From Labrys wisconsinensis (GTDB taxonomy: Bacteria; Pseudomonadota; Alphaproteobacteria; Rhizobiales; Labraceae), in NCBI RefSeq assembly GCF_030814995.1, contig NZ_JAUSVX010000001.1:1-64000 (forward strand): a DNA stretch of 64,000 bases. The letters run 5' to 3'. How positions within the stretch are numbered: position 1 is the stretch's first letter; each line of letters starts with the position of its first letter. Shown here one piece after another: positions 1 to 64,000 of this stretch. The notes under the pieces were generated by a model that ran no database searches, had not been told where the DNA came from, and saw nothing but the letters and a program-made list of their open reading frames with translations. Both the position numbers and the translations under genes were made by a program.

Positions 1-48
1 GCAAAGAGCGTCGGGCCGGCGACGCCCAACATGGTCTTCGTCGCGTGC

Positions 49-81
49 GCGTGGATGGACCGATCCAGTCGGTCCATGACG
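49..81. repeat. Degenerate single copy of intergenic palindrome family A
   Basis: This is a diverged half-site of the palindrome seen in pairs at 12.8, 18.8 and 23.1 kb. It keeps the GCGTGGATGGAC left arm and the GTCCATGACG right arm but has a different centre. It lies just downstream of the ROK gene and has no partner in the window. Confidence 0.5.
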
Positions 82-177
82 TCGAGGTTCTCGCGGCTTC
101 ACCCTGAAGGCCGACCAGCTTGCCGTCGAGGCGGCCGAGGCACGCCCGGCGCCATCACGCTGCGGCCGGCTCTTCGC

Positions 178-1344
178 TCATCCCCCCAGGATCGCCTCGA
201 GCGCATAGTCCGCGGCGAGCTGGACCGCGCCGAGCGCCGTGCCGCGGTTGCCGAGCGAGCTCGTCACGATCTCGGTCGGCCAGACCAGGCTGCTCACCAC
301 CTTGCGCGCCTCGCGCGCCAGCACCGGGTTCTGGCCGACGCCGCCGCCGAGCACCACCAGGCCGGGGTCGAGGATGCCGACGCAGGCGACGATCATCCGG
401 CCGATATCGGCGGCGTGGCGCTCCACCCAGCGCTGGGCCGCGGGCGAGCCGGCGGCGGCGCGCTCGAACAGGCCGGCGGCATCGCGCGGGCACGGCCCCT
501 CCACCGCCGGCCAGTCCCTGGCGACGCGGCGCATCAGCGCCTCGGCGCCGAGATGGTGCTCCAGGCCCTCGCGCCGGGGCATCTCCGTCTCCGACCAGGG
601 GAAGGGCACGCGCGCCACCTCGCCGGCCGCACCGTGGAAGCCGCGGAACAGCCGGCCCTCGTGCACGATGCCGAGGCCGATCTTGATGCCGACCTGGAGA
701 TAGGCGAAGGAGCCGCGCTCGCGCGCCGCGCCGTGGTGCATCTCGGCGAGGGCGGCGCAGTTGACGTTGTTCTCCAGGATCAGCGGCACCGGCGCGGCCG
801 GCTCGAAGGCCTCGAGCAGCGTCTCCATGTCGCCCTTGTGGGTGATCTCCGGGCGGTTGGCCGAGACCACCACCGGCAGGGCGACGGCGATGGCGCGCAG
901 CGGCCCGAAGGCGCCGCCGACCGCGGCCGAGACCCGGTCCGCCGCCGCCCGCACGGCCGCGCTCATCGCCGGGCTGACATGGCGCTGGCCGCGGGCGAGC
1001 CGCTCCTCCACCTCGGCCAGGCGCCGCCCGTCCAGCGTCTGCGCCAGGGCCCTCACCTGCGTGCTGCCGGCGTCGACGCCGATGACGTGGCCGGCGCCGG
1101 AGCCGAGGCCGTAGATGGTGGCGCGCCGCCCGGTGGCGCCCTGGGTGGAGCCGGAGGGCGCCACCAGGCCCTGGCCGATCAGCTCCGCCACAGCCACCGA
1201 CATGGTCGGCTTGGACAGGGACAGCAGGGCGCTGAGCTGCGGCCGGGTCGTCGGCCCGATCCTCGCCAGGGTGCGCAGCACGGCCTGGGCACTCTCGGTC
1301 AGCGGCGTCTCGGCGGCGGTCTCACGGGGCAGGACGAGTTTCAC
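178..1344 (-). CDS. ROK family transcriptional regulator
   Basis: The 388-residue product has an N-terminal winged helix-turn-helix (about residues 20-60) followed by a ROK sugar-kinase-like fold with a phosphate-loop motif GVDAGST near residue 89. ROK regulators of this size repress sugar-uptake genes and release DNA on binding a sugar or sugar phosphate. The usual ENDxN motif reads ENNVN here (191-195), so Asn193 replaces the catalytic Asp, and the CxCGxxGC zinc motif is missing. Kinase activity is therefore unlikely. I chose the GTG at 1344; an upstream ATG at 1458 would add 38 residues of atypical sequence, running through a strong hairpin at 1424-1449. Its target is probably a sugar locus beyond the left edge. 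Confidence 0.85.
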   Translation of the reverse strand: MKLVLPRETAAETPLTESAQAVLRTLARIGPTTRPQLSALLSLSKPTMSVAVAELIGQGLVAPSGSTQGATGRRATIYGLGSGAGHVIGVDAGSTQVRALAQTLDGRRLAEVEERLARGQRHVSPAMSAAVRAAADRVSAAVGGAFGPLRAIAVALPVVVSANRPEITHKGDMETLLEAFEPAAPVPLILENNVNCAALAEMHHGAARERGSFAYLQVGIKIGLGIVHEGRLFRGFHGAAGEVARVPFPWSETEMPRREGLEHHLGAEALMRRVARDWPAVEGPCPRDAAGLFERAAAGSPAAQRWVERHAADIGRMIVACVGILDPGLVVLGGGVGQNPVLAREARKVVSSLVWPTEIVTSSLGNRGTALGAVQLAADYALEAILGG

Positions 1345-1423
1345 GCGGGTCTTTCGGCAGGCAACAGATGCCCCGGACGATACGGCAGGCCCGCGGCACG
1401 CGCCATGCTCGGCACGCACGACA

Positions 1424-1449
1424 GAAGCCCCGCCGTGAGGCGGGGCTTC
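1424..1449 (-). terminator. Strong hairpin, probable terminator of the LacI gene
   Basis: Two perfect 11-bp arms, GAAGCCCCGCC and GGCGGGGCTTC, flank a 4-base loop. Neither side is followed by a long T tract. The sequence type is typical of alphaproteobacterial intrinsic terminators. It sits downstream of the LacI-type regulator and upstream of the ROK start, so it could separate the two co-directional genes. Confidence 0.5.
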
Positions 1450-1635
1450 CTCGGGCATCGAGACTGACGTCCGGGCACAACTGCTCGATGCCCGATCCCG
1501 GGCTCGCGAAGGACGCGAGCCATGGCCGCTGTCGTGATGGAGAGCTTACCCGGTGCGCTGCCAGGCGCCGTGCGCCCCGGCACAGTCGGGGTGGCGCGCA
1601 AGGCTGGTCGCGGATGACGGCTTGGGGCGCGCCGG

Positions 1636-1690
1636 CGGCAATTCCCCGCCCCCTTGTGGGGAGGGGGACCGCAAACGTCGCGTCAATCCG
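1636..1690. repeat. G/C-rich repeat family B, single copy
   Basis: It contains CCCCGCCCCCTTGTGGGG followed by AGGGGGAC, a short palindrome built around CCCCTTGTGGGG. The same core appears twice in the duplicated repeat at 16.7-17.1 kb. It is non-coding and of unknown function. Confidence 0.5.
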
Positions 1691-1730
1691 GCGATGGCAA
1701 TGGTTCCTGGGGGTGCGTTCCTCCGCCGCC

Positions 1731-2774
1731 CTATCCCCGCCCCGGCGGCGCCACCGAGCGGCGCAGGCGCGGGACGGTGGGGAATTCGGTCTCGCCGGGC
1801 GGCTCGGCCAGGACGCCGATGCGGTGCAGCAGCAGCTGCGCCGCCGCCCGGCCCATGGCGCGGGCGGGCTGGGCCACGGTGGTCAGCGGCGGGTCGAGGC
1901 CCTCGGCGGACGGGATGTCGTCGAAGCCGGTGAGGCTGACATCCTCGGGGATGCGCAGGCCGGCCTCGCGGCAATGGCGGATCACCCCCATCGCCATGAG
2001 GTCGTTGGCGCACAGGATCGCGGTCGGGCGCGGCCGGCCCGCCAGCAGGGCGCGCGCCGCGGCATGGCCGGAGGCCTCGGTATAGTCGCCGGCGACCATG
2101 CGCACCGCGTCCGGGTCGAGCCCGGCGCCGGCGATGGCCTCGCGATAGCCGGCGAGGCGCTGCTCGCCGGTCGACAGCCTCGGCGGGCCGCCGACGATGG
2201 CGAGGTCGCGATGGCCCATCTCCAGGACGTGGCGGGCCAGCGCCCGCGCCCCGGTCCGGTTGGCGGCCTGGACGAAGGGCGCCTCGATGCCCGGCAGGCG
2301 CTCGTCGACGAACACCACCGGCCCGCGCTGGGCCAGCTGCTGCAGCGCCGGGCTGGGGAAGCCGGAGCCGGAGAGATAGATCACCCCGCTGAGGCGCTGG
2401 CCGCGCAGCACCTTGGCGTAGTAGGCCTCGCGCTCGGCGTCGGCCCAGGTCAGGCACAGCACCAGCAGCACGTCGGCCTCGAACAGCGCCTGGTGCACGC
2501 CCTCGGCGATGGCGGCGAAGAAGGGGTTGCCGAGGTCGGGCGCGATGAAGCCGATCGAGGAGACGCGCCCGTGCTTGAGGCTGCGGGCGGCATCGTTCGG
2601 CTCGAAGCCGAGCTCGGCGATGCAGCGCTGCACATGCCGCAGCGTCTCCGGCGCCACCAGGCCGGCCCTGTTGATGACCGCGCTCACCGTGCCGATCGAC
2701 ACGCCGGCGACCCGCGCCACGTCGCGGATGGTGACGCGGGCCGGGCGGGACTGGGCCGAGGCGCGGCCGCTCAT
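1731..2774 (-). CDS. LacI family transcriptional regulator
   Basis: The 347-residue protein begins with a canonical LacI helix-turn-helix (TIRDVARVAGVSIGTVSAVI, residues 15-34) and continues into a periplasmic-binding-protein-like sensor domain ending near residue 340. LacI members usually repress sugar catabolic genes. I used the ATG at 2774, which places the HTH at the usual distance from the N-terminus; the longer frame to 2861 adds an unrelated Gly/Arg-rich leader. Two LacI-type operator-like sites lie immediately upstream, between this gene and the divergent amidotransferase-like gene, so autoregulation and control of that neighbour are likely. The ligand cannot be read from sequence. 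Confidence 0.92.
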   Translation of the reverse strand: MSGRASAQSRPARVTIRDVARVAGVSIGTVSAVINRAGLVAPETLRHVQRCIAELGFEPNDAARSLKHGRVSSIGFIAPDLGNPFFAAIAEGVHQALFEADVLLVLCLTWADAEREAYYAKVLRGQRLSGVIYLSGSGFPSPALQQLAQRGPVVFVDERLPGIEAPFVQAANRTGARALARHVLEMGHRDLAIVGGPPRLSTGEQRLAGYREAIAGAGLDPDAVRMVAGDYTEASGHAAARALLAGRPRPTAILCANDLMAMGVIRHCREAGLRIPEDVSLTGFDDIPSAEGLDPPLTTVAQPARAMGRAAAQLLLHRIGVLAEPPGETEFPTVPRLRRSVAPPGRG

Positions 2775-2879
2775 CTCGACTGCGGCGCGGTGCGCATCGC
2801 GCCCGATCCCCCTGGCCGAAGCTTCACGACCGCCTCCACCGCTGCACCCGGGACGATCCACGGACGCGTATTGGCAGCA

Positions 2880-2893
2880 TTGAAACGGTTCGA
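2880..2893. promoter_or_regulatory. Operator-like palindrome 1 (LacI type)
   Basis: The site reads TTGAAACGGTTCGA, an imperfect palindrome with a central CG as in LacI/GalR operators. It is nearly the reverse complement of the second site at 2969-2982 and lies just upstream of the LacI gene. Confidence 0.6.
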
Positions 2894-2968
2894 CAGGCCG
2901 GTCAAGCGCGAATGCCGCGGATTCTCGGGCCGGTCATGCCCGGCCTGCCGAAACAAGGGGCTTGTCGA

Positions 2969-2982
2969 TTGAACCGTTTCGA
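2969..2982. promoter_or_regulatory. Operator-like palindrome 2 (LacI type)
   Basis: The site reads TTGAACCGTTTCGA. Its reverse complement, TCGAAACGGTTCAA, matches site 1 except at the outer positions. The centres are 89 bp apart. It lies 52 bp upstream of the GTG of the divergent gene, where a repressor could block its promoter. Confidence 0.6.
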
Positions 2983-3034
2983 TACTACGGTTCGTCCCTC
3001 GCGCACCGGGCTCGCGCCGTGGAGGAGGTCGATC

Positions 3035-3805
3035 GTGGAGAAGAAACAGGTGCTGCTGGTCGGGGAGACCTGGGTCAGCGCCGCGACGCATTACAAGGGC
3101 TTCGACCAGTTCGGCTCCGTCACCTTCCATTCCGGCGCCGAGCCGCTGATCGCGGCCCTGAAGGACAGCGACTTCGCGCTGACCCACATGCCGGCGCACG
3201 AGGCGGTGGAGGCCCTGCCCTTCACGCTGGAGGGGCTGGCGCGCTACGACGCCGTCATCCTCTCCGATGTCGGCGCCAATTCGCTGCTGCTGCACCCCGA
3301 TGTCTGGCTGCACGGCAAGCCGGTGCCCAACCGGCTGAAGCTCCTGCGCGAATGGACCGCGGCCGGCGGCGGCCTCGTCATGATCGGTGGCTATTTGAGC
3401 TTCCAAGGCATCGACGGCCGGGCGCGCTGGCGCGGCACGCCGGTGGAGCAGGCGCTGCCGGTCGCCTGCCTGCCCACTGACGACCGCATCGAGATCCCCG
3501 AGGGCTTCGCCGCCGAGATCCTGCAGCCCACGCACCCGATCCTCGCCGGCCTCGACGGCCCCTGGCCGCTGCTGCTCGGCGCCAACGAGGTGACGCTCAA
3601 GGACGGCCCCGGCGTCGAGGTGCTGGCCCGCCTGCCCGCCGAGGAGGGCGGCCACCCCCTGCTCGTCACCGGCCACCACGGCAAGGGCCGCACCCTGGCC
3701 TGGACCTCCGACATCGGCCCCCACTGGCTGCCGCCGCCGTTCGTCGCCTGGCACGGGTATGCCAGGCTGTGGCGCAACGTGCTGGGGTGGGTGACGGGGG
3801 GATAG
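3035..3805 (+). CDS. Putative glutamine amidotransferase-like protein (DUF1355)
   Basis: The 256-residue cytoplasmic protein resembles the DUF1355 class I glutamine amidotransferase-like family. It opens with KKQVLLVGETW, contains a DAVILSDVG strand and an AAGGGLVMIGGYLSFQG segment, and ends in a conserved LAWTSDIGPHW tract. The family's reaction is not established; members sit in sugar and aromatic catabolic loci. The GTG at 3035 is set by a near-perfect ribosome binding site, GGAGGAGG at 3021-3028; the upstream ATG at 2912 lacks one and would overlap the second LacI operator. The gene is divergent from the LacI regulator and is its probable target. Confidence 0.8.
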   Translation: MEKKQVLLVGETWVSAATHYKGFDQFGSVTFHSGAEPLIAALKDSDFALTHMPAHEAVEALPFTLEGLARYDAVILSDVGANSLLLHPDVWLHGKPVPNRLKLLREWTAAGGGLVMIGGYLSFQGIDGRARWRGTPVEQALPVACLPTDDRIEIPEGFAAEILQPTHPILAGLDGPWPLLLGANEVTLKDGPGVEVLARLPAEEGGHPLLVTGHHGKGRTLAWTSDIGPHWLPPPFVAWHGYARLWRNVLGWVTGG

Positions 3806-3930
3806 GGCGGAGGGCGGCGGGTTCCGCCGTGGCAGCGGCAGGGCCTGCCTCGACGGCACCGGCGGCCATGCTGAGCTGACACCGGCTGCCCGATCCGGGA
3901 GCGGCCCGGTCGACGCCATCCAGCTCGCGG

Positions 3931-4494
3931 ATGCTCGACGGCCTTGGTATCCTCAACAGAGGCCGGCTGTTCACCCCCAAGACGACCCATCCGCTGATGG
4001 ACCTGCCGAACCAGATCATCACGACCCAGATCAAGGCCGGCGAGCACCCTTCCTCCATGGCCGGCAAGGCCAAGATCATCATCAACGTGCAGTCCCTACC
4101 GCACGAGAAGGACGAATTCGGCCTCGGCGGCCACGTCAAGCGCGAGGTCGAGGCCCATGTCGCGGCCATCTGCCAGGCCGCCCCCTATCTCAGGGCCCAC
4201 CCCGCCCGGATGGAATGGATCCTCGACGCCGACTGCGCCGAGGTGTCGCCGGACCACCCCTTCGTCGCCGCGTTCCAGGGGGCGGTGGCGACCGCGGGGT
4301 TGTCGCCAACGCTGTCAGGCTTCGGCGCCCATAGCGACATGGGCCTGCCGACCGGGCTGGGGCAGACGCCGACGGTGAATTTCGGGCCGGGCGACCCGGC
4401 GCAGTCACACCAGCCGAACGAGAAGGTGTCGGTGCGGGACCTGGTGGATTGCACAAAGGCGATCGCGCTGGCGATCGAGGGGTGGTGTGGGTGA
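3931..4494 (+). pseudogene. C-terminal remnant of an M20 family peptidase/deacylase
   Basis: The translated fragment (about 187 residues) matches only the dimerisation lid and C-terminal part of ArgE/DapE/CPG2-type M20 metallopeptidases. Visible are the IKAGEHPSSMAGKAKIIINV lid strand, GFGAHSDMG, and the terminal SHQPNEKV motif carrying the last metal-site His. Family members are about 400 residues; the N-terminal half with the first metal ligands and catalytic Asp/Glu is absent from the upstream sequence. No ribosome binding site precedes it. It is most likely a decayed gene and borders the AT-rich accessory island. Confidence 0.7.
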
Positions 4495-4818
4495 GGGGGG
4501 CTGATCACGGCATGTTCTGGGGCTGGCCCCAATCGATAGGATGCGCCGTCCGGCCTCGCCATGGCTCACGAGGGACTTGCTGGCAAATGGAAATCCGACG
4601 CTCCGTTACCAACGCTCGAAGCCCTCGCGCACCCGGGTCTCAATGGAAAACTGCGGTGTGCCAGACATCGCTCGATCGCCGAAGAGCCAAATCAGCCTTC
4701 GCCGTACAAAGGCAAATCATCCTGTTGGGCGCCATCTGGTGGCCCAGCCTTGCCATTACCGTTCCGGAGACTATCGCCAATCCAACTTAACTTTGTGACA
4801 TTCGAAGCAGCGGGCCAA
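4495..4818. other. Intergenic; left edge of AT-richer island
   Basis: No recognisable gene or RNA is seen in these 324 bases. The composition changes from GC-rich to mixed around 4600. Short open frames here run into the downstream gene on the opposite strand and look like chance. Confidence 0.5.
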
Positions 4819-5589
4819 TTACTCCAGTCTCACTCGCACGAATTGCCTCTCAGCTTCGATGACAGCCTTGATCGCGGGACTCCAGAAAGCTTTCCCTTGG
4901 CGTCGAGCCTCCTTCCGGAAACCCTCTGGTTGCCAATTCTGCCCCGTAACGGCGAGCCTCACATGAGCAATTATTTCCATCGCCGTGTTCAGGAGAAAAA
5001 AGAGTTGCTCAAATCGAGGAAGAGATTTGAGAGCAGGATCTATTAAACTGTGGGCTAATTTCTTATCCCGGAAGGTCTTCAGTGTCGCTGCTGCGGCGCG
5101 TCCGCTATGGGCCCTTGTTAGCTTAGCGTAGGCGGCCAGGGCCTCATCGATCTCTCGCTGAGCTATCGCTTCATGATGCTGCACAATGCTTCCCATCTCT
5201 GAGGTCCATTGGCGTGAACGTGCAACTAACGCTGCCTGGCATCTTTTCTGCTTCATCAGCCGCAGGAGTAATGGAATCGAGGCAACATCACGTTTATTTG
5301 GATGTATTCTCTTTGTTCCAGGATCAAATAATTTTGCTAAACTCAATGCAAAATTGAGAATTACGCTATTGATAACGGTATTATAGCAATGAGCTCCATA
5401 CCAGTGCGGACCATTCGCCTCACCACCTCGAATTTCACCTATGACCTCATTCCCAGTCTCCAACATAGATTCTAATTGAATGCTGATTCGAACATTTTCA
5501 ACAATCAAAGGAAGCATTTTGTCGATGCGACTCACCGCATAACTCTTACTAATTATCGACCGTTTTTTCGACGATTTTTTCTTGTTCAT
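4819..5589 (-). CDS. HEPN domain protein, AbiU2-like
   Basis: The 256-residue protein is mostly helical and resembles AbiU2-type HEPN proteins of abortive-infection loci. A helix with NFALSLAKLFDPGTKR (about 79-94) is followed by LKTFRDKKLAHS (170-181), in which Arg174 and His180 form an Rx5H motif of the HEPN RNase class. HEPN toxins cleave RNA on phage infection or stress. The N-terminus is Lys/Ser-rich. I used the ATG at 5589; a TTG at 5616 is possible. No obvious antitoxin partner is adjacent. Its composition is much more AT-rich than the flanking core genes, indicating transfer. The nearest neighbours on the right are the SMC-nuclease operon. Confidence 0.6.
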   Translation of the reverse strand: MNKKKSSKKRSIISKSYAVSRIDKMLPLIVENVRISIQLESMLETGNEVIGEIRGGEANGPHWYGAHCYNTVINSVILNFALSLAKLFDPGTKRIHPNKRDVASIPLLLRLMKQKRCQAALVARSRQWTSEMGSIVQHHEAIAQREIDEALAAYAKLTRAHSGRAAAATLKTFRDKKLAHSLIDPALKSLPRFEQLFFLLNTAMEIIAHVRLAVTGQNWQPEGFRKEARRQGKAFWSPAIKAVIEAERQFVRVRLE

Positions 5590-6051
5590 GACAACATTTA
5601 CAGCTCGCTCAAGCAAATCTCATATTGATGACATCAAGAAACATGACCGAAATTCGCCTCGTTCACAGAATTATTACTTCGGCCAGCACATCATTTCAGC
5701 TCACCGCCCACGCACATTGACGACAGCGCACTCGAACACGGGACTGATTTACTGAGTAGCGCCATAGGGTTCGGACCGAAATTCAATCCCTTCCATCTGC
5801 GACAGTGAGCCCGAAGCGAGAGTGGATGACAATCCTTGAGCGCGAGCGAAGTGGCAAGAGGCTGCTTCCCGCGCCAAGCCGCCATTGCAACACGGAGCGT
5901 CTCGATTATTCGCACATAATTTCTACCACAAATTCCGCTTCTCAGGGTTGGACAGTTACGTGCACTTCATGGAAAATGAACTTATTCGGCGACCGTCCAA
6001 CCGTTCATGTCCACGTTGGGGCTCGCTCGTACAGCCGAGTGAGGGACCAGG
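5590..6051. other. Intergenic region between divergent island genes
   Basis: This 462-base stretch has no gene I can support. It must hold the promoters of the HEPN gene and of the SMC-type operon. Open frames on both strands are short and lack family resemblance. I see no repeat or clear operator. Confidence 0.5.
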
Positions 6052-8046
6052 TTGATCAAGTTTCCCGTGTTCAAGCGACTAAGGGTAGAGAATTACGGCT
6101 TATACCCTGGCATCGCAGGTCAGAGCGGCCTCGACATTGCGTTCGAAAGAGGGCCGACCCTGATCGCCGGTGTTAACGGCCTCGGAAAGAGCACGTTGAT
6201 CGCAATCATGCTCCGTAGCCTCACGGGACCATTTGACTTACCGCGACCCGCGCAGGATGGGGATCTTGGTGAGGTAGAGCCGGAAGCGGTTCCACTTAAC
6301 CCGCGACCGCTGTTCGCGCCGCGCGTCGCGGACAAGGCAGAGAATGCTACGGCGACAATTGAAGTCGATATCGGCGGCCATTCTCTCATCATCCAAAGGC
6401 GGCTCTCAGACCTCTCGATTCAGAAGTTGAGCGTAGATTCAGATACCGGTATAGGCACTGACGAAGGGCTATTTCAGGCCAAGATTACGGATTTGATGGG
6501 GGCAGCAAGCTTTTTCGATACTCTTCTCATTCTGCGCTATGTCGTATTTTTTCTTGAGGATCGGCGAGCGCTCGTGTGGGGTCGGACGGCGCAACGAGAA
6601 CTTCTACGCGCCCTATTCGTTTCGTCCGGCAGTGCGACTGAGCTTTCCCGCGTCCGTTATGAAATGCTGTCCGCGGACAGCGCTTACCGAAACCTGCGAA
6701 ATGTATTGAACCGACGCATCAAAGAGAATGATCAGGAGATCGCACGGCTCACTACGGTAACGGGTGTTCGCACCGAGTTGTCCGTGCTAGAGACTACACT
6801 TGATGCTACGCGCGTCGAAGAGGACGAACTCAATCGCTTGATCGCCCAGAAAGAAACGATACGACAGGAGGCGCGTTTGCGATCTGCAAATGCGGCTCTT
6901 GAACGCGACAGCGCCGTCAGAGAACTGGAGCGGATCAAAGTTCACGCGCTGAGCCAAAAATTCAGTGCACTTGACGATAACTCGATATACGTACTCGCGC
7001 GCTTGGCTAGTGAGGATCATTGCCTCGCGTGCGAAACGCGGCGCGCAGGCCTCGGCGCACAGGTAACCGCGCGTCTCATGGCGAACGAGTGTGTTGTCTG
7101 CGGAACGCAGCGTCACCCCGGTGACGACGACGCTCCGATCGACCTTTCTGCCGAGCGAATCCTTGATCTTCAGGAGCGCATTCGCGCCAGTGAGGTGGAA
7201 ATTGAGTCCAACGACCGGAATATCAAGCGCTCCGAAGAGCTTCGGCGCCAATCGCTTGAGGCACTGATTGATTTGGCGCATCGCAAAGCCCAGACAACAG
7301 AAATGGTGCGCCGCCTGCGCTCGCAGCTCCCAAGCACCGACCGATCTGCGGATGATCTGGACGAGCGAAATCGCGAGTTAAGACGTTTAATTGAAGACGA
7401 GCGGCTTTCGTATGAGCGGCATCGATCGGCATTCGAGGTGGCGCTCGGTGAAAGTCAGAGCCAGGTCACAAGATCGCAAAACAAGGTAGCTACCGCCTTC
7501 GCCCGCTACGCCGGCGAGTTTCTCAAGGAGCGCTGCAAAATCGCATTTCAGCCAGTCAATGTCCGGATTGGACAATCCGGAGGTGAGTTCGAGGTCGGCC
7601 TGTTTCAGCTCTCCATCTCCGGAGGCGCCCTGGGCGGGGAGACGCCCCGAACCGAACCTGATCAGGTGTCTATGTCGCAGCGCGAGTTTCTCGATCTCGC
7701 TTTCCGCATGGCCCTAATGACCGTGGCGTCCGGTGACGGACCATCCACATTGGTCGTGGACACCCCGGAAGCGTCGCTCGATTTCTTGTTCGCCGAGCGG
7801 GCCGGCAATCAACTCGCTCGCTTCGCCCGCGAAGGTGGGACGGTTGGTAACAGAGTAGTTGTAACATCAAACCTCGCCAATCCAGAGCTGATTCCCGCAC
7901 TACTCAAGGGGCGACCAGATGGCCAATCGGCCCGATCGCGAGTTGTAGATCTCATTAAAATTGCGGCAGCCAACGCAGCGGTACGTGAGGACGGTGCCCG
8001 CTACGAGATCTTTCTGGAGGATCGTATCCGGCAGGCAGAAGCATGA
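6052..8046 (+). CDS. SMC/RecN-like AAA ATPase of a three-component defence-type operon
   Basis: The 664-residue protein starts with the SMC-type FKRLRVENYGLYPG and a Walker A AGVNGLGKST (39-48). It then has long coiled-coil arms (about 200-300 and 365-470) whose apex carries two CxxC pairs (Cys324/327 and Cys347/350), which should bind zinc. The C-terminal half has an ABC-type signature region near 540 and Walker B TLVVDTPEAS (566-575). Such ATPases sense DNA ends or foreign DNA in ABC-three-component and Lamassu-type systems. The start is a TTG preceded by GAGG at 7-base spacing, and the first residues match the family N-terminus. Its last four bases (ATGA) overlap the next gene. Confidence 0.85.
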   Translation: MIKFPVFKRLRVENYGLYPGIAGQSGLDIAFERGPTLIAGVNGLGKSTLIAIMLRSLTGPFDLPRPAQDGDLGEVEPEAVPLNPRPLFAPRVADKAENATATIEVDIGGHSLIIQRRLSDLSIQKLSVDSDTGIGTDEGLFQAKITDLMGAASFFDTLLILRYVVFFLEDRRALVWGRTAQRELLRALFVSSGSATELSRVRYEMLSADSAYRNLRNVLNRRIKENDQEIARLTTVTGVRTELSVLETTLDATRVEEDELNRLIAQKETIRQEARLRSANAALERDSAVRELERIKVHALSQKFSALDDNSIYVLARLASEDHCLACETRRAGLGAQVTARLMANECVVCGTQRHPGDDDAPIDLSAERILDLQERIRASEVEIESNDRNIKRSEELRRQSLEALIDLAHRKAQTTEMVRRLRSQLPSTDRSADDLDERNRELRRLIEDERLSYERHRSAFEVALGESQSQVTRSQNKVATAFARYAGEFLKERCKIAFQPVNVRIGQSGGEFEVGLFQLSISGGALGGETPRTEPDQVSMSQREFLDLAFRMALMTVASGDGPSTLVVDTPEASLDFLFAERAGNQLARFAREGGTVGNRVVVTSNLANPELIPALLKGRPDGQSARSRVVDLIKIAAANAAVREDGARYEIFLEDRIRQAEA

Positions 8047-8696
8047 CCGTGTCAGCTCCGTCCGATCGAACCGTAGTCCGCAAGGCACGGATCCTGATGC
8101 TTTTAGAAGCCGCCGAACATGCCGGTCTCACGCCGATGCCGGTATTGGAGCTACATGCCTTCGCTTATTTTGCCAATGTACTGAGTCCCGTATGGGAACT
8201 CATGCCCCAAGAGCGATCGGTTTTGCGCCGACGCGGAGGACCTTACTATCCGGAGCTTCAAGACGACATCGATGCGCTAGTGGGGCGTGGTCTTGTTTCT
8301 ATCGAAGGCCTCCGACATGTTGAGGATGAGGACGGGCGATGGCGGCTGGAAGGTAAATTTTCAATAGCGGACAATGGCGCGATCACCATCGCGACGGCCC
8401 TTCGTGCGTTCCAGGACGAACAACGGCTGTTCGGCTTCTACCGCGAGCTCGCCTTCGCCCTTGCGTCCATTCCGGACTATCAACGTGCCGACGCCGTTGC
8501 CGAGGATGCAACCTACGGGGATGAACGCTTCGGTGACGGCGCAATTATCGATTTTGCCGAATGGAAGCAGGCTAACTATAGTGAAAATGCGGCTCGCTTT
8601 TTCGATCGTGTAATGCCCGAGGGACGGAAGGCCACGCCGGCTCAGAAACTGCACCTCTATGCCCGCCATCTTCAACGGAGAATGGCGAGTGCCTGA
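8043..8696 (+). CDS. Middle component of the SMC-nuclease operon (possible winged-helix protein)
   Basis: The 217-residue acidic protein has no enzyme motif. The N-terminal half (RILMLLEAAEHAGLTPMP to about residue 100) reads as a winged-helix-like region with conserved RRRGGPYYPELQDDIDALV, similar to 'middle component' proteins of predicted ABC-three-component conflict systems. The C-terminal half is helical. It is translationally coupled to the ATPase through ATGA and is followed within one base by the nuclease gene, so the three products should be made together. It may bridge ATPase and nuclease. The assignment rests on context and general resemblance. Confidence 0.6.
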   Translation: MTVSAPSDRTVVRKARILMLLEAAEHAGLTPMPVLELHAFAYFANVLSPVWELMPQERSVLRRRGGPYYPELQDDIDALVGRGLVSIEGLRHVEDEDGRWRLEGKFSIADNGAITIATALRAFQDEQRLFGFYRELAFALASIPDYQRADAVAEDATYGDERFGDGAIIDFAEWKQANYSENAARFFDRVMPEGRKATPAQKLHLYARHLQRRMASA

Positions 8697-8697
8697 C

Positions 8698-9807
8698 ATG
8701 ATGTCCGAAGGCGTCGATCGGGGCCTATGGGCGAACGACGATCAAGCAGAAACAGCTCGTGTTGCCTGGACTGCCCTGCCGGAGCCACTGGACGAGGCGT
8801 CCGACATCGATCGCGCAGCCCGTTCGATGGCTCGCACTGTCATGTTACGCGTTCGCAATCGGCATGCTTCAGATCCCCCAGCACCTACTGTGGTTCTGAT
8901 CACGCCTGCATGGAGGCGCATTGGCAAGGCACTCGGCTGGAGTTACGTACCAAATGTAGATGACGGTTCACATCCATTGTCTGGAGCGGTGTTCCTGTGT
9001 CCAGCGAATCTGAGGGCTTCGCATAAGGCCCCCTTGCCTGCGACCGACCTCGGTGCGATCTTCGACTGGATCGAGGGCCAAGACGGCCTCGGATTGATGC
9101 CGGCGCTCGTATTGAATCCATCTGCAACTATTCCTGAACTGCGTCTTTACGAGACCGGTCTAGCGCATCCCGAGAACGTGAGTTCCTACCCTCTCTTTCT
9201 TGCCGATTTAGACCTCCCTACGCTGGATGGTGTCCTGGCTCGGTTTTACGACGGCGTAGTCTGCGCGCCGGGTGGTGGACGGAAGTGCGCCAAACTTTGG
9301 GAGGATGCGGACACTTTCAAAGCTGTGGTCCGGCCGGAAAAGGCGATCCAGAATGAACTCTTCCGCTTCTTGCATGCCAGCCTTCCACACCTGCGGCCGG
9401 TTGAGGAGGAGGACACACCACTCGGCCGGCTCGATATTCGCCTATCCGGTCCGGCGAGTACGGACGAGACGATCGTGGTCAACCATGCCGTGATCGAGCT
9501 GAAGGTGCTCGGTGAGGGGAACAGAACTCCGCCATTTACTGACACGCAAGCGATCAAGGATCATGTAGAAAGTGGGGTTCGGCAAGCGGCGTCTTACCGT
9601 CGTCCGCCTAGTGCATCCCGCATCGCTTTGCTTGGCTGTTACGACATGCGTCCTCACGCGAGCCAACGAGGCGAGAGTTGTCTCGACCACATTCGGCCTC
9701 TCGCTGCCAGCGAGTCCGTCGCGGTCAGGCGTTGGCCCTTGTTCCCGAATGTCGCGGCCCTGAGGGCACACCTCCTACCCGGCCCATCGATTGATGAAGG
9801 ATCTTAG
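8698..9807 (+). CDS. PD-(D/E)XK nuclease-domain effector of the three-gene operon
   Basis: The 369-residue protein has an uncharacterised N-terminal half and a C-terminal half with the PD-(D/E)XK core in the right order. Glu220 lies in IQNELFRFL, Asp246 in GRLDIRL, Glu267-x-Lys269 in AVIELKVL, and a QAxxY helix (Gln296, Tyr300) follows. This pattern is typical of Mg-dependent DNA nucleases of the restriction/resolvase type. I selected the ATG at 8698, directly after the preceding stop; the frame could start at 8659 inside the upstream gene. As the last gene of the operon it is the likely effector that cuts DNA when the ATPase is triggered. Confidence 0.7.
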   Translation: MMSEGVDRGLWANDDQAETARVAWTALPEPLDEASDIDRAARSMARTVMLRVRNRHASDPPAPTVVLITPAWRRIGKALGWSYVPNVDDGSHPLSGAVFLCPANLRASHKAPLPATDLGAIFDWIEGQDGLGLMPALVLNPSATIPELRLYETGLAHPENVSSYPLFLADLDLPTLDGVLARFYDGVVCAPGGGRKCAKLWEDADTFKAVVRPEKAIQNELFRFLHASLPHLRPVEEEDTPLGRLDIRLSGPASTDETIVVNHAVIELKVLGEGNRTPPFTDTQAIKDHVESGVRQAASYRRPPSASRIALLGCYDMRPHASQRGESCLDHIRPLAASESVAVRRWPLFPNVAALRAHLLPGPSIDEGS

Positions 9808-11129
9808 GTCAACACGAGCAAAGTTTCAGGAAGGATGGCGGCACCACCCTGTTGAGCCGACGCCCGCATTGAACGCGAGGCCTCAGTATCGAGGACCTCA
9901 AAGCCAAGATTTTTAGCTAATTCGACGAGAATCTCAGCGACTGGGATCGGCACTCCTGCATATTGACTGTCACCAACAATCATGTAAATTCGCCCCCCTG
10001 GGTTGAGTTTACTTTGCAAATTCGAAAGAATCTCTGTCAAATCAGCAAAGTACCCCCCCACCATCGCGGGAATATCGCGGTGCCATAGCTCGGAGCGCCT
10101 CCCTTCAAGTCTTTCAAGCACGTTCGTTAGCAGCGTTGATACAGTCGGAGCGGCCGGATATAGGCGCCGAAGCTGGACGTGAGATGTCAGCGTTGCATGG
10201 CGGAGGTTCACATTGTCGATTGACTCTTGGAGATAGCCGAGCATCCAGAGTTCAAGATTATATACATCGGTGTAGTCGAACGAATTCGGGTACGGTGGAG
10301 AAAACACCACTAAGTCAACCGGCTCAATGTCGCGCACAAGACGCCGCGCGTCGCCACGCCGAAGATCGTAGCACTTGCTGGCGCGATTCCTATGCAAGGC
10401 GATGTCGTGTACAGCGTGCGTAAGCGACTCGACGAAAGCCGAGAAAACCCGATCCGCTGCAACCGGACGGCTACGCCAACCACCGCGGTATCTTCTTCCC
10501 TTGCCACTGATGCGCACGTTTGAAAGGTCAGAAAGTTGACCTCCAAGTATTATTTTGAATAAACGCCTATTATTTTCATCGTTAACAGAATTAATACTAT
10601 TAAGTAGATTAAATATGTTATCAGCAACAGCTTTATCAAACACCCATTTTCCGTCAACGCCGGGCTCAACGAGAGTTCTTGGTCCACATATCAGTTTTAA
10701 ACTATTATTGTTTGCTTCGGCATTGCGAGCAAGATCGATCACATTGCCAGCATCTTTCGCTAGAGAATCCAGACTATACTCCGACAATTTTGCCTCAATA
10801 AGGTCTGCAAGGTATGGATTCACCTCAATCGTAACAGGATCTACACCGAGAAACTGGCACGCCAGAGCTGTGGTCCCAGATCCGCCGAACGGATCGAAAC
10901 AACGTACGACAGGTCGATCGCACTCGCGAACAGCTCGAGCGATAAGCTCAGGGGCGAAAGCTTCCTTGAAGCGTCGCCATCCTTGGAAGGCGAGCGCATC
11001 GGATCCCGCATTTGTCCCCAACGTTCGAAGACTACGTGATCTTACCCAACTTTCAAATGTAGCTGGCAAATTCTCATCCCCATTTGCGGAGATATTTGCC
11101 AAAACAGAGTTGACACGAAGTTCAAGCAT
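9804..11129 (-). CDS. DNA methyltransferase (N4-cytosine or N6-adenine type)
   Basis: The 441-residue protein carries the AdoMet motif FDPFGGSGTT (78-87) and the catalytic motif SPPY (277-280) inside VVFSPPYPNSFDY. SPPY is common in N4-cytosine enzymes, but adenine specificity is not excluded. The roughly 190 residues between the motifs may hold target recognition. It converges on the nuclease operon and overlaps the nuclease stop region by four bases, so it probably belongs to the same mobile unit. It may mark self DNA, or it may be an orphan enzyme. Its AT-rich codons, especially in the middle, resemble the HEPN gene. No good ribosome binding site precedes the ATG. Confidence 0.8.
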   Translation of the reverse strand: MLELRVNSVLANISANGDENLPATFESWVRSRSLRTLGTNAGSDALAFQGWRRFKEAFAPELIARAVRECDRPVVRCFDPFGGSGTTALACQFLGVDPVTIEVNPYLADLIEAKLSEYSLDSLAKDAGNVIDLARNAEANNNSLKLICGPRTLVEPGVDGKWVFDKAVADNIFNLLNSINSVNDENNRRLFKIILGGQLSDLSNVRISGKGRRYRGGWRSRPVAADRVFSAFVESLTHAVHDIALHRNRASKCYDLRRGDARRLVRDIEPVDLVVFSPPYPNSFDYTDVYNLELWMLGYLQESIDNVNLRHATLTSHVQLRRLYPAAPTVSTLLTNVLERLEGRRSELWHRDIPAMVGGYFADLTEILSNLQSKLNPGGRIYMIVGDSQYAGVPIPVAEILVELAKNLGFEVLDTEASRSMRASAQQGGAAILPETLLVLT

Positions 11130-11224
11130 TCGATTAATAAGAGGTTAAGATTTCAGAATCACTCGACCATGTGTACAGGCACTGGCACGCGTGCGCCAGC
11201 CTGCCACGTGGGGATCGACGGCTC

Positions 11225-11812
11225 CTATCCGTGGGTGCCCCCCGCCAACGCCAGCACCGCCCCCTTCACCCCCCCAGCAATCGCCTCCGCCAGCCCCGCA
11301 TCCACCGCCGACCGCGCCAGCGTCACGCCCCCCGACAGCATCGCCAGGATCGCCCACGCCCTCCCACGCCGCGCCTCCAACGTCCCACCGCCCAGCCCCT
11401 CCGCCACAGCATCCGCCACCCGCACCATCTCCGCCTCGTACGCCGCCTTGGTCTCCTGATCGGCGCGCGCCACCTCGGGGCTGAGGCTCTGCAGGGCGCA
11501 GCTCTCGCCGAGGTCGCAGGTGCGGCGGACGCTCATGTAGAACTCGGCGAAGGCCGCCAGCCAGGCCTCGCCCTGCGTGGCGCGCAGGTGCTTGATGCCC
11601 TCGCGCAGCTCGACGAGGCCGGCGACCGCGGCGGCGCGGAAGGCCTCGGCCTTGGAGGGGAAATGGCCGTAGAAGGCGCCCGAGGTGACGCCGGCCTCCT
11701 TGGCCAGGCCGTCGACGCCGATGCCGCCATAGCCCAGGCGCCGGAAGCCCCGCCCCGCCGCGGAGAGGATTCGGCTGTGCGCTTCCTGCTTGTGGGCCGG
11801 GCCGTATCGCAT
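11225..11812 (-). CDS. TetR/AcrR family transcriptional regulator
   Basis: The 195-residue protein has a standard TetR N-terminus: HSRILSAAGRGFRRLGYGG, then GLAKEAGVTSGAFYGHFPSK (about 36-55) as recognition helix and its follow-on. The C-terminal ligand domain resembles repressors of electrophile- or quinone-responsive genes. It is divergent from a tautomerase/VOC pair, and three copies of ATAACGANCGTTAT-like operators lie between them. That points to autorepression and control of the pair. Confidence 0.9.
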   Translation of the reverse strand: MRYGPAHKQEAHSRILSAAGRGFRRLGYGGIGVDGLAKEAGVTSGAFYGHFPSKAEAFRAAAVAGLVELREGIKHLRATQGEAWLAAFAEFYMSVRRTCDLGESCALQSLSPEVARADQETKAAYEAEMVRVADAVAEGLGGGTLEARRGRAWAILAMLSGGVTLARSAVDAGLAEAIAGGVKGAVLALAGGTHG

Positions 11813-11827
11813 CGCGCTCTCCTTGGC

Positions 11828-11841
11828 ATGACGATCGTTAT
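11828..11841. promoter_or_regulatory. TetR operator-like site 1
   Basis: ATGACGATCGTTAT differs from the perfect palindrome at 11883-11896 only at position 3 (G for A). It lies 16 bases upstream of the TetR start. Confidence 0.6.
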
Positions 11842-11856
11842 CTCAGGCTTGACAAC

Positions 11857-11870
11857 ATAACGACCGTTAT
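11857..11870. promoter_or_regulatory. TetR operator-like site 2
   Basis: ATAACGACCGTTAT is a near-perfect 14-bp inverted repeat in the centre of the divergent promoter region. Confidence 0.7.
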
Positions 11871-11882
11871 TCTACGAATGAC

Positions 11883-11896
11883 ATAACGATCGTTAT
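11883..11896. promoter_or_regulatory. TetR operator-like site 3
   Basis: ATAACGATCGTTAT is a perfect 14-bp palindrome 26 bp from site 2, on the tautomerase side of the divergent region. Confidence 0.75.
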
Positions 11897-11954
11897 ATGG
11901 CGATCGCGCCCGGCGCCGCAACGGCGCTGGGCCACACGTCACAGGGAGACATCC

Positions 11955-12386
11955 ATGCCCCTCACCCTCACGCTGACCGAGGGCGTCCTGCCCGCGGGCC
12001 AGGAGACGCTCGCCTACAGGCGCCTGGCCGAGGCCATGCTGCGCTGGCACGGCCTTGCCGATAACGCGCTGATGGCGGCCAATGTCGTCGGCTCGCTGCA
12101 TGTGCTGGAGCGCGGCCGCAGCTTCGTCGGCCAGGACGAGGCGCCGATCGCCTTCGTCGAGTGGAAGGTGCCGTCCTTCGCCTTTGCGGACCGGGCGGTG
12201 CAGCAGGGCTATTTCGAGGAGGCGACCGGCATCATCCACGACATGTCCGGCGGGCGGCAGCCGCGGGAGCGGATCTTCATCAATGTCGTCCACGCGGTGG
12301 ACGGCGCCTGGAATTTCGGCGGCAGGGCGATGACGAACGCGGAGATAGCCGCCGAGGTCGCCCGGGCCGGCGCGGCAGCGGCGTGA
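11955..12386 (+). CDS. Tautomerase family protein
   Basis: The 143-residue protein begins Met-Pro-Leu-Thr, placing a proline at position 2 that would become the catalytic N-terminal base after Met removal, as in the 4-oxalocrotonate tautomerase/MIF superfamily. The sequence contains the family-like segments AFVEWKVPSFAF and ERIFINVVHAVDGAWNFGG. The substrate is unknown. It follows the TetR operators and ends in GTGA, overlapping the start of the next gene, so the two are coupled. It is probably induced when the TetR repressor binds its ligand. Confidence 0.75.
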   Translation: MPLTLTLTEGVLPAGQETLAYRRLAEAMLRWHGLADNALMAANVVGSLHVLERGRSFVGQDEAPIAFVEWKVPSFAFADRAVQQGYFEEATGIIHDMSGGRQPRERIFINVVHAVDGAWNFGGRAMTNAEIAAEVARAGAAAA

Positions 12387-12898
12387 GCGCGGCGAGGCCG
12401 GCGGTGCGGCTCGCCAACTGCCTGTTCTTCGCCACGGGTTGCGAGGCGGCGCTGGCGTTCTATGCCGGGTGCGGGCTGGGCGTGGTGGCCGAGCTCCGGC
12501 GGCATGGCGAGGACGGCCGGCCGCTCGCGAACGAGGCGATGCGCGGCAAGGTGCTGCATGCGCGGTTCGAGGGGCCGGGGGTGGTGTTCTTCGCCTCCGA
12601 CAATGACGATGCCGAGCCGATGCGGGGCTCGGCGCATCTCCTGATGGTGCGGGAGAGGGAGCGGACGGAGCGGCTGTTCGCGGCGCTGGCGGAGGGCGGG
12701 CGGGTGACGACGCCGCTGGGGGTGCAGCCGTGGAGCGGGTGCTATGGCAAGGTGACGGACCGGTTCGGGGTGCAGTGGATGGTAACTGGGAGGGGTAGGG
12801 CGGGGGGCGGCTGGGCTGAAGGGCGCGACCTCTGGCGTCATGGACGGGCTTGTCCCGTCCATCCACGCGAACGCGACATCAGTCCATATCCGGCATGA
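12383..12898 (+). CDS. VOC/PhnB-like glyoxalase-fold protein with a repeat-encoded tail
   Basis: The first ~135 residues match PhnB/glyoxalase-like VOC proteins: RLANCLFFATGCEAALAFYAG at the start and YGKVTDRFGVQWMV at the end of the fold. The GTG at 12383 overlaps the upstream stop (GTGA), which fixes the start. Homologues end shortly after the DRFGVQWMV strand. Here the frame continues about 35 residues more, through the first unit of the palindromic repeat at 12837-12872, so the C-terminus looks extended by repeat insertion. It may take part in detoxification with the tautomerase; the reaction is not identifiable. Confidence 0.7.
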   Translation: MSAARPAVRLANCLFFATGCEAALAFYAGCGLGVVAELRRHGEDGRPLANEAMRGKVLHARFEGPGVVFFASDNDDAEPMRGSAHLLMVRERERTERLFAALAEGGRVTTPLGVQPWSGCYGKVTDRFGVQWMVTGRGRAGGGWAEGRDLWRHGRACPVHPRERDISPYPA

Positions 12899-12968
12899 CA
12901 TCAGTCGGCGTCCTTCTCGACTCCCGCCGGTGTTCGCGTGGATGGACGGGACAAGCCCGTCCATGACG
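12837..12968. repeat. Inverted pair of palindromic repeat family A (pair 1)
   Basis: Two copies of a ~37-bp palindrome lie in opposite orientation. Unit 1 (12837-12872) runs GTCATGGACGGG...CCACGCGAAC, and unit 2 (12932-12968) is almost its exact reverse complement. Each unit can form a hairpin through GGACGGG/CCCGTCC, and the two can pair with each other across a 59-base spacer. The layout resembles REP/BIME elements. Unit 1 lies inside the VOC reading frame. Confidence 0.85.
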
Positions 12969-13057
12969 GCTGGGGCTGAGGGTGCGGCCTCAATGGGCGG
13001 GTCGCGGGGTCTCCTTTGCGGGACATTGGCTCGCCTCTGCGCCCTTCGCTCTCGGAC

Positions 13058-13898
<841 letters not shown>

Positions 13899-13906
<8 letters not shown>

Positions 13907-14888
13907 GGAACGGCCTCCAGCAGGCGGCGGCATGGCCGGGGCCGACCTCGACCAGCGGCGGCGCCTCGGCGCAGCGGGGAATCGCGCGCGGGCAGCGGTC
14001 GCGGAAGGCGCAGCCGCCGGGGCGCCGGCCGAGCGGCGGCACCGTGCCCGGGATGACCGGCAGCGGCGGCGGGAAGCTGCCGGGCGCGCGGGGCTCGGCC
14101 CGCGGGGTGAGATGCGAGGCCAGCAGGCCCTGGGCATAGGGGTGGGCCGGGTTGCCGAGCACCACCGCCACGTCAGCGGTCTCGACGATGCGGCCGGCAT
14201 ACATCACCGCCACCCGGTCGGCGGTCTCGGCCACCACGCCGAGGTCGTGGGTGATCATGAGGACGGCCGAGCCGCGGTCGCGCAGGCCGGCGAGGAGGTC
14301 GAGCACCTGGGCCTGGACGGTGACGTCGAGCGCCGTGGTCGGCTCGTCGGCGATCAGCACGGCGGGCTCCAGGGCGATGGCGGCGGCGATCATCACCCGC
14401 TGGCGCATGCCGCCGGAGAGCTGGTGCGGGTGGCGGCGCATGACGTCGGCGGGGTCGACGATGCGGACATCGGCCAGCGCCGCCTCGGCCCGGGCCCGGG
14501 CTTCGCGCGCCGACAGGCCGAAATGGCGCACCAGGCCCTCGGTCATCTGCCGCTCGATGGTCAGCACCGGGTTGAGCGAGGTCATCGGCTCCTGGAAGAT
14601 CATGCCGATGCGCCGGCCGCGCAGGTCTTCGAGGCCGCGGGCGTCGAGGGCGAGCGCATCGACGCCTTCGATGCGGATCGTGCCGCGCGTCACCCGGGCC
14701 GGCGGCCGGGGCAACAGCTGCATCAAGGCGAGCGCCGTCATACTCTTGCCGCAGCCGGATTCGCCGACCAGGGCCAGCATCTCGCCGGGATGGAGGTCGA
14801 AGCCGACGCCGGCGACGGCCAGCGCCGGGCCGGTGTCGGTCTCGATCTCGACATCGAGGTCGCGGACGGAGAGGAGTGGCTGGCTCAT
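13899..14888 (-). CDS. Dipeptide/oligopeptide ABC importer ATPase, DppD/OppD type
   Basis: The 329-residue ATPase shows Walker A GESGCGKS (42-49), Q-loop [12 protein letters not shown], signature LSGGMRQR and Walker [12 protein letters not shown]. Its C-terminal extension has CAFRDRCPRAIPRC, the cysteine-rich oligo_HPY-type region that binds a [4Fe-4S] cluster in DppD relatives. It pairs with the DppF-type ATPase. The start follows the permease stop directly (TAGATG), so translation is probably coupled. Confidence 0.93.
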
Positions 14889-15743
14889 CTAGCGCCGGCC
14901 GCGCTGGCGCGGGTCGAGCAGGTCGCGGATGCTGTCGCCGAGCAGGTTGAAGGAGAGGACGGTGAGGCAGATGGCCAGGCCCGGGAACACCAGGATCCAC
15001 GGCGCCTTGGCGATGTAGTTGCGGCCGCTGGCCAGGATCGCGCCCCATTCCGGCGCCGGCGGCTGCACGCCGAGGCCGAGGAAGGACAGGCCGGCGGCCG
15101 AGAGGATGGCGGAGGAGAAGCCGAGCGTGCCCATGACAACAAGGGTCTGCGCAATGTTCGGCAGCACGTGCACCGCGAGGATCCGGCCGGGGCCGACGCC
15201 GCCGAGACGCGCCGCCTCGATATAGGGCTTGTTGCGCTCGACGATGGCCAGGCCATAGGCGACGCGGGCATAGAACGGCACCAGGCTGATGGCGATGGCG
15301 AGCGTGGCATTGCCGAGGCCCGGCCCGAGGAAGGCGACCAGCGCCAGGGCGATCAGCGTGTCGGGGAAGGAATAGAGCACGTCGACGACGCGCAGCACCC
15401 CGGCCTGCACCCAGCGCGCGCCGAAGGCGGCGAGCAGCCCGGCCGTGCCGCCGGTGGTGAGGCCGAGCACGACGGCGACGAGGCCGATGCCGGTGGAGAG
15501 GCGGGCGCCGTGCAGCACGCGGCTGAGGAGGTCGCGGCCGAACTCGTCGGTGCCGAACCAGTGGGCGGCCGAGGGCGGGGCGAGGCGCGGGCCGGCGGCC
15601 ATGCGCGCGGGGTCGAACGGGGCGATGACGGGCGCCAGCAGCGCGGCGGCGACCACCAGGGCCAGCAGCGCCGCGCCGAGCAGCACCGGCCAGCCGGGAC
15701 GCCGGCGCCGCCGCGCGGGGAGGATCGCGGGCGCCTCGCTCAT
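14889..15743 (-). CDS. Peptide-type ABC importer permease, DppC/OppC type
   Basis: This 284-residue inner-membrane protein has one N-terminal helix, then HWFGTDEFGRDLLSRVLHGAR, the hallmark of DppC permeases. The EAARLGG coupling motif and LSFLGLGVQPPAPEWG follow near the end. Five or six membrane segments are evident. The ATG overlaps the preceding permease stop by four bases (ATGA). Confidence 0.93.
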   Translation of the reverse strand: MSEAPAILPARRRRRPGWPVLLGAALLALVVAAALLAPVIAPFDPARMAAGPRLAPPSAAHWFGTDEFGRDLLSRVLHGARLSTGIGLVAVVLGLTTGGTAGLLAAFGARWVQAGVLRVVDVLYSFPDTLIALALVAFLGPGLGNATLAIAISLVPFYARVAYGLAIVERNKPYIEAARLGGVGPGRILAVHVLPNIAQTLVVMGTLGFSSAILSAAGLSFLGLGVQPPAPEWGAILASGRNYIAKAPWILVFPGLAICLTVLSFNLLGDSIRDLLDPRQRGRR

Positions 15744-16663
15744 CGCGCCCTCGTGCGCGGGTCGAGCACGCCGTAGAGGATGTCGAGCGCCATCGAGACG
15801 ACAACGACCGAGACGGCGAAGACGATGATGAAGCCCTGGATCATGGGATAGTCGCGCTGCAGCATCGCCTGCACCGCGAGACGCCCGATGCCGTTCCAAC
15901 TGAAGACGTTCTCGATCACCACCTGCCCGCCCATGAGATAGGCGAAGACCAGGCCGACCACGGTGACGATGCTGATCAGGGCCGGGCGCAGCGCATGCAC
16001 GAGCAGCACCTGGCGCGCCCTGAGGCCCCGGGCCCGGGCCGTGCGGATATAGTCCTCGGCCAGGATGTCGACCAGGGTCGAGCGCGTCATCCGCGCCACC
16101 AGGGCGGAATAGGTGAGGCCGAGGGTCAGGGCCGGCAGGATCAGGTTGAGCCAGCCCGAGCCCGCCACCGGCAGCCAGGCCAGATGCAGCGAGAACACCT
16201 GCAGCAGGATCAGGCCGAGCCAGAAGCTCGGGACGGAGACGCCGAGCACCGCGATCAGCATCACCGCCCGGTCGGTCGCCCGCCCGCGGTTCAGCGCCGC
16301 GACGAAACCGAGCGGCATGCCGATGAGGAGCGCGACGGCGAGGCCCGAGGCCGCGAGCAGGAAGGTGTTGGGCAGGCGGGCGAGCAGCAGCCCGAGCACC
16401 GGCTCGCCGCCACGGATGGTGACGCCGAAATCGCCCTGCAGGGCGTTCAGGAGGTAGAGCCCGACCTGCTGCCACACCGGCAGGTCGAGCCCGAGCCGCG
16501 CCCGCATCGCCGCCATCAGCTCGGGGGTGGCATCGGCCGATTCCGCCATCATCGCCGTGACGGGGTCGCCGGGCACGAGGTGCACGAGCAGGCCCGAGAG
16601 GACGATGATGGCGAGAACGGTGGCAAAGCCGGCCGCTGCGCGCTTTCCGATCAGGAGGAGCAT
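15740..16663 (-). CDS. Peptide-type ABC importer permease, DppB/OppB type
   Basis: The 307-residue inner-membrane protein has an N-terminal helix followed by HLVPGDPVTAMM, then the periplasmic loop with a GLDLPVWQQ segment, and the RTARARGLRARQVLL coupling loop. The C-terminal DPRTRAR is typical of DppB permeases. It is the first gene of the transporter operon. Its substrate-binding partner lies about 470 bases upstream in the same direction, beyond a duplicated repeat. Confidence 0.93.
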   Translation of the reverse strand: MLLLIGKRAAAGFATVLAIIVLSGLLVHLVPGDPVTAMMAESADATPELMAAMRARLGLDLPVWQQVGLYLLNALQGDFGVTIRGGEPVLGLLLARLPNTFLLAASGLAVALLIGMPLGFVAALNRGRATDRAVMLIAVLGVSVPSFWLGLILLQVFSLHLAWLPVAGSGWLNLILPALTLGLTYSALVARMTRSTLVDILAEDYIRTARARGLRARQVLLVHALRPALISIVTVVGLVFAYLMGGQVVIENVFSWNGIGRLAVQAMLQRDYPMIQGFIIVFAVSVVVVSMALDILYGVLDPRTRAR

Positions 16664-16713
16664 GGGGTGTCGGGGTATCCTCGGGAACAGGTGGAACAGG
16701 CTGCAGGCGCGGC

Positions 16714-16875
16714 GCCGGCCGCTCCCTTCCCCCTTGTGGGAAGGGTGAGGGATGGGGGTCCATCAGGACAGGGCGAGCCCTATGTCACCGACCCCCACCC
16801 TTTATCCCTCCCCGCAAGGGGGAGGGAAGGCCGTAGCGTCGGGTTCGATCCGGCAACGGCGGCGTCTCACCCGAC
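16714..16875. repeat. Composite G/C-rich repeat family B, unit 1
   Basis: The unit runs from GCCGGCCGCTCCCTTCCCCC, through a CTTGTGGG palindrome centre and GGGGGTCCATC, then CACCCTTTATCCCTCCCCGC with its complementary AAGGGGGAGGG, to GTCTCACCCGAC. It is repeated nearly verbatim at 16921-17120. Confidence 0.75.
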
Positions 16876-16920
16876 GTTGCCACTCTCTCTGGGCCGAGGC
16901 CTCAAAGCTGCAAGCACGAC

Positions 16921-17120
16921 GCCGGCCCCTCCCCTCCCCCTTGTGGGGAGGGGTAAGGGGTGGGGGTCCATCGGGATAGGGCGCCACACTCGTCACAAAG
17001 CGCCCTTCGCAAACCGAACCACCCCATTCTGCACGACCCCCACCCTTTATCCCTCCCCGCAAGGGGGAGGGAAGGCCGTAGCGTCGAGCTCGATACTGCG
17101 GCGGCTGCGTCTCACCCGAC
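16921..17120. repeat. Composite G/C-rich repeat family B, unit 2
   Basis: This is a near copy of unit 1 with the same two palindromic cores (CTCCCCCTTGTGGGGAGG and CCTCCCCGCAAGGGGGAGG) and the same GGCCGTAGCGTCG and GTCTCACCCGAC tails. The spacing between the cores is about 38 bases longer than in unit 1. Confidence 0.75.
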
Positions 17121-17135
17121 GATGCCCCCTCCCCC

Positions 17136-18674
17136 TCACTTCACCGTCACGTCGTTGAACAGCATCGACACCATGTAGCCGAGCTGGAAGCCTTCCACCT
17201 TCGCCGACGAGGCCATCAGCCAGCCCCAGCCCGGCGACACCAGCGGCACGGCGTAGGTGTTCTCGAGCAGGTACTTGTCGATGGCGTGCAGCTTCTCGGC
17301 GCGGGCATCCCCGCTCAGCCGGCGCTGCTCGTCGAGCATGGCGTCGAGCTCGGCGTTGACGCCCATGTTGACGAAGCCGGGCCGCTTCCACACCAGCGAG
17401 AGATAGTCGGGGTCGACGCCGGAGAAGCCCATGGTCCATACGACAGGCTTGCCGTCGGTGCGCTGGTTCTCGCCCTTCATGTGGTCGAAGAAGGCGGCGA
17501 CCTCGCGGGTGTCGATCTCGGCCTCGACGCCGATGGCGGCGAGGTCCTGCTGCATGATCTGGTGCATCTGGTCCCAGCCCGGCAGCTTGTGCACGGCGAG
17601 CGTCACCTTGAGCGGGTGCTCGGGCCCGTAGCCGGCCTTGGCCAGCAGCGCCTTGGCCGCGTCGGGGTCGTACTTGACGCCCCAGCCGGCGCAGAGCGCC
17701 TGGTCGCTGGCAAAGAGGTTCGGCGCCTGCGGGCACTCGCCGATCTTGACCAGGCCGTTGAAGCCGATCTCGGCATAAGCGTCGCGGTTGAGCGCCATGG
17801 CGATGGCGCGGCGCACGTCGGGATTGTCGAGCGGCTTGATCTTCCAGGTGAAGGCGACGAAGGCCTGCTGGCCGGAGAGGTTGGCTTCGTACACCTTGAA
17901 CGCCGGGTCCTTGCCGAGGTCGGCCGCTTCCTCCAGCGAGGGTTCGGCCATCTGCACCTCGCCCGAGCGCAGCGCCGCCATGCGCGCCACCGCCTCGGGG
18001 ATGACGGCGATCTCCAGCGCCTTGACATGCGGCGCGCCGGGATTGGCGACCATCGGGTTGACGTTCTTGTAATCCTCGTTGGCGGCGAGGCTGATGCGGT
18101 CGTTGCGTGTCCAGCCGACGACCTTGAACGGGCCGGTGCCGATCGGCTTGAAGCTGTCGCCGGAAACCGCCGACGGGCAGACCAGCGAGGACTGGATGCC
18201 GGTGAGGAAGGAGGGCAGCGGCCCGAACGGCTCGGACAGGGTGAGCGTCAGCGTGCTGCCCGAGACGGCGGTGCCGGTGATCGGGCCGAAGCCGGACTTG
18301 TTGGGGTTGCCGGTCTTGGCGTCGAGCGCCCGGTCGATGCTGAACTTGGCGGCGGCCGCGTCGAACGGCGTGCCGTCATGGCACTTCAGCCCGTCGCGGA
18401 TGACGAAGCCGTAGCTCTTGCCGTCCGCCGACACCGACCAGGACTGGGCGACGCCCGGATGGACCGAGCCGTCCTTGGCCATGGTCAGCAGCGTGTCGTA
18501 GATCAGGTTGGTGACCTGCAGCGACTGGGTGTTGGAGGTCTTCTGCGGATCGAGGCTGTCGGCGTCGACCGAGCGGGCGACCACCAGCTTCTGCGCCTGG
18601 GCGATCCCCGGCGCGGCCACGGCCAGCAGCGCGGCGAGGCCGATCGCGGCCTTGGTGACGGACGATGTCTGCAT
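17136..18674 (-). CDS. ABC importer substrate-binding protein (SBP family 5, peptide type)
   Basis: The 512-residue periplasmic protein starts with a Sec signal peptide (helix AAIGLAALLAVAAPGIAQA, cleavage likely after residue 27). The mature part contains DADSLDPQKTSN, LIYDTLLTM and WSVSADGKSYGFVIRDGLKCHDG, the family 5 extracellular solute-binding signature region. It should capture a peptide, amide or opine and deliver it to the downstream DppBCDF-type genes. The ATG at 18674 has AGAGG upstream; the longer frame to 18767 is not needed. The amidase upstream in the same direction suggests amide-containing substrates. Confidence 0.93.
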   Translation of the reverse strand: MQTSSVTKAAIGLAALLAVAAPGIAQAQKLVVARSVDADSLDPQKTSNTQSLQVTNLIYDTLLTMAKDGSVHPGVAQSWSVSADGKSYGFVIRDGLKCHDGTPFDAAAAKFSIDRALDAKTGNPNKSGFGPITGTAVSGSTLTLTLSEPFGPLPSFLTGIQSSLVCPSAVSGDSFKPIGTGPFKVVGWTRNDRISLAANEDYKNVNPMVANPGAPHVKALEIAVIPEAVARMAALRSGEVQMAEPSLEEAADLGKDPAFKVYEANLSGQQAFVAFTWKIKPLDNPDVRRAIAMALNRDAYAEIGFNGLVKIGECPQAPNLFASDQALCAGWGVKYDPDAAKALLAKAGYGPEHPLKVTLAVHKLPGWDQMHQIMQQDLAAIGVEAEIDTREVAAFFDHMKGENQRTDGKPVVWTMGFSGVDPDYLSLVWKRPGFVNMGVNAELDAMLDEQRRLSGDARAEKLHAIDKYLLENTYAVPLVSPGWGWLMASSAKVEGFQLGYMVSMLFNDVTVK

Positions 18675-18768
18675 GTGGAGGCCCCTCTTCTGGTTGTCGG
18701 ATGGGTCAGGTTCTTGTTGTGGGTGGATGGGAATGGGCGGGTAGGAAAAAGAGCGCTGGATCCTCAAC

Positions 18769-18899
18769 CGTCATGGGCGGACTTGATCCGCCCATCCACG
18801 CGAACGCCGAGCCTCCAGGCAAGGGCAACGGCCAGCGTCGCCGCGCGTCCACCATGGCCGGTGTTCGCGTGGATGGACGGGACAAGCCCGTCCATGACG
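18769..18899. repeat. Inverted pair of palindromic repeat family A (pair 2)
   Basis: Unit 1 (18769-18805) has the centre GGGCGGACTTGATCCGCCC. Unit 2 (18863-18899) is identical in sequence to unit 2 of pair 1. The two are head-to-head with a 57-base spacer, the same architecture as at 12.8 and 23.1 kb. The pair sits between the amidase and the binding-protein gene. Confidence 0.85.
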
Positions 18900-18933
18900 G
18901 AGAGGTCGCGCCCTACGAACACGTCGACTCCCA

Positions 18934-20373
18934 TCACGCCGCCCCTCCCGCCTTCGCCACCGAGACCGGCGGCCGCTTGCCGGCCCAGGGCCGCGCCTGC
19001 TCGAGCTGGCCCGCCAGGCGCAGCAGCGTCGCCTCGGCCTGGGGGGCGGCGGCGAACTGCACGCCGATCGGCAGGCCGGCCTCATTCCAGACCAGCGGCA
19101 CCGACATGGCCGGCGAGCCGCTGACGTTGAAGACGTGGGTGAACGGCATCCAGGCGAGATAGGCGGCGAAGTGCTCGGCCGGGGAAGCGGCGAGGCTGAA
19201 GCTGCCGAGCGGCACCGGCGGCTGCGCCAGGGTCGGCGACAGGATCACGTCGTAGCGCCCGAACAGCGAGGCCACCGCCTGCGCCACCCGGTGCACGCCG
19301 GATAGGGCGAGGTTGAGCTCCACCGCGCTGATGCGCTCCCCGGCCTGGATCATGTGCCAGAGCGTCGGCGGAAAGTCCTCTTCGCGCACCGGACGGCCGA
19401 GCAGGCCGGCCTCGGCCCGCATCTCCGCCGCATATTCGGCCAGGATGAAGGTCTCGAAATCGTACCAGCCGGTCTCCGGCAGGTCGATCTCGGCCGGTTC
19501 GCAGGCATGGCCGAGGCTCTCCAGCAGCATCACCGTCTCGGCCACGGCGGCGATGCAGTCGGGATGGGTCGGCGCGCCGTAGGGGGCCTTCGTCGACACC
19601 GCGACGCGCAGCCGGCCGGGATCGCGCCCGACCTCGGGCAGGAACGGGCCGCCGGCCGGGCTGTTGAAGAACTGGCCCGGCTCGGGCCCGGCAGTGGCGT
19701 CGAGCAGGGCGGCGCTGTCGCGCACCGAGCGGGTCAGGGCGTGCTCCACCAGCATGCCCTGCCAGAGGTCCCCGGCCGGGCCGACCGGGTTGCGCCCGCG
19801 CGAGGGCTTCAGGCCGAAGACGCCGCAGCAGGAGGCGGGCACGCGGATCGAGCCGCCGCCGTCATTGCCGTGCGCCATCGGCACGATGCCGGCCGCCACC
19901 GCCGCGGCCGAGCCGCCGCTCGACGTGCCGGCGGTGCGGGCGAGGTCCCAGGGGTTGCGCGTCGCGCCATGAGCGGAGGATTCCGTGCTCCAGTTCATCG
20001 CCAGCTCCGGCACGGCCGTCTTGCCGAAGATCGACAGGCCGGCGGCCTTGTAGCGCGCCACCAGCGTGGTGTCGCGCCGCGCCGCGTAGGTCAGGCGCGG
20101 CGGCCACCCCGAGCCCGTCGGCTGGCCGGCATAATGGGCCGTCAGGTCCTTGAGGAGGAAAGGCACGCCGCGGAACGGGCCCTCCGGCAGGCCCTCGGCA
20201 ATGTGGCGGCGCGCCTCCTCGGCGAAGGTGGCGACCACGGCGTTGAGCGAGCCGTCCACCAGGTCGACCGCCGCCAGGGCGGCATCCAGCAGTTCTGCCG
20301 GATGGACCTCGCGCCGCGCCACCAGCGCGGCCAGGCCCAGGGCGTCATGGGAGGCGTATTCACCGATCTGCAC
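18934..20373 (-). CDS. Amidase (amidase signature family)
   Basis: The 479-residue enzyme carries the Ser-cisSer-Lys triad of the amidase signature family: Lys75 in FLLKD, cis-Ser151 in [15 protein letters not shown], and nucleophile Ser175 in [12 protein letters not shown]. It should hydrolyse a carboxamide to acid and amine in the cytoplasm; substrate class is not readable. I took the GTG at 20373 (GAGG upstream; [15 protein letters not shown] matches family N-termini). An ATG at 20427 is the alternative, but its AAGGAGG lies only one base away. It is divergent from the MalT-like regulator and upstream of a peptide-type importer, suggesting uptake and hydrolysis of one substrate. Confidence 0.9.
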
Positions 20374-20496
20374 GTCGCGGCCCTCGTTCCACCGCCCGAG
20401 AATGCGGCATGCCTCGCGATCGGGCATGCCTCCTTGGGGTGAGAGCGCGACAAAAATTTCCCACCTCTTCGGGTGAGGCTGTGGCACAAAGCCGGC

Positions 20497-23037
20497 ATGA
20501 CCGACGTGTTCCGGGCCTCGGGGCCGATCGACCGCCCGCGCCTCACCGCCCTCGCCGGGGCGCTGGGCCAGTGCCGGCTGGCGCTGGTGCATGCGCCGGC
20601 GGGCTGCGGCAAGACCACGCTGCTGTCGCAATGGCGGGCGGCGCTGATGGGCTCGGGCGTGCGCGTCGCCTGGCTCTCGATCGGCGAGGACGAGCACGAC
20701 CCGATCAGCCTCGCCGCCCATCTCATCCCGGAGATCCAGCTGGCGTGCGGGCTGGAGCCCTCCGCCGGCGCCGCCTTCCCCGGCGAGGAGGCCTTCGCCC
20801 ATCTCGGCGACCTCGCCGACCAGGCCTGCCGGGCCGGGCCGCTGGCCGTCATGGTCGACGACTATCATCTCGCCCGCGAGCCGGCGGCGCGGCGCTCGGT
20901 GGAGGCCCTGCTCGCGGGCCGCACGCCCGGCCTCACCGTGGTGCTGGCGAGCCGCCGGCGCCCCGACCTGCCGCTCGGCCGGCTGCGCGCCAATGGCGAG
21001 CTGATCGAGCTCTCCGACAAGGAGCTGCGCTTCAGCGAGACCGAGATGCAGCGCTTCTTCCGCTCGGTCGGCGGGGCACCGTTGACCGAGGCGCAGAACC
21101 AGTTCGTGCAGGAGCGCACCGAGGGCTGGGCCGCGGGCCTGCGGCTGATGGCGCTCGCTCTCGACCGCTCCTTCGAGCGCGACCTGATCCTGGCCGGCAC
21201 GCCCGGCAGCCGCAGCGACTTCGCCGATTACTTCCTGGAGGAGGTGATCGAGGGCCTGGAGCCCGCGCTGCTGCGCTTCCTGCTGCAGGTCTCGATCCTG
21301 GAGACCATGCAGGCCGAGCTCTGTGCCGCGGTCACCGGCGAGGCCGCCGCCGGCCAGCTGCTGCAGCGGCTGGAGCGCGACCATCTCTTCACCACCAGCC
21401 TGCCCGGCCAGGAGGGCTGGTACCGCTTCCACCACCTGTTCCTGGAATTTTTGCGGGCGCGGCTGCTCGCCGGGCCGGACGACGGCATCCCCGAGCTGCA
21501 CCGGCGCGCCGCCGAATGGTTCGTCGGCGCCGGCCGGCCGATGGAGGCGGTGCGCCACGCCTTCCTCGCCCGCCGGCCGGAATGGGCGGCCGAGCTGATC
21601 GAGCGCTACTGCGTGTTCGACTATCTCAGCTATGGGCGTTTCGACGTCTACTACCGCTGGATGCGTGAATTGCCCGAGGCGGTGCTGGCCTCGCGGCCGC
21701 TGCTCTCCTTCCTCCTGACCTGGCGCTACATCAACGGCCGGCGCTTCGCCCAGGCCGGCGAGGTGCTGGCCGGCATCGAGCGGGCCTGCGCCGAGCCCGG
21801 CAGCGCCGCCGCCGCCATCGCCGCCCGCACCGGCCTCGACATCGAGGGGCGCCTGCACCTGATGCGCGCCCTGGTCGGGGCCTACAGCGCCGACCTCGAG
21901 ACCTGCCGGCGCCATATCGCCGCGATCGGCCGGCCGCTCGACCACCTCGCCTTCGGCCAGGTCGACCTCGATTCGATCCACAGCTACCTCGCCTATCACC
22001 TCGGCGACCTCGAGGCGGCGCAGCGCCTGACCTGGAAGGCGCATCGGCGCTACGAGGAGATCGAGTGCCATTGGGGCCGGATCCATTCGCTGTGCATCTC
22101 GGCCATGGCGTCGATGGCCGGCGGCGCGCTCGACGAGGCCCGCGCCGTGCTGGAGCAGGCGGTCGAGACCGGCGTCGCGGTGTTCTCGCAGAGCTCCTAC
22201 ATGGTGGCGCTGCCCTGCGGCCTGCTCGGCGCCCTGCTCCACCAGACCGGCGCCGTCGAGGAGGCGGAGCGCTTCCTGCTGCAGGCGGTGGGCGGCGAAT
22301 TGCCCTCCGGCAGCTTCGGCCTGGCCGAGCGCATCGTCGTGCCGGCGATCGCGCTCGCCCGCCTCTATGACGCCAGCGGGCGCACCGACCAGGCCGACGC
22401 CCTGCTGGTGCGCGCCAGCCGCCTCGCCTACCAGGCCGAGGACATCCGCCTGGATTTCCAGCTTGCCGTGGAGCGCGCCGACCGCGCCATCCGCCTCAGG
22501 CGCTTCCGCGACGTCGCCGCCGAGCTCGCCCGGGTCGAGGCGCAGGTCGAGGCGCTGGCGGCGCGCTTCCCGCCGGAGTGCTGGGCGGTCTGGCAGCCGC
22601 ACGCCGTGCTCGAGGCGCGGCGGCTGGCGCTCGCCGGCCGGCGGCGCGAGGCGGCCGCGCGCCTTTCAGAGCTCGGCGCGGCGGCGGCACGCCAGCAGCG
22701 CTACGGCCACGCCGCCATGATCGAGGCCCTCGCCGGAGAGATCCTCGCCGCCGCCGAGCCGGCGCCGCTGCCGCGGCCGCCGGCCGCCCGCCTGCCCCAG
22801 ACCCTCGCCGCCATCGGCCGCAGGCCCGGCCATGCCCGCTTCGGCCTGACCGAGCGCGAGCGCGCCGTGCTCGACTGCCTCGGCGACGGCCTGACCAATG
22901 CCGAGATCGGCGAGCGGCTGGAGATCAACGTCAACACGGTGAAGACCCACCTGAAATCCGTCTACAGCAAGCTCGACGCCCGCAACCGCGCCCACGCCGC
23001 CCTGCTGGCCCAGGAGCTGCGCGAGGGGATGGCGTGA
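20497..23037 (+). CDS. MalT-like LuxR family transcriptional regulator (STAND ATPase)
   Basis: The 846-residue regulator begins with a P-loop STAND ATPase (Walker A APAGCGKT, 33-40; a VMVDDYH Walker-B-like strand near 125). Helical TPR-like repeats fill the middle (about 350-750), and a LuxR helix-turn-helix ends the protein (GLTERERAVLDCLGDGLTNA, then ERLEINVNTVKTHL). MalT-type proteins bind an inducer and ATP, oligomerise and activate promoters. It is divergent from the amidase with about 120 bases between starts, so it likely activates the amidase/importer genes. A GTG at 20473 is an alternative start. Confidence 0.9.
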   Translation: MTDVFRASGPIDRPRLTALAGALGQCRLALVHAPAGCGKTTLLSQWRAALMGSGVRVAWLSIGEDEHDPISLAAHLIPEIQLACGLEPSAGAAFPGEEAFAHLGDLADQACRAGPLAVMVDDYHLAREPAARRSVEALLAGRTPGLTVVLASRRRPDLPLGRLRANGELIELSDKELRFSETEMQRFFRSVGGAPLTEAQNQFVQERTEGWAAGLRLMALALDRSFERDLILAGTPGSRSDFADYFLEEVIEGLEPALLRFLLQVSILETMQAELCAAVTGEAAAGQLLQRLERDHLFTTSLPGQEGWYRFHHLFLEFLRARLLAGPDDGIPELHRRAAEWFVGAGRPMEAVRHAFLARRPEWAAELIERYCVFDYLSYGRFDVYYRWMRELPEAVLASRPLLSFLLTWRYINGRRFAQAGEVLAGIERACAEPGSAAAAIAARTGLDIEGRLHLMRALVGAYSADLETCRRHIAAIGRPLDHLAFGQVDLDSIHSYLAYHLGDLEAAQRLTWKAHRRYEEIECHWGRIHSLCISAMASMAGGALDEARAVLEQAVETGVAVFSQSSYMVALPCGLLGALLHQTGAVEEAERFLLQAVGGELPSGSFGLAERIVVPAIALARLYDASGRTDQADALLVRASRLAYQAEDIRLDFQLAVERADRAIRLRRFRDVAAELARVEAQVEALAARFPPECWAVWQPHAVLEARRLALAGRRREAAARLSELGAAAARQQRYGHAAMIEALAGEILAAAEPAPLPRPPAARLPQTLAAIGRRPGHARFGLTERERAVLDCLGDGLTNAEIGERLEINVNTVKTHLKSVYSKLDARNRAHAALLAQELREGMA

Positions 23038-23113
23038 GGGAGATGGCGGGCCGCAGAGCAGCATGACGGAGCTGGTTGCAGACAAGACCGGTAACGGCTG
23101 CCCCACCCGCAAC

Positions 23114-23240
23114 CGTCATGGCCGGGCTTGTCCCGGCCATCCACGCGAACTCGGGCGGTGCCGAGGAAGCACCGGGCCGATGCGGCAGCCCGGTTGACGC
23201 AGCGTTCGCGTGGATGGCCGGGTCAAGCCCGGCCATGACG
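23114..23240. repeat. Inverted pair of palindromic repeat family A (pair 3)
   Basis: Unit 1 (23114-23150) has centre GGCCGGGCTTGTCCCGGCC; unit 2 (23204-23240) has GGCCGGGTCAAGCCCGGCC. They are inverted with a 53-base spacer. Both arms changed together (GGACGG to GGCCGG and its complement), so pairing is conserved while sequence drifts. The pair lies between two convergent genes. Confidence 0.85.
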
Positions 23241-23283
23241 CAACCGTTGCGGTTGGATCAGCAGCAACCGTCGCAATCCCCCC

Positions 23284-25545
23284 TCACCCCACCGCGAACG
23301 GCGTCGGGTCCAGGAACCGCCTCAGCACGTTCACCGTGATCTTCGACACGTTGTTCTCATAGCCGTTGTGCGACAGCGACCCGCACCAGGCGATCGAGGA
23401 TGTGCAGAACAGCGCGCCGCCGGACGGGGTCTCGCCGAAGGCCATGTCGGCCTTGACCCTGGCGTTGACGTCGCCGCCGAGATTGGGCGGCACCACGCCG
23501 AACTCCTCGTTGACCAGCATCATCATCGGCGAATGCTCGTCGGAGGAGGCCAGGCGCAGCATGTTGGGCGGCGAGCCCAGCGCCGTGGTGATGCAGTCGA
23601 GCTCGATGCCGGCGGCGCCGCCGCCGATCAGGCCGAAATCGCCGATGATCTCGTCCGGCACGCCCTCGAAGATGAAGGCCGCGCGCGGATTGTCCGCATC
23701 CGGCGCCCGCCGGTAGAAGGAGGAGACGTCGAAGCCCTGCGCAATGAAGCCGACCCCGCAGATCACGTTCGGCGCCCGGCCGATGCGCCGCCACAGCCCG
23801 CCATATTCGCCGTTGAAGCCCTGGAAATATTCGCCGGGCTCGGCGATCCAGGTGCGGATGCCGTCCTCGGCCCGGCGCAGCTCGATCACGCCGGGCAGCG
23901 TATCGTGGAAGGCGATGCGCCAGTACCAGCCGTTGCCGCCCATGTACATCAGCCGGCCGCCGCGATCGATCCAGGCCTTCATCGCGTCCCACATCGGCGT
24001 CGAATGATATTCGGGATGGGTGCCGGTGAGGATGACGCGGTAGTCGCGGATCAGCTCGTAGCCCTCCTGGTGCAGGTCCTCGTCGGTGATGACGTCGTAG
24101 TCGACGCCCTGGTGGTCGAGCCAGTCGAACAGATGCGTGTCGGCATTGTACTGGTAGAGCGCCGAGCCGTGGCCGCCGAGCCAGGAATGGTAGCGCGCCG
24201 AAAAGTTCAGCACCGGCCGGAGCCGGCTGGAATAGGCGACGCCCGAGCCGTCGGCATGGCAGTCGTAGAGCGAGCCGCCGAGCTCGGGATGCTCGTAGAG
24301 ATAGAGATCGGCATGGCCGAAGGGCAGCAGCCGGTTCATCTGCAGCTCGGCGCCGCGGGCGGTGATGTGCTCGCCATGGTTGGCATAGGCGATGTAGGAG
24401 GCGGTCGGCGCCAGGAAGGCCACCTTCGGCCGCGCCGTGCCGCGCTCGCGCGGCGGACGGACGAAGAAGGCGAGATAGTCCTCGCGCGTCGCGGTCTCGT
24501 CGCTCTCCCCGCAGCGGACATGCAGGGCATAGGCCCCGCTCTTCAGGCCCTCCGGCACGGTGAGGCTGACCGAGGTCTCCCAGCCCGCGTCGTAGACGTC
24601 GTCATGATGGAAATGGATGGCGCCGTAATGCTCGGGCTTCCGGCGCCAGTCATGCTCCTCGCCGGTCCAGTTCCAGCCCTTCATGGCGCGGGTCGGCAGG
24701 TGCTCGAGCCGGCCGTGCCGGCGCGAGGGGCCGATGTCGACGGCGGTGGTCGTGCCGATCTCGCGCGAGAAATCCCAGCGGGCGATGATCGCCTCCGCAA
24801 GCTCCGCCGGCGGGCGCGGACGCAGCAGCGCGTCGTGGCGCTCCGGGGCATGGACACCGGCGAGGATCATCGGCCCGTCGATCTTGCCGTCGAAATGGCC
24901 GCCGACGCTGCCGTCCGCCTCGGGGCAGCCGGCGAGGAGGAGCGGCGTCCCGACCGGTGCCGGCGCGAGGTCGAGCACGCCCTCGAAGCGGCCGTGGTGC
25001 TGCACCTGGGCATAGGGCTGCAGCGGGCGCTGGTCGAGCCTGACGCGCCGCGTCGCGGGATCGAAGGCAATGGCGAACGCATACCATTGCCGCACCAGCA
25101 TCGGCGCATCCACGGTCACGGTCTGCACCGCGCCGGAGCCGTCGCCGACGGTCAGTGCCAGCCGGCCGCCGTCGGTGACGGCGACGATGAGGCCGCGGCG
25201 CGCCGCCGGGTCCCATTGTGCCAACAGGGTCTGGTCGGGTCGCTGCGGCAGGGTCGGCCAGACCATGGCGAAGACGGTGAAGGCGCCCGCCGCCAGCGCC
25301 GGCATGGCATCCACCACCATGTGCGAGCCGGCGTCGATGCGCTGCGGCCGGCCGGGATGGCGCCCGTCGGCATTGCTGGGCACATGCCGGACCTTCAGGC
25401 CCGGCCCCTCCGGGTTGCAGTCGCCGTGCACGACCTCGACCAGGCGGGCCTCGAATGCGGCCCCCTCCTCCAGCGAGATCTTGAAGGCGACGGTCTCGCC
25501 GGGCGCGGCGGAATAGCGGTCGGGATAGCCGGTGATCTTCAACAT
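23284..25545 (-). CDS. dmfA2: N,N-dimethylformamidase-like large subunit
   Basis: The 753-residue protein is close in length and layout to the large subunit of N,N-dimethylformamidase, which hydrolyses DMF to dimethylamine and formate with a mononuclear iron centre. It has a lectin-like domain (about 85-235) and a C-terminal amidotransferase-like fold. The motif TGTHPEYHS includes His510 and Glu512, matching the His-x-Glu iron ligands of the known enzyme. A small-subunit gene lies 13 bases upstream. The operon otherwise encodes sugar-type enzymes, so the natural substrate may be a different formamide or amide. Confidence 0.8.
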   Translation of the reverse strand: MLKITGYPDRYSAAPGETVAFKISLEEGAAFEARLVEVVHGDCNPEGPGLKVRHVPSNADGRHPGRPQRIDAGSHMVVDAMPALAAGAFTVFAMVWPTLPQRPDQTLLAQWDPAARRGLIVAVTDGGRLALTVGDGSGAVQTVTVDAPMLVRQWYAFAIAFDPATRRVRLDQRPLQPYAQVQHHGRFEGVLDLAPAPVGTPLLLAGCPEADGSVGGHFDGKIDGPMILAGVHAPERHDALLRPRPPAELAEAIIARWDFSREIGTTTAVDIGPSRRHGRLEHLPTRAMKGWNWTGEEHDWRRKPEHYGAIHFHHDDVYDAGWETSVSLTVPEGLKSGAYALHVRCGESDETATREDYLAFFVRPPRERGTARPKVAFLAPTASYIAYANHGEHITARGAELQMNRLLPFGHADLYLYEHPELGGSLYDCHADGSGVAYSSRLRPVLNFSARYHSWLGGHGSALYQYNADTHLFDWLDHQGVDYDVITDEDLHQEGYELIRDYRVILTGTHPEYHSTPMWDAMKAWIDRGGRLMYMGGNGWYWRIAFHDTLPGVIELRRAEDGIRTWIAEPGEYFQGFNGEYGGLWRRIGRAPNVICGVGFIAQGFDVSSFYRRAPDADNPRAAFIFEGVPDEIIGDFGLIGGGAAGIELDCITTALGSPPNMLRLASSDEHSPMMMLVNEEFGVVPPNLGGDVNARVKADMAFGETPSGGALFCTSSIAWCGSLSHNGYENNVSKITVNVLRRFLDPTPFAVG

Positions 25546-25558
25546 GGCGGTCTCCGGC

Positions 25559-25879
25559 TCAGTCGTGCAGCGGGCGGTTGATGCTCTCGCCGGTGAGGAG
25601 GCGCCAGCGCCGGCAGAACACCGCCCATTCCGCCTCCTCGCGGCTGGCGAACACCGGCTCGTCCTCGATGGCGATCGGGTCGGCGCGATCGGGCGGCATG
25701 GTGGCGAGCACCCATTCGGCGAAGGGCTTGCGGCAGACCAGGATGATCTGGTTGCCGGTCGGGTCGACCCGCATGACGCAGAGCAGGCGCATCAGCCCCG
25801 GGCTGTGCCTGCCGATCGGGCGCTGGCGGAACTCCTCGATATAGCGGCGGTCCTCGTCCGGATCGATCTTGTAGACCAT
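25559..25879 (-). CDS. dmfA1: N,N-dimethylformamidase-like small subunit
   Basis: The 106-residue protein resembles the small subunit of dimethylformamidase: a helical N-terminus (RRYIEEFRQRPIGRHSPGL), a central GNQIILVCRKPFAEWVL strand pair, and a C-terminal EEAEWAVFCRRW helix. In the known enzyme this subunit caps the large one in an alpha2beta2 complex. It precedes the large subunit by 13 bases and is shorter than the Paracoccus protein. The ATG at 25879 is used because the longer frame overlaps the upstream SDR gene. Confidence 0.7.
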   Translation of the reverse strand: MVYKIDPDEDRRYIEEFRQRPIGRHSPGLMRLLCVMRVDPTGNQIILVCRKPFAEWVLATMPPDRADPIAIEDEPVFASREEAEWAVFCRRWRLLTGESINRPLHD

Positions 25880-25916
25880 CGGCCCCTGCCCCCTCGTTCG
25901 GCTTGCGCCCGGCGGC

Positions 25917-26690
25917 TCACCAGCAGGTGTAGCCGCCGTCGACCAGAAGGATCGTCCCCGTGACGTAGCTCGCCGCGTCGCTGGCGAGGAACAGCACGGC
26001 ATGGGCGATCTCGGAAGGGTCGGCGAAGCGCCGCATCGGCGTCATCTCCTCCCAGACCTCGACCCATTCGCGCTTGCTCAGCCCGAGCTTGGTCATCTCC
26101 GTCAGCGTGTAGCCCGGCGCCACGGCGTTGACGCGGATGGCGCGCGGCGCCAGCTCGACCGCCAGCGACTTCACCATCTGATGCACCGCCGCCTTGCTGG
26201 CATTGTAGTGCGACTGGGGCTGCGGCTTGTCGACCGTGAAGCCCGAATTCGAGCCGATCGCGACGATGCTGCCGCCGCCCTGCCGGACCATGTGGCGGGC
26301 GAAGGCCTGCGCCGCGAAGAACTGGGCGTTGACGTTGACGTCCATCACGTCGCGCCATTCCTGCGGCGGGATGTCGAGCGCGTCGGTGTTCGGGTTGATG
26401 CCGACGCAATTGACCAGGATGTGGATGCGCCCGAACGCCGCCTCGATCGCCTCGACCGCCCGCGTCGCCGCCTCGGGCTCGCGCAGGTCGGCCTGGTGGA
26501 ACGCCGTCCGCTGGCCGGACCCGGCCAGGCGCTCCGCCGCGGCGGCGCCGGTCTCGGCACTGAGGTCGACCAGCGCGATATCGGCGCCGGCGCCGGCGAA
26601 CAGCTCGGCCACGGCATAGCCGATGCCGCGGGCGCCGCCGGTGATCGCGGCGGTCTTGCCGGCCAGGCTGAATCGGGCAAGTGCGTCCAT
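25917..26690 (-). CDS. Short-chain dehydrogenase/reductase (SDR)
   Basis: The 257-residue Rossmann protein has the cofactor motif TGGARGIG (18-25), the NAG-equivalent NCVG, a catalytic Ser in GSNSG and the YxxxK pair in HYNASKAA. The C-terminal VTGTILLVDGGYTC is typical. An acidic residue after the second strand (LVDLS) suggests NAD preference. In this operon it probably oxidises or reduces a polyol or sugar intermediate. It is followed by the small formamidase subunit 37 bases downstream. Confidence 0.9.
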   Translation of the reverse strand: MDALARFSLAGKTAAITGGARGIGYAVAELFAGAGADIALVDLSAETGAAAAERLAGSGQRTAFHQADLREPEAATRAVEAIEAAFGRIHILVNCVGINPNTDALDIPPQEWRDVMDVNVNAQFFAAQAFARHMVRQGGGSIVAIGSNSGFTVDKPQPQSHYNASKAAVHQMVKSLAVELAPRAIRVNAVAPGYTLTEMTKLGLSKREWVEVWEEMTPMRRFADPSEIAHAVLFLASDAASYVTGTILLVDGGYTCW

Positions 26691-26704
26691 CGGCGTCGTC
26701 CTGT

Positions 26705-27361
26705 CTAGCTGGGGATGGGAGCCTCGGCCCGGTGGCCGACGAGGTCGAGCACCCGCTCGATGCGGTCGATGGCAAAGTCGACGCCGGCGACCGGCGCCTG
26801 CACCGGGCCGTAGCCGGCGACCTGGAGGCCGGCGGCACGGGCGGCGCTGGCGCCGGTGACGCTGTCCTCCACCGCCAGCACCGCGGCGGGGGCGAGGCCG
26901 AGCCGCTCGGCGCCGCGGCGATAGGGCTCGGGATCGGGCTTGCCGTGCACGACGTCGTCGAGGCTGATCGAGAACAGGATGGCGCCGCCGAGGCCGAGCG
27001 CCGCCAGGTTGGCGTCGACCACGCGGCGGCTGGAATTGGAGACGCAGATCTGCGGCAGGCCCAGCGCCGCGATGCGCGCCACCGTCTCGCGCACGCCCGG
27101 CAGCGGCTGCAGCGCCGGGGCGTGGATGGCGTAGTGGTCCTCCACCGCCGCGGTCCAGGCCGCGAGGGTGACGCCGTCGGGCAGGCGCGGGACGAGCGCC
27201 GCCCAGACGTCGGGCAGGTGCACGCCGCGGAAGGCGTCCATGCTGAGGCCGGCGAGATCGACGCCCCAGCGCCGGCCGGCGCCGATCAGCGCCTCGTGAT
27301 GCAGCGGCTCGCTGTCGACCAGCGTCCCGTCGATGTCCCAGGCGATGGCGCGGATGCTCAT
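26705..27361 (-). CDS. HAD family phosphatase
   Basis: This 218-residue HAD superfamily hydrolase has motif I DIDGTLVDSE (9-18) with the nucleophile and acid/base Asp pair, motif II VSNSS, a Lys in GKPDPEP and motif IV AVEDSVTGASAA. The alpha-helical cap is of the beta-phosphoglucomutase/sugar-phosphatase type. It likely dephosphorylates or isomerises a sugar phosphate made by the kinase upstream, with which it overlaps by four bases (ATGA). Confidence 0.9.
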   Translation of the reverse strand: MSIRAIAWDIDGTLVDSEPLHHEALIGAGRRWGVDLAGLSMDAFRGVHLPDVWAALVPRLPDGVTLAAWTAAVEDHYAIHAPALQPLPGVRETVARIAALGLPQICVSNSSRRVVDANLAALGLGGAILFSISLDDVVHGKPDPEPYRRGAERLGLAPAAVLAVEDSVTGASAARAAGLQVAGYGPVQAPVAGVDFAIDRIERVLDLVGHRAEAPIPS

Positions 27362-28869
27362 GCAGTCTCCTCGATTCGGCTCCCCGCCAACCTGGCATAG
27401 GTGTCACGGAAAGCGCGATAGCCCTGCGCGTAGACGGCGGCATGGCCGGGGTCGGGCCGGAGCACCTCGCCCTGGCGCACGAAGCGGGCGATGCCGCCCC
27501 AGTCGTCGGTGAGGCCGGTGCCGATCGCCGCGGTCCAGGCGGCGCCGAGGCAGGAGCCGGGATGGCCCTCCAGGCGCTGCACCGGCTCCTGCAGCACGTC
27601 GGCGACGATCTGCATCCAGATGCGGCTGGAAGCGCCGCCGTCCGAGGCCATGAAGCGGGTCAGGCGATGGCCCATGTCCGAGAACACCTCGACATGGTGG
27701 GCGATGGCATAGGCATAGGCCTCCAGCAGCGCGCGCCAGACATGGCCGACGCCATGGTTGAGGCTGAGGCCGGTGATGGCGCCGCGGGCGAAGGGGTCGT
27801 GGATCGGCGTCTTCTCGCCGAGGAAATAGGGCACGATGGCAACGCCCCCCGCCCCGGCCGGCACGGCCGCGGCCAGGCGGTCGAGGTGCTGGTGCAGCGT
27901 CAGCCCGGCCGCCTCCGCCGCCGGCGCCTCGCCGGCGCAGAAGGTGCGGGCCAGCCAGTTGAGGCCGGAGCCGCCGGTCGACATGCAGCCGTTCGGCACA
28001 TAGAGCCCCGGCACGAGGTGATAGTCGAGGAACATGCGCGGGTCCGGCGCCGCCCGCTCGGCAGCGATCAGCACGTCGACCGAGCCGCCGAACTTGAGCA
28101 GCACGTCGCCGGGCCGCGTCAGGCCGGCGGCGAGAGCCGAGGCGATGAGGTCGGCGGCGCCGCCGACCACCGGCGTGCCCTCGGCCAGGCCGGTCTCGGC
28201 CGCCGCCGCGGCGCCGATGCGACCGATCACCGCGTGCGATGCCGCCTTGGGCGGCACGGCCGCGCGGGGCAAATGCGTATGGGCGACCAGGGCATCGGAG
28301 ATCGCGTGGTCGGCGAGGTCGACGAAGCCGGCCTCCAGCGCCCAGTTCTGCTCGATGGCGCGCACCCCGGTCAGGCGCCAGTTGATGTAGTCGTAGGAGC
28401 CGAACACCGTGGCGATGCGCCCGAAGATCTCGGGCTCGTGCCGCTCCAGCCAGCGCAGCCTGCCGGCGGCGAGCTGCTGGTTGACGCCGTTGCCGGCGGT
28501 GCGCACGAAGGCGGTCTCGTCGATCTCGCGGCGTAGCTCCTCCACCTCGGCGGCGCAGCGCCCGTCGCTCTGCTGGATGCTGGGGCGCAGCAGCCGCCCG
28601 TCGGCGTCGAGCAGCACCAGGGCCGGCAGCATGCCGGTGACGCCGATGCCGGCGATCTCCTGCCCGGCGATGCCGCTCGCCTCGATCAGCTCGCGGGTGA
28701 TGGCGCAGACGTTGCGCCACCATTCCTCCGGGTCCTCCTCGGCCCAGCCCGGCTGGCGCGAGGTCAGCGTCACCGGGCGGGAAGCGAGGCCCAGGACCCT
28801 GTCCGGCATCTCCACCAGGATGCCGATGGTCGAGGTGGTGCCGATGTCGATGCCGAGGACGCAGGCCAT
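27358..28869 (-). CDS. FGGY family carbohydrate kinase
   Basis: The 503-residue kinase shows the FGGY N-terminal phosphate loop LGIDIGTTST (5-14), the AGF(V)DL segment and the second signature region with GGAADLIASALAAG. The overall form is xylulokinase-like. It phosphorylates a ketose or polyol with ATP in the cytoplasm; the sugar cannot be named. It starts one base after the BtpA/SgcQ stop and overlaps the HAD phosphatase start, so kinase and phosphatase are coupled. Confidence 0.9.
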   Translation of the reverse strand: MACVLGIDIGTTSTIGILVEMPDRVLGLASRPVTLTSRQPGWAEEDPEEWWRNVCAITRELIEASGIAGQEIAGIGVTGMLPALVLLDADGRLLRPSIQQSDGRCAAEVEELRREIDETAFVRTAGNGVNQQLAAGRLRWLERHEPEIFGRIATVFGSYDYINWRLTGVRAIEQNWALEAGFVDLADHAISDALVAHTHLPRAAVPPKAASHAVIGRIGAAAAAETGLAEGTPVVGGAADLIASALAAGLTRPGDVLLKFGGSVDVLIAAERAAPDPRMFLDYHLVPGLYVPNGCMSTGGSGLNWLARTFCAGEAPAAEAAGLTLHQHLDRLAAAVPAGAGGVAIVPYFLGEKTPIHDPFARGAITGLSLNHGVGHVWRALLEAYAYAIAHHVEVFSDMGHRLTRFMASDGGASSRIWMQIVADVLQEPVQRLEGHPGSCLGAAWTAAIGTGLTDDWGGIARFVRQGEVLRPDPGHAAVYAQGYRAFRDTYARLAGSRIEETA

Positions 28870-28870
28870 G

Positions 28871-29671
28871 TCAGCGCAGCGTCCCCACCCGGTCCATGAA
28901 GCGCTTGACCCGGGCGCCGTCGACCGGGTTCCAAGTGTTGCCGTCGACCTTGAAATGGGTGCCGATGATCACGCCGTCGGCGACCGCCAGCACGTCTTTC
29001 ACATTGTCGATGTTGACGCCGGTATTGGCGAAGACCGGCACGTCGGTGATGGCTTCGCAAACCCGGCGCAGGTCCGACTGGTCGGCCGGCTGGCCGGTGA
29101 TCGGCCCCGACACCAGGATGGCGTCGGCGAGCGAGGAGAACACCGCGCTCTTGGCCCTGAGCTCGATCGGCCTGGCGTCGAGGGAATGGGCGAACTCGGC
29201 ATTGATGTTGAACAGGAGCTTCAGGTCGGGCCGGCCGAGGTTGCGCCGCAGACGCGAGGCGCCGGCGCAGTCGGGCGCCCACACGCCCATGTCGGAGGCG
29301 AAGACGCCGGTGAAGATCTCGCGCACGAACTGCGCCCCGGTGGCGTGGGCGATGGCGACGCTGGCCTTGGGGTCCCAGAGATAGTTGACGCCGAAGGGCA
29401 CCGTGAGGCTCGGCTTCAGGGCCTGGACCACCGCGGTCATGGCGGCCACGCCCTCGGCGGGGGCGCTCAGCGTGTAGGGGCGGTCGTTCTCGTTGCCGAA
29501 CATCACCCCGTCGACGCCACCGGCCTGCAGCGCCTCGGCGTCCTTGGCCGCATCGGCGATCAGCTTGGCGATGCCGCCGTCGGCGTCGTAGAGCGGCGTC
29601 CCCGGCAGGGCGCCGATATGGATCATGGCGATGACCGCCTTCTTCTTGGCGCCGAAGAAATCGAAAACCAT
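28871..29671 (-). CDS. BtpA/SgcQ family protein
   Basis: The 266-residue TIM-barrel-type protein matches the BtpA/SgcQ family: IAMIHIGALPGTPLYD (14-29), DGVMFGNENDRPY, FGVNYLWDPKASVAIAH, and VFANTGVNIDNVKD near the end. BtpA is known for photosystem I stability in cyanobacteria; in heterotrophs these genes lie in sugar operons (as SgcQ) with unclear enzymology. Here it lies between a DeoR regulator and an FGGY kinase, supporting a role as a sugar-derivative aldolase or isomerase, which is inference. Confidence 0.9.
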   Translation of the reverse strand: MVFDFFGAKKKAVIAMIHIGALPGTPLYDADGGIAKLIADAAKDAEALQAGGVDGVMFGNENDRPYTLSAPAEGVAAMTAVVQALKPSLTVPFGVNYLWDPKASVAIAHATGAQFVREIFTGVFASDMGVWAPDCAGASRLRRNLGRPDLKLLFNINAEFAHSLDARPIELRAKSAVFSSLADAILVSGPITGQPADQSDLRRVCEAITDVPVFANTGVNIDNVKDVLAVADGVIIGTHFKVDGNTWNPVDGARVKRFMDRVGTLR

Positions 29672-29706
29672 GGGCTTCCTCTGAGAGGTCGTGAGGGAGG
29701 CGCCGG

Positions 29707-30534
29707 TCAGGCGCCGGGGGGCGGGACGATGCGGACGGCGACGCCGGCCTCGCGCAGGGCGGCCGCGATGTCGGGCGGCGGGGCGACGTCGCTGATCATC
29801 AGGTCGAGGCCGGCGAAATCGGCGATCTTGACGAGCGACATGCGATGGAACTTCGCCCCGTCGCACAGCAGCACCTTGTGCGCCGAGCGGCGGAGATAGA
29901 TGCGCTTGAGCTCGCTGTCCTCCAGGGAATAGTCGAACATGCCCTCGGTGGAGATGCCGGAGACGCCGATGAAGGCGATGTCGAACCAGTAGCGCTCGAA
30001 TTGCTCGAGCGCGGCCGGGCCGCATACCGACAATTCCTCGCCGCGCACCTGGCCGCCCGGCACATAGACTTCCCGCCCGGCTTCGCCGAGCAGAGACGCC
30101 GTGCGCAGGCTGGAGGTGAAGAACTTCAGGCCGCCGCGCTCGGAGAGGCGCTGGGCCAGGAGATGGGTGGTGGTGCCGACGTCGAGGGCGACGGTCTGGC
30201 GCGCCTCGACCAGCTCGGCCGCGACCTCGGCGATGCGGCGCTTGGCCTCCTGGTTCTTGCGCAGCCGCGCCTCGAAGGCCGGCTCCTCCCGGTCGATCGC
30301 CGGGCGCACGCTGGCGCCCGTCAGCACCGCGCCGCCGCGGGTGCGCACCAGCACGCCATCGCGTTCCAGCTCGATCAGGTCGCGCCGGATGGTCATCTCG
30401 GACACGCCGAGCTCGGCGGCGATGTCGACCACCAGGAAGAAGCCGCGCCGGCGCGCCGCATCGACGAGATGGGCATGGCGGACCTGGGCCGGCATGCGGC
30501 GCTGGTCGCCGAGGGCAAGGGGGGTGCTTTCCAT
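29707..30534 (-). CDS. DeoR/GlpR family transcriptional regulator
   Basis: The 275-residue protein has the DeoR N-terminal HTH (FFLVVDIAAELGVSEMTIRR, then DLIELERDG) and the DeoRC sensor domain with VALDVGTTTHLLAQ and DIAFIGVSGI motifs that bind sugar phosphates. DeoR proteins usually repress the operon they head. It is the first gene of the seven-gene operon and is divergent from an SDR across an AT-rich promoter region (30577-30698). The ATG at 30534 is chosen; ATG 30495 or GTG 30576 are possible. Confidence 0.9.
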   Translation of the reverse strand: MESTPLALGDQRRMPAQVRHAHLVDAARRRGFFLVVDIAAELGVSEMTIRRDLIELERDGVLVRTRGGAVLTGASVRPAIDREEPAFEARLRKNQEAKRRIAEVAAELVEARQTVALDVGTTTHLLAQRLSERGGLKFFTSSLRTASLLGEAGREVYVPGGQVRGEELSVCGPAALEQFERYWFDIAFIGVSGISTEGMFDYSLEDSELKRIYLRRSAHKVLLCDGAKFHRMSLVKIADFAGLDLMISDVAPPPDIAAALREAGVAVRIVPPPGA

Positions 30535-30698
30535 GAAATCGTCGTCCCGGCCGGACTCGCTCCCGAACGTTGCCACACGATCCGTCTGAATCGCAGGTCA
30601 GCATATTAACAAATTCGAACATTGTAAAACAAGGAAACGTAGTGCAAAGTTTCATTTCGTCTGAATATGTTTGTTTGTGCAGCGCAGCGGAGTCAGGC

Positions 30699-31502
30699 AT
30701 GTCCGACAGTCCCAGCCCCGGAAAACTGGCCGCGGATCTCGCCGGCAAGCGCGCCATCGTCACCGGCGCGGGCACCGGCATCGGCCGGGCCATCGCCGCG
30801 GCGCTCGCCCGCCACGGCGTGCGGGTCGCCGTCGCCGACCTCGACCGCGACAGGGCCGCCGAGAGCGCCGCGGCCCTCGGCCCGGAGGCCCTGGCGGTGG
30901 CGATCGACGTGCGCAACCGCGCCTCGGTCGAGGCCGCCTTCGCCGAGGTGCTCGGCCGCTGGGGCGGCCTCGACATCCTCGCCGCCAATGCCGGCGTCTC
31001 GACCATGAACCGCGCCGTCGATCTCACCGATGCGGAATGGGACTTCAACTTCGACGTCAACGCCCGCGGCGTGTTCCTGACCAACCAGATCGCGGCGCGG
31101 CATTTCCTGGCCACAGGAACGAAGGGCGTCATCGTCAACACCGCCTCGCTCGCCGCCAAGGTGGGGGCGCCGCTGCTGGCGCATTATTCCGCCAGCAAGT
31201 TCGCCGTGCTCGGCTGGACCCAGGCCCTCGCCCGCGAGCTCGCGCCCGCCGGCATCCGCGTCAACGCCGTCTGCCCCGGCTTCGTGCGCACCTCCATGCA
31301 GACGCGCGAGGTGGAGTGGGAGGCGCGCCTGCGCGGCGTCACGTCCGAGCGCGTCGTCGCCGACTACATCGCCCAGACGCCGCTCGGGCGCCTGGAGGAG
31401 CCGGAGGACGTGGCCGAGCTCGTCGTCTTCCTCGCCTCGGACGGCGCCCGCTTCATGACCGGCCAGGGCGTCAACGTCACCGGCGGCGTCTACACGACCT
31501 GA
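30699..31502 (+). CDS. Short-chain dehydrogenase/reductase (SDR)
   Basis: The 267-residue Rossmann enzyme has TGAGTGIG as cofactor loop, an acidic VADLD after the second strand (NAD preference likely), NAGVS, a catalytic Ser in NTASLA and YSASK. It ends with FMTGQGVNVTGGVY, as in sorbitol or 3-oxoacyl-type dehydrogenases. The ATG at 30699 has GGAG six bases upstream. It is divergent from the DeoR gene and may be under its control, adding an oxidation step to the sugar pathway of that operon. Confidence 0.9.
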   Translation: MSDSPSPGKLAADLAGKRAIVTGAGTGIGRAIAAALARHGVRVAVADLDRDRAAESAAALGPEALAVAIDVRNRASVEAAFAEVLGRWGGLDILAANAGVSTMNRAVDLTDAEWDFNFDVNARGVFLTNQIAARHFLATGTKGVIVNTASLAAKVGAPLLAHYSASKFAVLGWTQALARELAPAGIRVNAVCPGFVRTSMQTREVEWEARLRGVTSERVVADYIAQTPLGRLEEPEDVAELVVFLASDGARFMTGQGVNVTGGVYTT

Positions 31503-32206
31503 GATCGTATCGACCCCGCCGGATCAGATGGGCCACGTTGCGCAACGAATGGAAACGACAAGAAACCCCATTCCACCGAGAGGACGGCGCCCTTAACCTG
31601 CGCTATGCTGGGACCGGCCTCCCTGCCGGCACATCCGGTGGCCGGCGCCGCGGAGGGCGACCGAGGTCGCCGCGTCCGGCGCCATCCCCGCCAAGTCTGG
31701 TCGATCGAGCGCCTCTGCACGGAGAACGCCGTCATCCCGCGCCACGCCTTCGGTGACATGTTACGGGCCCTGACCACGCCGCCCGAGTCATCGTCGATAC
31801 CGCGCTCCTGATGCTCGACACCGACCCGGGGTTCTGCTGCTCCCGGCCGACCGAGGTCGCAGAAAAAAAGAAGAGCATCTCAGTCAGAGGCCTAAGAACT
31901 TAGTCGGCACGCCACCAGGCAACACACCAAAATCAAATGCACAAAACCCAAAATTCGCCATTTTTATCTATATTATACTTATAAGAATTTAGATTCAATT
32001 GGATAATTATTATTTACAATCTTCAAAAGAACAAAAATTATTTAGGAAATACATGGAAAATTCTTCAATTTAGAAATATACATGAGTGTGGACTCGAGTA
32101 TATACGAGATTGATCTCAACCAAAAATCCACTGCAATCATCGATTGCAAAGTGCCCTTACTCAAGGTAAGAGATGCCAAGTCCACAGCTGGACATCGGTA
32201 GGCAAC
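31503..32206. other. Intergenic region; left edge of second AT-rich insert
   Basis: This 704-base stretch has no gene I can support. The first 350 bases are GC-rich and may hold a decayed gene fragment (a short frame near 31757-31900 on the plus strand). From about 31860 the composition turns strongly AT-rich, with A runs, marking the left edge of the insert with the TcmP/DUF5131 pair. The 12-mer GACCGAGGTCGC occurs at 31659 and again about 190 bases later, just before the AT-rich part. Confidence 0.5.
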
Positions 32207-33097
32207 ATGGCTCTGAGTGACCATGAGTTCGGCGGCGTATCGACCGACCTGAAACTTTCTCTTGTAGAAAAATATCTGACGGCATTCACAACAGCTCTCC
32301 AAAATCAGTTTTCAGACCTCTGGTATATTGATGCTTTCGCCGGAACTGGAGAGAGAACTCGGCGAATCGCAGCCGATTTGTTTGCCCCAACCGGCGAAGA
32401 TCGCGTTGAACGCAATCGTGGATCAGCTCGAATCGCAATCGAGGTGAATCCCCAGTTCAACCGCCTTATTTTCATGGACAAGAATCCGAAGCACTGCGCT
32501 GCCCTTCGGAGCCTAAAATCTAATTATCCAGATCGTCAGATCGACATCCTGGAAGGTGATGCAAATACTGAAGTTGTCAACCTTCTAAGAAATCGAAAAT
32601 GGACGAGCACACGCGCGGTTATGTTTCTCGATCCATATGGCATGAGCGTAGCTTGGCAGACACTTGAGGCTATCCGCGAGACAGAAGCCATCGATGTTTG
32701 GTATCTCGTTTCTCTATCAGGGATGTTTCGACAGGCTGCCCGCAAAGCTAACGCAGTAGCAGAAGAAAAGCGAGCAGCATTGACGAGAATGCTCGGCACA
32801 GATGAATGGGAGGCCGCCTGGTACGAACGAACTCAAAAAGCTGATCTGTTTGGCAGTTTCGACGAACAGCATTCACGCACAGCTGACGTTGACGCCATGC
32901 AAGACTTCATGCAAAAGCGTCTCGAAGGCTTATTTCCAAAAGTGCTAAAACCGCTTCGACTCCATGATGAACGCGGCATCCCCCAATTTGCACTTTTTTT
33001 TGCAATTTCAAATCCGCGCCCTAAAGCGATTGGCCTCGCAACAAAAATCGCAAGTCACATTCTTAATTCAGGGAGATTGTCCCATGTACGCCCTTGA
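32207..33097 (+). CDS. tcmP: Three-Cys-motif partner protein TcmP
   Basis: The 296-residue protein matches the TcmP family: an AdoMet-methyltransferase-like fold with WYIDAFAGTGER (39-50) and FLDPYGMSVAWQT (140-152). These are analogous to motif I and the DPPY loop, but the Pro-Pro is replaced. Family members are encoded beside a protein with a three-cysteine motif, and that partner is present here on the opposite strand. The ATG at 32207 follows a short AGG-containing leader. It is AT-rich compared with neighbours. The enzymatic role is unknown; a mobile or defence role is inference. Confidence 0.8.
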   Translation: MALSDHEFGGVSTDLKLSLVEKYLTAFTTALQNQFSDLWYIDAFAGTGERTRRIAADLFAPTGEDRVERNRGSARIAIEVNPQFNRLIFMDKNPKHCAALRSLKSNYPDRQIDILEGDANTEVVNLLRNRKWTSTRAVMFLDPYGMSVAWQTLEAIRETEAIDVWYLVSLSGMFRQAARKANAVAEEKRAALTRMLGTDEWEAAWYERTQKADLFGSFDEQHSRTADVDAMQDFMQKRLEGLFPKVLKPLRLHDERGIPQFALFFAISNPRPKAIGLATKIASHILNSGRLSHVRP

Positions 33098-33807
33098 TAA
33101 GAACGACCGCTAGCTTTCTTATTACGCCCACCCCATTGTTTAAAGAAGAAGGCAGTACCGTTACGCTCACAAAGCATATGTATTTCAGCGATCCATTCTT
33201 CACGGATCGGCCGCGCCTTCGGGCCGGATTCTCCCCCTACAATGGCCCAATCAATCGCAGTTAAGTCCGCGCCATGTACGGATCCGATAAGTGGTTCGAA
33301 TGACACAAATCTGACAGCGGCAGGGGTCCGTCGCAGATCATCAAGACGGCTTAGGACTCGAGCATCTTCGACACTCGTTCCGACCCAGACATTTGCAAGC
33401 AGAGGAAATTCAAGGGTCGTCAGAATTGAGGCCATGCGATCCGGTCTCTTAGTCAGTATTTGATAAGTATGTTGACGTGCCATCGCCATTGAATTCCAGA
33501 CCTGGCTAATAAATTCCACGGGAACGGCGTCGTGAAATAAATCTGACATGGAATTAACGAATATTTTACGCGGCCTCTTCCACGTCATTGGTAAATTTAG
33601 AGCATCCACATCGAGACGAATCTTCCCAGTCCAAATTGATCGGCCGCCACTCTTTCTTGTAAGACCTCGATATTTCTCTACCCCCATGGCATCTAAGCGC
33701 GCGGCCATCCGCATGGCGTAGCAGTTGGAGCAGCCCGCAGTCATGATCGTGCAGCCCGCTACTGGGTTCCAGGTTGCGTCGGTCCATTCAATCGAGGTCT
33801 CAGTCAT
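33055..33807 (-). CDS. DUF5131 (phage Gp37/Gp68) three-Cys-motif protein
   Basis: The 250-residue protein matches the Gp37/Gp68 family. TWNPVAGCTIMTAGCSNCYA (12-31) holds three cysteines (Cys19, Cys26, Cys29) spaced Cx6Cx2C, likely ligands for a metal or Fe-S cluster. Later come IFVNSMSDLFHD, QILTKRPDRM, NVWVGTSVED and GGESGPKARP, all family landmarks. The ATG at 33807 has GGAGG upstream. Its 3' end overlaps the convergent tcmP gene by 43 bases. The family occurs in phages and mobile islands; the reaction is not established. Confidence 0.85.
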   Translation of the reverse strand: MTETSIEWTDATWNPVAGCTIMTAGCSNCYAMRMAARLDAMGVEKYRGLTRKSGGRSIWTGKIRLDVDALNLPMTWKRPRKIFVNSMSDLFHDAVPVEFISQVWNSMAMARQHTYQILTKRPDRMASILTTLEFPLLANVWVGTSVEDARVLSRLDDLRRTPAAVRFVSFEPLIGSVHGADLTAIDWAIVGGESGPKARPIREEWIAEIHMLCERNGTAFFFKQWGGRNKKASGRSYQGRTWDNLPELRM

Positions 33808-33965
33808 CGCCGCGCCTCCACAAGACCCATTTTGCCGACAAGCGGTTAATGTCACCCAAATCGGATTTGTTCACTTTTTGTTCCACAACGCCAACTTATT
33901 TGTGCGGCGGCCCAGTTCGCACGAAAGAACTGCACTGTGACATGCAGAAAGAACCGTGCCCACCC

Positions 33966-35966
33966 TCACAGAAGGTCGCGAGGAATGACCTCCGACCATT
34001 CCCGCGTCGCGGCCACCGCGCCGTTCTCGAAGGCCGTCACGCTGCCCTCCAGCACGAAATTGGTCGCCGTGGCGCGCATGGCCGTGCGGGTCTCGATGCG
34101 GATGCGCCAGCCCTCGCGGCCCATCTCGTAGTCCTGGCTGAGCCGGTAGCGGGCGCTGAGCGGCTCGTCGCGCCCGATGGTCAGCTTGCGGCGCAGGCTG
34201 TGGGACAACGTGGTGTCGATCTCGTCGAAGCGCAGCACCCCCTCGCCGAACAGGCCGCCCTCGCCCTGGGTGACATAGGTGGCGACCCCGGTCAGCAGGT
34301 CGAGCGCGGTGCTGCGGGTCATGCGGCCCTCGGCGACCTTGCTCATCGGTGCCTTCGCGCCCCGCACCGGCGGCTCGAAGCCGATGGCGGCATCGGCCGC
34401 ATCCGGCGGGCGCACCGGCAGCACCAGCCGGCCGGGGCAGTGCACCGTCAGCGTCGCCGCCGCCGGCGCCGGCCAGACCAGCGGCCAATAGGCGGTGGAC
34501 AGGGCCAGGCGCAGGACGTGGCCGGGGGCGAAGGCATAACCGCAATCGTTGAGCTTCAGCCGCACGCTGACGAAGCGGCCGGGCTCGAGCGGGCTCGGCT
34601 CGGCATGGCTGTCGCGATGGGTCAGGTTGAGGATGCCGTAGGCGACGCGGCGCGAGGAGCCGTCGGGCGCGACGTCGCAGAGCCGCGCGCAGAGCTGGGC
34701 CACCGGCTTGTCGGCGGCGATCTCCAGCTCGACCTCGGCGGCGCCGAGCAGCTCCAGGCGCTCGCGCAGCGGCTCGCCGTCGAACACCAGGGAGAAGCCG
34801 TCGTCGTGGCGCTGGTCGGCCGGCTCCTCCCCGGCGACGCCGGTGCCCATCCACTCGCCGACGGCGAGGCCGGTCCAGGCCGGGGAGCGGAACGACAGCT
34901 CCACCGGGCCGGCGACGTCCGGGCGCAGGCCCGCGCGGGTGATCGGCACGGCCGTCGGCACGATGCGCGGCGAGGGCCATTGCGCCTCGCCGACGAAGCG
35001 GCCGGGCACCGGGTCGCAAGGACCCGGCGGCCGCCAGTCCTCGACATAGGCCCGCAGCATCGGCTCGGCCATGATGCCGTTGTCGCGGTCCTTCAGCCAA
35101 TGGTCCCACCAGCGCCGCGCCTCCTGCAGGAAGCCGATGGCCGGGCCGGGGCTGCCGTCCTGGGCATAGACATGGGCCCAGGGCCCGATCAGCCCGAGGC
35201 GCGGCACCTTCAGCCCTTCGAGCAGGCGCGGCACCGCATTGGTATAGGCGTCCGCCCAGCCGCCGACCGCGAAGACCGGGCAGGCGATGGCGTCGAAATC
35301 CTCGCAGACCGAGCCGTGCCGCCAATAGGCGTCGCGCCGCTGGTGCGCCAGCCACAGCGCGGGGAAGAAGGGCAGGTGCTCGAGCCGCTCCAGCCATTGC
35401 GCCCGCCAGGCCTCGCCCACCAGCGCCGGATCCGGCGGCCGCGACTGGTAGCCGAGCATGATCGTCGCCCACCACAGATTGTCGTTGAGCAGGGCGCCGC
35501 CCATGTAGTGGATGTCGTCGGCGTAACGGTCGTCGGTGGAGCACACCGTGATGATCGCCTTCAGCGCCGGCGGGCGCAGCGCAGCCACCTGCAGCGCATT
35601 GAAGCCGCCCCAGGACTTGCCCATCATGCCGACCCGGCCGGAGCACCAGGGCTGGGCCGCCAGCCAGGCGATCACCTCGCAGGCATCGTCGAGCTCGCGC
35701 TGCAGGTATTCGTCGTCCATCAGCCCGTCGGACTCGCCGGAGCCGCGCATGTCGACCCGGATCGCCGCATAGCCGTTCGCGGCGAACCAGCCGTGCATCG
35801 GCTCGTCGCGTCCGCGCGTGCCGTCGCGCTTGCGGTAGGGGATGTATTCCAGGATCGCCGGGACCGGCTCGGCCGGCGCATCGGCCGGCAACCAGAGCCG
35901 CGCGGCCAGGCGCGTGCCATCCGCCAGCGGGATGAAGAGATGCTCGGTGACGTGGATATCGGTCAT
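33966..35966 (-). CDS. CocE/NonD family alpha/beta hydrolase (X-Pro dipeptidyl-peptidase-like)
   Basis: This 666-residue enzyme has an N-terminal alpha/beta-hydrolase domain with nucleophile Ser in MGKSWGGFNA, a catalytic Asp in VGGWADAYTNA and His in GPWAHVY. A C-terminal jelly-roll domain follows (from about 350), as in cocaine esterase and X-Pro dipeptidyl-peptidases. It would cleave acyl esters, amides or peptides; no signal peptide is seen. It is the last gene of the second peptide-type importer operon, 71 bases after the ATPase, so it probably hydrolyses the imported compound. The AT-rich TcmP/DUF5131 insert begins just past its 3' end. Confidence 0.88.
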   Translation of the reverse strand: MTDIHVTEHLFIPLADGTRLAARLWLPADAPAEPVPAILEYIPYRKRDGTRGRDEPMHGWFAANGYAAIRVDMRGSGESDGLMDDEYLQRELDDACEVIAWLAAQPWCSGRVGMMGKSWGGFNALQVAALRPPALKAIITVCSTDDRYADDIHYMGGALLNDNLWWATIMLGYQSRPPDPALVGEAWRAQWLERLEHLPFFPALWLAHQRRDAYWRHGSVCEDFDAIACPVFAVGGWADAYTNAVPRLLEGLKVPRLGLIGPWAHVYAQDGSPGPAIGFLQEARRWWDHWLKDRDNGIMAEPMLRAYVEDWRPPGPCDPVPGRFVGEAQWPSPRIVPTAVPITRAGLRPDVAGPVELSFRSPAWTGLAVGEWMGTGVAGEEPADQRHDDGFSLVFDGEPLRERLELLGAAEVELEIAADKPVAQLCARLCDVAPDGSSRRVAYGILNLTHRDSHAEPSPLEPGRFVSVRLKLNDCGYAFAPGHVLRLALSTAYWPLVWPAPAAATLTVHCPGRLVLPVRPPDAADAAIGFEPPVRGAKAPMSKVAEGRMTRSTALDLLTGVATYVTQGEGGLFGEGVLRFDEIDTTLSHSLRRKLTIGRDEPLSARYRLSQDYEMGREGWRIRIETRTAMRATATNFVLEGSVTAFENGAVAATREWSEVIPRDLL

Positions 35967-36037
35967 GGGGGCATGTTCGCAGGCGTCGCGGCCCGGTCGC
36001 AACCGGGCCGCCGGCGCGCAAGCGCCGCGGTGGGATC

Positions 36038-37666
36038 TCAGGCCGCCTGGCGCTTCTCCAGGATATGGTCGAGCCAGGTCGTGTCCATCTCCGGCACGGA
36101 GGAGATGAGCTTCTCCGTATAGGGATGGAACGGCGGCGAGAAGATGTCGGCCGTCGGCCCCTGGGCGATGATCTCGCCCTTCAGCATCACCGCGGTGCGG
36201 TGGGCGATGCGCCGGACCGTGCCGAGGTCGTGGGTGATGAACATGTAGGCCAAGCCCAGGTCGTCCTGCAGGCGCTTGAGCAGCTTGAGGATGTCCTCCG
36301 CCACCAGGGGGTCGAGCGCCGAGGTCGGCTCGTCGCAGATGATCAGGTCCGGCTCGGCGGCCAGGGCCCGGGCGATGCACACGCGCTGCTTCTGGCCGCC
36401 GGAGAGCTGGCCGGGCCGGCGCGTGGCGAAGTCCTCGGGCAGGCCGACCAGGCCAAGGAGCTCCATCACCCGGTCGCGCACCGCCTTGCCCGAGCGCTTG
36501 AAGTAGAAGTCCACCGGCCGGCCGATGATCTTCTCCAGGCTGTGGCGCGGGTTGAGCGCCACGTCGGGCATCTGGTGCACCATCTGCAGCCGCCGCAGCA
36601 CCTCGCGCGGGCGCTGGGCCAGGGCCGGCGCCAGGCTCTCGCCGGTCAGCTTGACGTCGCCGCTCCAGCGCGGCAGCAGCCCGACGACGATGCGGGCCAT
36701 CGAGCTCTTGCCGGAGCCGGACTCTCCCACCACCGCGAGCGTCTCGCCCCGGGCGATCTGGATATTGGCCTTCTTGACCACCGGCACCGGCCCGTAGCCG
36801 GCGTCGACATTCTCGACGCGCAGCACCGGCTCGGCCTGGCGCGGCGGCTCGGCCAGCTCGTGGTGCTCGGCGTCGCGCCGCTCGTTGACCAGGGCGCGGG
36901 CGTACTCGGTCGTCGGCTGCTCGAGGATCTGCTTGGCCTCGCCGACCTCGACCATCTTGCCGTGGCGCAGCACCATGATGCGGTGGGCGATCTGCGCCAC
37001 CACGGCGAGGTCGTGGGTGATGTAGAGCCCGGCCGTGCCGAACTCGCGGATGAGGTCGCGCAGCAGCGCCAGCACCTCGATCTGGGTGGTGACGTCGAGG
37101 GCGGTGGTCGGCTCGTCGAGCACGATCACGTCGGGCCGGCAGCTCATCGCCATCGCCGCCATGGCCCGCTGCAGCTGGCCGCCGGAGACCTGGTGGGGAT
37201 AGCGGTTGCCGAAGGTCTCGGGACTGGGCAGCTGCAGCGTCTTGAACAGCTTCCGGGCATAGGCCTCGGCCTCGGGCCGGCTCATGACGCCGTGCACGAC
37301 CGGCGCCTCGCAGACCTGGTCCATCAGCGACATGGCCGGGTTGAACGAGGCGGCGGCGCTCTGGGCGATATAGGCGATGCTCTTGCCGCGCATCGTGCGC
37401 CGGTGCGCAGCGGTCGAGGCGCGCAGCTCGGTGCCGTCGAGCGTGATGCTGCCGCCGGTGATGCGCATGCCGGCGCGGGCATAGGCCATCGAAGCCAGGC
37501 CGATCGTCGACTTGCCGGCGCCGGATTCGCCGATCAGCCCGAGGATCTCGCCGCGCTTCAGCGCGACGTCGACATCGTGCACCAGCACGCGGCCCGAGAT
37601 GGTCTCGACCCTGAGCTTCTCCAGGACGAGGATGTTCTCGTCGCCGCCGTTCTTCTTCTCCGCCAT
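36038..37666 (-). CDS. Peptide-type ABC importer ATPase, tandem (DppD-DppF fused)
   Basis: The 542-residue protein has two complete nucleotide-binding domains. The first has Walker A GESGAGKS (46-53), signature VSGGQLQR and Walker B VIVLDEP. The second has GESGSGKS (near 325), LSGGQKQR and LIICDEP. Each would power one permease of the heterodimer, replacing separate DppD and DppF. It starts seven bases after the permease stop and is followed by the CocE-type hydrolase. Confidence 0.92.
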
Positions 37667-37673
37667 GGTGCCC

Positions 37674-38507
37674 TCACATCTCCGCTTGCGCGCCCGAAGG
37701 GCGGGCGTCGATCGACAGGAGCCAGTCGACGACCAGATTGATGCCGACGGTGAGCAGCGCGATCGCCGCTGCCGGATAGAGCGGCGCGTACATGCCGAAG
37801 GTGATGGCGCCCGCATTGTCGTGCACCATGCCGCCCCAGTCGGCATAGGGCGGCTGCACGCCCAGGCCCAGGAAGCTCAGGGCCGCGACGAACAGGAAGT
37901 TGAAGCAGAAGCGCAGGCCGAACTCGGAGATCAGCGGCGCGGCCGCATTGGGCAGGATCTCGCGGCTGATCACCCACCACAGGCCCTCGCCGCGCAGCCG
38001 CGCCACCTCGACGAATTCGAGCACGACCAGGTTCATGCCGAGCGCTCGGGCGAGGCGGAATACGCGGGTGGAGTCGAGCACTGCGATGGTGATGATCAGC
38101 GTCGGGATCGACGAGCCGAACACGCCGATGATGATCATGCCGAAGATGAGGAGCGGAATCGACAGGATGACGTCGACCATGCGCGAGAGCAGCGTGTCGA
38201 CCCATTTGCCCATCACCGCCGCGGCAAGGCCGAACGTGATGCCGATGGTGAAGGAGAGCAAGGTCGTCGCCAGGGCGATGCCGATGGTCATGCGCGCGCC
38301 GTAGATCAGGCGGGTGAGCAGGTCTCGGCCGATCTGGTCGGCCCCGAGCCACATCTCGGGAGACGGGGGGTCCCAGTTTCCGCCGATGGACTCCGATTGC
38401 GCATAGGGCGCGAACCAGGGACCGAACAGCGCCACGACGATATTGAGGGCGATGATCAGGAGGCCGATCTGCGCCGTGAGCGGGGCTTTGTGTCCGAAGA
38501 TGGTCAT
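37674..38507 (-). CDS. Peptide-type ABC importer permease, DppC type
   Basis: The 277-residue inner-membrane protein contains MWLGADQIGRDLLTRLIYGAR, a conserved DppC motif, the coupling loop VARLRGEGLWWV and LSFLGLGVQPPYADWGG near the end. It starts eight bases after the DppB-type permease stop. Confidence 0.92.
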   Translation of the reverse strand: MTIFGHKAPLTAQIGLLIIALNIVVALFGPWFAPYAQSESIGGNWDPPSPEMWLGADQIGRDLLTRLIYGARMTIGIALATTLLSFTIGITFGLAAAVMGKWVDTLLSRMVDVILSIPLLIFGMIIIGVFGSSIPTLIITIAVLDSTRVFRLARALGMNLVVLEFVEVARLRGEGLWWVISREILPNAAAPLISEFGLRFCFNFLFVAALSFLGLGVQPPYADWGGMVHDNAGAITFGMYAPLYPAAAIALLTVGINLVVDWLLSIDARPSGAQAEM

Positions 38508-38515
38508 GGCCGCCT

Positions 38516-39448
38516 CTATCTCGGGTGCCGCAGGCGGGGGTTGACCAGGATCGCCACCATGTCCGCGATAGTGTTCAAGGTGACGAACACGCCGGCGAAC
38601 ACCAGGCCGCAGGCCTGGATCACCGGCACGTCGCGCTTGGAGACGGCATCGACCATGTATTGTCCGACCCCGGGATAGGTGAAGACATTCTCGACCACCA
38701 CCACGCCGACCACGAGATAGGCGAGGTTGAGCGCCACCACCGAGACGATCGGGCCGGCCGCATTGGGCAGGGCGTGGCGGGAGACGACGCGCGAACGTTT
38801 CAGGCCCTTCAGGAAGGCCATCTCGACATAGGGCGTCGACATGATCGCCAGCACCGAGTTGCGGGTCATGCGCAGCATGTGCGCCGTGACCAGCAACGTC
38901 AAAGTAATGGCGGGCAAAGTCGTGATGGCGACGCGGTCGCTGAAGCTTATGCCGGAGAAGGCGGTGGCGAGCGACGCACCCGGGAACAGTGCGATCAGGA
39001 TGTAGCCGATGAAGAATTCCGGCATCGAGATCGCGATCAGGGTCAGCACGTTGGCCAGCCGGTCCTGCCACCGGCCTTCGCGGATGGCGGCCATGATGCC
39101 GAGGCCGACGGCGAGGGGAACCGCGAACAGAGCGGTATAGCCGGCGAGGAACAGCGTGTTGAGGAAGCGGGGCCAGAGGTCCTCGATGATGTCGCGCTTG
39201 TTGGTCAGCGATCGGCCGAGATCGCCGTGCAGCACGCCCCACAGCCAGTTGAAGTAGCGGGCATAGGCGGGCTGATCGAGCCCGAGCTCGAGCCGGAAGG
39301 CCTTGAGGGCCTCGGGCGTGGCCTGGTTGCCGAGCACGGCCGAGGCGACGTCGCCGGGCAGGATCTGCGTGCAGATGAAGATGACCACCGACACGGCGAA
39401 GAGCGTCAGGATCCCGAGGCCGGCCCGTGTCGCGACGAGACGCAGCAA
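38516..39448 (-). CDS. Peptide-type ABC importer permease, DppB type
   Basis: This 310-residue permease has an N-terminal helix followed by TQILPGDVASAVLG, a periplasmic LGLDQPAYARYFNWL segment and a final NPRLRHPR. Its start is a TTG at 39448, supported by AAGGA seven bases upstream and by the family-like LRLVATRAG that follows. It lies 185 bases after the binding-protein gene; that gap may hold a hairpin limiting readthrough. Confidence 0.9.
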   Translation of the reverse strand: MLRLVATRAGLGILTLFAVSVVIFICTQILPGDVASAVLGNQATPEALKAFRLELGLDQPAYARYFNWLWGVLHGDLGRSLTNKRDIIEDLWPRFLNTLFLAGYTALFAVPLAVGLGIMAAIREGRWQDRLANVLTLIAISMPEFFIGYILIALFPGASLATAFSGISFSDRVAITTLPAITLTLLVTAHMLRMTRNSVLAIMSTPYVEMAFLKGLKRSRVVSRHALPNAAGPIVSVVALNLAYLVVGVVVVENVFTYPGVGQYMVDAVSKRDVPVIQACGLVFAGVFVTLNTIADMVAILVNPRLRHPR

Positions 39449-39633
39449 AGGCTAATCCTTTCCATCCAGGAGGGTTGACCGGGAGGCGACCGCCGCCGAA
39501 ACGGATCGGTCACCAATGGGAGATCCGGATCTCGCCCGGACATTCCCCGGCATCGCAACGGCGTTTCGGACCGCCGCGGGTCGGAAGCTTTCTTCCGATC
39601 CGCGGCAGCCCTGCTCCTTGCTGCAGCGTCAGG

Positions 39634-41217
39634 TCAGGCGAACCAGCCCTTTTCGGCGATGCGCTGGTCGCACATGTCGTAATGGGGGTGCGGCGCCGTG
39701 CCCATCACCTTCTTGGAATAGCCGTCGAGATAGTCGCCGATGGCGAAGCACACCATGCCGCCGTCATCGGTGATCATCCGCTGCGCCTCCGAATAGAGCT
39801 GCTGGCGCTTGGCCTCGTCGAGCTCGGCGCGGGCCTCGAAGATGATCTTGTCGAACTCCGGCCGCTTCCAGGCCGTGTCGTTCCAGTTGGCCGTGGACAG
39901 GAAGGTCTGCGACAGCTGGTTGTCGACGGTCGGGCGGGTGCCCCAGTAGACCGCACAGAACGGCGCCTTGAGCCAGACATTGTCCCAGTAGCCGTCGCCC
40001 GAGACACGCTTGACGTCGAGGGTGATGCCGGCCTTGCTTATCGCCTCCTGGTAGAGCACCGCCGAATCGGTGGCGCCGGAGAAGGCGCCCTCCGAGACCT
40101 GCAGCTCCAGCTTGGCATTGGCCAGGCCCGCCTTCTTGAAGTGGAAGGCCGCCTTGTCCGGGTCGTAGGGGCGCTGCGGCACGTCCTTGGCATAATACTT
40201 GGCCGAGGGCGCGATGGTGGTGTCGTTGCCGATGGTCGCGAAGCCCTTGTAGACGGTGTCGACGATCTTCTTGCGGTCGATGCCGTATTTCAGGGCAAGG
40301 CGCAGGTCGTTGTTGGTGTAGGGGTCCTGGTCGCACCGCGCCACGAAGGCGAAGCGGTTGCCGGTGCCCTTGGTCCGCACCACGTTCACCCGCGGCGCCT
40401 TCATCACCAGGTTGACGGTGCGGGCATCGAGGCGGTTGGCCGCATCGATCTGGCCGGAGATCAGCGCCTGGACGCGCGCCGACGCATCCGGGATGTAGCG
40501 CAGCTCGATCGAGTCGAAATTGCCGCGGTTCGGCTTCCAGTAATTGCCCTTGTTCTTGGTGAGCACCCGCACGCCCGGCTCGAAGCTCTCCAGGGCGTAG
40601 GCGCCGGTGCCGTCGGGCTTGGAGAAATCGGTGAAGCCGTTGGGCACGATCAGGACGTGATAGTCGGCGAAGGCGTAGGGCAGGTCGGCATCGCCGCTCT
40701 TCAGCGTGATCTCGATCTGGTTGGCGTTGAGCTTCTTGATGTCGGTGATGCCGCTGAGCAGGTCCTTGGCGCCCGACTTGGTCTCGCCGCGATGCAGGTT
40801 GAGCGAATAGATGACGTCGTCGGCGTCCAGCGTCTTGCCCGAGGTGAAGGTGACGCCCTTGCGGATGTTGAAGACCCAGGCAGTGGCGCCGGGCTTGGCT
40901 TCCCAGCTCTCGGCGAGCTCGCCGGCGATGTTGCCGTGCGAATCGACCTCGGTCAGGCCGTTCCAGATCTGCCAGCCATAGGAGATCGGGATCGAGTCGG
41001 CATAGGTGCGCGGGTCGAGGCTGTCGGAGGCGCTGCCGCCTTCCATGCCGAGGCGCAGCGTGCCACCCTTCTTGGGCGCGTCGTCCGCCAGGGCCGAACC
41101 CGCCATCGAGCCCATGCCGAAGCCGAATCCGAGGCCGAGCGCTGCTGCGCCTGCCATCAATTCGCGGCGGTCCAGGATCAGCCCCGATGAGCCTTGCTTC
41201 GAAGTCTTGTCTGTCAT
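39634..41217 (-). CDS. ABC importer substrate-binding protein (SBP family 5), Tat-type leader
   Basis: The 527-residue periplasmic protein has a twin-arginine-like leader (LDRRELMAGAAALGLGFGFG, 15-34) with likely cleavage after SALA (about residue 44). The mature part has GGTLRLGMEGG, SLDPRTYADS and WEAKPGATAWVFNIRKGVTF as in family 5 solute-binding proteins. It heads the second importer operon (permeases, tandem ATPase, hydrolase). A Tat leader suggests folding before export. The ATG at 41217 directly precedes the leader. Confidence 0.9.
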   Translation of the reverse strand: MTDKTSKQGSSGLILDRRELMAGAAALGLGFGFGMGSMAGSALADDAPKKGGTLRLGMEGGSASDSLDPRTYADSIPISYGWQIWNGLTEVDSHGNIAGELAESWEAKPGATAWVFNIRKGVTFTSGKTLDADDVIYSLNLHRGETKSGAKDLLSGITDIKKLNANQIEITLKSGDADLPYAFADYHVLIVPNGFTDFSKPDGTGAYALESFEPGVRVLTKNKGNYWKPNRGNFDSIELRYIPDASARVQALISGQIDAANRLDARTVNLVMKAPRVNVVRTKGTGNRFAFVARCDQDPYTNNDLRLALKYGIDRKKIVDTVYKGFATIGNDTTIAPSAKYYAKDVPQRPYDPDKAAFHFKKAGLANAKLELQVSEGAFSGATDSAVLYQEAISKAGITLDVKRVSGDGYWDNVWLKAPFCAVYWGTRPTVDNQLSQTFLSTANWNDTAWKRPEFDKIIFEARAELDEAKRQQLYSEAQRMITDDGGMVCFAIGDYLDGYSKKVMGTAPHPHYDMCDQRIAEKGWFA

Positions 41218-41417
41218 GTCCGCTGTTCCCTGCGAATTTGGATGGACGGTTTGCTCTTTCGACAGAGCATATGCCACGGTCACTATCGTGGTTCGTGAGC
41301 CGCTCGGCAAGCAACCTACAAACGACAACAAATGACAGCCGAGCGACGTATGCGCATTTTTCCACGCTTCCAGAAAAGATATGGCCCGGCAGGCCCTTGC
41401 GCGGCCCGCCGGCGCCG

Positions 41418-43667
41418 TCAGCCGGCCGCCGCCGCGGCCTCCCGCTCCGCCGCCGCCCGCACCATGGCGTTGCCGGCGGCCGCGGCGGCCGCCTGCTCGA
41501 CCGGCCCGCCCAGCGTCTGGACGGCGACGGTGGTCGCGTTGGCGAACTCGATGCCGGCCTCCGGCAGGGCGCGGATCATCCGCTTGATCGCCTCGCGCTG
41601 GATCACGGTCGGCTTGTTCGGCTTCACTGTGAACTTGAAGCGGCAGACCAGCGCATTGTCGGTGATGTCGGTGACGCCCTGCAGCTTGAGCGGCAGCAGG
41701 AACTCGTCCTTCATCTCCGGATCCTGCAGCATCTCCAGGCCGATCTTCTTGACCACCTTGCGCAGCTTCTCCACGTCGGTGTTGCGGACGAAGCGCAGGT
41801 TGAACTTCATCGTCGACCAGTCGCGGCTGTAATTGGTGATCTGCCCGAGCTGGCCGAAGGGAATGGTGTGCACCGGCCCGTTCTGGTGGCGCAGGCGGAG
41901 CGAGCGCAGGGTGAAGCCTTCGACCGTGCCCTTGGCCTTGCCGCAGTCTATATACTCGCCGACGCGGAAGGCGTCGTCGACGAGGTAGAACACGCCGGAG
42001 ACGATGTCGCGCACCAGGGTCTGGCTGCCGAAGGAGATGGCGAGGCCCGCGATCGAGGCGCCGGCGATCAGCGGGGTGATATTGACCCCGAGCTGCGACA
42101 GGCTGGTCAGCACCGCCAGGATGCAGATCAGCACCAGGAAGGCGACGCGCAGCACCGGCATCAGCGTGGCCAGGCGCGAGCCGGCGGAGGCGGTGGGATC
42201 ATCGCCGGACTGGCCGGGCATGAGGGGCCTGGCGATGGCGCTGTGGCGGTCGGTGAAGAACTTGACCACCTGCCAGGCGCAATAGGCGCCGAACAGGGTG
42301 AGGCCGGCGGCGCGGGCCGAGCGGGCGAGCGCGCCGTAGCCTTCCATGTCCATCATGCCGCTCGCATCGACCAGCCAGGCGCGGGCCAGCAGCACGACGG
42401 CCCCGATCAGGATGGCGACGCGCAGGCAGCGCACCACCGCCTCGATGATGCGATGCCTGATATGGCCGACCGCCTGGTCCGCATCGCGCCCCATCAGCCG
42501 GCCGGCCTTGTCGAGCAGCGTCTCCAGGAGCAGCAGGCCGATCAGGATGTCCATGCTCAGCGCCACGGCTTCCCGGATGGCCATCTGGTCGGTGATCGCG
42601 CCGTAGGCGCGGGCAAGGCCGAGCGCCACGAAGACGGGGATGGCGATGACCAGCCAGCCGCGGGCCAGGACGGCCTGGACCGGCCCCGGCTGCCCGTTGC
42701 GCGACAGGCCGCGGAACCAGCGCGCCACCGGCTCGCGCAGCGCCACCGCGGCCCGGATGAACGCGGCCGGCACCAGCACGGCGTCGATCAGCTCGGCCAG
42801 GGCGACGGCCTCGTCCGGTGCCTTGGCGGCGATCAGGATGCGCACCACGTCGTGAAGGATCAGCACCAGGGCGATGACCCCACCGATCCAAAGGTAGATC
42901 GCAGCCGTGTCGGCATCGTCGAGCTCGGCCAGCCGGGCGGGCGGCAGGGACGGCCTGAGGGCGACGTGGAACACCAGCATGGCCAGGCGCCAGGCGAAGA
43001 TGGTGGTGAGCACGAGATAGGCGAAACGGTCCTGGGGCACCACGTCGCGGAACCAGACGGCGACGAAGCCGTAGCTCACCAGCCAGACGGCGCCGAGGCC
43101 GAGCCCGTCGAGCCCGGCGATCGCGGCCAGCCGGCCGAGGCCCGCCGGGCCCGCGATGCCGGCGGCGAGGCGGCGGCGCAGCGGCGTGGTGGCCGCCCGC
43201 ATCGCCGCCTCCGCCCCGAGCGCGCAGCCGGCCGCCAGCACCAGCATGACGAGGAAGACGAGGACCGGGCGACCGTTGTTCATGTCGGCCACGAAGTAGC
43301 CGGGGATGCGGCCGAGATGATCGAGCAGATCGGGATAGGCCGCGAGGATCGAGCGCGTGCGCGCGATGAAGTCGACGAACATCTTGTCGGTCGGCTGGTC
43401 ATTGCCCATCGTCGCCATCGGCGGGGCGTCGGCCGGCTTGGGGGCGGTCTTGGCGGGCGGGGCGGCCGCCGGCGCGGGTCCGGCCGGCTTGGCCGCCGGC
43501 GCTTCCGTCGCGAGCTTCTCGGCCACGGCCTTGGTGATCTCGCCGACCAGCGTGTCGAACTGCTGCTGGGTCAGCGGCGGAGGCGGCGATGCCGGGGTCT
43601 GCGCGGCGACGGCGTGGGGAAGCGCGACGAGGAGCATCACGACCAGGACGCGGTACAGACGGCCCAT
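41418..43667 (-). CDS. Large MscS-family mechanosensitive channel-like protein
   Basis: The 749-residue membrane protein begins with a signal peptide (cleavage near AVAA/QT, residue 22) and a Pro/Ala-rich periplasmic stretch (50-85). About ten membrane helices follow. The MscS core is recognised by the pore helix LIAGASIAGLAISFGSQTLV, then DIVSGVFYLVDDAFRVGEYI and the beta domain VEGFTLRSLRLRHQNG. It should open on membrane tension and release solutes in hypo-osmotic shock. It is much longer than E. coli MscS (286 residues). The ATG at 43667 has AGGGGGAG upstream. It stands alone and is divergent from a small methyltransferase. Confidence 0.88.
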   Translation of the reverse strand: MGRLYRVLVVMLLVALPHAVAAQTPASPPPPLTQQQFDTLVGEITKAVAEKLATEAPAAKPAGPAPAAAPPAKTAPKPADAPPMATMGNDQPTDKMFVDFIARTRSILAAYPDLLDHLGRIPGYFVADMNNGRPVLVFLVMLVLAAGCALGAEAAMRAATTPLRRRLAAGIAGPAGLGRLAAIAGLDGLGLGAVWLVSYGFVAVWFRDVVPQDRFAYLVLTTIFAWRLAMLVFHVALRPSLPPARLAELDDADTAAIYLWIGGVIALVLILHDVVRILIAAKAPDEAVALAELIDAVLVPAAFIRAAVALREPVARWFRGLSRNGQPGPVQAVLARGWLVIAIPVFVALGLARAYGAITDQMAIREAVALSMDILIGLLLLETLLDKAGRLMGRDADQAVGHIRHRIIEAVVRCLRVAILIGAVVLLARAWLVDASGMMDMEGYGALARSARAAGLTLFGAYCAWQVVKFFTDRHSAIARPLMPGQSGDDPTASAGSRLATLMPVLRVAFLVLICILAVLTSLSQLGVNITPLIAGASIAGLAISFGSQTLVRDIVSGVFYLVDDAFRVGEYIDCGKAKGTVEGFTLRSLRLRHQNGPVHTIPFGQLGQITNYSRDWSTMKFNLRFVRNTDVEKLRKVVKKIGLEMLQDPEMKDEFLLPLKLQGVTDITDNALVCRFKFTVKPNKPTVIQREAIKRMIRALPEAGIEFANATTVAVQTLGGPVEQAAAAAAGNAMVRAAAEREAAAAAG

Positions 43668-43842
43668 TGTCTCCCCCTGAGCAGGTTCTCCCGAACCTGC
43701 CTGCACTTTGCAATCCGAGCAACTTGTCGCGGCTTCGGCCACTATAGCGAGTGGACCACGCCGCCGCCAATCGGGGACGGCAGGGCGCTTGGCTTGCGCG
43801 CCCGTCCGTGGGAGAGAGCCCGCAGGAATCCGGACCCGTCCC

Positions 43843-44322
43843 ATGAGCCGACTCGACAGCTTCATCCGCCGCGTCACCGCCCAGCGCGACGTCCTCGACC
43901 ATGTCTGCGCCGTGGTGGCGAGGCTGGAAGGGCCGGTGCTGGAGCTCGGGCTCGGCAACGGCCGCACCTACGACCACCTGCGCGAGCGCCTGCCCGGCCG
44001 GCGGATCCTCGCCTTCGACCGGGCGCTGGTCGCCCATCGCGGCTCCGCCCCGCCGGAGGGCGACCTCGTCATCGGCGAGATCCGCGACACCGCCGCCGCC
44101 TTTGCCGGCATCGGCGCGGCGCTGGTCCATGCCGACATCGAGACCGGCTATGCCGAGATCGACGGGGAGACCGCGCTCTGGCTGCCCAGCGTCGCCGCGG
44201 CGGCGCTGGCGCAGGGCGGCCTGGTCGCCAGCGGCCTCGCCCTGCACCATCCCGACCTCGCCGGCCTGCCGCTGCCGCCCGAGGTGCCGGCGGAGCGCTA
44301 CTTCATCTATATCAGGCGCTGA
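43843..44322 (+). CDS. Class I SAM-dependent methyltransferase (small)
   Basis: The 159-residue protein has VLELGLGNGRTYDHLRERLP (32-51), an AdoMet motif I, followed by RILAFDRAL with an acidic ribose ligand. The later part is short and lacks a substrate domain, so it is one of the compact family 11-type enzymes. Substrate unknown. It is divergent from the channel gene and convergent with the third importer operon, with 18 bases between. Confidence 0.8.
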   Translation: MSRLDSFIRRVTAQRDVLDHVCAVVARLEGPVLELGLGNGRTYDHLRERLPGRRILAFDRALVAHRGSAPPEGDLVIGEIRDTAAAFAGIGAALVHADIETGYAEIDGETALWLPSVAAAALAQGGLVASGLALHHPDLAGLPLPPEVPAERYFIYIRR

Positions 44323-44340
44323 GCCGCGGGCGGCGCAGCC

Positions 44341-45519
44341 TCAGTGATAGGGGTCGGCCGCATCGCGCAATCCGTCGCCGAAGAAGTTGAAGGCGAGGAC
44401 GACCAGGATCACCGGGACCATCGGGATCATCAGCCAGGGATAGATGTCGACGGCGGCGAGATTCTGCGCCTCGTTGAGCAGCACGCCCCAGCTCGTCACC
44501 GGCGGGCGCAGGCCGAGGCCGAGGAAGGACAGCGCCGTCTCGCCCAGGATCATCGCCGGAATCGACAGCGTGGCGCTGGCGATGAGGTGGCTCATGAAGT
44601 TCGGGATGAGGTGGCGGCCGATGATGCGCGCCCGCGAGGCGCCCATCAGCTCGGCGGCGTGGACATAGTCCTCCGAGCGCAGCGATTTCAGCTTCGAGCG
44701 CACCGCCAGCGCCAGTCCCGGCCAGTCCAGCAGGCCGAGGATGATGGTGATGCCGAAGAACACCAGGATCGGGCTCCAGTTCGGCGGCAGAGCCGCCGAC
44801 AGGGCGAGCCACAGCGGCAGCTCCGGCAGGGACCGCAGCACCTCGATCAGGCGCATGACCGCGCTGTCGACCCAGCCGCCGACATAGCCGGCGAGGCCCC
44901 CGAGCGTCAGGCCGATGACGAAGGACACGAGGATGCCGACCAGCCCCACCGTCAGCGAGATGCGGGCGCCGTAGATGATGCGCGAGAACAGGTCCCGGCC
45001 GAGCTTGTCGGTGCCGAACAGGAACATGGTGCCGCCCTCGGGCGCGCACATCAGGTGGAAGTCCAGCCGCACGCCGCCCCAGAAGTGATAGCGCTCGCCC
45101 CGGCAGAAGAAGCGCAGCGCCTGCGGCTTGCTCTTGTCGACGATGTAGGTGCGCTGGAACCTCTCGAGGTCGAACTTGAACGTGTAGGGATAGACGTGCG
45201 GCCAGGTGATCTGGCCCTGATGGAACAGATGCACCGCCTGCGGCGGCGCGTAGATGAAATCGCCGTGGCGCTTGCTCAGCGGATAGGGCGCCAGGATCTC
45301 GACGAAGGGCAGGCTGAGATAGAGCGCCAGCAGGAAGCCGGCGGCCACGAGCGCCACGCGGTTCCGGCGGAACTTCCACCAGATCAGCGTCAGCGACGAG
45401 GCGCGGTAGAACTTCTCCTCCGCCGCCGACATCTCCTTGGAGACATGCGGGTCGAAGGGCGCGGGATTGGCGTAGTGGCCCGCGGCGAGCGGCGTGACGT
45501 CGGTCATGGGATCAGCCAT
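44341..45519 (-). CDS. Peptide-type ABC importer permease, DppC/YejE type
   Basis: This 392-residue permease is longer than the other DppC proteins here. After a first helix (about 56-74) it carries a periplasmic insertion of roughly 100 residues (FDLERFQRTYIVDKSKPQAL and a Cys-containing FFCRGERYHFWGG) before the conserved MFLFGTDKLGRDLFSRIIYG. It ends with LSFLGLGLRPPVTSWG. The ATG at 45519 overlaps the upstream permease stop by eight bases; a second ATG at 45507 is possible. It is the last gene of the third importer operon. Confidence 0.9.
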   Translation of the reverse strand: MADPMTDVTPLAAGHYANPAPFDPHVSKEMSAAEEKFYRASSLTLIWWKFRRNRVALVAAGFLLALYLSLPFVEILAPYPLSKRHGDFIYAPPQAVHLFHQGQITWPHVYPYTFKFDLERFQRTYIVDKSKPQALRFFCRGERYHFWGGVRLDFHLMCAPEGGTMFLFGTDKLGRDLFSRIIYGARISLTVGLVGILVSFVIGLTLGGLAGYVGGWVDSAVMRLIEVLRSLPELPLWLALSAALPPNWSPILVFFGITIILGLLDWPGLALAVRSKLKSLRSEDYVHAAELMGASRARIIGRHLIPNFMSHLIASATLSIPAMILGETALSFLGLGLRPPVTSWGVLLNEAQNLAAVDIYPWLMIPMVPVILVVLAFNFFGDGLRDAADPYH

Positions 45520-46531
45520 GCTGGCCGAGGCGGATGCGCGGATCGAGCACGGCCAGCGCCAGGTCGGCGATCAGCATGCCGACCACGGTGAGCGCCGCCA
45601 CGAACATCAGGATGAAGCCGGCGAGGTACTGGTCCTGCACCTTCAGCGCCTGCAGCAGGATCGGCCCGACCGTGGGCAGGCTGAGCACCAGCGACACCAG
45701 CACCGAGCCGGAGACGATGTGCGGCAGGATGTTGCCGATATCGGCGACGAAGGGGTTGAGCGCGATCCGGAACGGGTATTTCAGGAGCGCCCGCGTCGGC
45801 GGCAGGCCCTTGGCCTTGGCGGTGACGGTGTATTGCTTGTTGAGCTCGTCGAGCAGGTTGGCGCGCATGCGCCGGATCATGCCCGCGGTGCCGGCGAGGC
45901 CGATGACGACCACCGGCACGACGAGGTGGCTGAGGACCGAGCCGAGCTTGGCCATCGACATCGGCTGGTCGGCATAGACCGGGTCCATCATGCCGCCGAT
46001 CGAGATGCCGAACCAGCGGTTGAGATAGAACAGCAGGGCCAGGGCGAGGAGGAAGCTCGGCGTCGCCAGCCCGATATAGCCCAGGAACGTGATGACGTGG
46101 CTGCCGACCGAGTTGCGGTGCGTCGCCGAATAGATGGCGATCGGGATCGCCACGACGTGGATGAAGATCACCGTCGCCAGGTTGATCAGGAGCGTCATGC
46201 CGAGCGCGGCGCCCACCACCTCGCTCACCGGGACGTCATACTCGAACGACTGGCCCCAGTCGCCCTGCAGCAGGCCGGAAAAGCCGCTGGGCTTGGGCCA
46301 GATGCCGACCCAGGTCGCGTATTGATACCAGATCGGCTTGTCGAGCCCGTACTGGGCCCGCAGCATGTCGGCCTTGGCCGCGCTGGCCGGATCGCCCTGC
46401 GAGCGCAGCTCGTCGAGCCGGTTGGTGAGATAGTCGCCGGGCGGCAGCTTGATGATGACGAAGATCAGCATCGAGATGACCAGCAGCGTCACGGCCATCG
46501 TCACCAGGCGGCGCAGGACGTAGATGATCAT
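45512..46531 (-). CDS. Peptide-type ABC importer permease, DppB type
   Basis: The 339-residue permease begins MIIYVLRRLVTMAVTLLVIS and has FVIIKLPPGDYL, a periplasmic QYGLDKPIWYQYATWVG segment, the VTAKAKGLPPTRALL coupling loop and a C-terminal DPRIRLGQHG. Its ATG overlaps the binding-protein stop (ATGA). Confidence 0.92.
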   Translation of the reverse strand: MIIYVLRRLVTMAVTLLVISMLIFVIIKLPPGDYLTNRLDELRSQGDPASAAKADMLRAQYGLDKPIWYQYATWVGIWPKPSGFSGLLQGDWGQSFEYDVPVSEVVGAALGMTLLINLATVIFIHVVAIPIAIYSATHRNSVGSHVITFLGYIGLATPSFLLALALLFYLNRWFGISIGGMMDPVYADQPMSMAKLGSVLSHLVVPVVVIGLAGTAGMIRRMRANLLDELNKQYTVTAKAKGLPPTRALLKYPFRIALNPFVADIGNILPHIVSGSVLVSLVLSLPTVGPILLQALKVQDQYLAGFILMFVAALTVVGMLIADLALAVLDPRIRLGQHG

Positions 46532-48462
46532 TGCGAAGCGCTTTGGTCGGACTGATCGTCGAAGTAGAATTCGTCGATGTGGTAGGCGCCGAGCATGGCC
46601 GTGGGCTCCCAGGAAAACACCGCCTTGGCCGGCACGTTCTTCAGGTGCTCGGCGACGACCACCGGCTGGATGCTGCCGGCGACCGTGCCGATCACCCACT
46701 GGTTCTCCGCGTGCAGGCGCAGCATCTCGGTCCAGGCGTGGGCCTTGGCCGACAGGTCGCTGGAGGTCAGCCACTGGTCGTAGAGGTCCATCAGCTGCTT
46801 GGCCTCCGGCATGTCGGGGGCCTCGCCGACGCGTCCGCCGGTCTCGAAATATTGGCCCCATTTCGGCCAGGCGAAATTGTCCTGCCGGGTCAGGGCGAGC
46901 TCGCCCGGCGACATCAGCGCCGTCGGCAGCGCGTTGTCGAGCCCCTGGGAGGCCACCATCACCGTCTCGCCGGCAAACGAGCGCTGGCGCAGGTTCGACG
47001 CGTCCTGCGGCTTGATCACCAGCTCGACGCCGATATCGGCCCAGAACTCCGCCGTGATCTGCAGAGCGTCGATCAGGTCGGCCGCATCGCCGGCCACCTC
47101 GACCAGGATCTCCAGCGGCCGCCCGTCCGGCAGCAGCCGTGTGCCCGAGAGGTCACGCTTGGCGAGGCCGATGTCGTCGAGCATGGCATTGGCCCGTTCC
47201 GGGTCGAAGTCGGCCCAGGCCGTGCGGAAATCCGGCTGGTAGAGGGCGCTTTCGGGCATCACCGTGTCATTGCCCTCGATGCCGAGGCCAAACCACAGCG
47301 CGTTGTTCAGGGTGTGCCGGTCGATGCCCAGGGAGAGGGCGCGCCGGAAGCGGACGTCGCGCAGCAGCTTGCGCCAGACCGGGTCGTTGGTCGTCAGGTT
47401 GGGATAGAGCGCGAAGGCCGAGCCGCGGGCGATCGGCCAGAGCAGCGTGCGGTACTTGTGCCCCGCCTCGCCCTCCTTCAGCACCGGGACGTCGGCCATC
47501 GACAGGCCGCGGGCCTGGAGGTCGACCTCGCCGGCATTGGCCTTCGCCGCGAACAGACCCGCCGAGGCGATGTCGACCACGACCCGGTCGATATAGGGCA
47601 GCTGGTGCCCCTCCGGGTCGACCCGATGGAAATAGGGATTGCGCTCGAACACGAAGCGCTGGGCCGGCGCCTTGGTCACGACATACCAGGGATCGAGCAC
47701 CGGCATGTCGACATTGCTCGCCTCGTAGGGATCCTCGAGCTTGTTGTGCAGCGCTGCCCAGGAGGTCGCCTTCTTCTTGGCCACCAGCGCCGCCAGCTGC
47801 TTGGGGTCGGCATATCTGGCGTGGAACTTCCTGAGATAATGCGCCGGCGAGTAGATGAAGATCGGCCGCGGCAGGGCGAGCGACGGCAGGAAACGCGGAT
47901 TGGGCGTGTCCCAGCTGTAGCGGATGTGCCGGGCATCGAGGATCTCGACCTTGGGAAGCTTGCCGCCGGCGATGAACAGGTCGGGTGGCCCGGACGGCGA
48001 CAATTCGCGATTGTTGGCGATGTCTTCCCAGTAGTAGCGGAAGTCCTCGGTGGTGAACGGCGCCCCGTCCGACCAGCGATGCCCCTCGCGCAGGGTGAAG
48101 GTGAAGACCCGGTCGCCCTCGTTGTCGAACTTCTCCAGGACGTCGGGCTTGAGATTGAGATTCTCGTCATAGGTGACGAGCCGCGTATAGCCGTTGACCG
48201 TGACGTAGCGCAGGTCCCGCGCCTTGGCGGCCAGCATGCGCAGCTGGCCGCCATAGCGCCCGATCGTGCGCTTGCGGTCGAGCATGTCGGAGACCAGCGG
48301 CGTCTTCGGCAGGCGCTGCGCCACCGGCTCGAGCTTGCCCGCGGCGACGTCCTTGGCGAGCGAGGGCGGCTCGATGAACTTCGGACCGTCCGCCCGCACC
48401 GGCAGGGCCAGCAGGCAGAGCCCGACGGCGGCGGACAGTCCCAGGCGGACGAGCATGCTCAT
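46528..48462 (-). CDS. ABC importer substrate-binding protein (SBP family 5)
   Basis: The 644-residue periplasmic protein has a Sec signal peptide (LGLSAAVGLCLLALPVRA, cleavage after about residue 24). The mature part has RMLAAKARDLRYV, FTLREGHRWSDGAPFTTED and RRALSLGIDRHTLNN. Its length and the APFTTEDFRYYWEDI region fit the longer family 5 proteins seen with YejE-like permeases. It is coupled by ATGA overlaps to the tandem ATPase upstream and to the permease downstream. Substrate unknown, possibly larger peptides or oligosaccharides. Confidence 0.9.
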   Translation of the reverse strand: MSMLVRLGLSAAVGLCLLALPVRADGPKFIEPPSLAKDVAAGKLEPVAQRLPKTPLVSDMLDRKRTIGRYGGQLRMLAAKARDLRYVTVNGYTRLVTYDENLNLKPDVLEKFDNEGDRVFTFTLREGHRWSDGAPFTTEDFRYYWEDIANNRELSPSGPPDLFIAGGKLPKVEILDARHIRYSWDTPNPRFLPSLALPRPIFIYSPAHYLRKFHARYADPKQLAALVAKKKATSWAALHNKLEDPYEASNVDMPVLDPWYVVTKAPAQRFVFERNPYFHRVDPEGHQLPYIDRVVVDIASAGLFAAKANAGEVDLQARGLSMADVPVLKEGEAGHKYRTLLWPIARGSAFALYPNLTTNDPVWRKLLRDVRFRRALSLGIDRHTLNNALWFGLGIEGNDTVMPESALYQPDFRTAWADFDPERANAMLDDIGLAKRDLSGTRLLPDGRPLEILVEVAGDAADLIDALQITAEFWADIGVELVIKPQDASNLRQRSFAGETVMVASQGLDNALPTALMSPGELALTRQDNFAWPKWGQYFETGGRVGEAPDMPEAKQLMDLYDQWLTSSDLSAKAHAWTEMLRLHAENQWVIGTVAGSIQPVVVAEHLKNVPAKAVFSWEPTAMLGAYHIDEFYFDDQSDQSASQ

Positions 48463-50354
48463 GCGATCGCCATCCTTCGGGGTTCGGCCGCCACGGCTTC
48501 GCCCACGCGCACCCAGTGGCCGGGCACCACCTCGACCATCGCCGGGGGCGGGCCCTCGGGGTGGATCGTGTAGGGCTCGGGCCAGCGTGCCGGATCGGAA
48601 TAGGCCGCGTCGCGGATGACGGCGAAATCGAGCGGGCGGTTGATGTCCGGCTCCGGGATCGCCGCGAGCAGGGCCTTGGTGTAGGGGTGCTGCGGGGCGC
48701 GGAACAGCAGGTCGCGCGGCGCCTGCTCGACGATATGGCCGCGGCACATCACGGCGATCTCGCTGGCCATGTAGTCGACCACGGCCAGATTGTGCGAGAC
48801 GAACAGCAGCGAGATGCCGAGCGCTTTCTGCAGATCCTTCAGCAGGTTGAGGATCTGGGCCTGCACCGAGACGTCGAGCGCCGAGGTCGGCTCGTCGCAC
48901 AGGATCACCGAGGGCGACAGCGCCAGGGCGCGCGCCAGGCCGATGCGCTGGCGCTCGCCGCCGGAGAAGGAATGGGGATAACGGCGCAGGTAGCGCGGGT
49001 CGAGGCCGACCAGGTCGAGCAGCGCCTTCACCCGCTGGTGCCGCCGGTCGGCATCGCCGATGCCGTGGATGATCAGCGGCTCCGACAGGATGTCGTAGAC
49101 GGTCATGCGCGGGTTGAGGCTGGAGAACGGGTCCTGGAACACGAACTGGACCGTGCGGCGATAGGCCTTCAGCGCCTCGGCATCGAGCGCGAACACGTCG
49201 CGCGGGCCGCTGCCGTCGTCGAAGCGCACGTGGCCCTCGTCCGGCTTCACCGCGCGCATGACGATGCGGGCGAGCGTGGTCTTGCCGGAGCCGGATTCGC
49301 CGACCAGGCCCACCGTGGCGCCGGCCTTGATCGACAGGCTCGCCCGCGACAGCGCCGTGATCGTCTCGCGCCGTCCGGACCACAGGCCGGCCCGCATGGT
49401 GAAGACCTTGGAGACGCCGGCGATCTCCAGCACGGGCCGTCCCTTGGCCGGGCCGGCGGTCTCGCAGCCGGCCGAATACATCTCGATGCCGGAAACCTTG
49501 ATCTCGCGCAGCGGCGTCAGCCGCTCGGCCTGCGGCATGTCGAAATGCGGCACGGCCCGGATCAGCGCCTTGAGATAGGGATGCTGGGGCCGCAGGAAGA
49601 TGTCGTCGCGCCGGCCGCGCTCCATCACCTCGCCGCGATACATCACCAGGACGTCGTCGGCCATGTTGGCGACCACGCCGAGGTCGTGGGTGATCAGCAT
49701 CACCGCCGTGCCCTTCTCCGCCTGCACGTCGCGGATCAGGGCCAGGATCTGCGCCTGGGTGGTGACGTCGAGCGCGGTGGTCGGCTCGTCGGCGATCAGG
49801 AGGGCGGGCTTGCAGATCAGAGCCATGGCGATCATGGCGCGCTGGCGCATGCCGCCGGAAAGCTCGAAGGGATAGGTGGTGAGCATGCGCTTGGGCTTGT
49901 GGAAGCCGACATGCCCGAACAGCTTGACCGCGCGCTCCTCCGCCTCCCTGCGGCTGACCTTGGCGTGCAGCCGCAGCGCCTCGGTGACCTGATCGCCGAC
50001 GGTGTGCACCGGCGACAGCGAGGTCATCGGCTCCTGGAAGATCATGGCGATGCGCCCGCCGCGGATGGCGCGCATCGCCTCCCCGTTCGGATCGAGCCTG
50101 GCGATGTCGACCGGCGCGCCGCCGAGCGGGTCGCGGAAGACGATCGAGCCGCCGGTGATCCGCGCCCGCTTCGACAGGATGCCGAGGATCGCCTGGGCCG
50201 TGACGGACTTGCCCGAGCCGGACTCCCCGACCACGGCGAAGGTGCGGCCGGGCATCAGGTCGAAGCTGACCGAGCGCACGGCGTGCACGAGCCCGGCGTC
50301 GCCGTCGAAATCGACGCTGAGATCACGCACGCTCAGCAGAGGCTCGGTGCCCAA
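48459..50354 (-). CDS. Peptide-type ABC importer ATPase, tandem (DppD-DppF fused)
   Basis: This 631-residue protein carries two nucleotide-binding domains. The first has GESGSGKS (43-50), [20 protein letters not shown] and LLIADEP; the second has [30 protein letters not shown] and ILCDEP. It heads the third importer operon. Start choice is uncertain: the TTG at 50354 (GAGG upstream, giving [16 protein letters not shown]) fits the family N-terminus; a GTG at 50372 and an ATG at 50450 are in frame. The C-terminal ~60 residues after the oligo_HPY region are an extension. Confidence 0.9.
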
Positions 50355-50512
50355 ACGCTCGCCCTCGTCCACCAACCGGATGCAGCGGCGTCGCACGGGA
50401 CGCCCGCCGCGCCTTCCGGCACCGGCCGCCCCGTACAACCCCAAAGGCATGACAGGAATGCGAAGAGCCGCGCCCGTCGTTCCCGCCTGCCCCCTTGTTC
50501 TACGCTAACCCT

Positions 50513-50544
50513 AATCGTGCCAAAGTCGATGTTCCAGCACGATT
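50513..50544. promoter_or_regulatory. Inverted repeat between importer and glycan operons
   Basis: AATCGTGC (50513-50520) and GCACGATT (50537-50544) are exact reverse complements separated by 16 bases. The element overlaps the last base of the glycosyltransferase-deacetylase gene. It could be a weak terminator of that operon or an operator for the importer operon. Confidence 0.35.
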
Positions 50545-52463
50545 TAGACTCGCTCTCGGCCCTCCGGGTTCCCGAACAGCGTCGAGGCCGGGGCGAAATG
50601 CACGGCCGGGCTGCCGGCGAGGTGCTGCAGCAGCCGCTCGACGAAGCCCCATAGCCAGGCGTCGTGGACGAGGTGATGGGTGAGAAGGCCGAGCGGCTCC
50701 TGCGCCCCGGCGGCGAGGCGCTCGATCTCGGCGGCGAGGCGATCGACCAGCCCCGCCTCCTCGGCGAGGCCGCGATCGCCCTTCCAGTCGATCGGGTCGA
50801 GATGGGTGTTGGCCAGCGCGAGGCCGGCAGCCGAGGCGCCGGGGCGCGGCCCGTGCACGGACAGCCCGGCGAAGCCGAGGCCGGCGAGGCGCGGCACCAG
50901 GGCGGGATCGATGCGGTTCCAGGGCGGCACCAGCACCGGCAGGCAGCGCCTGCCGAACAGGCGAACGAGACGCCGCAGCCCCTCGGCGAGCTCGGCCGCC
51001 ATGGCAGCGGGATCGCGATGGCCGAACTCCTGCCTCTTCGCACCCGCCGGCGCGTGGTTGCGGTGGCTGTAGCCGTGGACGAGCACGCTCGCCAGCGGCT
51101 CGTCCTGCAGCCGCCCGGCCAGGGCCGGCTCGGCCGATGCCGGGATCACCGCCAGGGCCAGCGGCACGCCGTGGCGGCGCGAGAGCGCCAGCAGCCGGTC
51201 GAGCGCCGGGCCGGGCGCGACCGCGTCGTCGTCGCGCCACCAGATCCGCACCGCCCGCTGCGCCGCCGCGGCATGGGCCAGGGCCCGGTCGAGCCGCGAC
51301 CAGGCCGCAAGGCGCGCCTCGCGGCGCCCGGCCGCGGCCTCGACGGCCCGCACGCTGCCGGCGATGCCGCCGAGATCGAGGCCCGGCCCCGCCGGCCGCG
51401 GCCGCTCCAGGGCCTCCGCCACCGCCCGCGCCAGGGCCTCCGGCGACAGGTCCGCCTCGGGCACGATCCCGGCGACGCCGCGCGCGGCGAAACGCCCGGC
51501 CCGCAGCCGCTGCTCGGCCTCGTTGCCCTGCTCGAAGGGCACGAGCACCGCCGGGGTGCGGGCCTGGGCGAGGTCGATCATGGTGTTGTAGCCGGCCTGG
51601 CTCACCGAGACGGCGGCCCGGGCCAGCAGCGCCGGGAAATCGGCGCGCGCCCGCTCCACCGTGACCTGCGGGCCGGCGCGGGCCGCCAGTGCCTCGAGGG
51701 CCGCGGCCGGCACGCCGTGCCCGACGAGGATGCGCCAGCGCCACGGCCCGGCCAGCAGGGCGGCAGCGCCGAGCGCCGCCTCGAACAGGGGCAGGCCGGC
51801 GGCGCTGCCGCCGCCGGAGACCAGGATCTCGGCCCTGTCGCTCTCGTCCGCGGCGGCCGGCGCGGCGCCCTCGGCGACATAGCCGGTATAGACGAGCCGG
51901 CGTTCCAGGCCCGGGCTCACCGGCCAGGAGGCTGCGAGCGGCGTCACCGCGGCGTCGCCGTGCACCATGACGCCGTGGTAGAAGCGGCCCAGCACCGCCT
52001 CCGCCTCGACGACGCGCTCGGGCTTGGACGGCGGATTGAGGATGTCGCGGATCGAGGCCAGCACCGCCGGCGGGCGCGGCCGCGCCGCGGCCGCCGCGAG
52101 CAGGGCCTGAAATTCGGCCGCGAGCTGCCGCCGCCCGAACGGGAAGGTCTCGGTGACGACGACGTCGGGATCGGCCTCTTCGAGCGCGGCGAGCAGCCGG
52201 GCGATGCGGGCCTGGCGCCGCGCCTCGCCGATCGGCTGCCCGTCGTCGTCCAGCAGGGTGCGGAAGTCGACGCCGCGGCACTGCACCGCCGGCAGCTGCA
52301 CCAGGGTCAGGCCCTCGGTCGAGACCAGCGGCGCCGCCCGCCCGCCGCTGACCAGGGTGACGCGGTGCCCGGCCGCGGCGAGGCCGCGCCCCAGCGCCGC
52401 GGCGCGGGTGAGGTGGCCGACGCCGAGGAGATGGGTGACGGCGACGAGGACGGAGACGCTCAT
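50544..52463 (-). CDS. Glycosyltransferase fused to polysaccharide deacetylase-like domain
   Basis: Residues 1-385 are a GT-B glycosyltransferase of the MurG/GT28-like type: GVGHLTRAAALGRGLAAAGH (14-33), LVSGGGSAAGLPLF, and SQAGYNTMIDLAQARTPAVL as the nucleotide-sugar half. Residues 405-639 resemble a NodB-type deacetylase with WWRDDD (409-413 acidic cluster) and HGYSHRNH (463-470), the likely metal ligands. It is the last gene of a four-gene coupled operon (ATGA overlap). It may transfer and then deacetylate a sugar of a cell-surface glycan. Its GT half is paralogous to the first gene of the operon. Confidence 0.8.
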   Translation of the reverse strand: MSVSVLVAVTHLLGVGHLTRAAALGRGLAAAGHRVTLVSGGRAAPLVSTEGLTLVQLPAVQCRGVDFRTLLDDDGQPIGEARRQARIARLLAALEEADPDVVVTETFPFGRRQLAAEFQALLAAAAARPRPPAVLASIRDILNPPSKPERVVEAEAVLGRFYHGVMVHGDAAVTPLAASWPVSPGLERRLVYTGYVAEGAAPAAADESDRAEILVSGGGSAAGLPLFEAALGAAALLAGPWRWRILVGHGVPAAALEALAARAGPQVTVERARADFPALLARAAVSVSQAGYNTMIDLAQARTPAVLVPFEQGNEAEQRLRAGRFAARGVAGIVPEADLSPEALARAVAEALERPRPAGPGLDLGGIAGSVRAVEAAAGRREARLAAWSRLDRALAHAAAAQRAVRIWWRDDDAVAPGPALDRLLALSRRHGVPLALAVIPASAEPALAGRLQDEPLASVLVHGYSHRNHAPAGAKRQEFGHRDPAAMAAELAEGLRRLVRLFGRRCLPVLVPPWNRIDPALVPRLAGLGFAGLSVHGPRPGASAAGLALANTHLDPIDWKGDRGLAEEAGLVDRLAAEIERLAAGAQEPLGLLTHHLVHDAWLWGFVERLLQHLAGSPAVHFAPASTLFGNPEGRERV

Positions 52464-53599
52464 GCGCCGCTCCGGCGGCCGAGCAGGTCGCCCAGCAGGG
52501 CATCGCAGGCTGCGGCGGCGCTGTCGAGCGAGCGCTGCGTGCGAACGAAAGCGCGGGCCGCGGCGCCGAGCCGCCGGCGCAGAGCCGCATCGGCGCAGAG
52601 CCGCCCGACGGCGGCGGCGTAGGCGCCGGCATCGCCGGGACTGGTCAGCACACCGGTCTCGCCGTCAAGGACGACCGCACCGACCCCTCCGAAATCGCCG
52701 GCGACCGCCGGCAGGCCATGCAGACCTGCCTCGAGGAACACCATGCCGAAAGCCTCGTTCACTGCCGGCCAGAGCAGCAGGTCGGCGTCACAGTAGAACC
52801 GGCCGAGCGCGGCGCGGTCCTCGATCAGCCCGTGCAGCCGGACCCGCTGGCCGAAGCGGGCGAACAGGGCCTCGACCTCGGGCCGCGCCGGCCCGTCGCC
52901 GACGATGTCGAGCCGCCAGTCCGTCGCCTTGATCTGCGCCAAAGCCTCGGCGAGCAGGCGATAGGAGGCGAGCTTGTCGCCCGGGCGCATCATCGCCACG
53001 GTGAGGAAGCGCAGCCCCCCGTCCTCGCTCCGCGCAGGCGCCGTCATGGCGGTCGGCCAGTCGGCCTCGTCGAGGAAGGGTGGCAGCAGCGCCAGGCGCT
53101 GGTGCGCCGGCCGCGCCGCCTCCAGGGCCGGCCGGTCGCGCGGATTGAGGATCAGGATCAGGTCGGCAGCGTCGAGGGCCGCTTCCGCCTGGGCGTGGCC
53201 GAGGGCCCAGGGCCCCCCGGCGCGCTTGGACGCGCGCGAGCCCTCGGCGACGACATAGGGGATGGCCAGGGCGCGGGCGACGCGCGGGCCGATCAGGTCC
53301 GGCGCCTTGTAATAGACATGATAGGTGAACCAGAGCGCCGGCCGCTCGGCCGCCGGGCGGGCGCGATAGGCCTCCACCAGGCGCGCCGCCTCCCGGTCGG
53401 CCTCGACGATCCGGGCGACGGCGCCGGCCGGATCACCCTTGCCGTCGTAGCTCCTCAGCCGCGAGGCGAGCTCGGGCCGCCCGCCGCAGCGCCCGATCAG
53501 CCGCAGCATCAGCCGCGCCATCTCCCGGTCGCCGGACGGCGTCGCATGGTCCGGCGGCTTCAGCGGCGCGTAGAAGGCGACGGGGAAGCCGGCGCTCAT
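52460..53599 (-). CDS. Glycosyltransferase family 4 protein
   Basis: The 379-residue GT-B enzyme has an N-terminal FYAPLKPPDHATPSGDREMA acceptor-side motif, and a C-terminal donor domain with LRFLTVAMMRPGDKLASY, LDIVGDGPARPEV and the EAFGMVFLEAGLHGLPAVA E-x7-E motif. It should add a sugar to a glycan at the cytoplasmic face of the membrane. It overlaps both neighbours by four bases, the arrangement of a single translationally coupled operon. Confidence 0.88.
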   Translation of the reverse strand: MSAGFPVAFYAPLKPPDHATPSGDREMARLMLRLIGRCGGRPELASRLRSYDGKGDPAGAVARIVEADREAARLVEAYRARPAAERPALWFTYHVYYKAPDLIGPRVARALAIPYVVAEGSRASKRAGGPWALGHAQAEAALDAADLILILNPRDRPALEAARPAHQRLALLPPFLDEADWPTAMTAPARSEDGGLRFLTVAMMRPGDKLASYRLLAEALAQIKATDWRLDIVGDGPARPEVEALFARFGQRVRLHGLIEDRAALGRFYCDADLLLWPAVNEAFGMVFLEAGLHGLPAVAGDFGGVGAVVLDGETGVLTSPGDAGAYAAAVGRLCADAALRRRLGAAARAFVRTQRSLDSAAAACDALLGDLLGRRSGA

Positions 53600-54864
53600 G
53601 GCGCGGCGGCGGCCAGGCTCTCGTCGAACTTGGCGACGAGCGTGGCGATGCCGGCCCCGAAGGAAAAGCCGCTCTGCAGGCGCTCCAGCGCGGAGACGCC
53701 GAGCGCGGCGCGCCGGGCGGGGTCGCGGATCAGCGCTTCCAGGGCAGCCGCCAACGCTGCGACGTCGCCGGGCGGCACCAGCACGCCGTCGCGGCCCTCG
53801 CGCACGAATTCCGGCACGCCGGCAAAGCGCGTCGACAGGATCGGCAGGGCCTGCGTCGCCGCCTCCATGATCACGTTGGGCAGTCCGTCGCGGTCGCCCG
53901 CCTCGCCCTCCCGGCACGGCAGCGCGAACAGGTCGGCCGCCTGCAGGGCCTCGATGACCGCCTGCTGCGGCAGGCCGCCGCGCCAGGTGATGCGGTCGGC
54001 GAGGCCGAGGCGCCGCGCCTGCTCCTTCAGCGAAGGCAGGAGCTCGCCCGAGCCGATATGGGTGAAGCGCCACGCGAGGTCCGCCGGCAGCCGCGCCAGC
54101 GCCTCCAGGAGGTCGCCGAAGCCCTTCTTGGCCACGGCGCGGCCGACGGCAACGATCGCCACCGCGCGCTCCGCGCCGCTGCCGTCCGCGTCCGCCCGCC
54201 GCTGCGGCGGCTCCGGGAAGCGCGAGAGGTCGAGGCCGTGATAGACCAGCGACACTTTCTCCGGCTCCAGGTCGGGCGAAAGGCGCCGCAGCGTCTCGCA
54301 GCCAACGCAGGTGCAGGTCACGCCCCAGGCGCTGTCGGCGATCTTCTCGCGCTTCTCCCAGTCCGTCGTGGTCCAGATGTCCTTGGCGTGGGCGGAGAAG
54401 CTGAAGGTCCGGCCGGTCAGGAGCGCCGCATAGCGGGCGACCGAGGCCGGCGTGTGGAGGTAGTGCACGTGGACATGGCGGACCGCATCGGAGAGCTCGT
54501 GGGCGAGGACCAGCGCCTGGCCGAGCCGGCGGCCGCGGTTCGGGGTGGGGTCGCGCAGGACGTCCTTCCAGAACACGGCGAGCACGCGGCGCAGCCGCGG
54601 CCGGCGGAGCGCCGCCCAGGCCCCCTTCAGCACCCGCCACGGCGCCTGGTAGAGATATTCGGGCAGGTAGTGCACCGGCGCGGCGATGCGCAGGTGCATC
54701 TCGTGCACCGCGCCGTCGGTCGGGCGGCGCAGCGACCAGATCTCCAGTGCCAGCCCGGCCTGCTCCAGCCCCAGCAGCTCCTGGGCGATGAAGGTCTCGG
54801 ACAGGCGCGGATAGCCCTTCACCACCACCGCGATCCGGGGCTGGCCCGGCGGGGCCTGCGTCAT
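53596..54864 (-). CDS. Glycosyltransferase family 4 protein
   Basis: The 422-residue enzyme has VVVKGYPRLSETFIAQELL (14-32), characteristic of exopolysaccharide GT4 proteins, HVHYLHTPASVARY, FSFSAHAKDIWTT, and donor-domain motifs AIVAVGRAVAKKGFGDLLEA and GLPNVIMEAATQALPIL. It likely elongates a surface polysaccharide. Start and stop overlap its neighbours by ATGA. Confidence 0.9.
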   Translation of the reverse strand: MTQAPPGQPRIAVVVKGYPRLSETFIAQELLGLEQAGLALEIWSLRRPTDGAVHEMHLRIAAPVHYLPEYLYQAPWRVLKGAWAALRRPRLRRVLAVFWKDVLRDPTPNRGRRLGQALVLAHELSDAVRHVHVHYLHTPASVARYAALLTGRTFSFSAHAKDIWTTTDWEKREKIADSAWGVTCTCVGCETLRRLSPDLEPEKVSLVYHGLDLSRFPEPPQRRADADGSGAERAVAIVAVGRAVAKKGFGDLLEALARLPADLAWRFTHIGSGELLPSLKEQARRLGLADRITWRGGLPQQAVIEALQAADLFALPCREGEAGDRDGLPNVIMEAATQALPILSTRFAGVPEFVREGRDGVLVPPGDVAALAAALEALIRDPARRAALGVSALERLQSGFSFGAGIATLVAKFDESLAAAAP

Positions 54865-56144
54865 TCGCCGGCCACCTTGCCCAGCACCTCGATCGGCGCG
54901 AGCCGTTCGCCGGCCTGGAACCAGGCCGTGGTCAGGCGCTCGATCTGGTTGAGGCCGTCGAGCAGCTGCGGCAGGAAGGCCCGGGAGGGCAGCGGCTGCG
55001 TCGGCAGGTCGTGGATGGCCCGCGCCATCTCCATCGGGTCGCGCGCCGCGCCCGGATCGAGATTGGCGCCGTCGAGCTGGCGCAGGAGGCCGAGGCGGGC
55101 GGCATGCTCGGCCCGGATCGACTGCTCGAGGCGCGGGCTCTTGCGCGGCACGATCAGGGCGCGCTTGTCGAGCGACAGGATCTCGCAGAACGTGTTGTAG
55201 CCGCCCATCGAGATCACCGACGTCGCCTTGCTCATCAGGTGCTCGATCTTGGCATCGAAGGTGATGGCGTCGACATTGGGCAGGCGCGCCACCCGCTCCA
55301 TGAACGGGCCGCGCCGGTCGCGCGCCACGAACGGGCCGAACACGATCAGCGCCGGCATGGCGATGCTCGGGTCGGCCTCGTAGGCCGACAGCACCCAGTC
55401 GATCAGCTCGTGGCCGTCGCCGCCGCCGCCCGTCGTCACCAGCACGAAGGGGCCGCGGGTCAGGCGGGGATAGCGCACCAGGTTGGGCGGCGGCGGCACC
55501 TCGCGCCGGAGATAGCCGGTGTAGACGATGCGCCGGGTCATGTCCTCGGGCAGCGGCAGGCCGGCCAGCGGCTCGTAGATCTCCCTCAGCCCGTAGACCC
55601 AGATATCGTTGTAATACTGGATCAGCGCATCGACCGCGCCCTTGCGTTCCCATTCCGGCACCAGCACCGCCGGATCGTCCATCACGTCGCGGATGCCCAG
55701 CACGATGCGCGCGCCCTGGGCCCGGAGCTCGTCCAGCGCCGGGATCAGCTCGCCGCGAAAGCCCGTCGGCTCCTTGTCGACGATGACGAGGTCGGGGCGC
55801 AGCGTGCGCGCCGTCTGCAGGATGATCGCCTCGCGCATCGCCACCGCCTCGTCCAGCGGCAGGTTGAGGCTGAGGGTGGTGTAGTCGCCGTTCGGCAGCT
55901 TCACCACGCCCGGCACCCGGACATAGTCGACGCCGTCGCCGAACTCGAAGCTGCCGATGATCGGCGAGCCGGAGATGATCACCACCGAGGCGCTCGGATC
56001 GGCCTGCACCAGCCGGTTGGCGATGGCGCGCGAGCGCCTGAGATGCCCGAGCCCGAACGTGTCGTGGCTGTAGATCAGCACGCGCGGCGGGCGCTTCTCG
56101 CGCCCATGCCGCGGCCCGCCCCCTCCGGTGAGATAGTGCAACAT
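54861..56144 (-). CDS. Predicted glycosyltransferase, MurG/GT28-like (COG4671 type)
   Basis: The 427-residue protein opens with RVLIYSHDTFGLGHLRRSRA (21-40), has LVIVDKEPTGFRGEL, VLVTTGGGGDGHELIDWVL and SMGGYNTFCEILSLDKRALI, the hallmarks of the COG4671 predicted glycosyltransferases. Biochemical role is unassigned in the family. It is the first gene of the four-gene operon, and its homology with the GT half of the last gene suggests duplication. The 668-base upstream region separates it from the divergent ABC-like gene. Confidence 0.85.
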   Translation of the reverse strand: MLHYLTGGGGPRHGREKRPPRVLIYSHDTFGLGHLRRSRAIANRLVQADPSASVVIISGSPIIGSFEFGDGVDYVRVPGVVKLPNGDYTTLSLNLPLDEAVAMREAIILQTARTLRPDLVIVDKEPTGFRGELIPALDELRAQGARIVLGIRDVMDDPAVLVPEWERKGAVDALIQYYNDIWVYGLREIYEPLAGLPLPEDMTRRIVYTGYLRREVPPPPNLVRYPRLTRGPFVLVTTGGGGDGHELIDWVLSAYEADPSIAMPALIVFGPFVARDRRGPFMERVARLPNVDAITFDAKIEHLMSKATSVISMGGYNTFCEILSLDKRALIVPRKSPRLEQSIRAEHAARLGLLRQLDGANLDPGAARDPMEMARAIHDLPTQPLPSRAFLPQLLDGLNQIERLTTAWFQAGERLAPIEVLGKVAGE

Positions 56145-56812
56145 GCCTCAATGATCTCCGAAGTGTCGCACCAGGTAGAGCAAGCCGTCGCGGATGGAAT
56201 GCCGTTCGGATCAGTCGACGTCGGGCAGGATCGCGTTGCGGGGACGAGGACTAGCCGGAGCGCGAGGCAGGGCTGTGTCGGTCCCGCGGTCTTTTGCCGG
56301 TCGCGGCGGGGCAGCGCCGCGGCCGTGCGGCCGTGCCGGCGCCGGTTGGATGGCCGGGGCGCCTGGACGAGAGGGAGTGCGGCTGAACTGCACCGTCACG
56401 AAAGGCCCCGACCGGTTCGAGCAAGGGCCACCGGCCCACCGAGCCTGCGCGGCCGGCCGGTGACCCCGCCGCCGCGCTGCTGCTTGAGCAGCCATGATAG
56501 CGTCCCGCTCCGGGCGGGACAATCGGCCATTGCGTCGAGCCGCGGCCATGTGATGCAGGAAAGCCACAATCCCCCGCCGCCCCGTCCCGCCGACACGCAA
56601 AAATTGCCATGACCGGGCTTCAATGGTCCAATCCTGCGCAATTGCGTCGGGAATCCGGGCCCATCTGGCGCCGGGATCACCGTTGACGAACGGGGCGGGC
56701 GTCCATACCTGCGACAGCACGTCCCCGCACCGTTCGCAAGACGAAGGCGCAAGACTGTCGGGAGGGCTGCGGCGGTCCTCGGGACGATCGATATCGCCGC
56801 CGGGCATGCGCT
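56145..56812. other. Long divergent intergenic region
   Basis: No gene is supported in this 668-base stretch between the glycosyltransferase operon and the ABC/cNMP/cyclase cluster. It holds a 7-bp hairpin (GTCCCGC at 56502-56508 with GCGGGAC at 56514-56520). Frames crossing it on either strand are Arg/Pro-rich shadows. It should contain the promoters of both clusters and is unusually long for this window. Confidence 0.5.
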
Positions 56813-59494
56813 TTGGACTCCAGCCTCTTTCGATACATCTGGAAGAACAGCCGGGGCGAGCAGATCTTCCTGCTGCTCGTCATCCTGGTGTCGCTTCCCT
56901 TCTACTGGATTTCGCTCGAGGTCCCCAAGCAGATCGTCAACGACGCCATCCAGGGCCGGGCCTTCCGCGACGGCCATGCGACCGCCACCCTCCTGGAATG
57001 GACGGTGTCGCTGCCGAGCTATCTCGGCGGGGCCAAGTTGACGATCTTCAAAGGCCTCGAGCTCGGGCAGATGGCCTTCCTGATGGGGCTGAGCCTGTGG
57101 TTCCTGGTGCTCGTCCTGATCAACGGCGCGTTCAAATATTACATCAACATCCAGAAGGGCATCCTGGGCGAGCGCATGCTGCGGCGCATGCGCTTCGACC
57201 TGTTCTCGCTCCTGATGCGCTTCCGGCCCGAGGACGTGGCCATGGTCAAGCCGGCGGAGGTCGCCAGCATGATCAAGGACGAGGTCGAGCCGATCGGCGG
57301 CTTCATCGGCGACGCCTTCATCCAGCCGGTGTTCCTGTTCAGCCAGGCGGCGACGGCGCTGCTGTTCATCATCGTGCAGAGCTTCTGGATGGGCCTGGCC
57401 GCGCTGGTCATCGTCCTGGTCCAGGCGATCGTCATCCCGATCCTCCGCCGCGAGCAGCTGCGCCTCGGCCGTGCCCGCCAGCTCGCCTCGCGCCAGCTCG
57501 CCGGCCGCATCGGCGAGGTGGTGGAGACCGCGTCCTCGGTGCACAGCTACGGCGCCTCGCCCTATGTCGAGGCCGAGATCGGCGACCGGCTCGGCCACCT
57601 CTACACGATCCGCGCCGACCTGTTCCGGCGCAAGTTCGCGGTCAAGTTCCTGAACAACCTGCTGGCCCAGGTGACGCCCTTCATCTTCTATGCCGTCGGC
57701 GGCTATTTCGCCCTGCAGCGCCAGCTCGACATCGGCCAGCTCGTGGCCGTAATCGCCGCCTATCGCGACCTACCGCCGCCGATCAAGGACCTGATCGACT
57801 GGGACCAGCAGCGCCAGGACGTCGCCATCAAGTACGAGCAGGTGGCAGCCCAGTTCTCGCCGCCGCACCTCCTGCCGCGTAACGACGAGGATGCGGGCCT
57901 GCCGGTGCCCTCGCCGGATGCCCCGATCGAGATCGTCGGGCTGACCGTCGCCGATGCGCGCGGCACGGCCCTGCTCGACCGGGTCTCGACCATCATCGAG
58001 CGCCCGGCGCGCGTTGCGCTGCTCGGAGAGACCGGCGGGGCGCGCGACGTGTTCGCCCGCGTCGTCGGCCGCCAGACGCTGGCCTATCAGGGCAGCGTGC
58101 GCATCGGGCGCGGGGGGGATCTTGCCGACTACCCCGACGGCCTGCTCAGCCGCTTCCTCACCTTCCTCGGCCCGGATCCCTCGCTCCATCCCACCTCGAT
58201 CCGCGACAACATGCTGTTCTCGGTGCGGCGCCGCACGCCGGAGGTCGACGGCGAGGCCGCCGACGAGGCCGAGCGCTGGCGGCTGCTGGAGGCGCGACGC
58301 TCGGGCAATCCGCTGGTCTCGGCCCGGGCCGACTGGATCGACTACGAGGCGATGGGCATCGCCGGCCCCGAGGAGATCGATACCGCCCTGCTCAGGGCCC
58401 TCGATATCGGCGGGGCGCAGGAGGACGTCTACCGGCTCGGCATTCTCGGGCGCTTCGGCCCGGACCAGTCGGAGGAGGTGCTGGAGCGCTTCGTCGAGGC
58501 GCGCCACCAGATCCGCGCCCGCCTCAAGGAGAAGGGCCTGTCGAACCTGGTCGAGCCCTTCGATCCCGAGCGCTACAACATGAGCGCGCCGGTGGGCGAG
58601 AACCTGCTGTTCGGCGTCCCCGTCGGCGGGCGGCTGGCCGCCGACGGCCTGGCGGCCGACCCGTTCCTGCGCTCGATCCTCGAGGCCGAGGCCCTGCTGG
58701 AGCCCTTGATCGACATCGGCCTGCGCCTGGCGGAGATGGCGGTGGAGACCTTCGTCGACCTGCCGCCCGAGCATCCGGTGTTCGAGCGCTATTCGGTGAT
58801 CCAGCCGAGCGACCTGGAGCGCTACAAGGAGATCGTCGATTCCGTCCAGGCCCGCGGCTCGGCCTTCGGCCTGTCGGCCTCGGCCCGCTCCAAGCTCCTC
58901 GCGGTCGGGCTCGCCTATATCGAGCCGCGCCACCGCCTCGGCCTGATCGACGGGCCGTTCAAGCAGCGCGTGCTGCGGGCGCGGCGCAGCTTCCGGCTCT
59001 ATCTGCCGGCCCATTACGCGGCCGAGGTCGAGTTCTACGACCCCGACCGCTACATGCGCGCCGCGCCGCTGCGCGACAACATCCTGTTCGGCCGCATCGC
59101 CTATGGCGTGGCCAACGCCCAGCCCAAGGTCATCACGCTGATCCGCGGCGTCCTGAACGAGCTCGACCTCGATCCCCTCATCTATGGGCTCGGGCTCGAC
59201 TTCGAGGTCGGCAAGGCGGGCAAGCTGCTGCAGCCCATGCAGCGCGCCAAGGTGGCGCTGGCGCGCAGCCTGGTCGGCCATCCCGAGATCCTGGTCCTGG
59301 AGAACGCCCTGGCGGCCCTGTCGCCGTCCGACGCCGAGGCGGTCCTGCCCCGGCTGCTGAAGGAGTTCGAGGGCCGCACCCTGGTCGTCACCCTGGCCGC
59401 CAACGCGCCGACCGCGGGCTTCGACCGGGTGATTCTGTTCGAAGGCGCCCGAATCGTGACGCGAGAGGTTGTAGAACCGGCTCTTTCATCTTAG
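56813..59494 (+). CDS. ABC-exporter-like protein with degenerate ATPase domain and long insertion
   Basis: The 893-residue protein has a type I ABC exporter membrane domain (helices near 18-36, 88-107, 165-212, 275-300; intracellular loop GERMLRRMRFDLFSLLMRF). The nucleotide-binding domain begins near 372 but has lost its catalytic motifs. Walker A reads GETGGARD (405-412, no Lys-Ser/Thr), the signature is LQPMQ (806-810), Walker B ends in LEN (829-831) and no H-loop His is seen. About 290 residues are inserted between its halves, with three related segments: TSIRDNMLFS (461-470), APVGENLLFG (592-601) and APLRDNILFG (751-760). It may be a pseudo-ATPase scaffold or sensor. A cNMP-binding protein and cyclase follow. 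Confidence 0.8.
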   Translation: MDSSLFRYIWKNSRGEQIFLLLVILVSLPFYWISLEVPKQIVNDAIQGRAFRDGHATATLLEWTVSLPSYLGGAKLTIFKGLELGQMAFLMGLSLWFLVLVLINGAFKYYINIQKGILGERMLRRMRFDLFSLLMRFRPEDVAMVKPAEVASMIKDEVEPIGGFIGDAFIQPVFLFSQAATALLFIIVQSFWMGLAALVIVLVQAIVIPILRREQLRLGRARQLASRQLAGRIGEVVETASSVHSYGASPYVEAEIGDRLGHLYTIRADLFRRKFAVKFLNNLLAQVTPFIFYAVGGYFALQRQLDIGQLVAVIAAYRDLPPPIKDLIDWDQQRQDVAIKYEQVAAQFSPPHLLPRNDEDAGLPVPSPDAPIEIVGLTVADARGTALLDRVSTIIERPARVALLGETGGARDVFARVVGRQTLAYQGSVRIGRGGDLADYPDGLLSRFLTFLGPDPSLHPTSIRDNMLFSVRRRTPEVDGEAADEAERWRLLEARRSGNPLVSARADWIDYEAMGIAGPEEIDTALLRALDIGGAQEDVYRLGILGRFGPDQSEEVLERFVEARHQIRARLKEKGLSNLVEPFDPERYNMSAPVGENLLFGVPVGGRLAADGLAADPFLRSILEAEALLEPLIDIGLRLAEMAVETFVDLPPEHPVFERYSVIQPSDLERYKEIVDSVQARGSAFGLSASARSKLLAVGLAYIEPRHRLGLIDGPFKQRVLRARRSFRLYLPAHYAAEVEFYDPDRYMRAAPLRDNILFGRIAYGVANAQPKVITLIRGVLNELDLDPLIYGLGLDFEVGKAGKLLQPMQRAKVALARSLVGHPEILVLENALAALSPSDAEAVLPRLLKEFEGRTLVVTLAANAPTAGFDRVILFEGARIVTREVVEPALSS

Positions 59495-59532
59495 ATTTGA
59501 CAGAGTTCAGCCATCTTGCGATGGAGAGTTGC

Positions 59533-59979
59533 ATGGATCTCGACACGGAAGTCCGGACGATCCGCAGCGCGCCGATCTTCGGGGGCCTGTGCGCCTCGAA
59601 GACTCGCCTCCTCTGCTGCATGAGCGAACAGCAGAGCTACGAGCCCGGCGAGTATATCTGCCGTCACGGAGAGCCGTCCGACGCCGCCTACCTCATCCTG
59701 GAGGGCGAGGTCGAGTTCGTCGTCGAATCGCCCGCCGGCGACACGGTGCTGGGGCGCCAGGGCAAGGGCACGATCTTCGGCGAGGTCGGGCTGCTCTGCG
59801 ATCAGGACCGGTTCGCCTCGGTGCGCGCGATTTCCCCGCTTTCGGTGATCCGCATCAACAAGGATGCCATGCTGCGGATGATGCAGGACAACGCCGAATT
59901 CTCGATGTCGATCGCCCGCGAGCTGGCGCATCGGGTGCTGAAGCTGGCCGCGCGCGCGGGCAGCGAGCTGGCGCATTGA
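59533..59979 (+). CDS. Stand-alone cyclic nucleotide-binding domain protein
   Basis: The 148-residue protein is a single cNMP-binding beta-barrel: EPGEYICRHGEPSDAAYLIL (37-56), and a phosphate-binding cassette FGEVGLLCDQDRFASVRA (82-99) with the canonical Glu and Arg. A C-terminal helix follows, but no DNA-binding domain, so it is not a CRP-type regulator. It should report cAMP or cGMP to a partner protein. I used the ATG at 59533 with GGAG six bases upstream; ATG 59521 and TTG 59497 are in frame. It lies 38 bases after the ABC-like gene and 118 before a cyclase, so sensor and source are adjacent. Confidence 0.85.
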   Translation: MDLDTEVRTIRSAPIFGGLCASKTRLLCCMSEQQSYEPGEYICRHGEPSDAAYLILEGEVEFVVESPAGDTVLGRQGKGTIFGEVGLLCDQDRFASVRAISPLSVIRINKDAMLRMMQDNAEFSMSIARELAHRVLKLAARAGSELAH

Positions 59980-60097
59980 CGGGACGGGGCGCCTTCCGGC
60001 AGATCCTGCCGTGACAGACCGGACGGTCGGGCTCGGCGGTCCCCTCCAACGATCCTCGTCGGCCGGTCCAGCAACAGGTCCAGAGTCCCCCCGCCCG

Positions 60098-61810
60098 ATG
60101 AGCGATCCGGAGCAGACGTCTTCGACGCAGACCCCTTTTGATGCCATCGCCAAACGCTGGGCCCTGGAGCGCGAAGCGCGCCTGTGGGCGGGCGTGGTGC
60201 TGTTCGTCTTCGTGACGATGCACTTGCTCAACCACGCCCTCGGCATCTTCGGCGTCGCGGTCATGGAGGCGATGCAGAAGCCGCGCATGGCGCTGTGGCA
60301 GTCCGTGCCGGGCACGGTGGCGCTCTATGGCGCCTTCCTGGTGCACGTGGTGCTGGCGCTGAAGCGCATGGCCCGCCGGCGCTTCTCGCGCATGCCGGCG
60401 GACGAAGCCCTGCAGATCGTGCTCGGCCTGCTCATCCCCTACCTCATCATCGACCATGTCGTGGGCACGCGGGTGCAGTCGCTGCTCGGCTACCGCCAGG
60501 CCTATACGGCGGTGCTGCCCCGGATCTGGGGCGACCCCGCCCTCAAGCAGACCGCGCTGGTGATCTGCGCCTGGGTGCACGGCTGCATCGGCATCTCGCA
60601 GACCTTCCGCAGCAAGGGCTGGTACATCCGCTGGCGCGACCCGCTGCTGGTCGTCGCCGGGCTGGTGCCGCTGCTGGCGCTCGCCGGCTTCGTCTCGGCC
60701 GCGCGCGAGCTGCAGGCCATGGACCTGCAGACCGAGCCGTTGACCCGCAACGACTATTTCGTGCTGCTCGACGTGATCCGCTGGTCGCTCGCCGCCTTCG
60801 CCGGCGCGATGAGCCTGGTGCTGGCGGTGATCGCCTGGCGGGTGCTGCACCGCCGCCGCTCGGGCATGATCACCATCAAATATACCGGGCACGGCTCGGT
60901 CGTGGTCGGCCGGGGCACGACGGTGCTGGAGGCGAGCCGCATCAACGGCATTCCCCACCCGGCGATCTGCGGCGGGCGCGGGCGCTGCTCGACCTGCCGG
61001 GTCGCGATCAATTCCGACCTCTCCGACCTGCCGCCGGTCGGCCCGACCGAGCGCGCCATGCTGCAGCGCATCTCGGCGCCGCCGAACGTGCGCCTCGGCT
61101 GCCAGCTGCGCCCGGCCGGCGACCTGTCGGTGCAGATCCTGCTGCCGATCCTGCCGGCGGGCGGGCGGCTCGAGGCCAAGGACGAGGCCTATCGCTGGGG
61201 CGTCGAGCGCAACGTCACCGTGCTGTTCGTCGACATCCGCGCCTTCAACACCCTGGCGCGCAAGCAGCTGCCCTATGACCTCGTGCTGCTGCTGAACCGC
61301 TTCATCCGCGAGATGACGCAGGCGGCCACCGCCCATGGCGGCCGGGTCGACAGCTTCATGGCCGACGGCCTGATGGCGATCTTCGGCCTCGGCTCCAGCA
61401 CCGATGCCGGCGCCCGCGAGGCGATCATGGCGGCGCGCGCCATGCTGAAGGTGGTCGAGGGCCTCAACCGCGAGTTCGGCGCGGCCATGCCGATCCCGCT
61501 GCGCGTCGGCATCGGCATCCATACCGGCCCCGCCATCATCGCCCAGATCGGCGACGTCGAGCACGGCATGCTGATGACCGCGCTCGGCGAGACCGTCACC
61601 ATCGCCAGCCGGTTGGAGGCCGCCACCAAGGACTACCTCACCGACGCGCTGGTCTCGGCCCAGACCGCCAGGGCCTCGGGTCTCGACCTGCCGCGCTACG
61701 AGGGCAAGCGGCTGCATATCCGCGGGCACGACGAGCCGATCATCCTGCACCTCATCGACGAGCGGGAGCCGCCGGCCAAGCAGCCCAGGCCCGAACTCTC
61801 CCATTCGTGA
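60098..61810 (+). CDS. Membrane [2Fe-2S] class III adenylate/guanylate cyclase
   Basis: The 570-residue protein has six membrane helices (about 31-250) with conserved His in MHLLNHALG, LVHVVL, IIDHVV and WVHG, reminiscent of a heme-binding membrane anchor. A plant-type ferredoxin domain follows (Cys291, Cys297, Cys300, Cys335; [2Fe-2S]), then a class III cyclase domain from about 372. Metal-binding Asp379 (VLFVDIRAF) and Asp423 (FMADGLMAIFG) are present, but the substrate Lys of KxxGD is Ser419 and the transition-state Asn is Thr501 (GETVTIASRLE; Arg505 kept). Redox state could gate cNMP synthesis. The ATG at 60098 is used; a GTG at 60011 is possible. Confidence 0.85.
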   Translation: MSDPEQTSSTQTPFDAIAKRWALEREARLWAGVVLFVFVTMHLLNHALGIFGVAVMEAMQKPRMALWQSVPGTVALYGAFLVHVVLALKRMARRRFSRMPADEALQIVLGLLIPYLIIDHVVGTRVQSLLGYRQAYTAVLPRIWGDPALKQTALVICAWVHGCIGISQTFRSKGWYIRWRDPLLVVAGLVPLLALAGFVSAARELQAMDLQTEPLTRNDYFVLLDVIRWSLAAFAGAMSLVLAVIAWRVLHRRRSGMITIKYTGHGSVVVGRGTTVLEASRINGIPHPAICGGRGRCSTCRVAINSDLSDLPPVGPTERAMLQRISAPPNVRLGCQLRPAGDLSVQILLPILPAGGRLEAKDEAYRWGVERNVTVLFVDIRAFNTLARKQLPYDLVLLLNRFIREMTQAATAHGGRVDSFMADGLMAIFGLGSSTDAGAREAIMAARAMLKVVEGLNREFGAAMPIPLRVGIGIHTGPAIIAQIGDVEHGMLMTALGETVTIASRLEAATKDYLTDALVSAQTARASGLDLPRYEGKRLHIRGHDEPIILHLIDEREPPAKQPRPELSHS

Positions 61811-61961
61811 TGCGCTGCGATGCACAAGGGCGGGACGCCGGCCTTGAACTGTCGCAGGACATGCGTACTTGCGCTAAGAAGCCAAGAGGGCCGCGGACCG
61901 GCGGGAGCGGCCCGTGGCGGATTGGCGTCGCCGCGGCGGCGCGGCGTGAAAGGACAGTGCC

Positions 61962-63071
61962 GTGATTGATCTGGTTGCCACCGCAACGAAGTCCGCCGCC
62001 CCCAAGGGCCTGCACGCCTTCCGCGCCGCCCTCGAGGCGCGGCTCTCCCGCTCGCCGCTCGGCCGCCGGGCCTTCCAGGCCGGGATGCGACACCTGCCGC
62101 TGCGCTTCTTCAAGAAGCTGCCGACGATCATCATCATCGACGTCACCAATTCCTGCAACCTGCGCTGCCCGGTCTGCCCGGTGACCTTCGCCATGCACCG
62201 CCCGCGCGGCCTGATGACGCTCGACATCTTCAAGCAGATCGTCGACGACTTCATCCCGCAGCCGAAGAAGCCGGCGATGTATTTCAACTTCTCGGGCGAG
62301 CCGACCCTCAACAAGGCGCTGCCCGACATGATCGCCTATGCCCACACCCATGGGCACGAGACCTTCGTCTCCACCAACGCCACCAAGCTGTCCTCGGAGC
62401 TGATCGAGAAGCTGATCCGCTCCGGCCTGTCGCGCATCAACCTGTGCATCGACGGCTTCTCCAAGGAGGCGCAGGAGGCCTATCGCGTCGGCTCCAAGTT
62501 CGAGCAGGTCAAGGCCAATATCGAAAATTTCCTCGCCATCCGCGCCCGTCTCGGCGCCACCAACCCGACCACGGTGCTGCAGACCCTGCTCACCTCCTAT
62601 TCGGAGAAGCAGGTCGACGAGATGGTGGAATGGGCCGACCGCATCGGCTTCGACCAGGTGCGCTTCAAGACCTTCAGCCTCGGCTCCTACACCGACGACG
62701 ACCAGCAGTCGGAGTACGGCTATCTCGTGCCTGAGAATCACGACCTCCAGCGCCACCAGACCGAGAAGGTCAGCCTGCTCTGCGACGTGCCGCTCTACCA
62801 GACCGTGGTGTTCTGGAACGGCGACCTCGGCCTGTGCTGCATCGACTACGACCAGGTGATCAAGCTGCCGAGCGTCGACAAGGTCGGCTTCATCAAGGCC
62901 TATCTCTCGGACGAGGCGACGCGAGCCCGCCGCACCGGCTACACCAAGAGCTTCAGCATCTGCCAGAGCTGCTCCTATTCCAACGCCGACAACATGGGCT
63001 TCAAGATCGACTTCCGGAAGCGGCGCCGGCGCGCGCGTGAGGCGGCCGCCGCGCCCGCGGCGGCCGCCTGA
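61962..63071 (+). CDS. Radical SAM protein with SPASM-like C-terminus
   Basis: The 369-residue enzyme has the radical SAM CxxxCxxC motif (Cys65, Cys69, Cys72 in NSCNLRCPVCP), FNFSGEPTLN as the GGE-like AdoMet motif, and a Cys-rich C-terminal region (LLCDVPLYQTVVFWNGDLG, LCC, then CQSCSY) like SPASM auxiliary-cluster domains. It could modify a peptide, lipid or sugar by radical chemistry. The GTG at 61962 has AAAGGA upstream. The Ala-rich C-terminus ends 10 bases before an FkbM methyltransferase gene, and both lie beside a glycan locus. Confidence 0.85.
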   Translation: MIDLVATATKSAAPKGLHAFRAALEARLSRSPLGRRAFQAGMRHLPLRFFKKLPTIIIIDVTNSCNLRCPVCPVTFAMHRPRGLMTLDIFKQIVDDFIPQPKKPAMYFNFSGEPTLNKALPDMIAYAHTHGHETFVSTNATKLSSELIEKLIRSGLSRINLCIDGFSKEAQEAYRVGSKFEQVKANIENFLAIRARLGATNPTTVLQTLLTSYSEKQVDEMVEWADRIGFDQVRFKTFSLGSYTDDDQQSEYGYLVPENHDLQRHQTEKVSLLCDVPLYQTVVFWNGDLGLCCIDYDQVIKLPSVDKVGFIKAYLSDEATRARRTGYTKSFSICQSCSYSNADNMGFKIDFRKRRRRAREAAAAPAAAA

Positions 63072-63081
63072 CGAACGATCC

Positions 63082-63828
63082 ATGGCTCCTGCCGCTCCCC
63101 GCGCCGTCGCGATCGGCGCCGCGTCCTTCTTCGTGGTCGACGACAAGGAGACCTTCTGGGACAAGGTCGCGGCCGACGCCTGGGAACCCGAGACCCTGGC
63201 GGCGGTCGGCGCCCTCGCCGGGCCCGGCACGCTGCTGATCGACCTCGGCGCCTGGATCGGCCCGATCAGCCTGATGGCGGCGGCGCGGGGCGCCCGCGTG
63301 CTGGCCTTCGAGCCGGATCCCCGCGCGTTCGAGCTCCTCGCGGCCAACCTCGCCGCCAACCCGGCGCTCGCCGGCGCCGTGCGCCTGCACAACCGCGCGG
63401 CGGCGCCGGAGCCTGGCCGCATCCGCCTGGGCTCGCCGCGCAAGCCCGGCGACAGCATGGGCAGCATCCTCATGGCCGGCAATGCCGCCGCCACCTGGGA
63501 GGCCGACACGCTCACGTCAGGCGACATCGCAGCCCTGGCGGACGGCGCCGAGCGCATCGTGCTGAAGATCGACATCGAAGGCGCCGAATACGCCCTGCTG
63601 CCGCATCTCGCCCCCCTGCTCGGCCCGCGCACGGCGGCGGCGCTGGTCGCCTTTCATCCCCGGCTGCTGCAGGCTGCCGGCCATGCCGCCGCCGAGATCG
63701 AGCGCCTCACCGACGCGGCCACGGCCGTCTTCGCCGGCTACCGCGCCCGCCCGCTCGACCTCGTCGCCGAAGCCGGCGCGCCTGTCGTCTCGACCACGCG
63801 CAACGCCACGGTGCTGTTCAGCCGCTGA
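63082..63828 (+). CDS. FkbM family methyltransferase
   Basis: The 248-residue protein has the FkbM layout: LLIDLGAWIGPISLMAAARG (motif I, about 51-70), VLAFEPDPRAFELLAANL (motif II) and VLKIDIEGAEYALLPHL (motif IV). FkbM enzymes O-methylate sugars and polyketides. The ATG at 63082 directly follows the radical SAM gene, so they form an operon that may decorate the glycan made upstream. Its 3' end overlaps the convergent epimerase gene by 11 bases. Confidence 0.88.
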   Translation: MAPAAPRAVAIGAASFFVVDDKETFWDKVAADAWEPETLAAVGALAGPGTLLIDLGAWIGPISLMAAARGARVLAFEPDPRAFELLAANLAANPALAGAVRLHNRAAAPEPGRIRLGSPRKPGDSMGSILMAGNAAATWEADTLTSGDIAALADGAERIVLKIDIEGAEYALLPHLAPLLGPRTAAALVAFHPRLLQAAGHAAAEIERLTDAATAVFAGYRARPLDLVAEAGAPVVSTTRNATVLFSR

Positions 63829-64000
63829 GCGCGGTCAACCGCATGGCGCCGGCCAGGGTCTCGCCCGGCTGCAGCACGACCAGGCCGCCGCCGCGCCCGT
63901 TATGGGCGTCGGCGCTGTGGCTCATCGGCTCCAGGCAGAAGAAGTCATGGGCATAGCCGGGGTCGAAGGCCGGATCGGACACGAACAGGAAGTAGCGGCG
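63818..64000 (-). CDS. Aldose 1-epimerase family protein, C-terminal part
   Basis: Only the last 60 codons are in the window; the gene continues past the right edge. The translation includes FDPGYAHDFFCLEPMSHSAD and GGLVVLQPGETLAGAMRL, ending at a TGA at 63818-63820. The FCLEPMSHSADAHN part matches the Glu-containing region of the galactose-mutarotase family. It would interconvert anomers of an aldose. Confidence 0.75.
   Translation of the reverse strand, partial: RRYFLFVSDPAFDPGYAHDFFCLEPMSHSADAHNGRGGGLVVLQPGETLAGAMRLTALSG

Follow-up and report, generated by a model that had tools for sequence, protein, structure and literature searches.

What does an ABC exporter do when the residues of its ATPase site have been replaced? 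ABC proteins are defined by ATP, and the question is raised by a gene in a 64,000-nucleotide stretch of Labrys wisconsinensis DNA, here called the window. A first-pass annotation had described the product as an ABC exporter fold with a dead ATPase domain, an insertion of about 290 residues containing triplicated segments and a clean reading frame, and had proposed selection for a non-transport function. The features of the locus are collected in Table 1.

Table 1. Features of the locus (positions in the window; residues refer to the 893-aa protein)
Feature	Position	Strand	Basis or remark
Pseudo-ABC exporter gene	56813..59494	+	893 aa, TTG start
Transmembrane domain, residues 1-360	56813..57892	+	most conserved part: 53/346 columns at least 95%
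Short β-strand segment, residues 58-84, between first two long helices	56984..57064	+	model secondary structure
Walker A position, GETGGARD, residues 405-412	58025..58048	+	canonical GxxGxGK[ST] absent
Module 1, own Q-loop/helical segment, residues 444-545, RDNMLFS	58142..58447	+	profile comparison
Insertion-bearing stretch, Q-loop module to signature, residues 476-790	58238..59182	+	model and family alignment
Module 2, residues 575-638, FDPERY...GENLLFG	58535..58726	+	profile comparison
Module 3, residues 734-796, FYDPDRY...RDNILFG	59012..59200	+	profile comparison
Signature position, LQPMQ, residues 806-810	59228..59242	+	LSGGQ absent
Walker B position, VLEN, residues 828-831	59294..59305	+	EN where DE is canonical
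H-loop position	59390..59401	+	region TLAANAP, without His
Single-domain cNMP-binding protein, partner gene, 160 aa	59497..59979	+	PF00027, E 4.6e-22
Phosphate-binding cassette GEVGLLCDQDRFASVRA	59779..59829	+	Glu and Arg kept
CyaC-type protein: membrane domain, [2Fe-2S] ferredoxin domain, class III cyclase domain	60011..61810	+	domain matches and alignment
Glycosyltransferase family 4, divergent neighbour	53596..54840	-
Family-28-type glycosyltransferase, divergent neighbour	54861..56144	-
Dual ABC ATPase of oligopeptide importer, recurrent neighbour	48459..50450	-

Exporter fold and ATPase motifs

The 893-residue frame is open throughout, as first described. Pfam identified an ABC membrane domain (ABC_membrane, PF00664, E 1.3e-12). 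The nucleotide-binding domain (NBD) fell below threshold (ABC_tran, PF00005, 14.1 bits where 25 are required, E 0.075), which some relatives pass, e.g. L034 with 27.6 and L167 with 48.8 bits. An AlphaFold2 model, for which 64 family members were the input, has a mean pLDDT of 88.2 and a pTM of 0.83. The inserted region, residues 481-800, has a pLDDT of 84-97 per ten-residue block except for 77 at 651-660; the low-confidence spots are in the membrane part, at 171-200 and 311-330. The β-strand segment in the membrane part is presumably periplasmic, judging from exporter topology. Among the 50 Foldseek matches listed, P-glycoprotein chains came top, with E-values down to 8.8e-15 and TM-scores below 0.3. 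The best half-size matches there were to MsbA (7ph3_A, E 1.1e-11) and TmrAB (5mkk_A), whose TM-scores by target were 0.56 and 0.52. These matches and that to PF00664 bear out the exporter fold. The protein shares with the ABC type IV exporters (MsbA, TmrAB, P-glycoprotein) an exporter-type membrane domain followed by an NBD fold. It differs from them in the absence of ATPase motifs, in about 315 residues between the Q-loop module and the signature, and in having a cyclic-nucleotide-binding (cNMP) partner.

None of the eight canonical ATPase residues is kept in the window protein; Arg, Asp, Glu and Asn occupy the positions where Lys, Ser/Thr, Asp and Glu are expected. The motif readings of the first-pass annotation (GETGGARD, LQPMQ, VLEN and an H-loop without His) were all correct. 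The family set used for comparison has 168 distinct full-length members, 119 of them representatives under 80% identity, defined by a profile match of more than 500 bits from before position 100 to beyond 840, with identical central parts removed. Because of this filter on coverage and score, copies consisting of the transmembrane domain (TMD) alone, altered-TMD copies and truncated copies are absent from the set. LSGGQ occurs in none of the 168, the canonical Walker A GK[ST] in two (L167 and L168), DE at Walker B in five and the H-loop His in 24, and no full-length member has more than five of the eight residues. The altered-TMD relatives L133-L135 share the NBD and the insertion and are likewise degenerate. 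L167 and L168 have GSxDSGKS and DE and no signature or H-loop His, and both carry the insertion and a fused cNMP domain. Thus an ATP site persisted in at least one lineage, and the degeneracy is family-wide but graded.

The altered site might still bind ATP or another nucleotide without hydrolyzing it, the protein being an energy-state sensor with cNMP and ATP as its two inputs. The Walker A Lys is kept in 35 of the 119 representatives and the Walker B Glu in 31, and the two co-occur (Fisher p 1.5e-4, a statistic that ignores phylogeny). Members with Asp or Glu in place of the Walker A Ser/Thr tend to have Asn in place of the Walker B Asp (p 8e-5, phylogeny again ignored); a possible charge swap at the magnesium site, suggested by this correlation, was set aside as a tried reading. 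Both correlations favor a sensor, as do L167 and L168, and the four replacements in the window member argue against it. For members with the P-loop Lys and the Walker B Glu, ATP sensing is the leading rival, and for the window member a weak one; overall it is a serious if unlikely alternative.

The family is large. At E 1e-30, 29 of 60 relatives had a match, as did 132 of 385 genomes (88 of 277 genera) in a sample of the class. In a sample of the phylum the number was 32 of 398 genomes; 31 of these belong to the window's class, and the remaining match is a TMD-only copy. Each count takes in the window's own genome as well as partial and altered copies. A scan of genome contigs kept 80 loci of 500 confirmed stretches. 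Among 72,556 plasmid records, 343 also gave a match, which in 262 covered 80% or more of the query. The nearest named kin among the matches listed are from Labrys, with 65-66% identity. The window's genome has one copy; among four others of the genus, one has none and each of the remaining three has three.

An insertion of repeated Q-loop modules

The claim of an insertion of about 290 residues with triplicated segments held when the modules were compared as profiles. The three segments are RDNMLFS, the Q-loop copy, which ends in S and not G, GENLLFG, which is preceded by FDPERY, and RDNILFG, which is preceded by YDPDRY. Profile-profile comparison gave E 6e-16 for modules 2 and 3, 3e-9 for 1 and 3 and 1e-6 for 1 and 2, against 0.0055-0.072 for column-reversed controls. 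By this comparison the three modules are homologous and not chance motif matches. Each consists of a strand, a Q-loop-like turn, an xSIRDNLLFG helix and a 'vL..xgL...lGL' stretch, i.e., a Q-loop and the start of the helical subdomain. Module 1 is the Q-loop native to the protein, so the insertion contributes only modules 2 and 3, both N-terminal of the signature.

All 168 full-length members have a counterpart of residues 476-790, which is 289-388 residues long (median 316). Degeneracy and insertion alike are conserved throughout the large family. A longer repeat unit that includes the 'ilxAR' helix matches between the first two copies (E 3.5e-10). Its extension to the signature helix was not clear, with E 0.0039 and 0.032 against 0.029-0.039 for reversed controls.

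The cNMP-binding partner and its gene row

The gene just downstream encodes a protein with one cNMP-binding domain. Its phosphate-binding cassette reads GEVGLLCDQDRFASVRA, and the Glu and Arg of the cassette are present in 121 of 163 distinct partner sequences, the window's among these. The pocket is altered in 21 of 114 representatives, where the Glu is missing, alone or together with the Arg; nine of the 21 are labelled Bosea. A correlated decay of cNMP pocket and NBD was not significant (p 0.15). The partner shares the cyclic-nucleotide-binding domain, with the cassette intact, with the Crp/Fnr regulators and differs from them in that Pfam detected no C-terminal DNA-binding domain in its 160 residues. 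Across 171 partners a median of 14 residues follow the cNMP domain, and more than 60 do so in one. One single-domain cNMP protein of this kind, from rhizobia and relatives, is annotated as a Crp/Fnr transcriptional regulator.

Linkage to this gene is nearly constant. With adjacency defined as a profile match on the same strand no more than 1.5 kb downstream, the cNMP gene was adjacent in 123 of 131 full-length loci, fused in five and absent in three (L038, L101, L116). The 131 belong to a set of 141 loci that counts some genomes twice (e.g. L001 and L129, both the window itself), the other ten being TMD-only, altered-TMD or cut by a contig end. Among 40 further loci it was adjacent in 27, fused in 11 and absent in two (L187, L190). 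Fifteen of these had been chosen for long open frames; the other 25, picked by ascending handle number with several passed over, comprise 23 adjacent and two absent. The co-occurrence with a cNMP gene, which the first-pass annotation had marked for analysis, thus holds in 128 of 131 and 38 of 40 loci. The gap to the cNMP domain is below 300 bp in all adjacent cases but L169 (622). With cruder, home-made gene calls the count was 64 of 80 loci, below that from the profile search. Two more fusions are on plasmids (L152, L153).

In the TMD tree, the fused forms lie near the base and the separate forms are the bulk, but the root is unsure because the outgroup branches are very long. Fusion is therefore not a clear independent confirmation of the pairing. 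The one form that looks like a separate fusion is L034, placed within a supported group.

A cNMP gene likewise adjoins the ABC exporter genes of NHLM bacteriocin systems (TIGR03796, TIGR03797, TIGR03896). Where the cut-offs for the exporters are 853 and 709 bits, the window protein reaches 60.5 and 31.8, and its partner reaches 33.8 where 161 are required. The window's genome has 15 cNMP-domain and 11 ABC-membrane matches, and, from their coordinates, the only place besides the window where both domains are close is an NHLM-type locus on contig C9. There the cNMP protein scores 131.6 against the cut-off of 161, and two ABC proteins are above the exporter cut-off. NHLM exporters thus score as intact yet have a cNMP partner, and the partner alone does not imply ATP independence.

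Third in the row is the CyaC-type gene, present in 51 of the 80 contig loci (47 by cruder clustering). The co-occurrence with a cyclase gene, likewise marked for analysis earlier, is not general; CyaC is missing from several genera and was rejected as a general core of the system, the cNMP link being the constant one. Alignment of the 51 proteins, the window's included, showed five membrane His residues, among them the putative heme ligands, in 50-51 of 51 and four ferredoxin Cys residues in all 51. In the catalytic columns, which we take from class III motifs, the two metal Asp residues are kept in 51 and 50 of 51 proteins, and the substrate Lys in two, the Asn in four and the Arg in nine of 51 (the alignment being without Sinorhizobium meliloti CyaC). 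In the window protein Lys is replaced by Ser and Asn by Thr, and the Arg is kept. S. meliloti CyaC, a membrane protein described as redox-responsive, combines two heme b and a [2Fe-2S] cluster with a class III cyclase domain, a domain plan shared by the window's CyaC-type protein; changes at K410/T484 and R495/N491 are inactive forms in that account (PMC10463352). As set against the account given there, the cyclase-site Lys and Asn are replaced in the window and in most relatives. The second enzyme of the gene row, judged by these residues, looks catalytically impaired or altered in specificity, and thus may not make the ligand. S. meliloti cyaC adjoins TetR and LysR regulator genes, and the term 'ABC transporter' is absent from the main text of the report (PMC10463352).

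Further out, genes recur that are named here after the window's own genes and by sequence start. Oligopeptide-importer-type ATPase genes are found in 48 and family 4 glycosyltransferase genes in 44 of 62 loci with full flanks, and both recur on Rhizobium and Sinorhizobium plasmids. Glycosyltransferases and a peptide importer beside many loci, and the exporter fold itself, would suit a working exporter with unconventional ATPase motifs. Such an exporter is quite improbable, given that the canonical catalytic positions vary across the family, whose least conserved parts are the NBD halves.

The protein could instead be the non-catalytic half of a heteromeric ABC transporter with the catalytic half encoded elsewhere. 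There are well-known heterodimeric exporters, such as TmrAB, in which one site is degenerate, and the window's genome has ten other PF00664 matches. A canonical half-exporter was found within flanks of up to 8 kb in only two of the 80 loci (L041 and L042, close relatives), and near L143, outside the 80-locus set; a partner encoded nearby was rejected on the count of two in 80. A mixed dimer would also be without a complete site, the alterations affecting the signature as well as the P-loop side. A heteromeric half is therefore improbable, if slightly less so than a working exporter.

NBD-less relatives, selection and a possible switch

Some relatives have dispensed with the NBD. The genomic TMD-only copies L136-L140 have frames of 361-425 residues without an NBD (L138 is cut by its contig), and copies on seven plasmids are annotated with 419-497 aa, also without an NBD. 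An eighth plasmid record, H88, has an annotated reading of 602 residues that takes in the cupredoxin-side frame, separate in H87. Of the 53 family-invariant TMD residues, 32-46 are found in each of seven TMD-only copies. The corresponding figure for five canonical exporters is 0-9, a weak control in which two, at 0, are perhaps misaligned. In the tree the TMD-only rows are nested among the full-length members; the support for this is modest and the branches are long. On the evidence of these sequences the membrane domain can stand alone, without its own NBD, which also argues against the heteromeric half.

All eight plasmid copies examined, out of 14 partial-coverage plasmid matches listed, are in copper-resistance operons, several of them near-identical. 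Just upstream are copper oxidase, copper-binding or cupredoxin genes, and in five of the eight a cytochrome c gene is close downstream. The neighbors of the genomic copies L136, L137 and L139 are copper-like by sequence start, not by family search.

Conservation is concentrated in the same domain. Columns with at least 95% identity number 53 of 346 in the TMD and 11 of 518 in the rest (one of 110 in the N-terminal NBD half, seven of 313 in the insertion and three of 95 in the C-terminal NBD half). Seven pairs of close relatives have an overall dN/dS of 0.03-0.11, a sign of purifying selection; in five of these pairs the lowest value is that of the membrane domain. Between the window protein and its Labrys relative L037 dN/dS is 0.42 over the whole length; the TMD gives 0.30 and the N-terminal NBD half 0.71. 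The NBD thus evolved fast in the window's lineage, which counts against simple tight selection. The value of 0.71 is what might suggest a decaying gene. Against decay are the open frame, the conserved family and neighbor, the TMD value in the same pair and the low values in the seven other pairs, and it is very improbable. A large conserved family with such dN/dS values does not represent recent decay, and a recent local pseudogene is ruled out by the family-wide conservation; homologues with canonical motifs and without the insertion were found nowhere among the 168 full-length members. The first-pass proposal of selection for a non-transport function is thus upheld as regards selection over decay, but its non-transport part was not borne out. 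With the TMD the most conserved part and TMD-only relatives in copper operons, the protein may instead have an ATP-independent transport or channel activity.

The absence of ATPase motifs, the most constrained TMD, the near-constant cNMP partner and the NBD-less relatives together point to an ATP-independent membrane protein switched by cyclic nucleotides. It would be the membrane component of a conserved two-part module. The TMD would do the work, as a channel, carrier or signal transducer, without ATP hydrolysis. The former NBD, enlarged by two extra Q-loop/helical modules, would be the platform on which the single-domain cNMP protein docks, and the docked protein would switch the membrane part. 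An ATP-independent channel, carrier or transducer with a dead NBD as docking platform is preferred tentatively, doubt slightly outweighing belief. In the window's clade, the heme/iron-sulfur CyaC-type protein probably would report the respiratory redox state to the module. The fuller picture, an ATP-free cNMP-controlled switch with a three-module dead-NBD platform, a redox pseudo-cyclase in one clade and an NBD-less copper-operon branch, is more doubtful, though plausible. The copper and redox settings give no more than a hint of the substance transported or sensed.

Degenerate ABC domains are already known, and ABC genes with cNMP partners are known separately, in the NHLM exporters. What is new here is a cNMP gene just downstream or fused in nearly all loci of an ATPase-dead family. 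Searches of one open-access library, among them one on CyaC and one on copper operons, listed no paper on a family with lost ATPase motifs, triplicated Q-loop modules and a near-constant cNMP partner. CFTR and SUR are ABC folds turned channel or regulator; they keep nucleotide-binding sites, and neither is known to have a cNMP-domain partner of this kind.

For this family, public annotations such as 'ABC transporter ATP-binding protein' are put to the test. The single-domain cNMP proteins of rhizobia and their relatives gain a candidate membrane target. If the reading as a cyclic-nucleotide-switched protein holds, a pump would have become a signal-gated membrane protein by a route other than that of CFTR.

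The CyaC-type gene and other neighbours

The CyaC-type protein (a membrane domain followed by [2Fe-2S] ferredoxin and class III cyclase domains) was examined in an alignment of 51 CyaC-type proteins, its own sequence included. The putative heme ligands and the [2Fe-2S] ligands are retained in the window's protein. In its cyclase site the Lys is replaced by Ser and the Asn by Thr; the majority of the relatives have changes at the Lys, the Asn and also the Arg.

The radical SAM/SPASM and FkbM-type methyltransferase genes are common to the three Labrys loci (L035-L037), and one or the other lies near the module in a few further loci. Oligopeptide-importer ATPase and glycosyltransferase genes again adjoin the module in many loci.

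Coordinates of neighbouring genes and of an altered-TMD relative
Feature	Position	Strand	Remark
Oligopeptide-importer ATPase and several glycosyltransferases	48459-56144	-	
CyaC-type redox cyclase gene	60011-61810	+	next to pseudo-ABC gene
Radical SAM/SPASM protein, then overlapping FkbM-type methyltransferase	61962-63828		
Altered-TMD relative	L133:4434-7022		other members L134, L135

Relatives with other architectures

The three altered-TMD relatives have the degenerate NBD and insertion of the window family, but the membrane domain joined to these is another one, with weak similarity to the family's own. A profile search of these loci found no cNMP neighbour. The TMD-only relatives on Roseobacter group plasmids (L150, L151, L195-L200) lie in copper-resistance operons in all eight records read, with a cytochrome c gene closely downstream in five.

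Elsewhere in the window's own genome, an NHLM-type bacteriocin export locus (L194, contig C9) consists of ABC1, ABC2 and a cNMP-domain protein scoring slightly below its family cut-off.

The closest copy on the tree

On the tree, built after the Labrys copies were thinned out, the copy closest to the window's is that of L141, whose genome is labelled as the same class and a different order. There the cNMP and CyaC-type genes follow the window's gene order. Horizontal transfer possibly lies behind the L141 copy.
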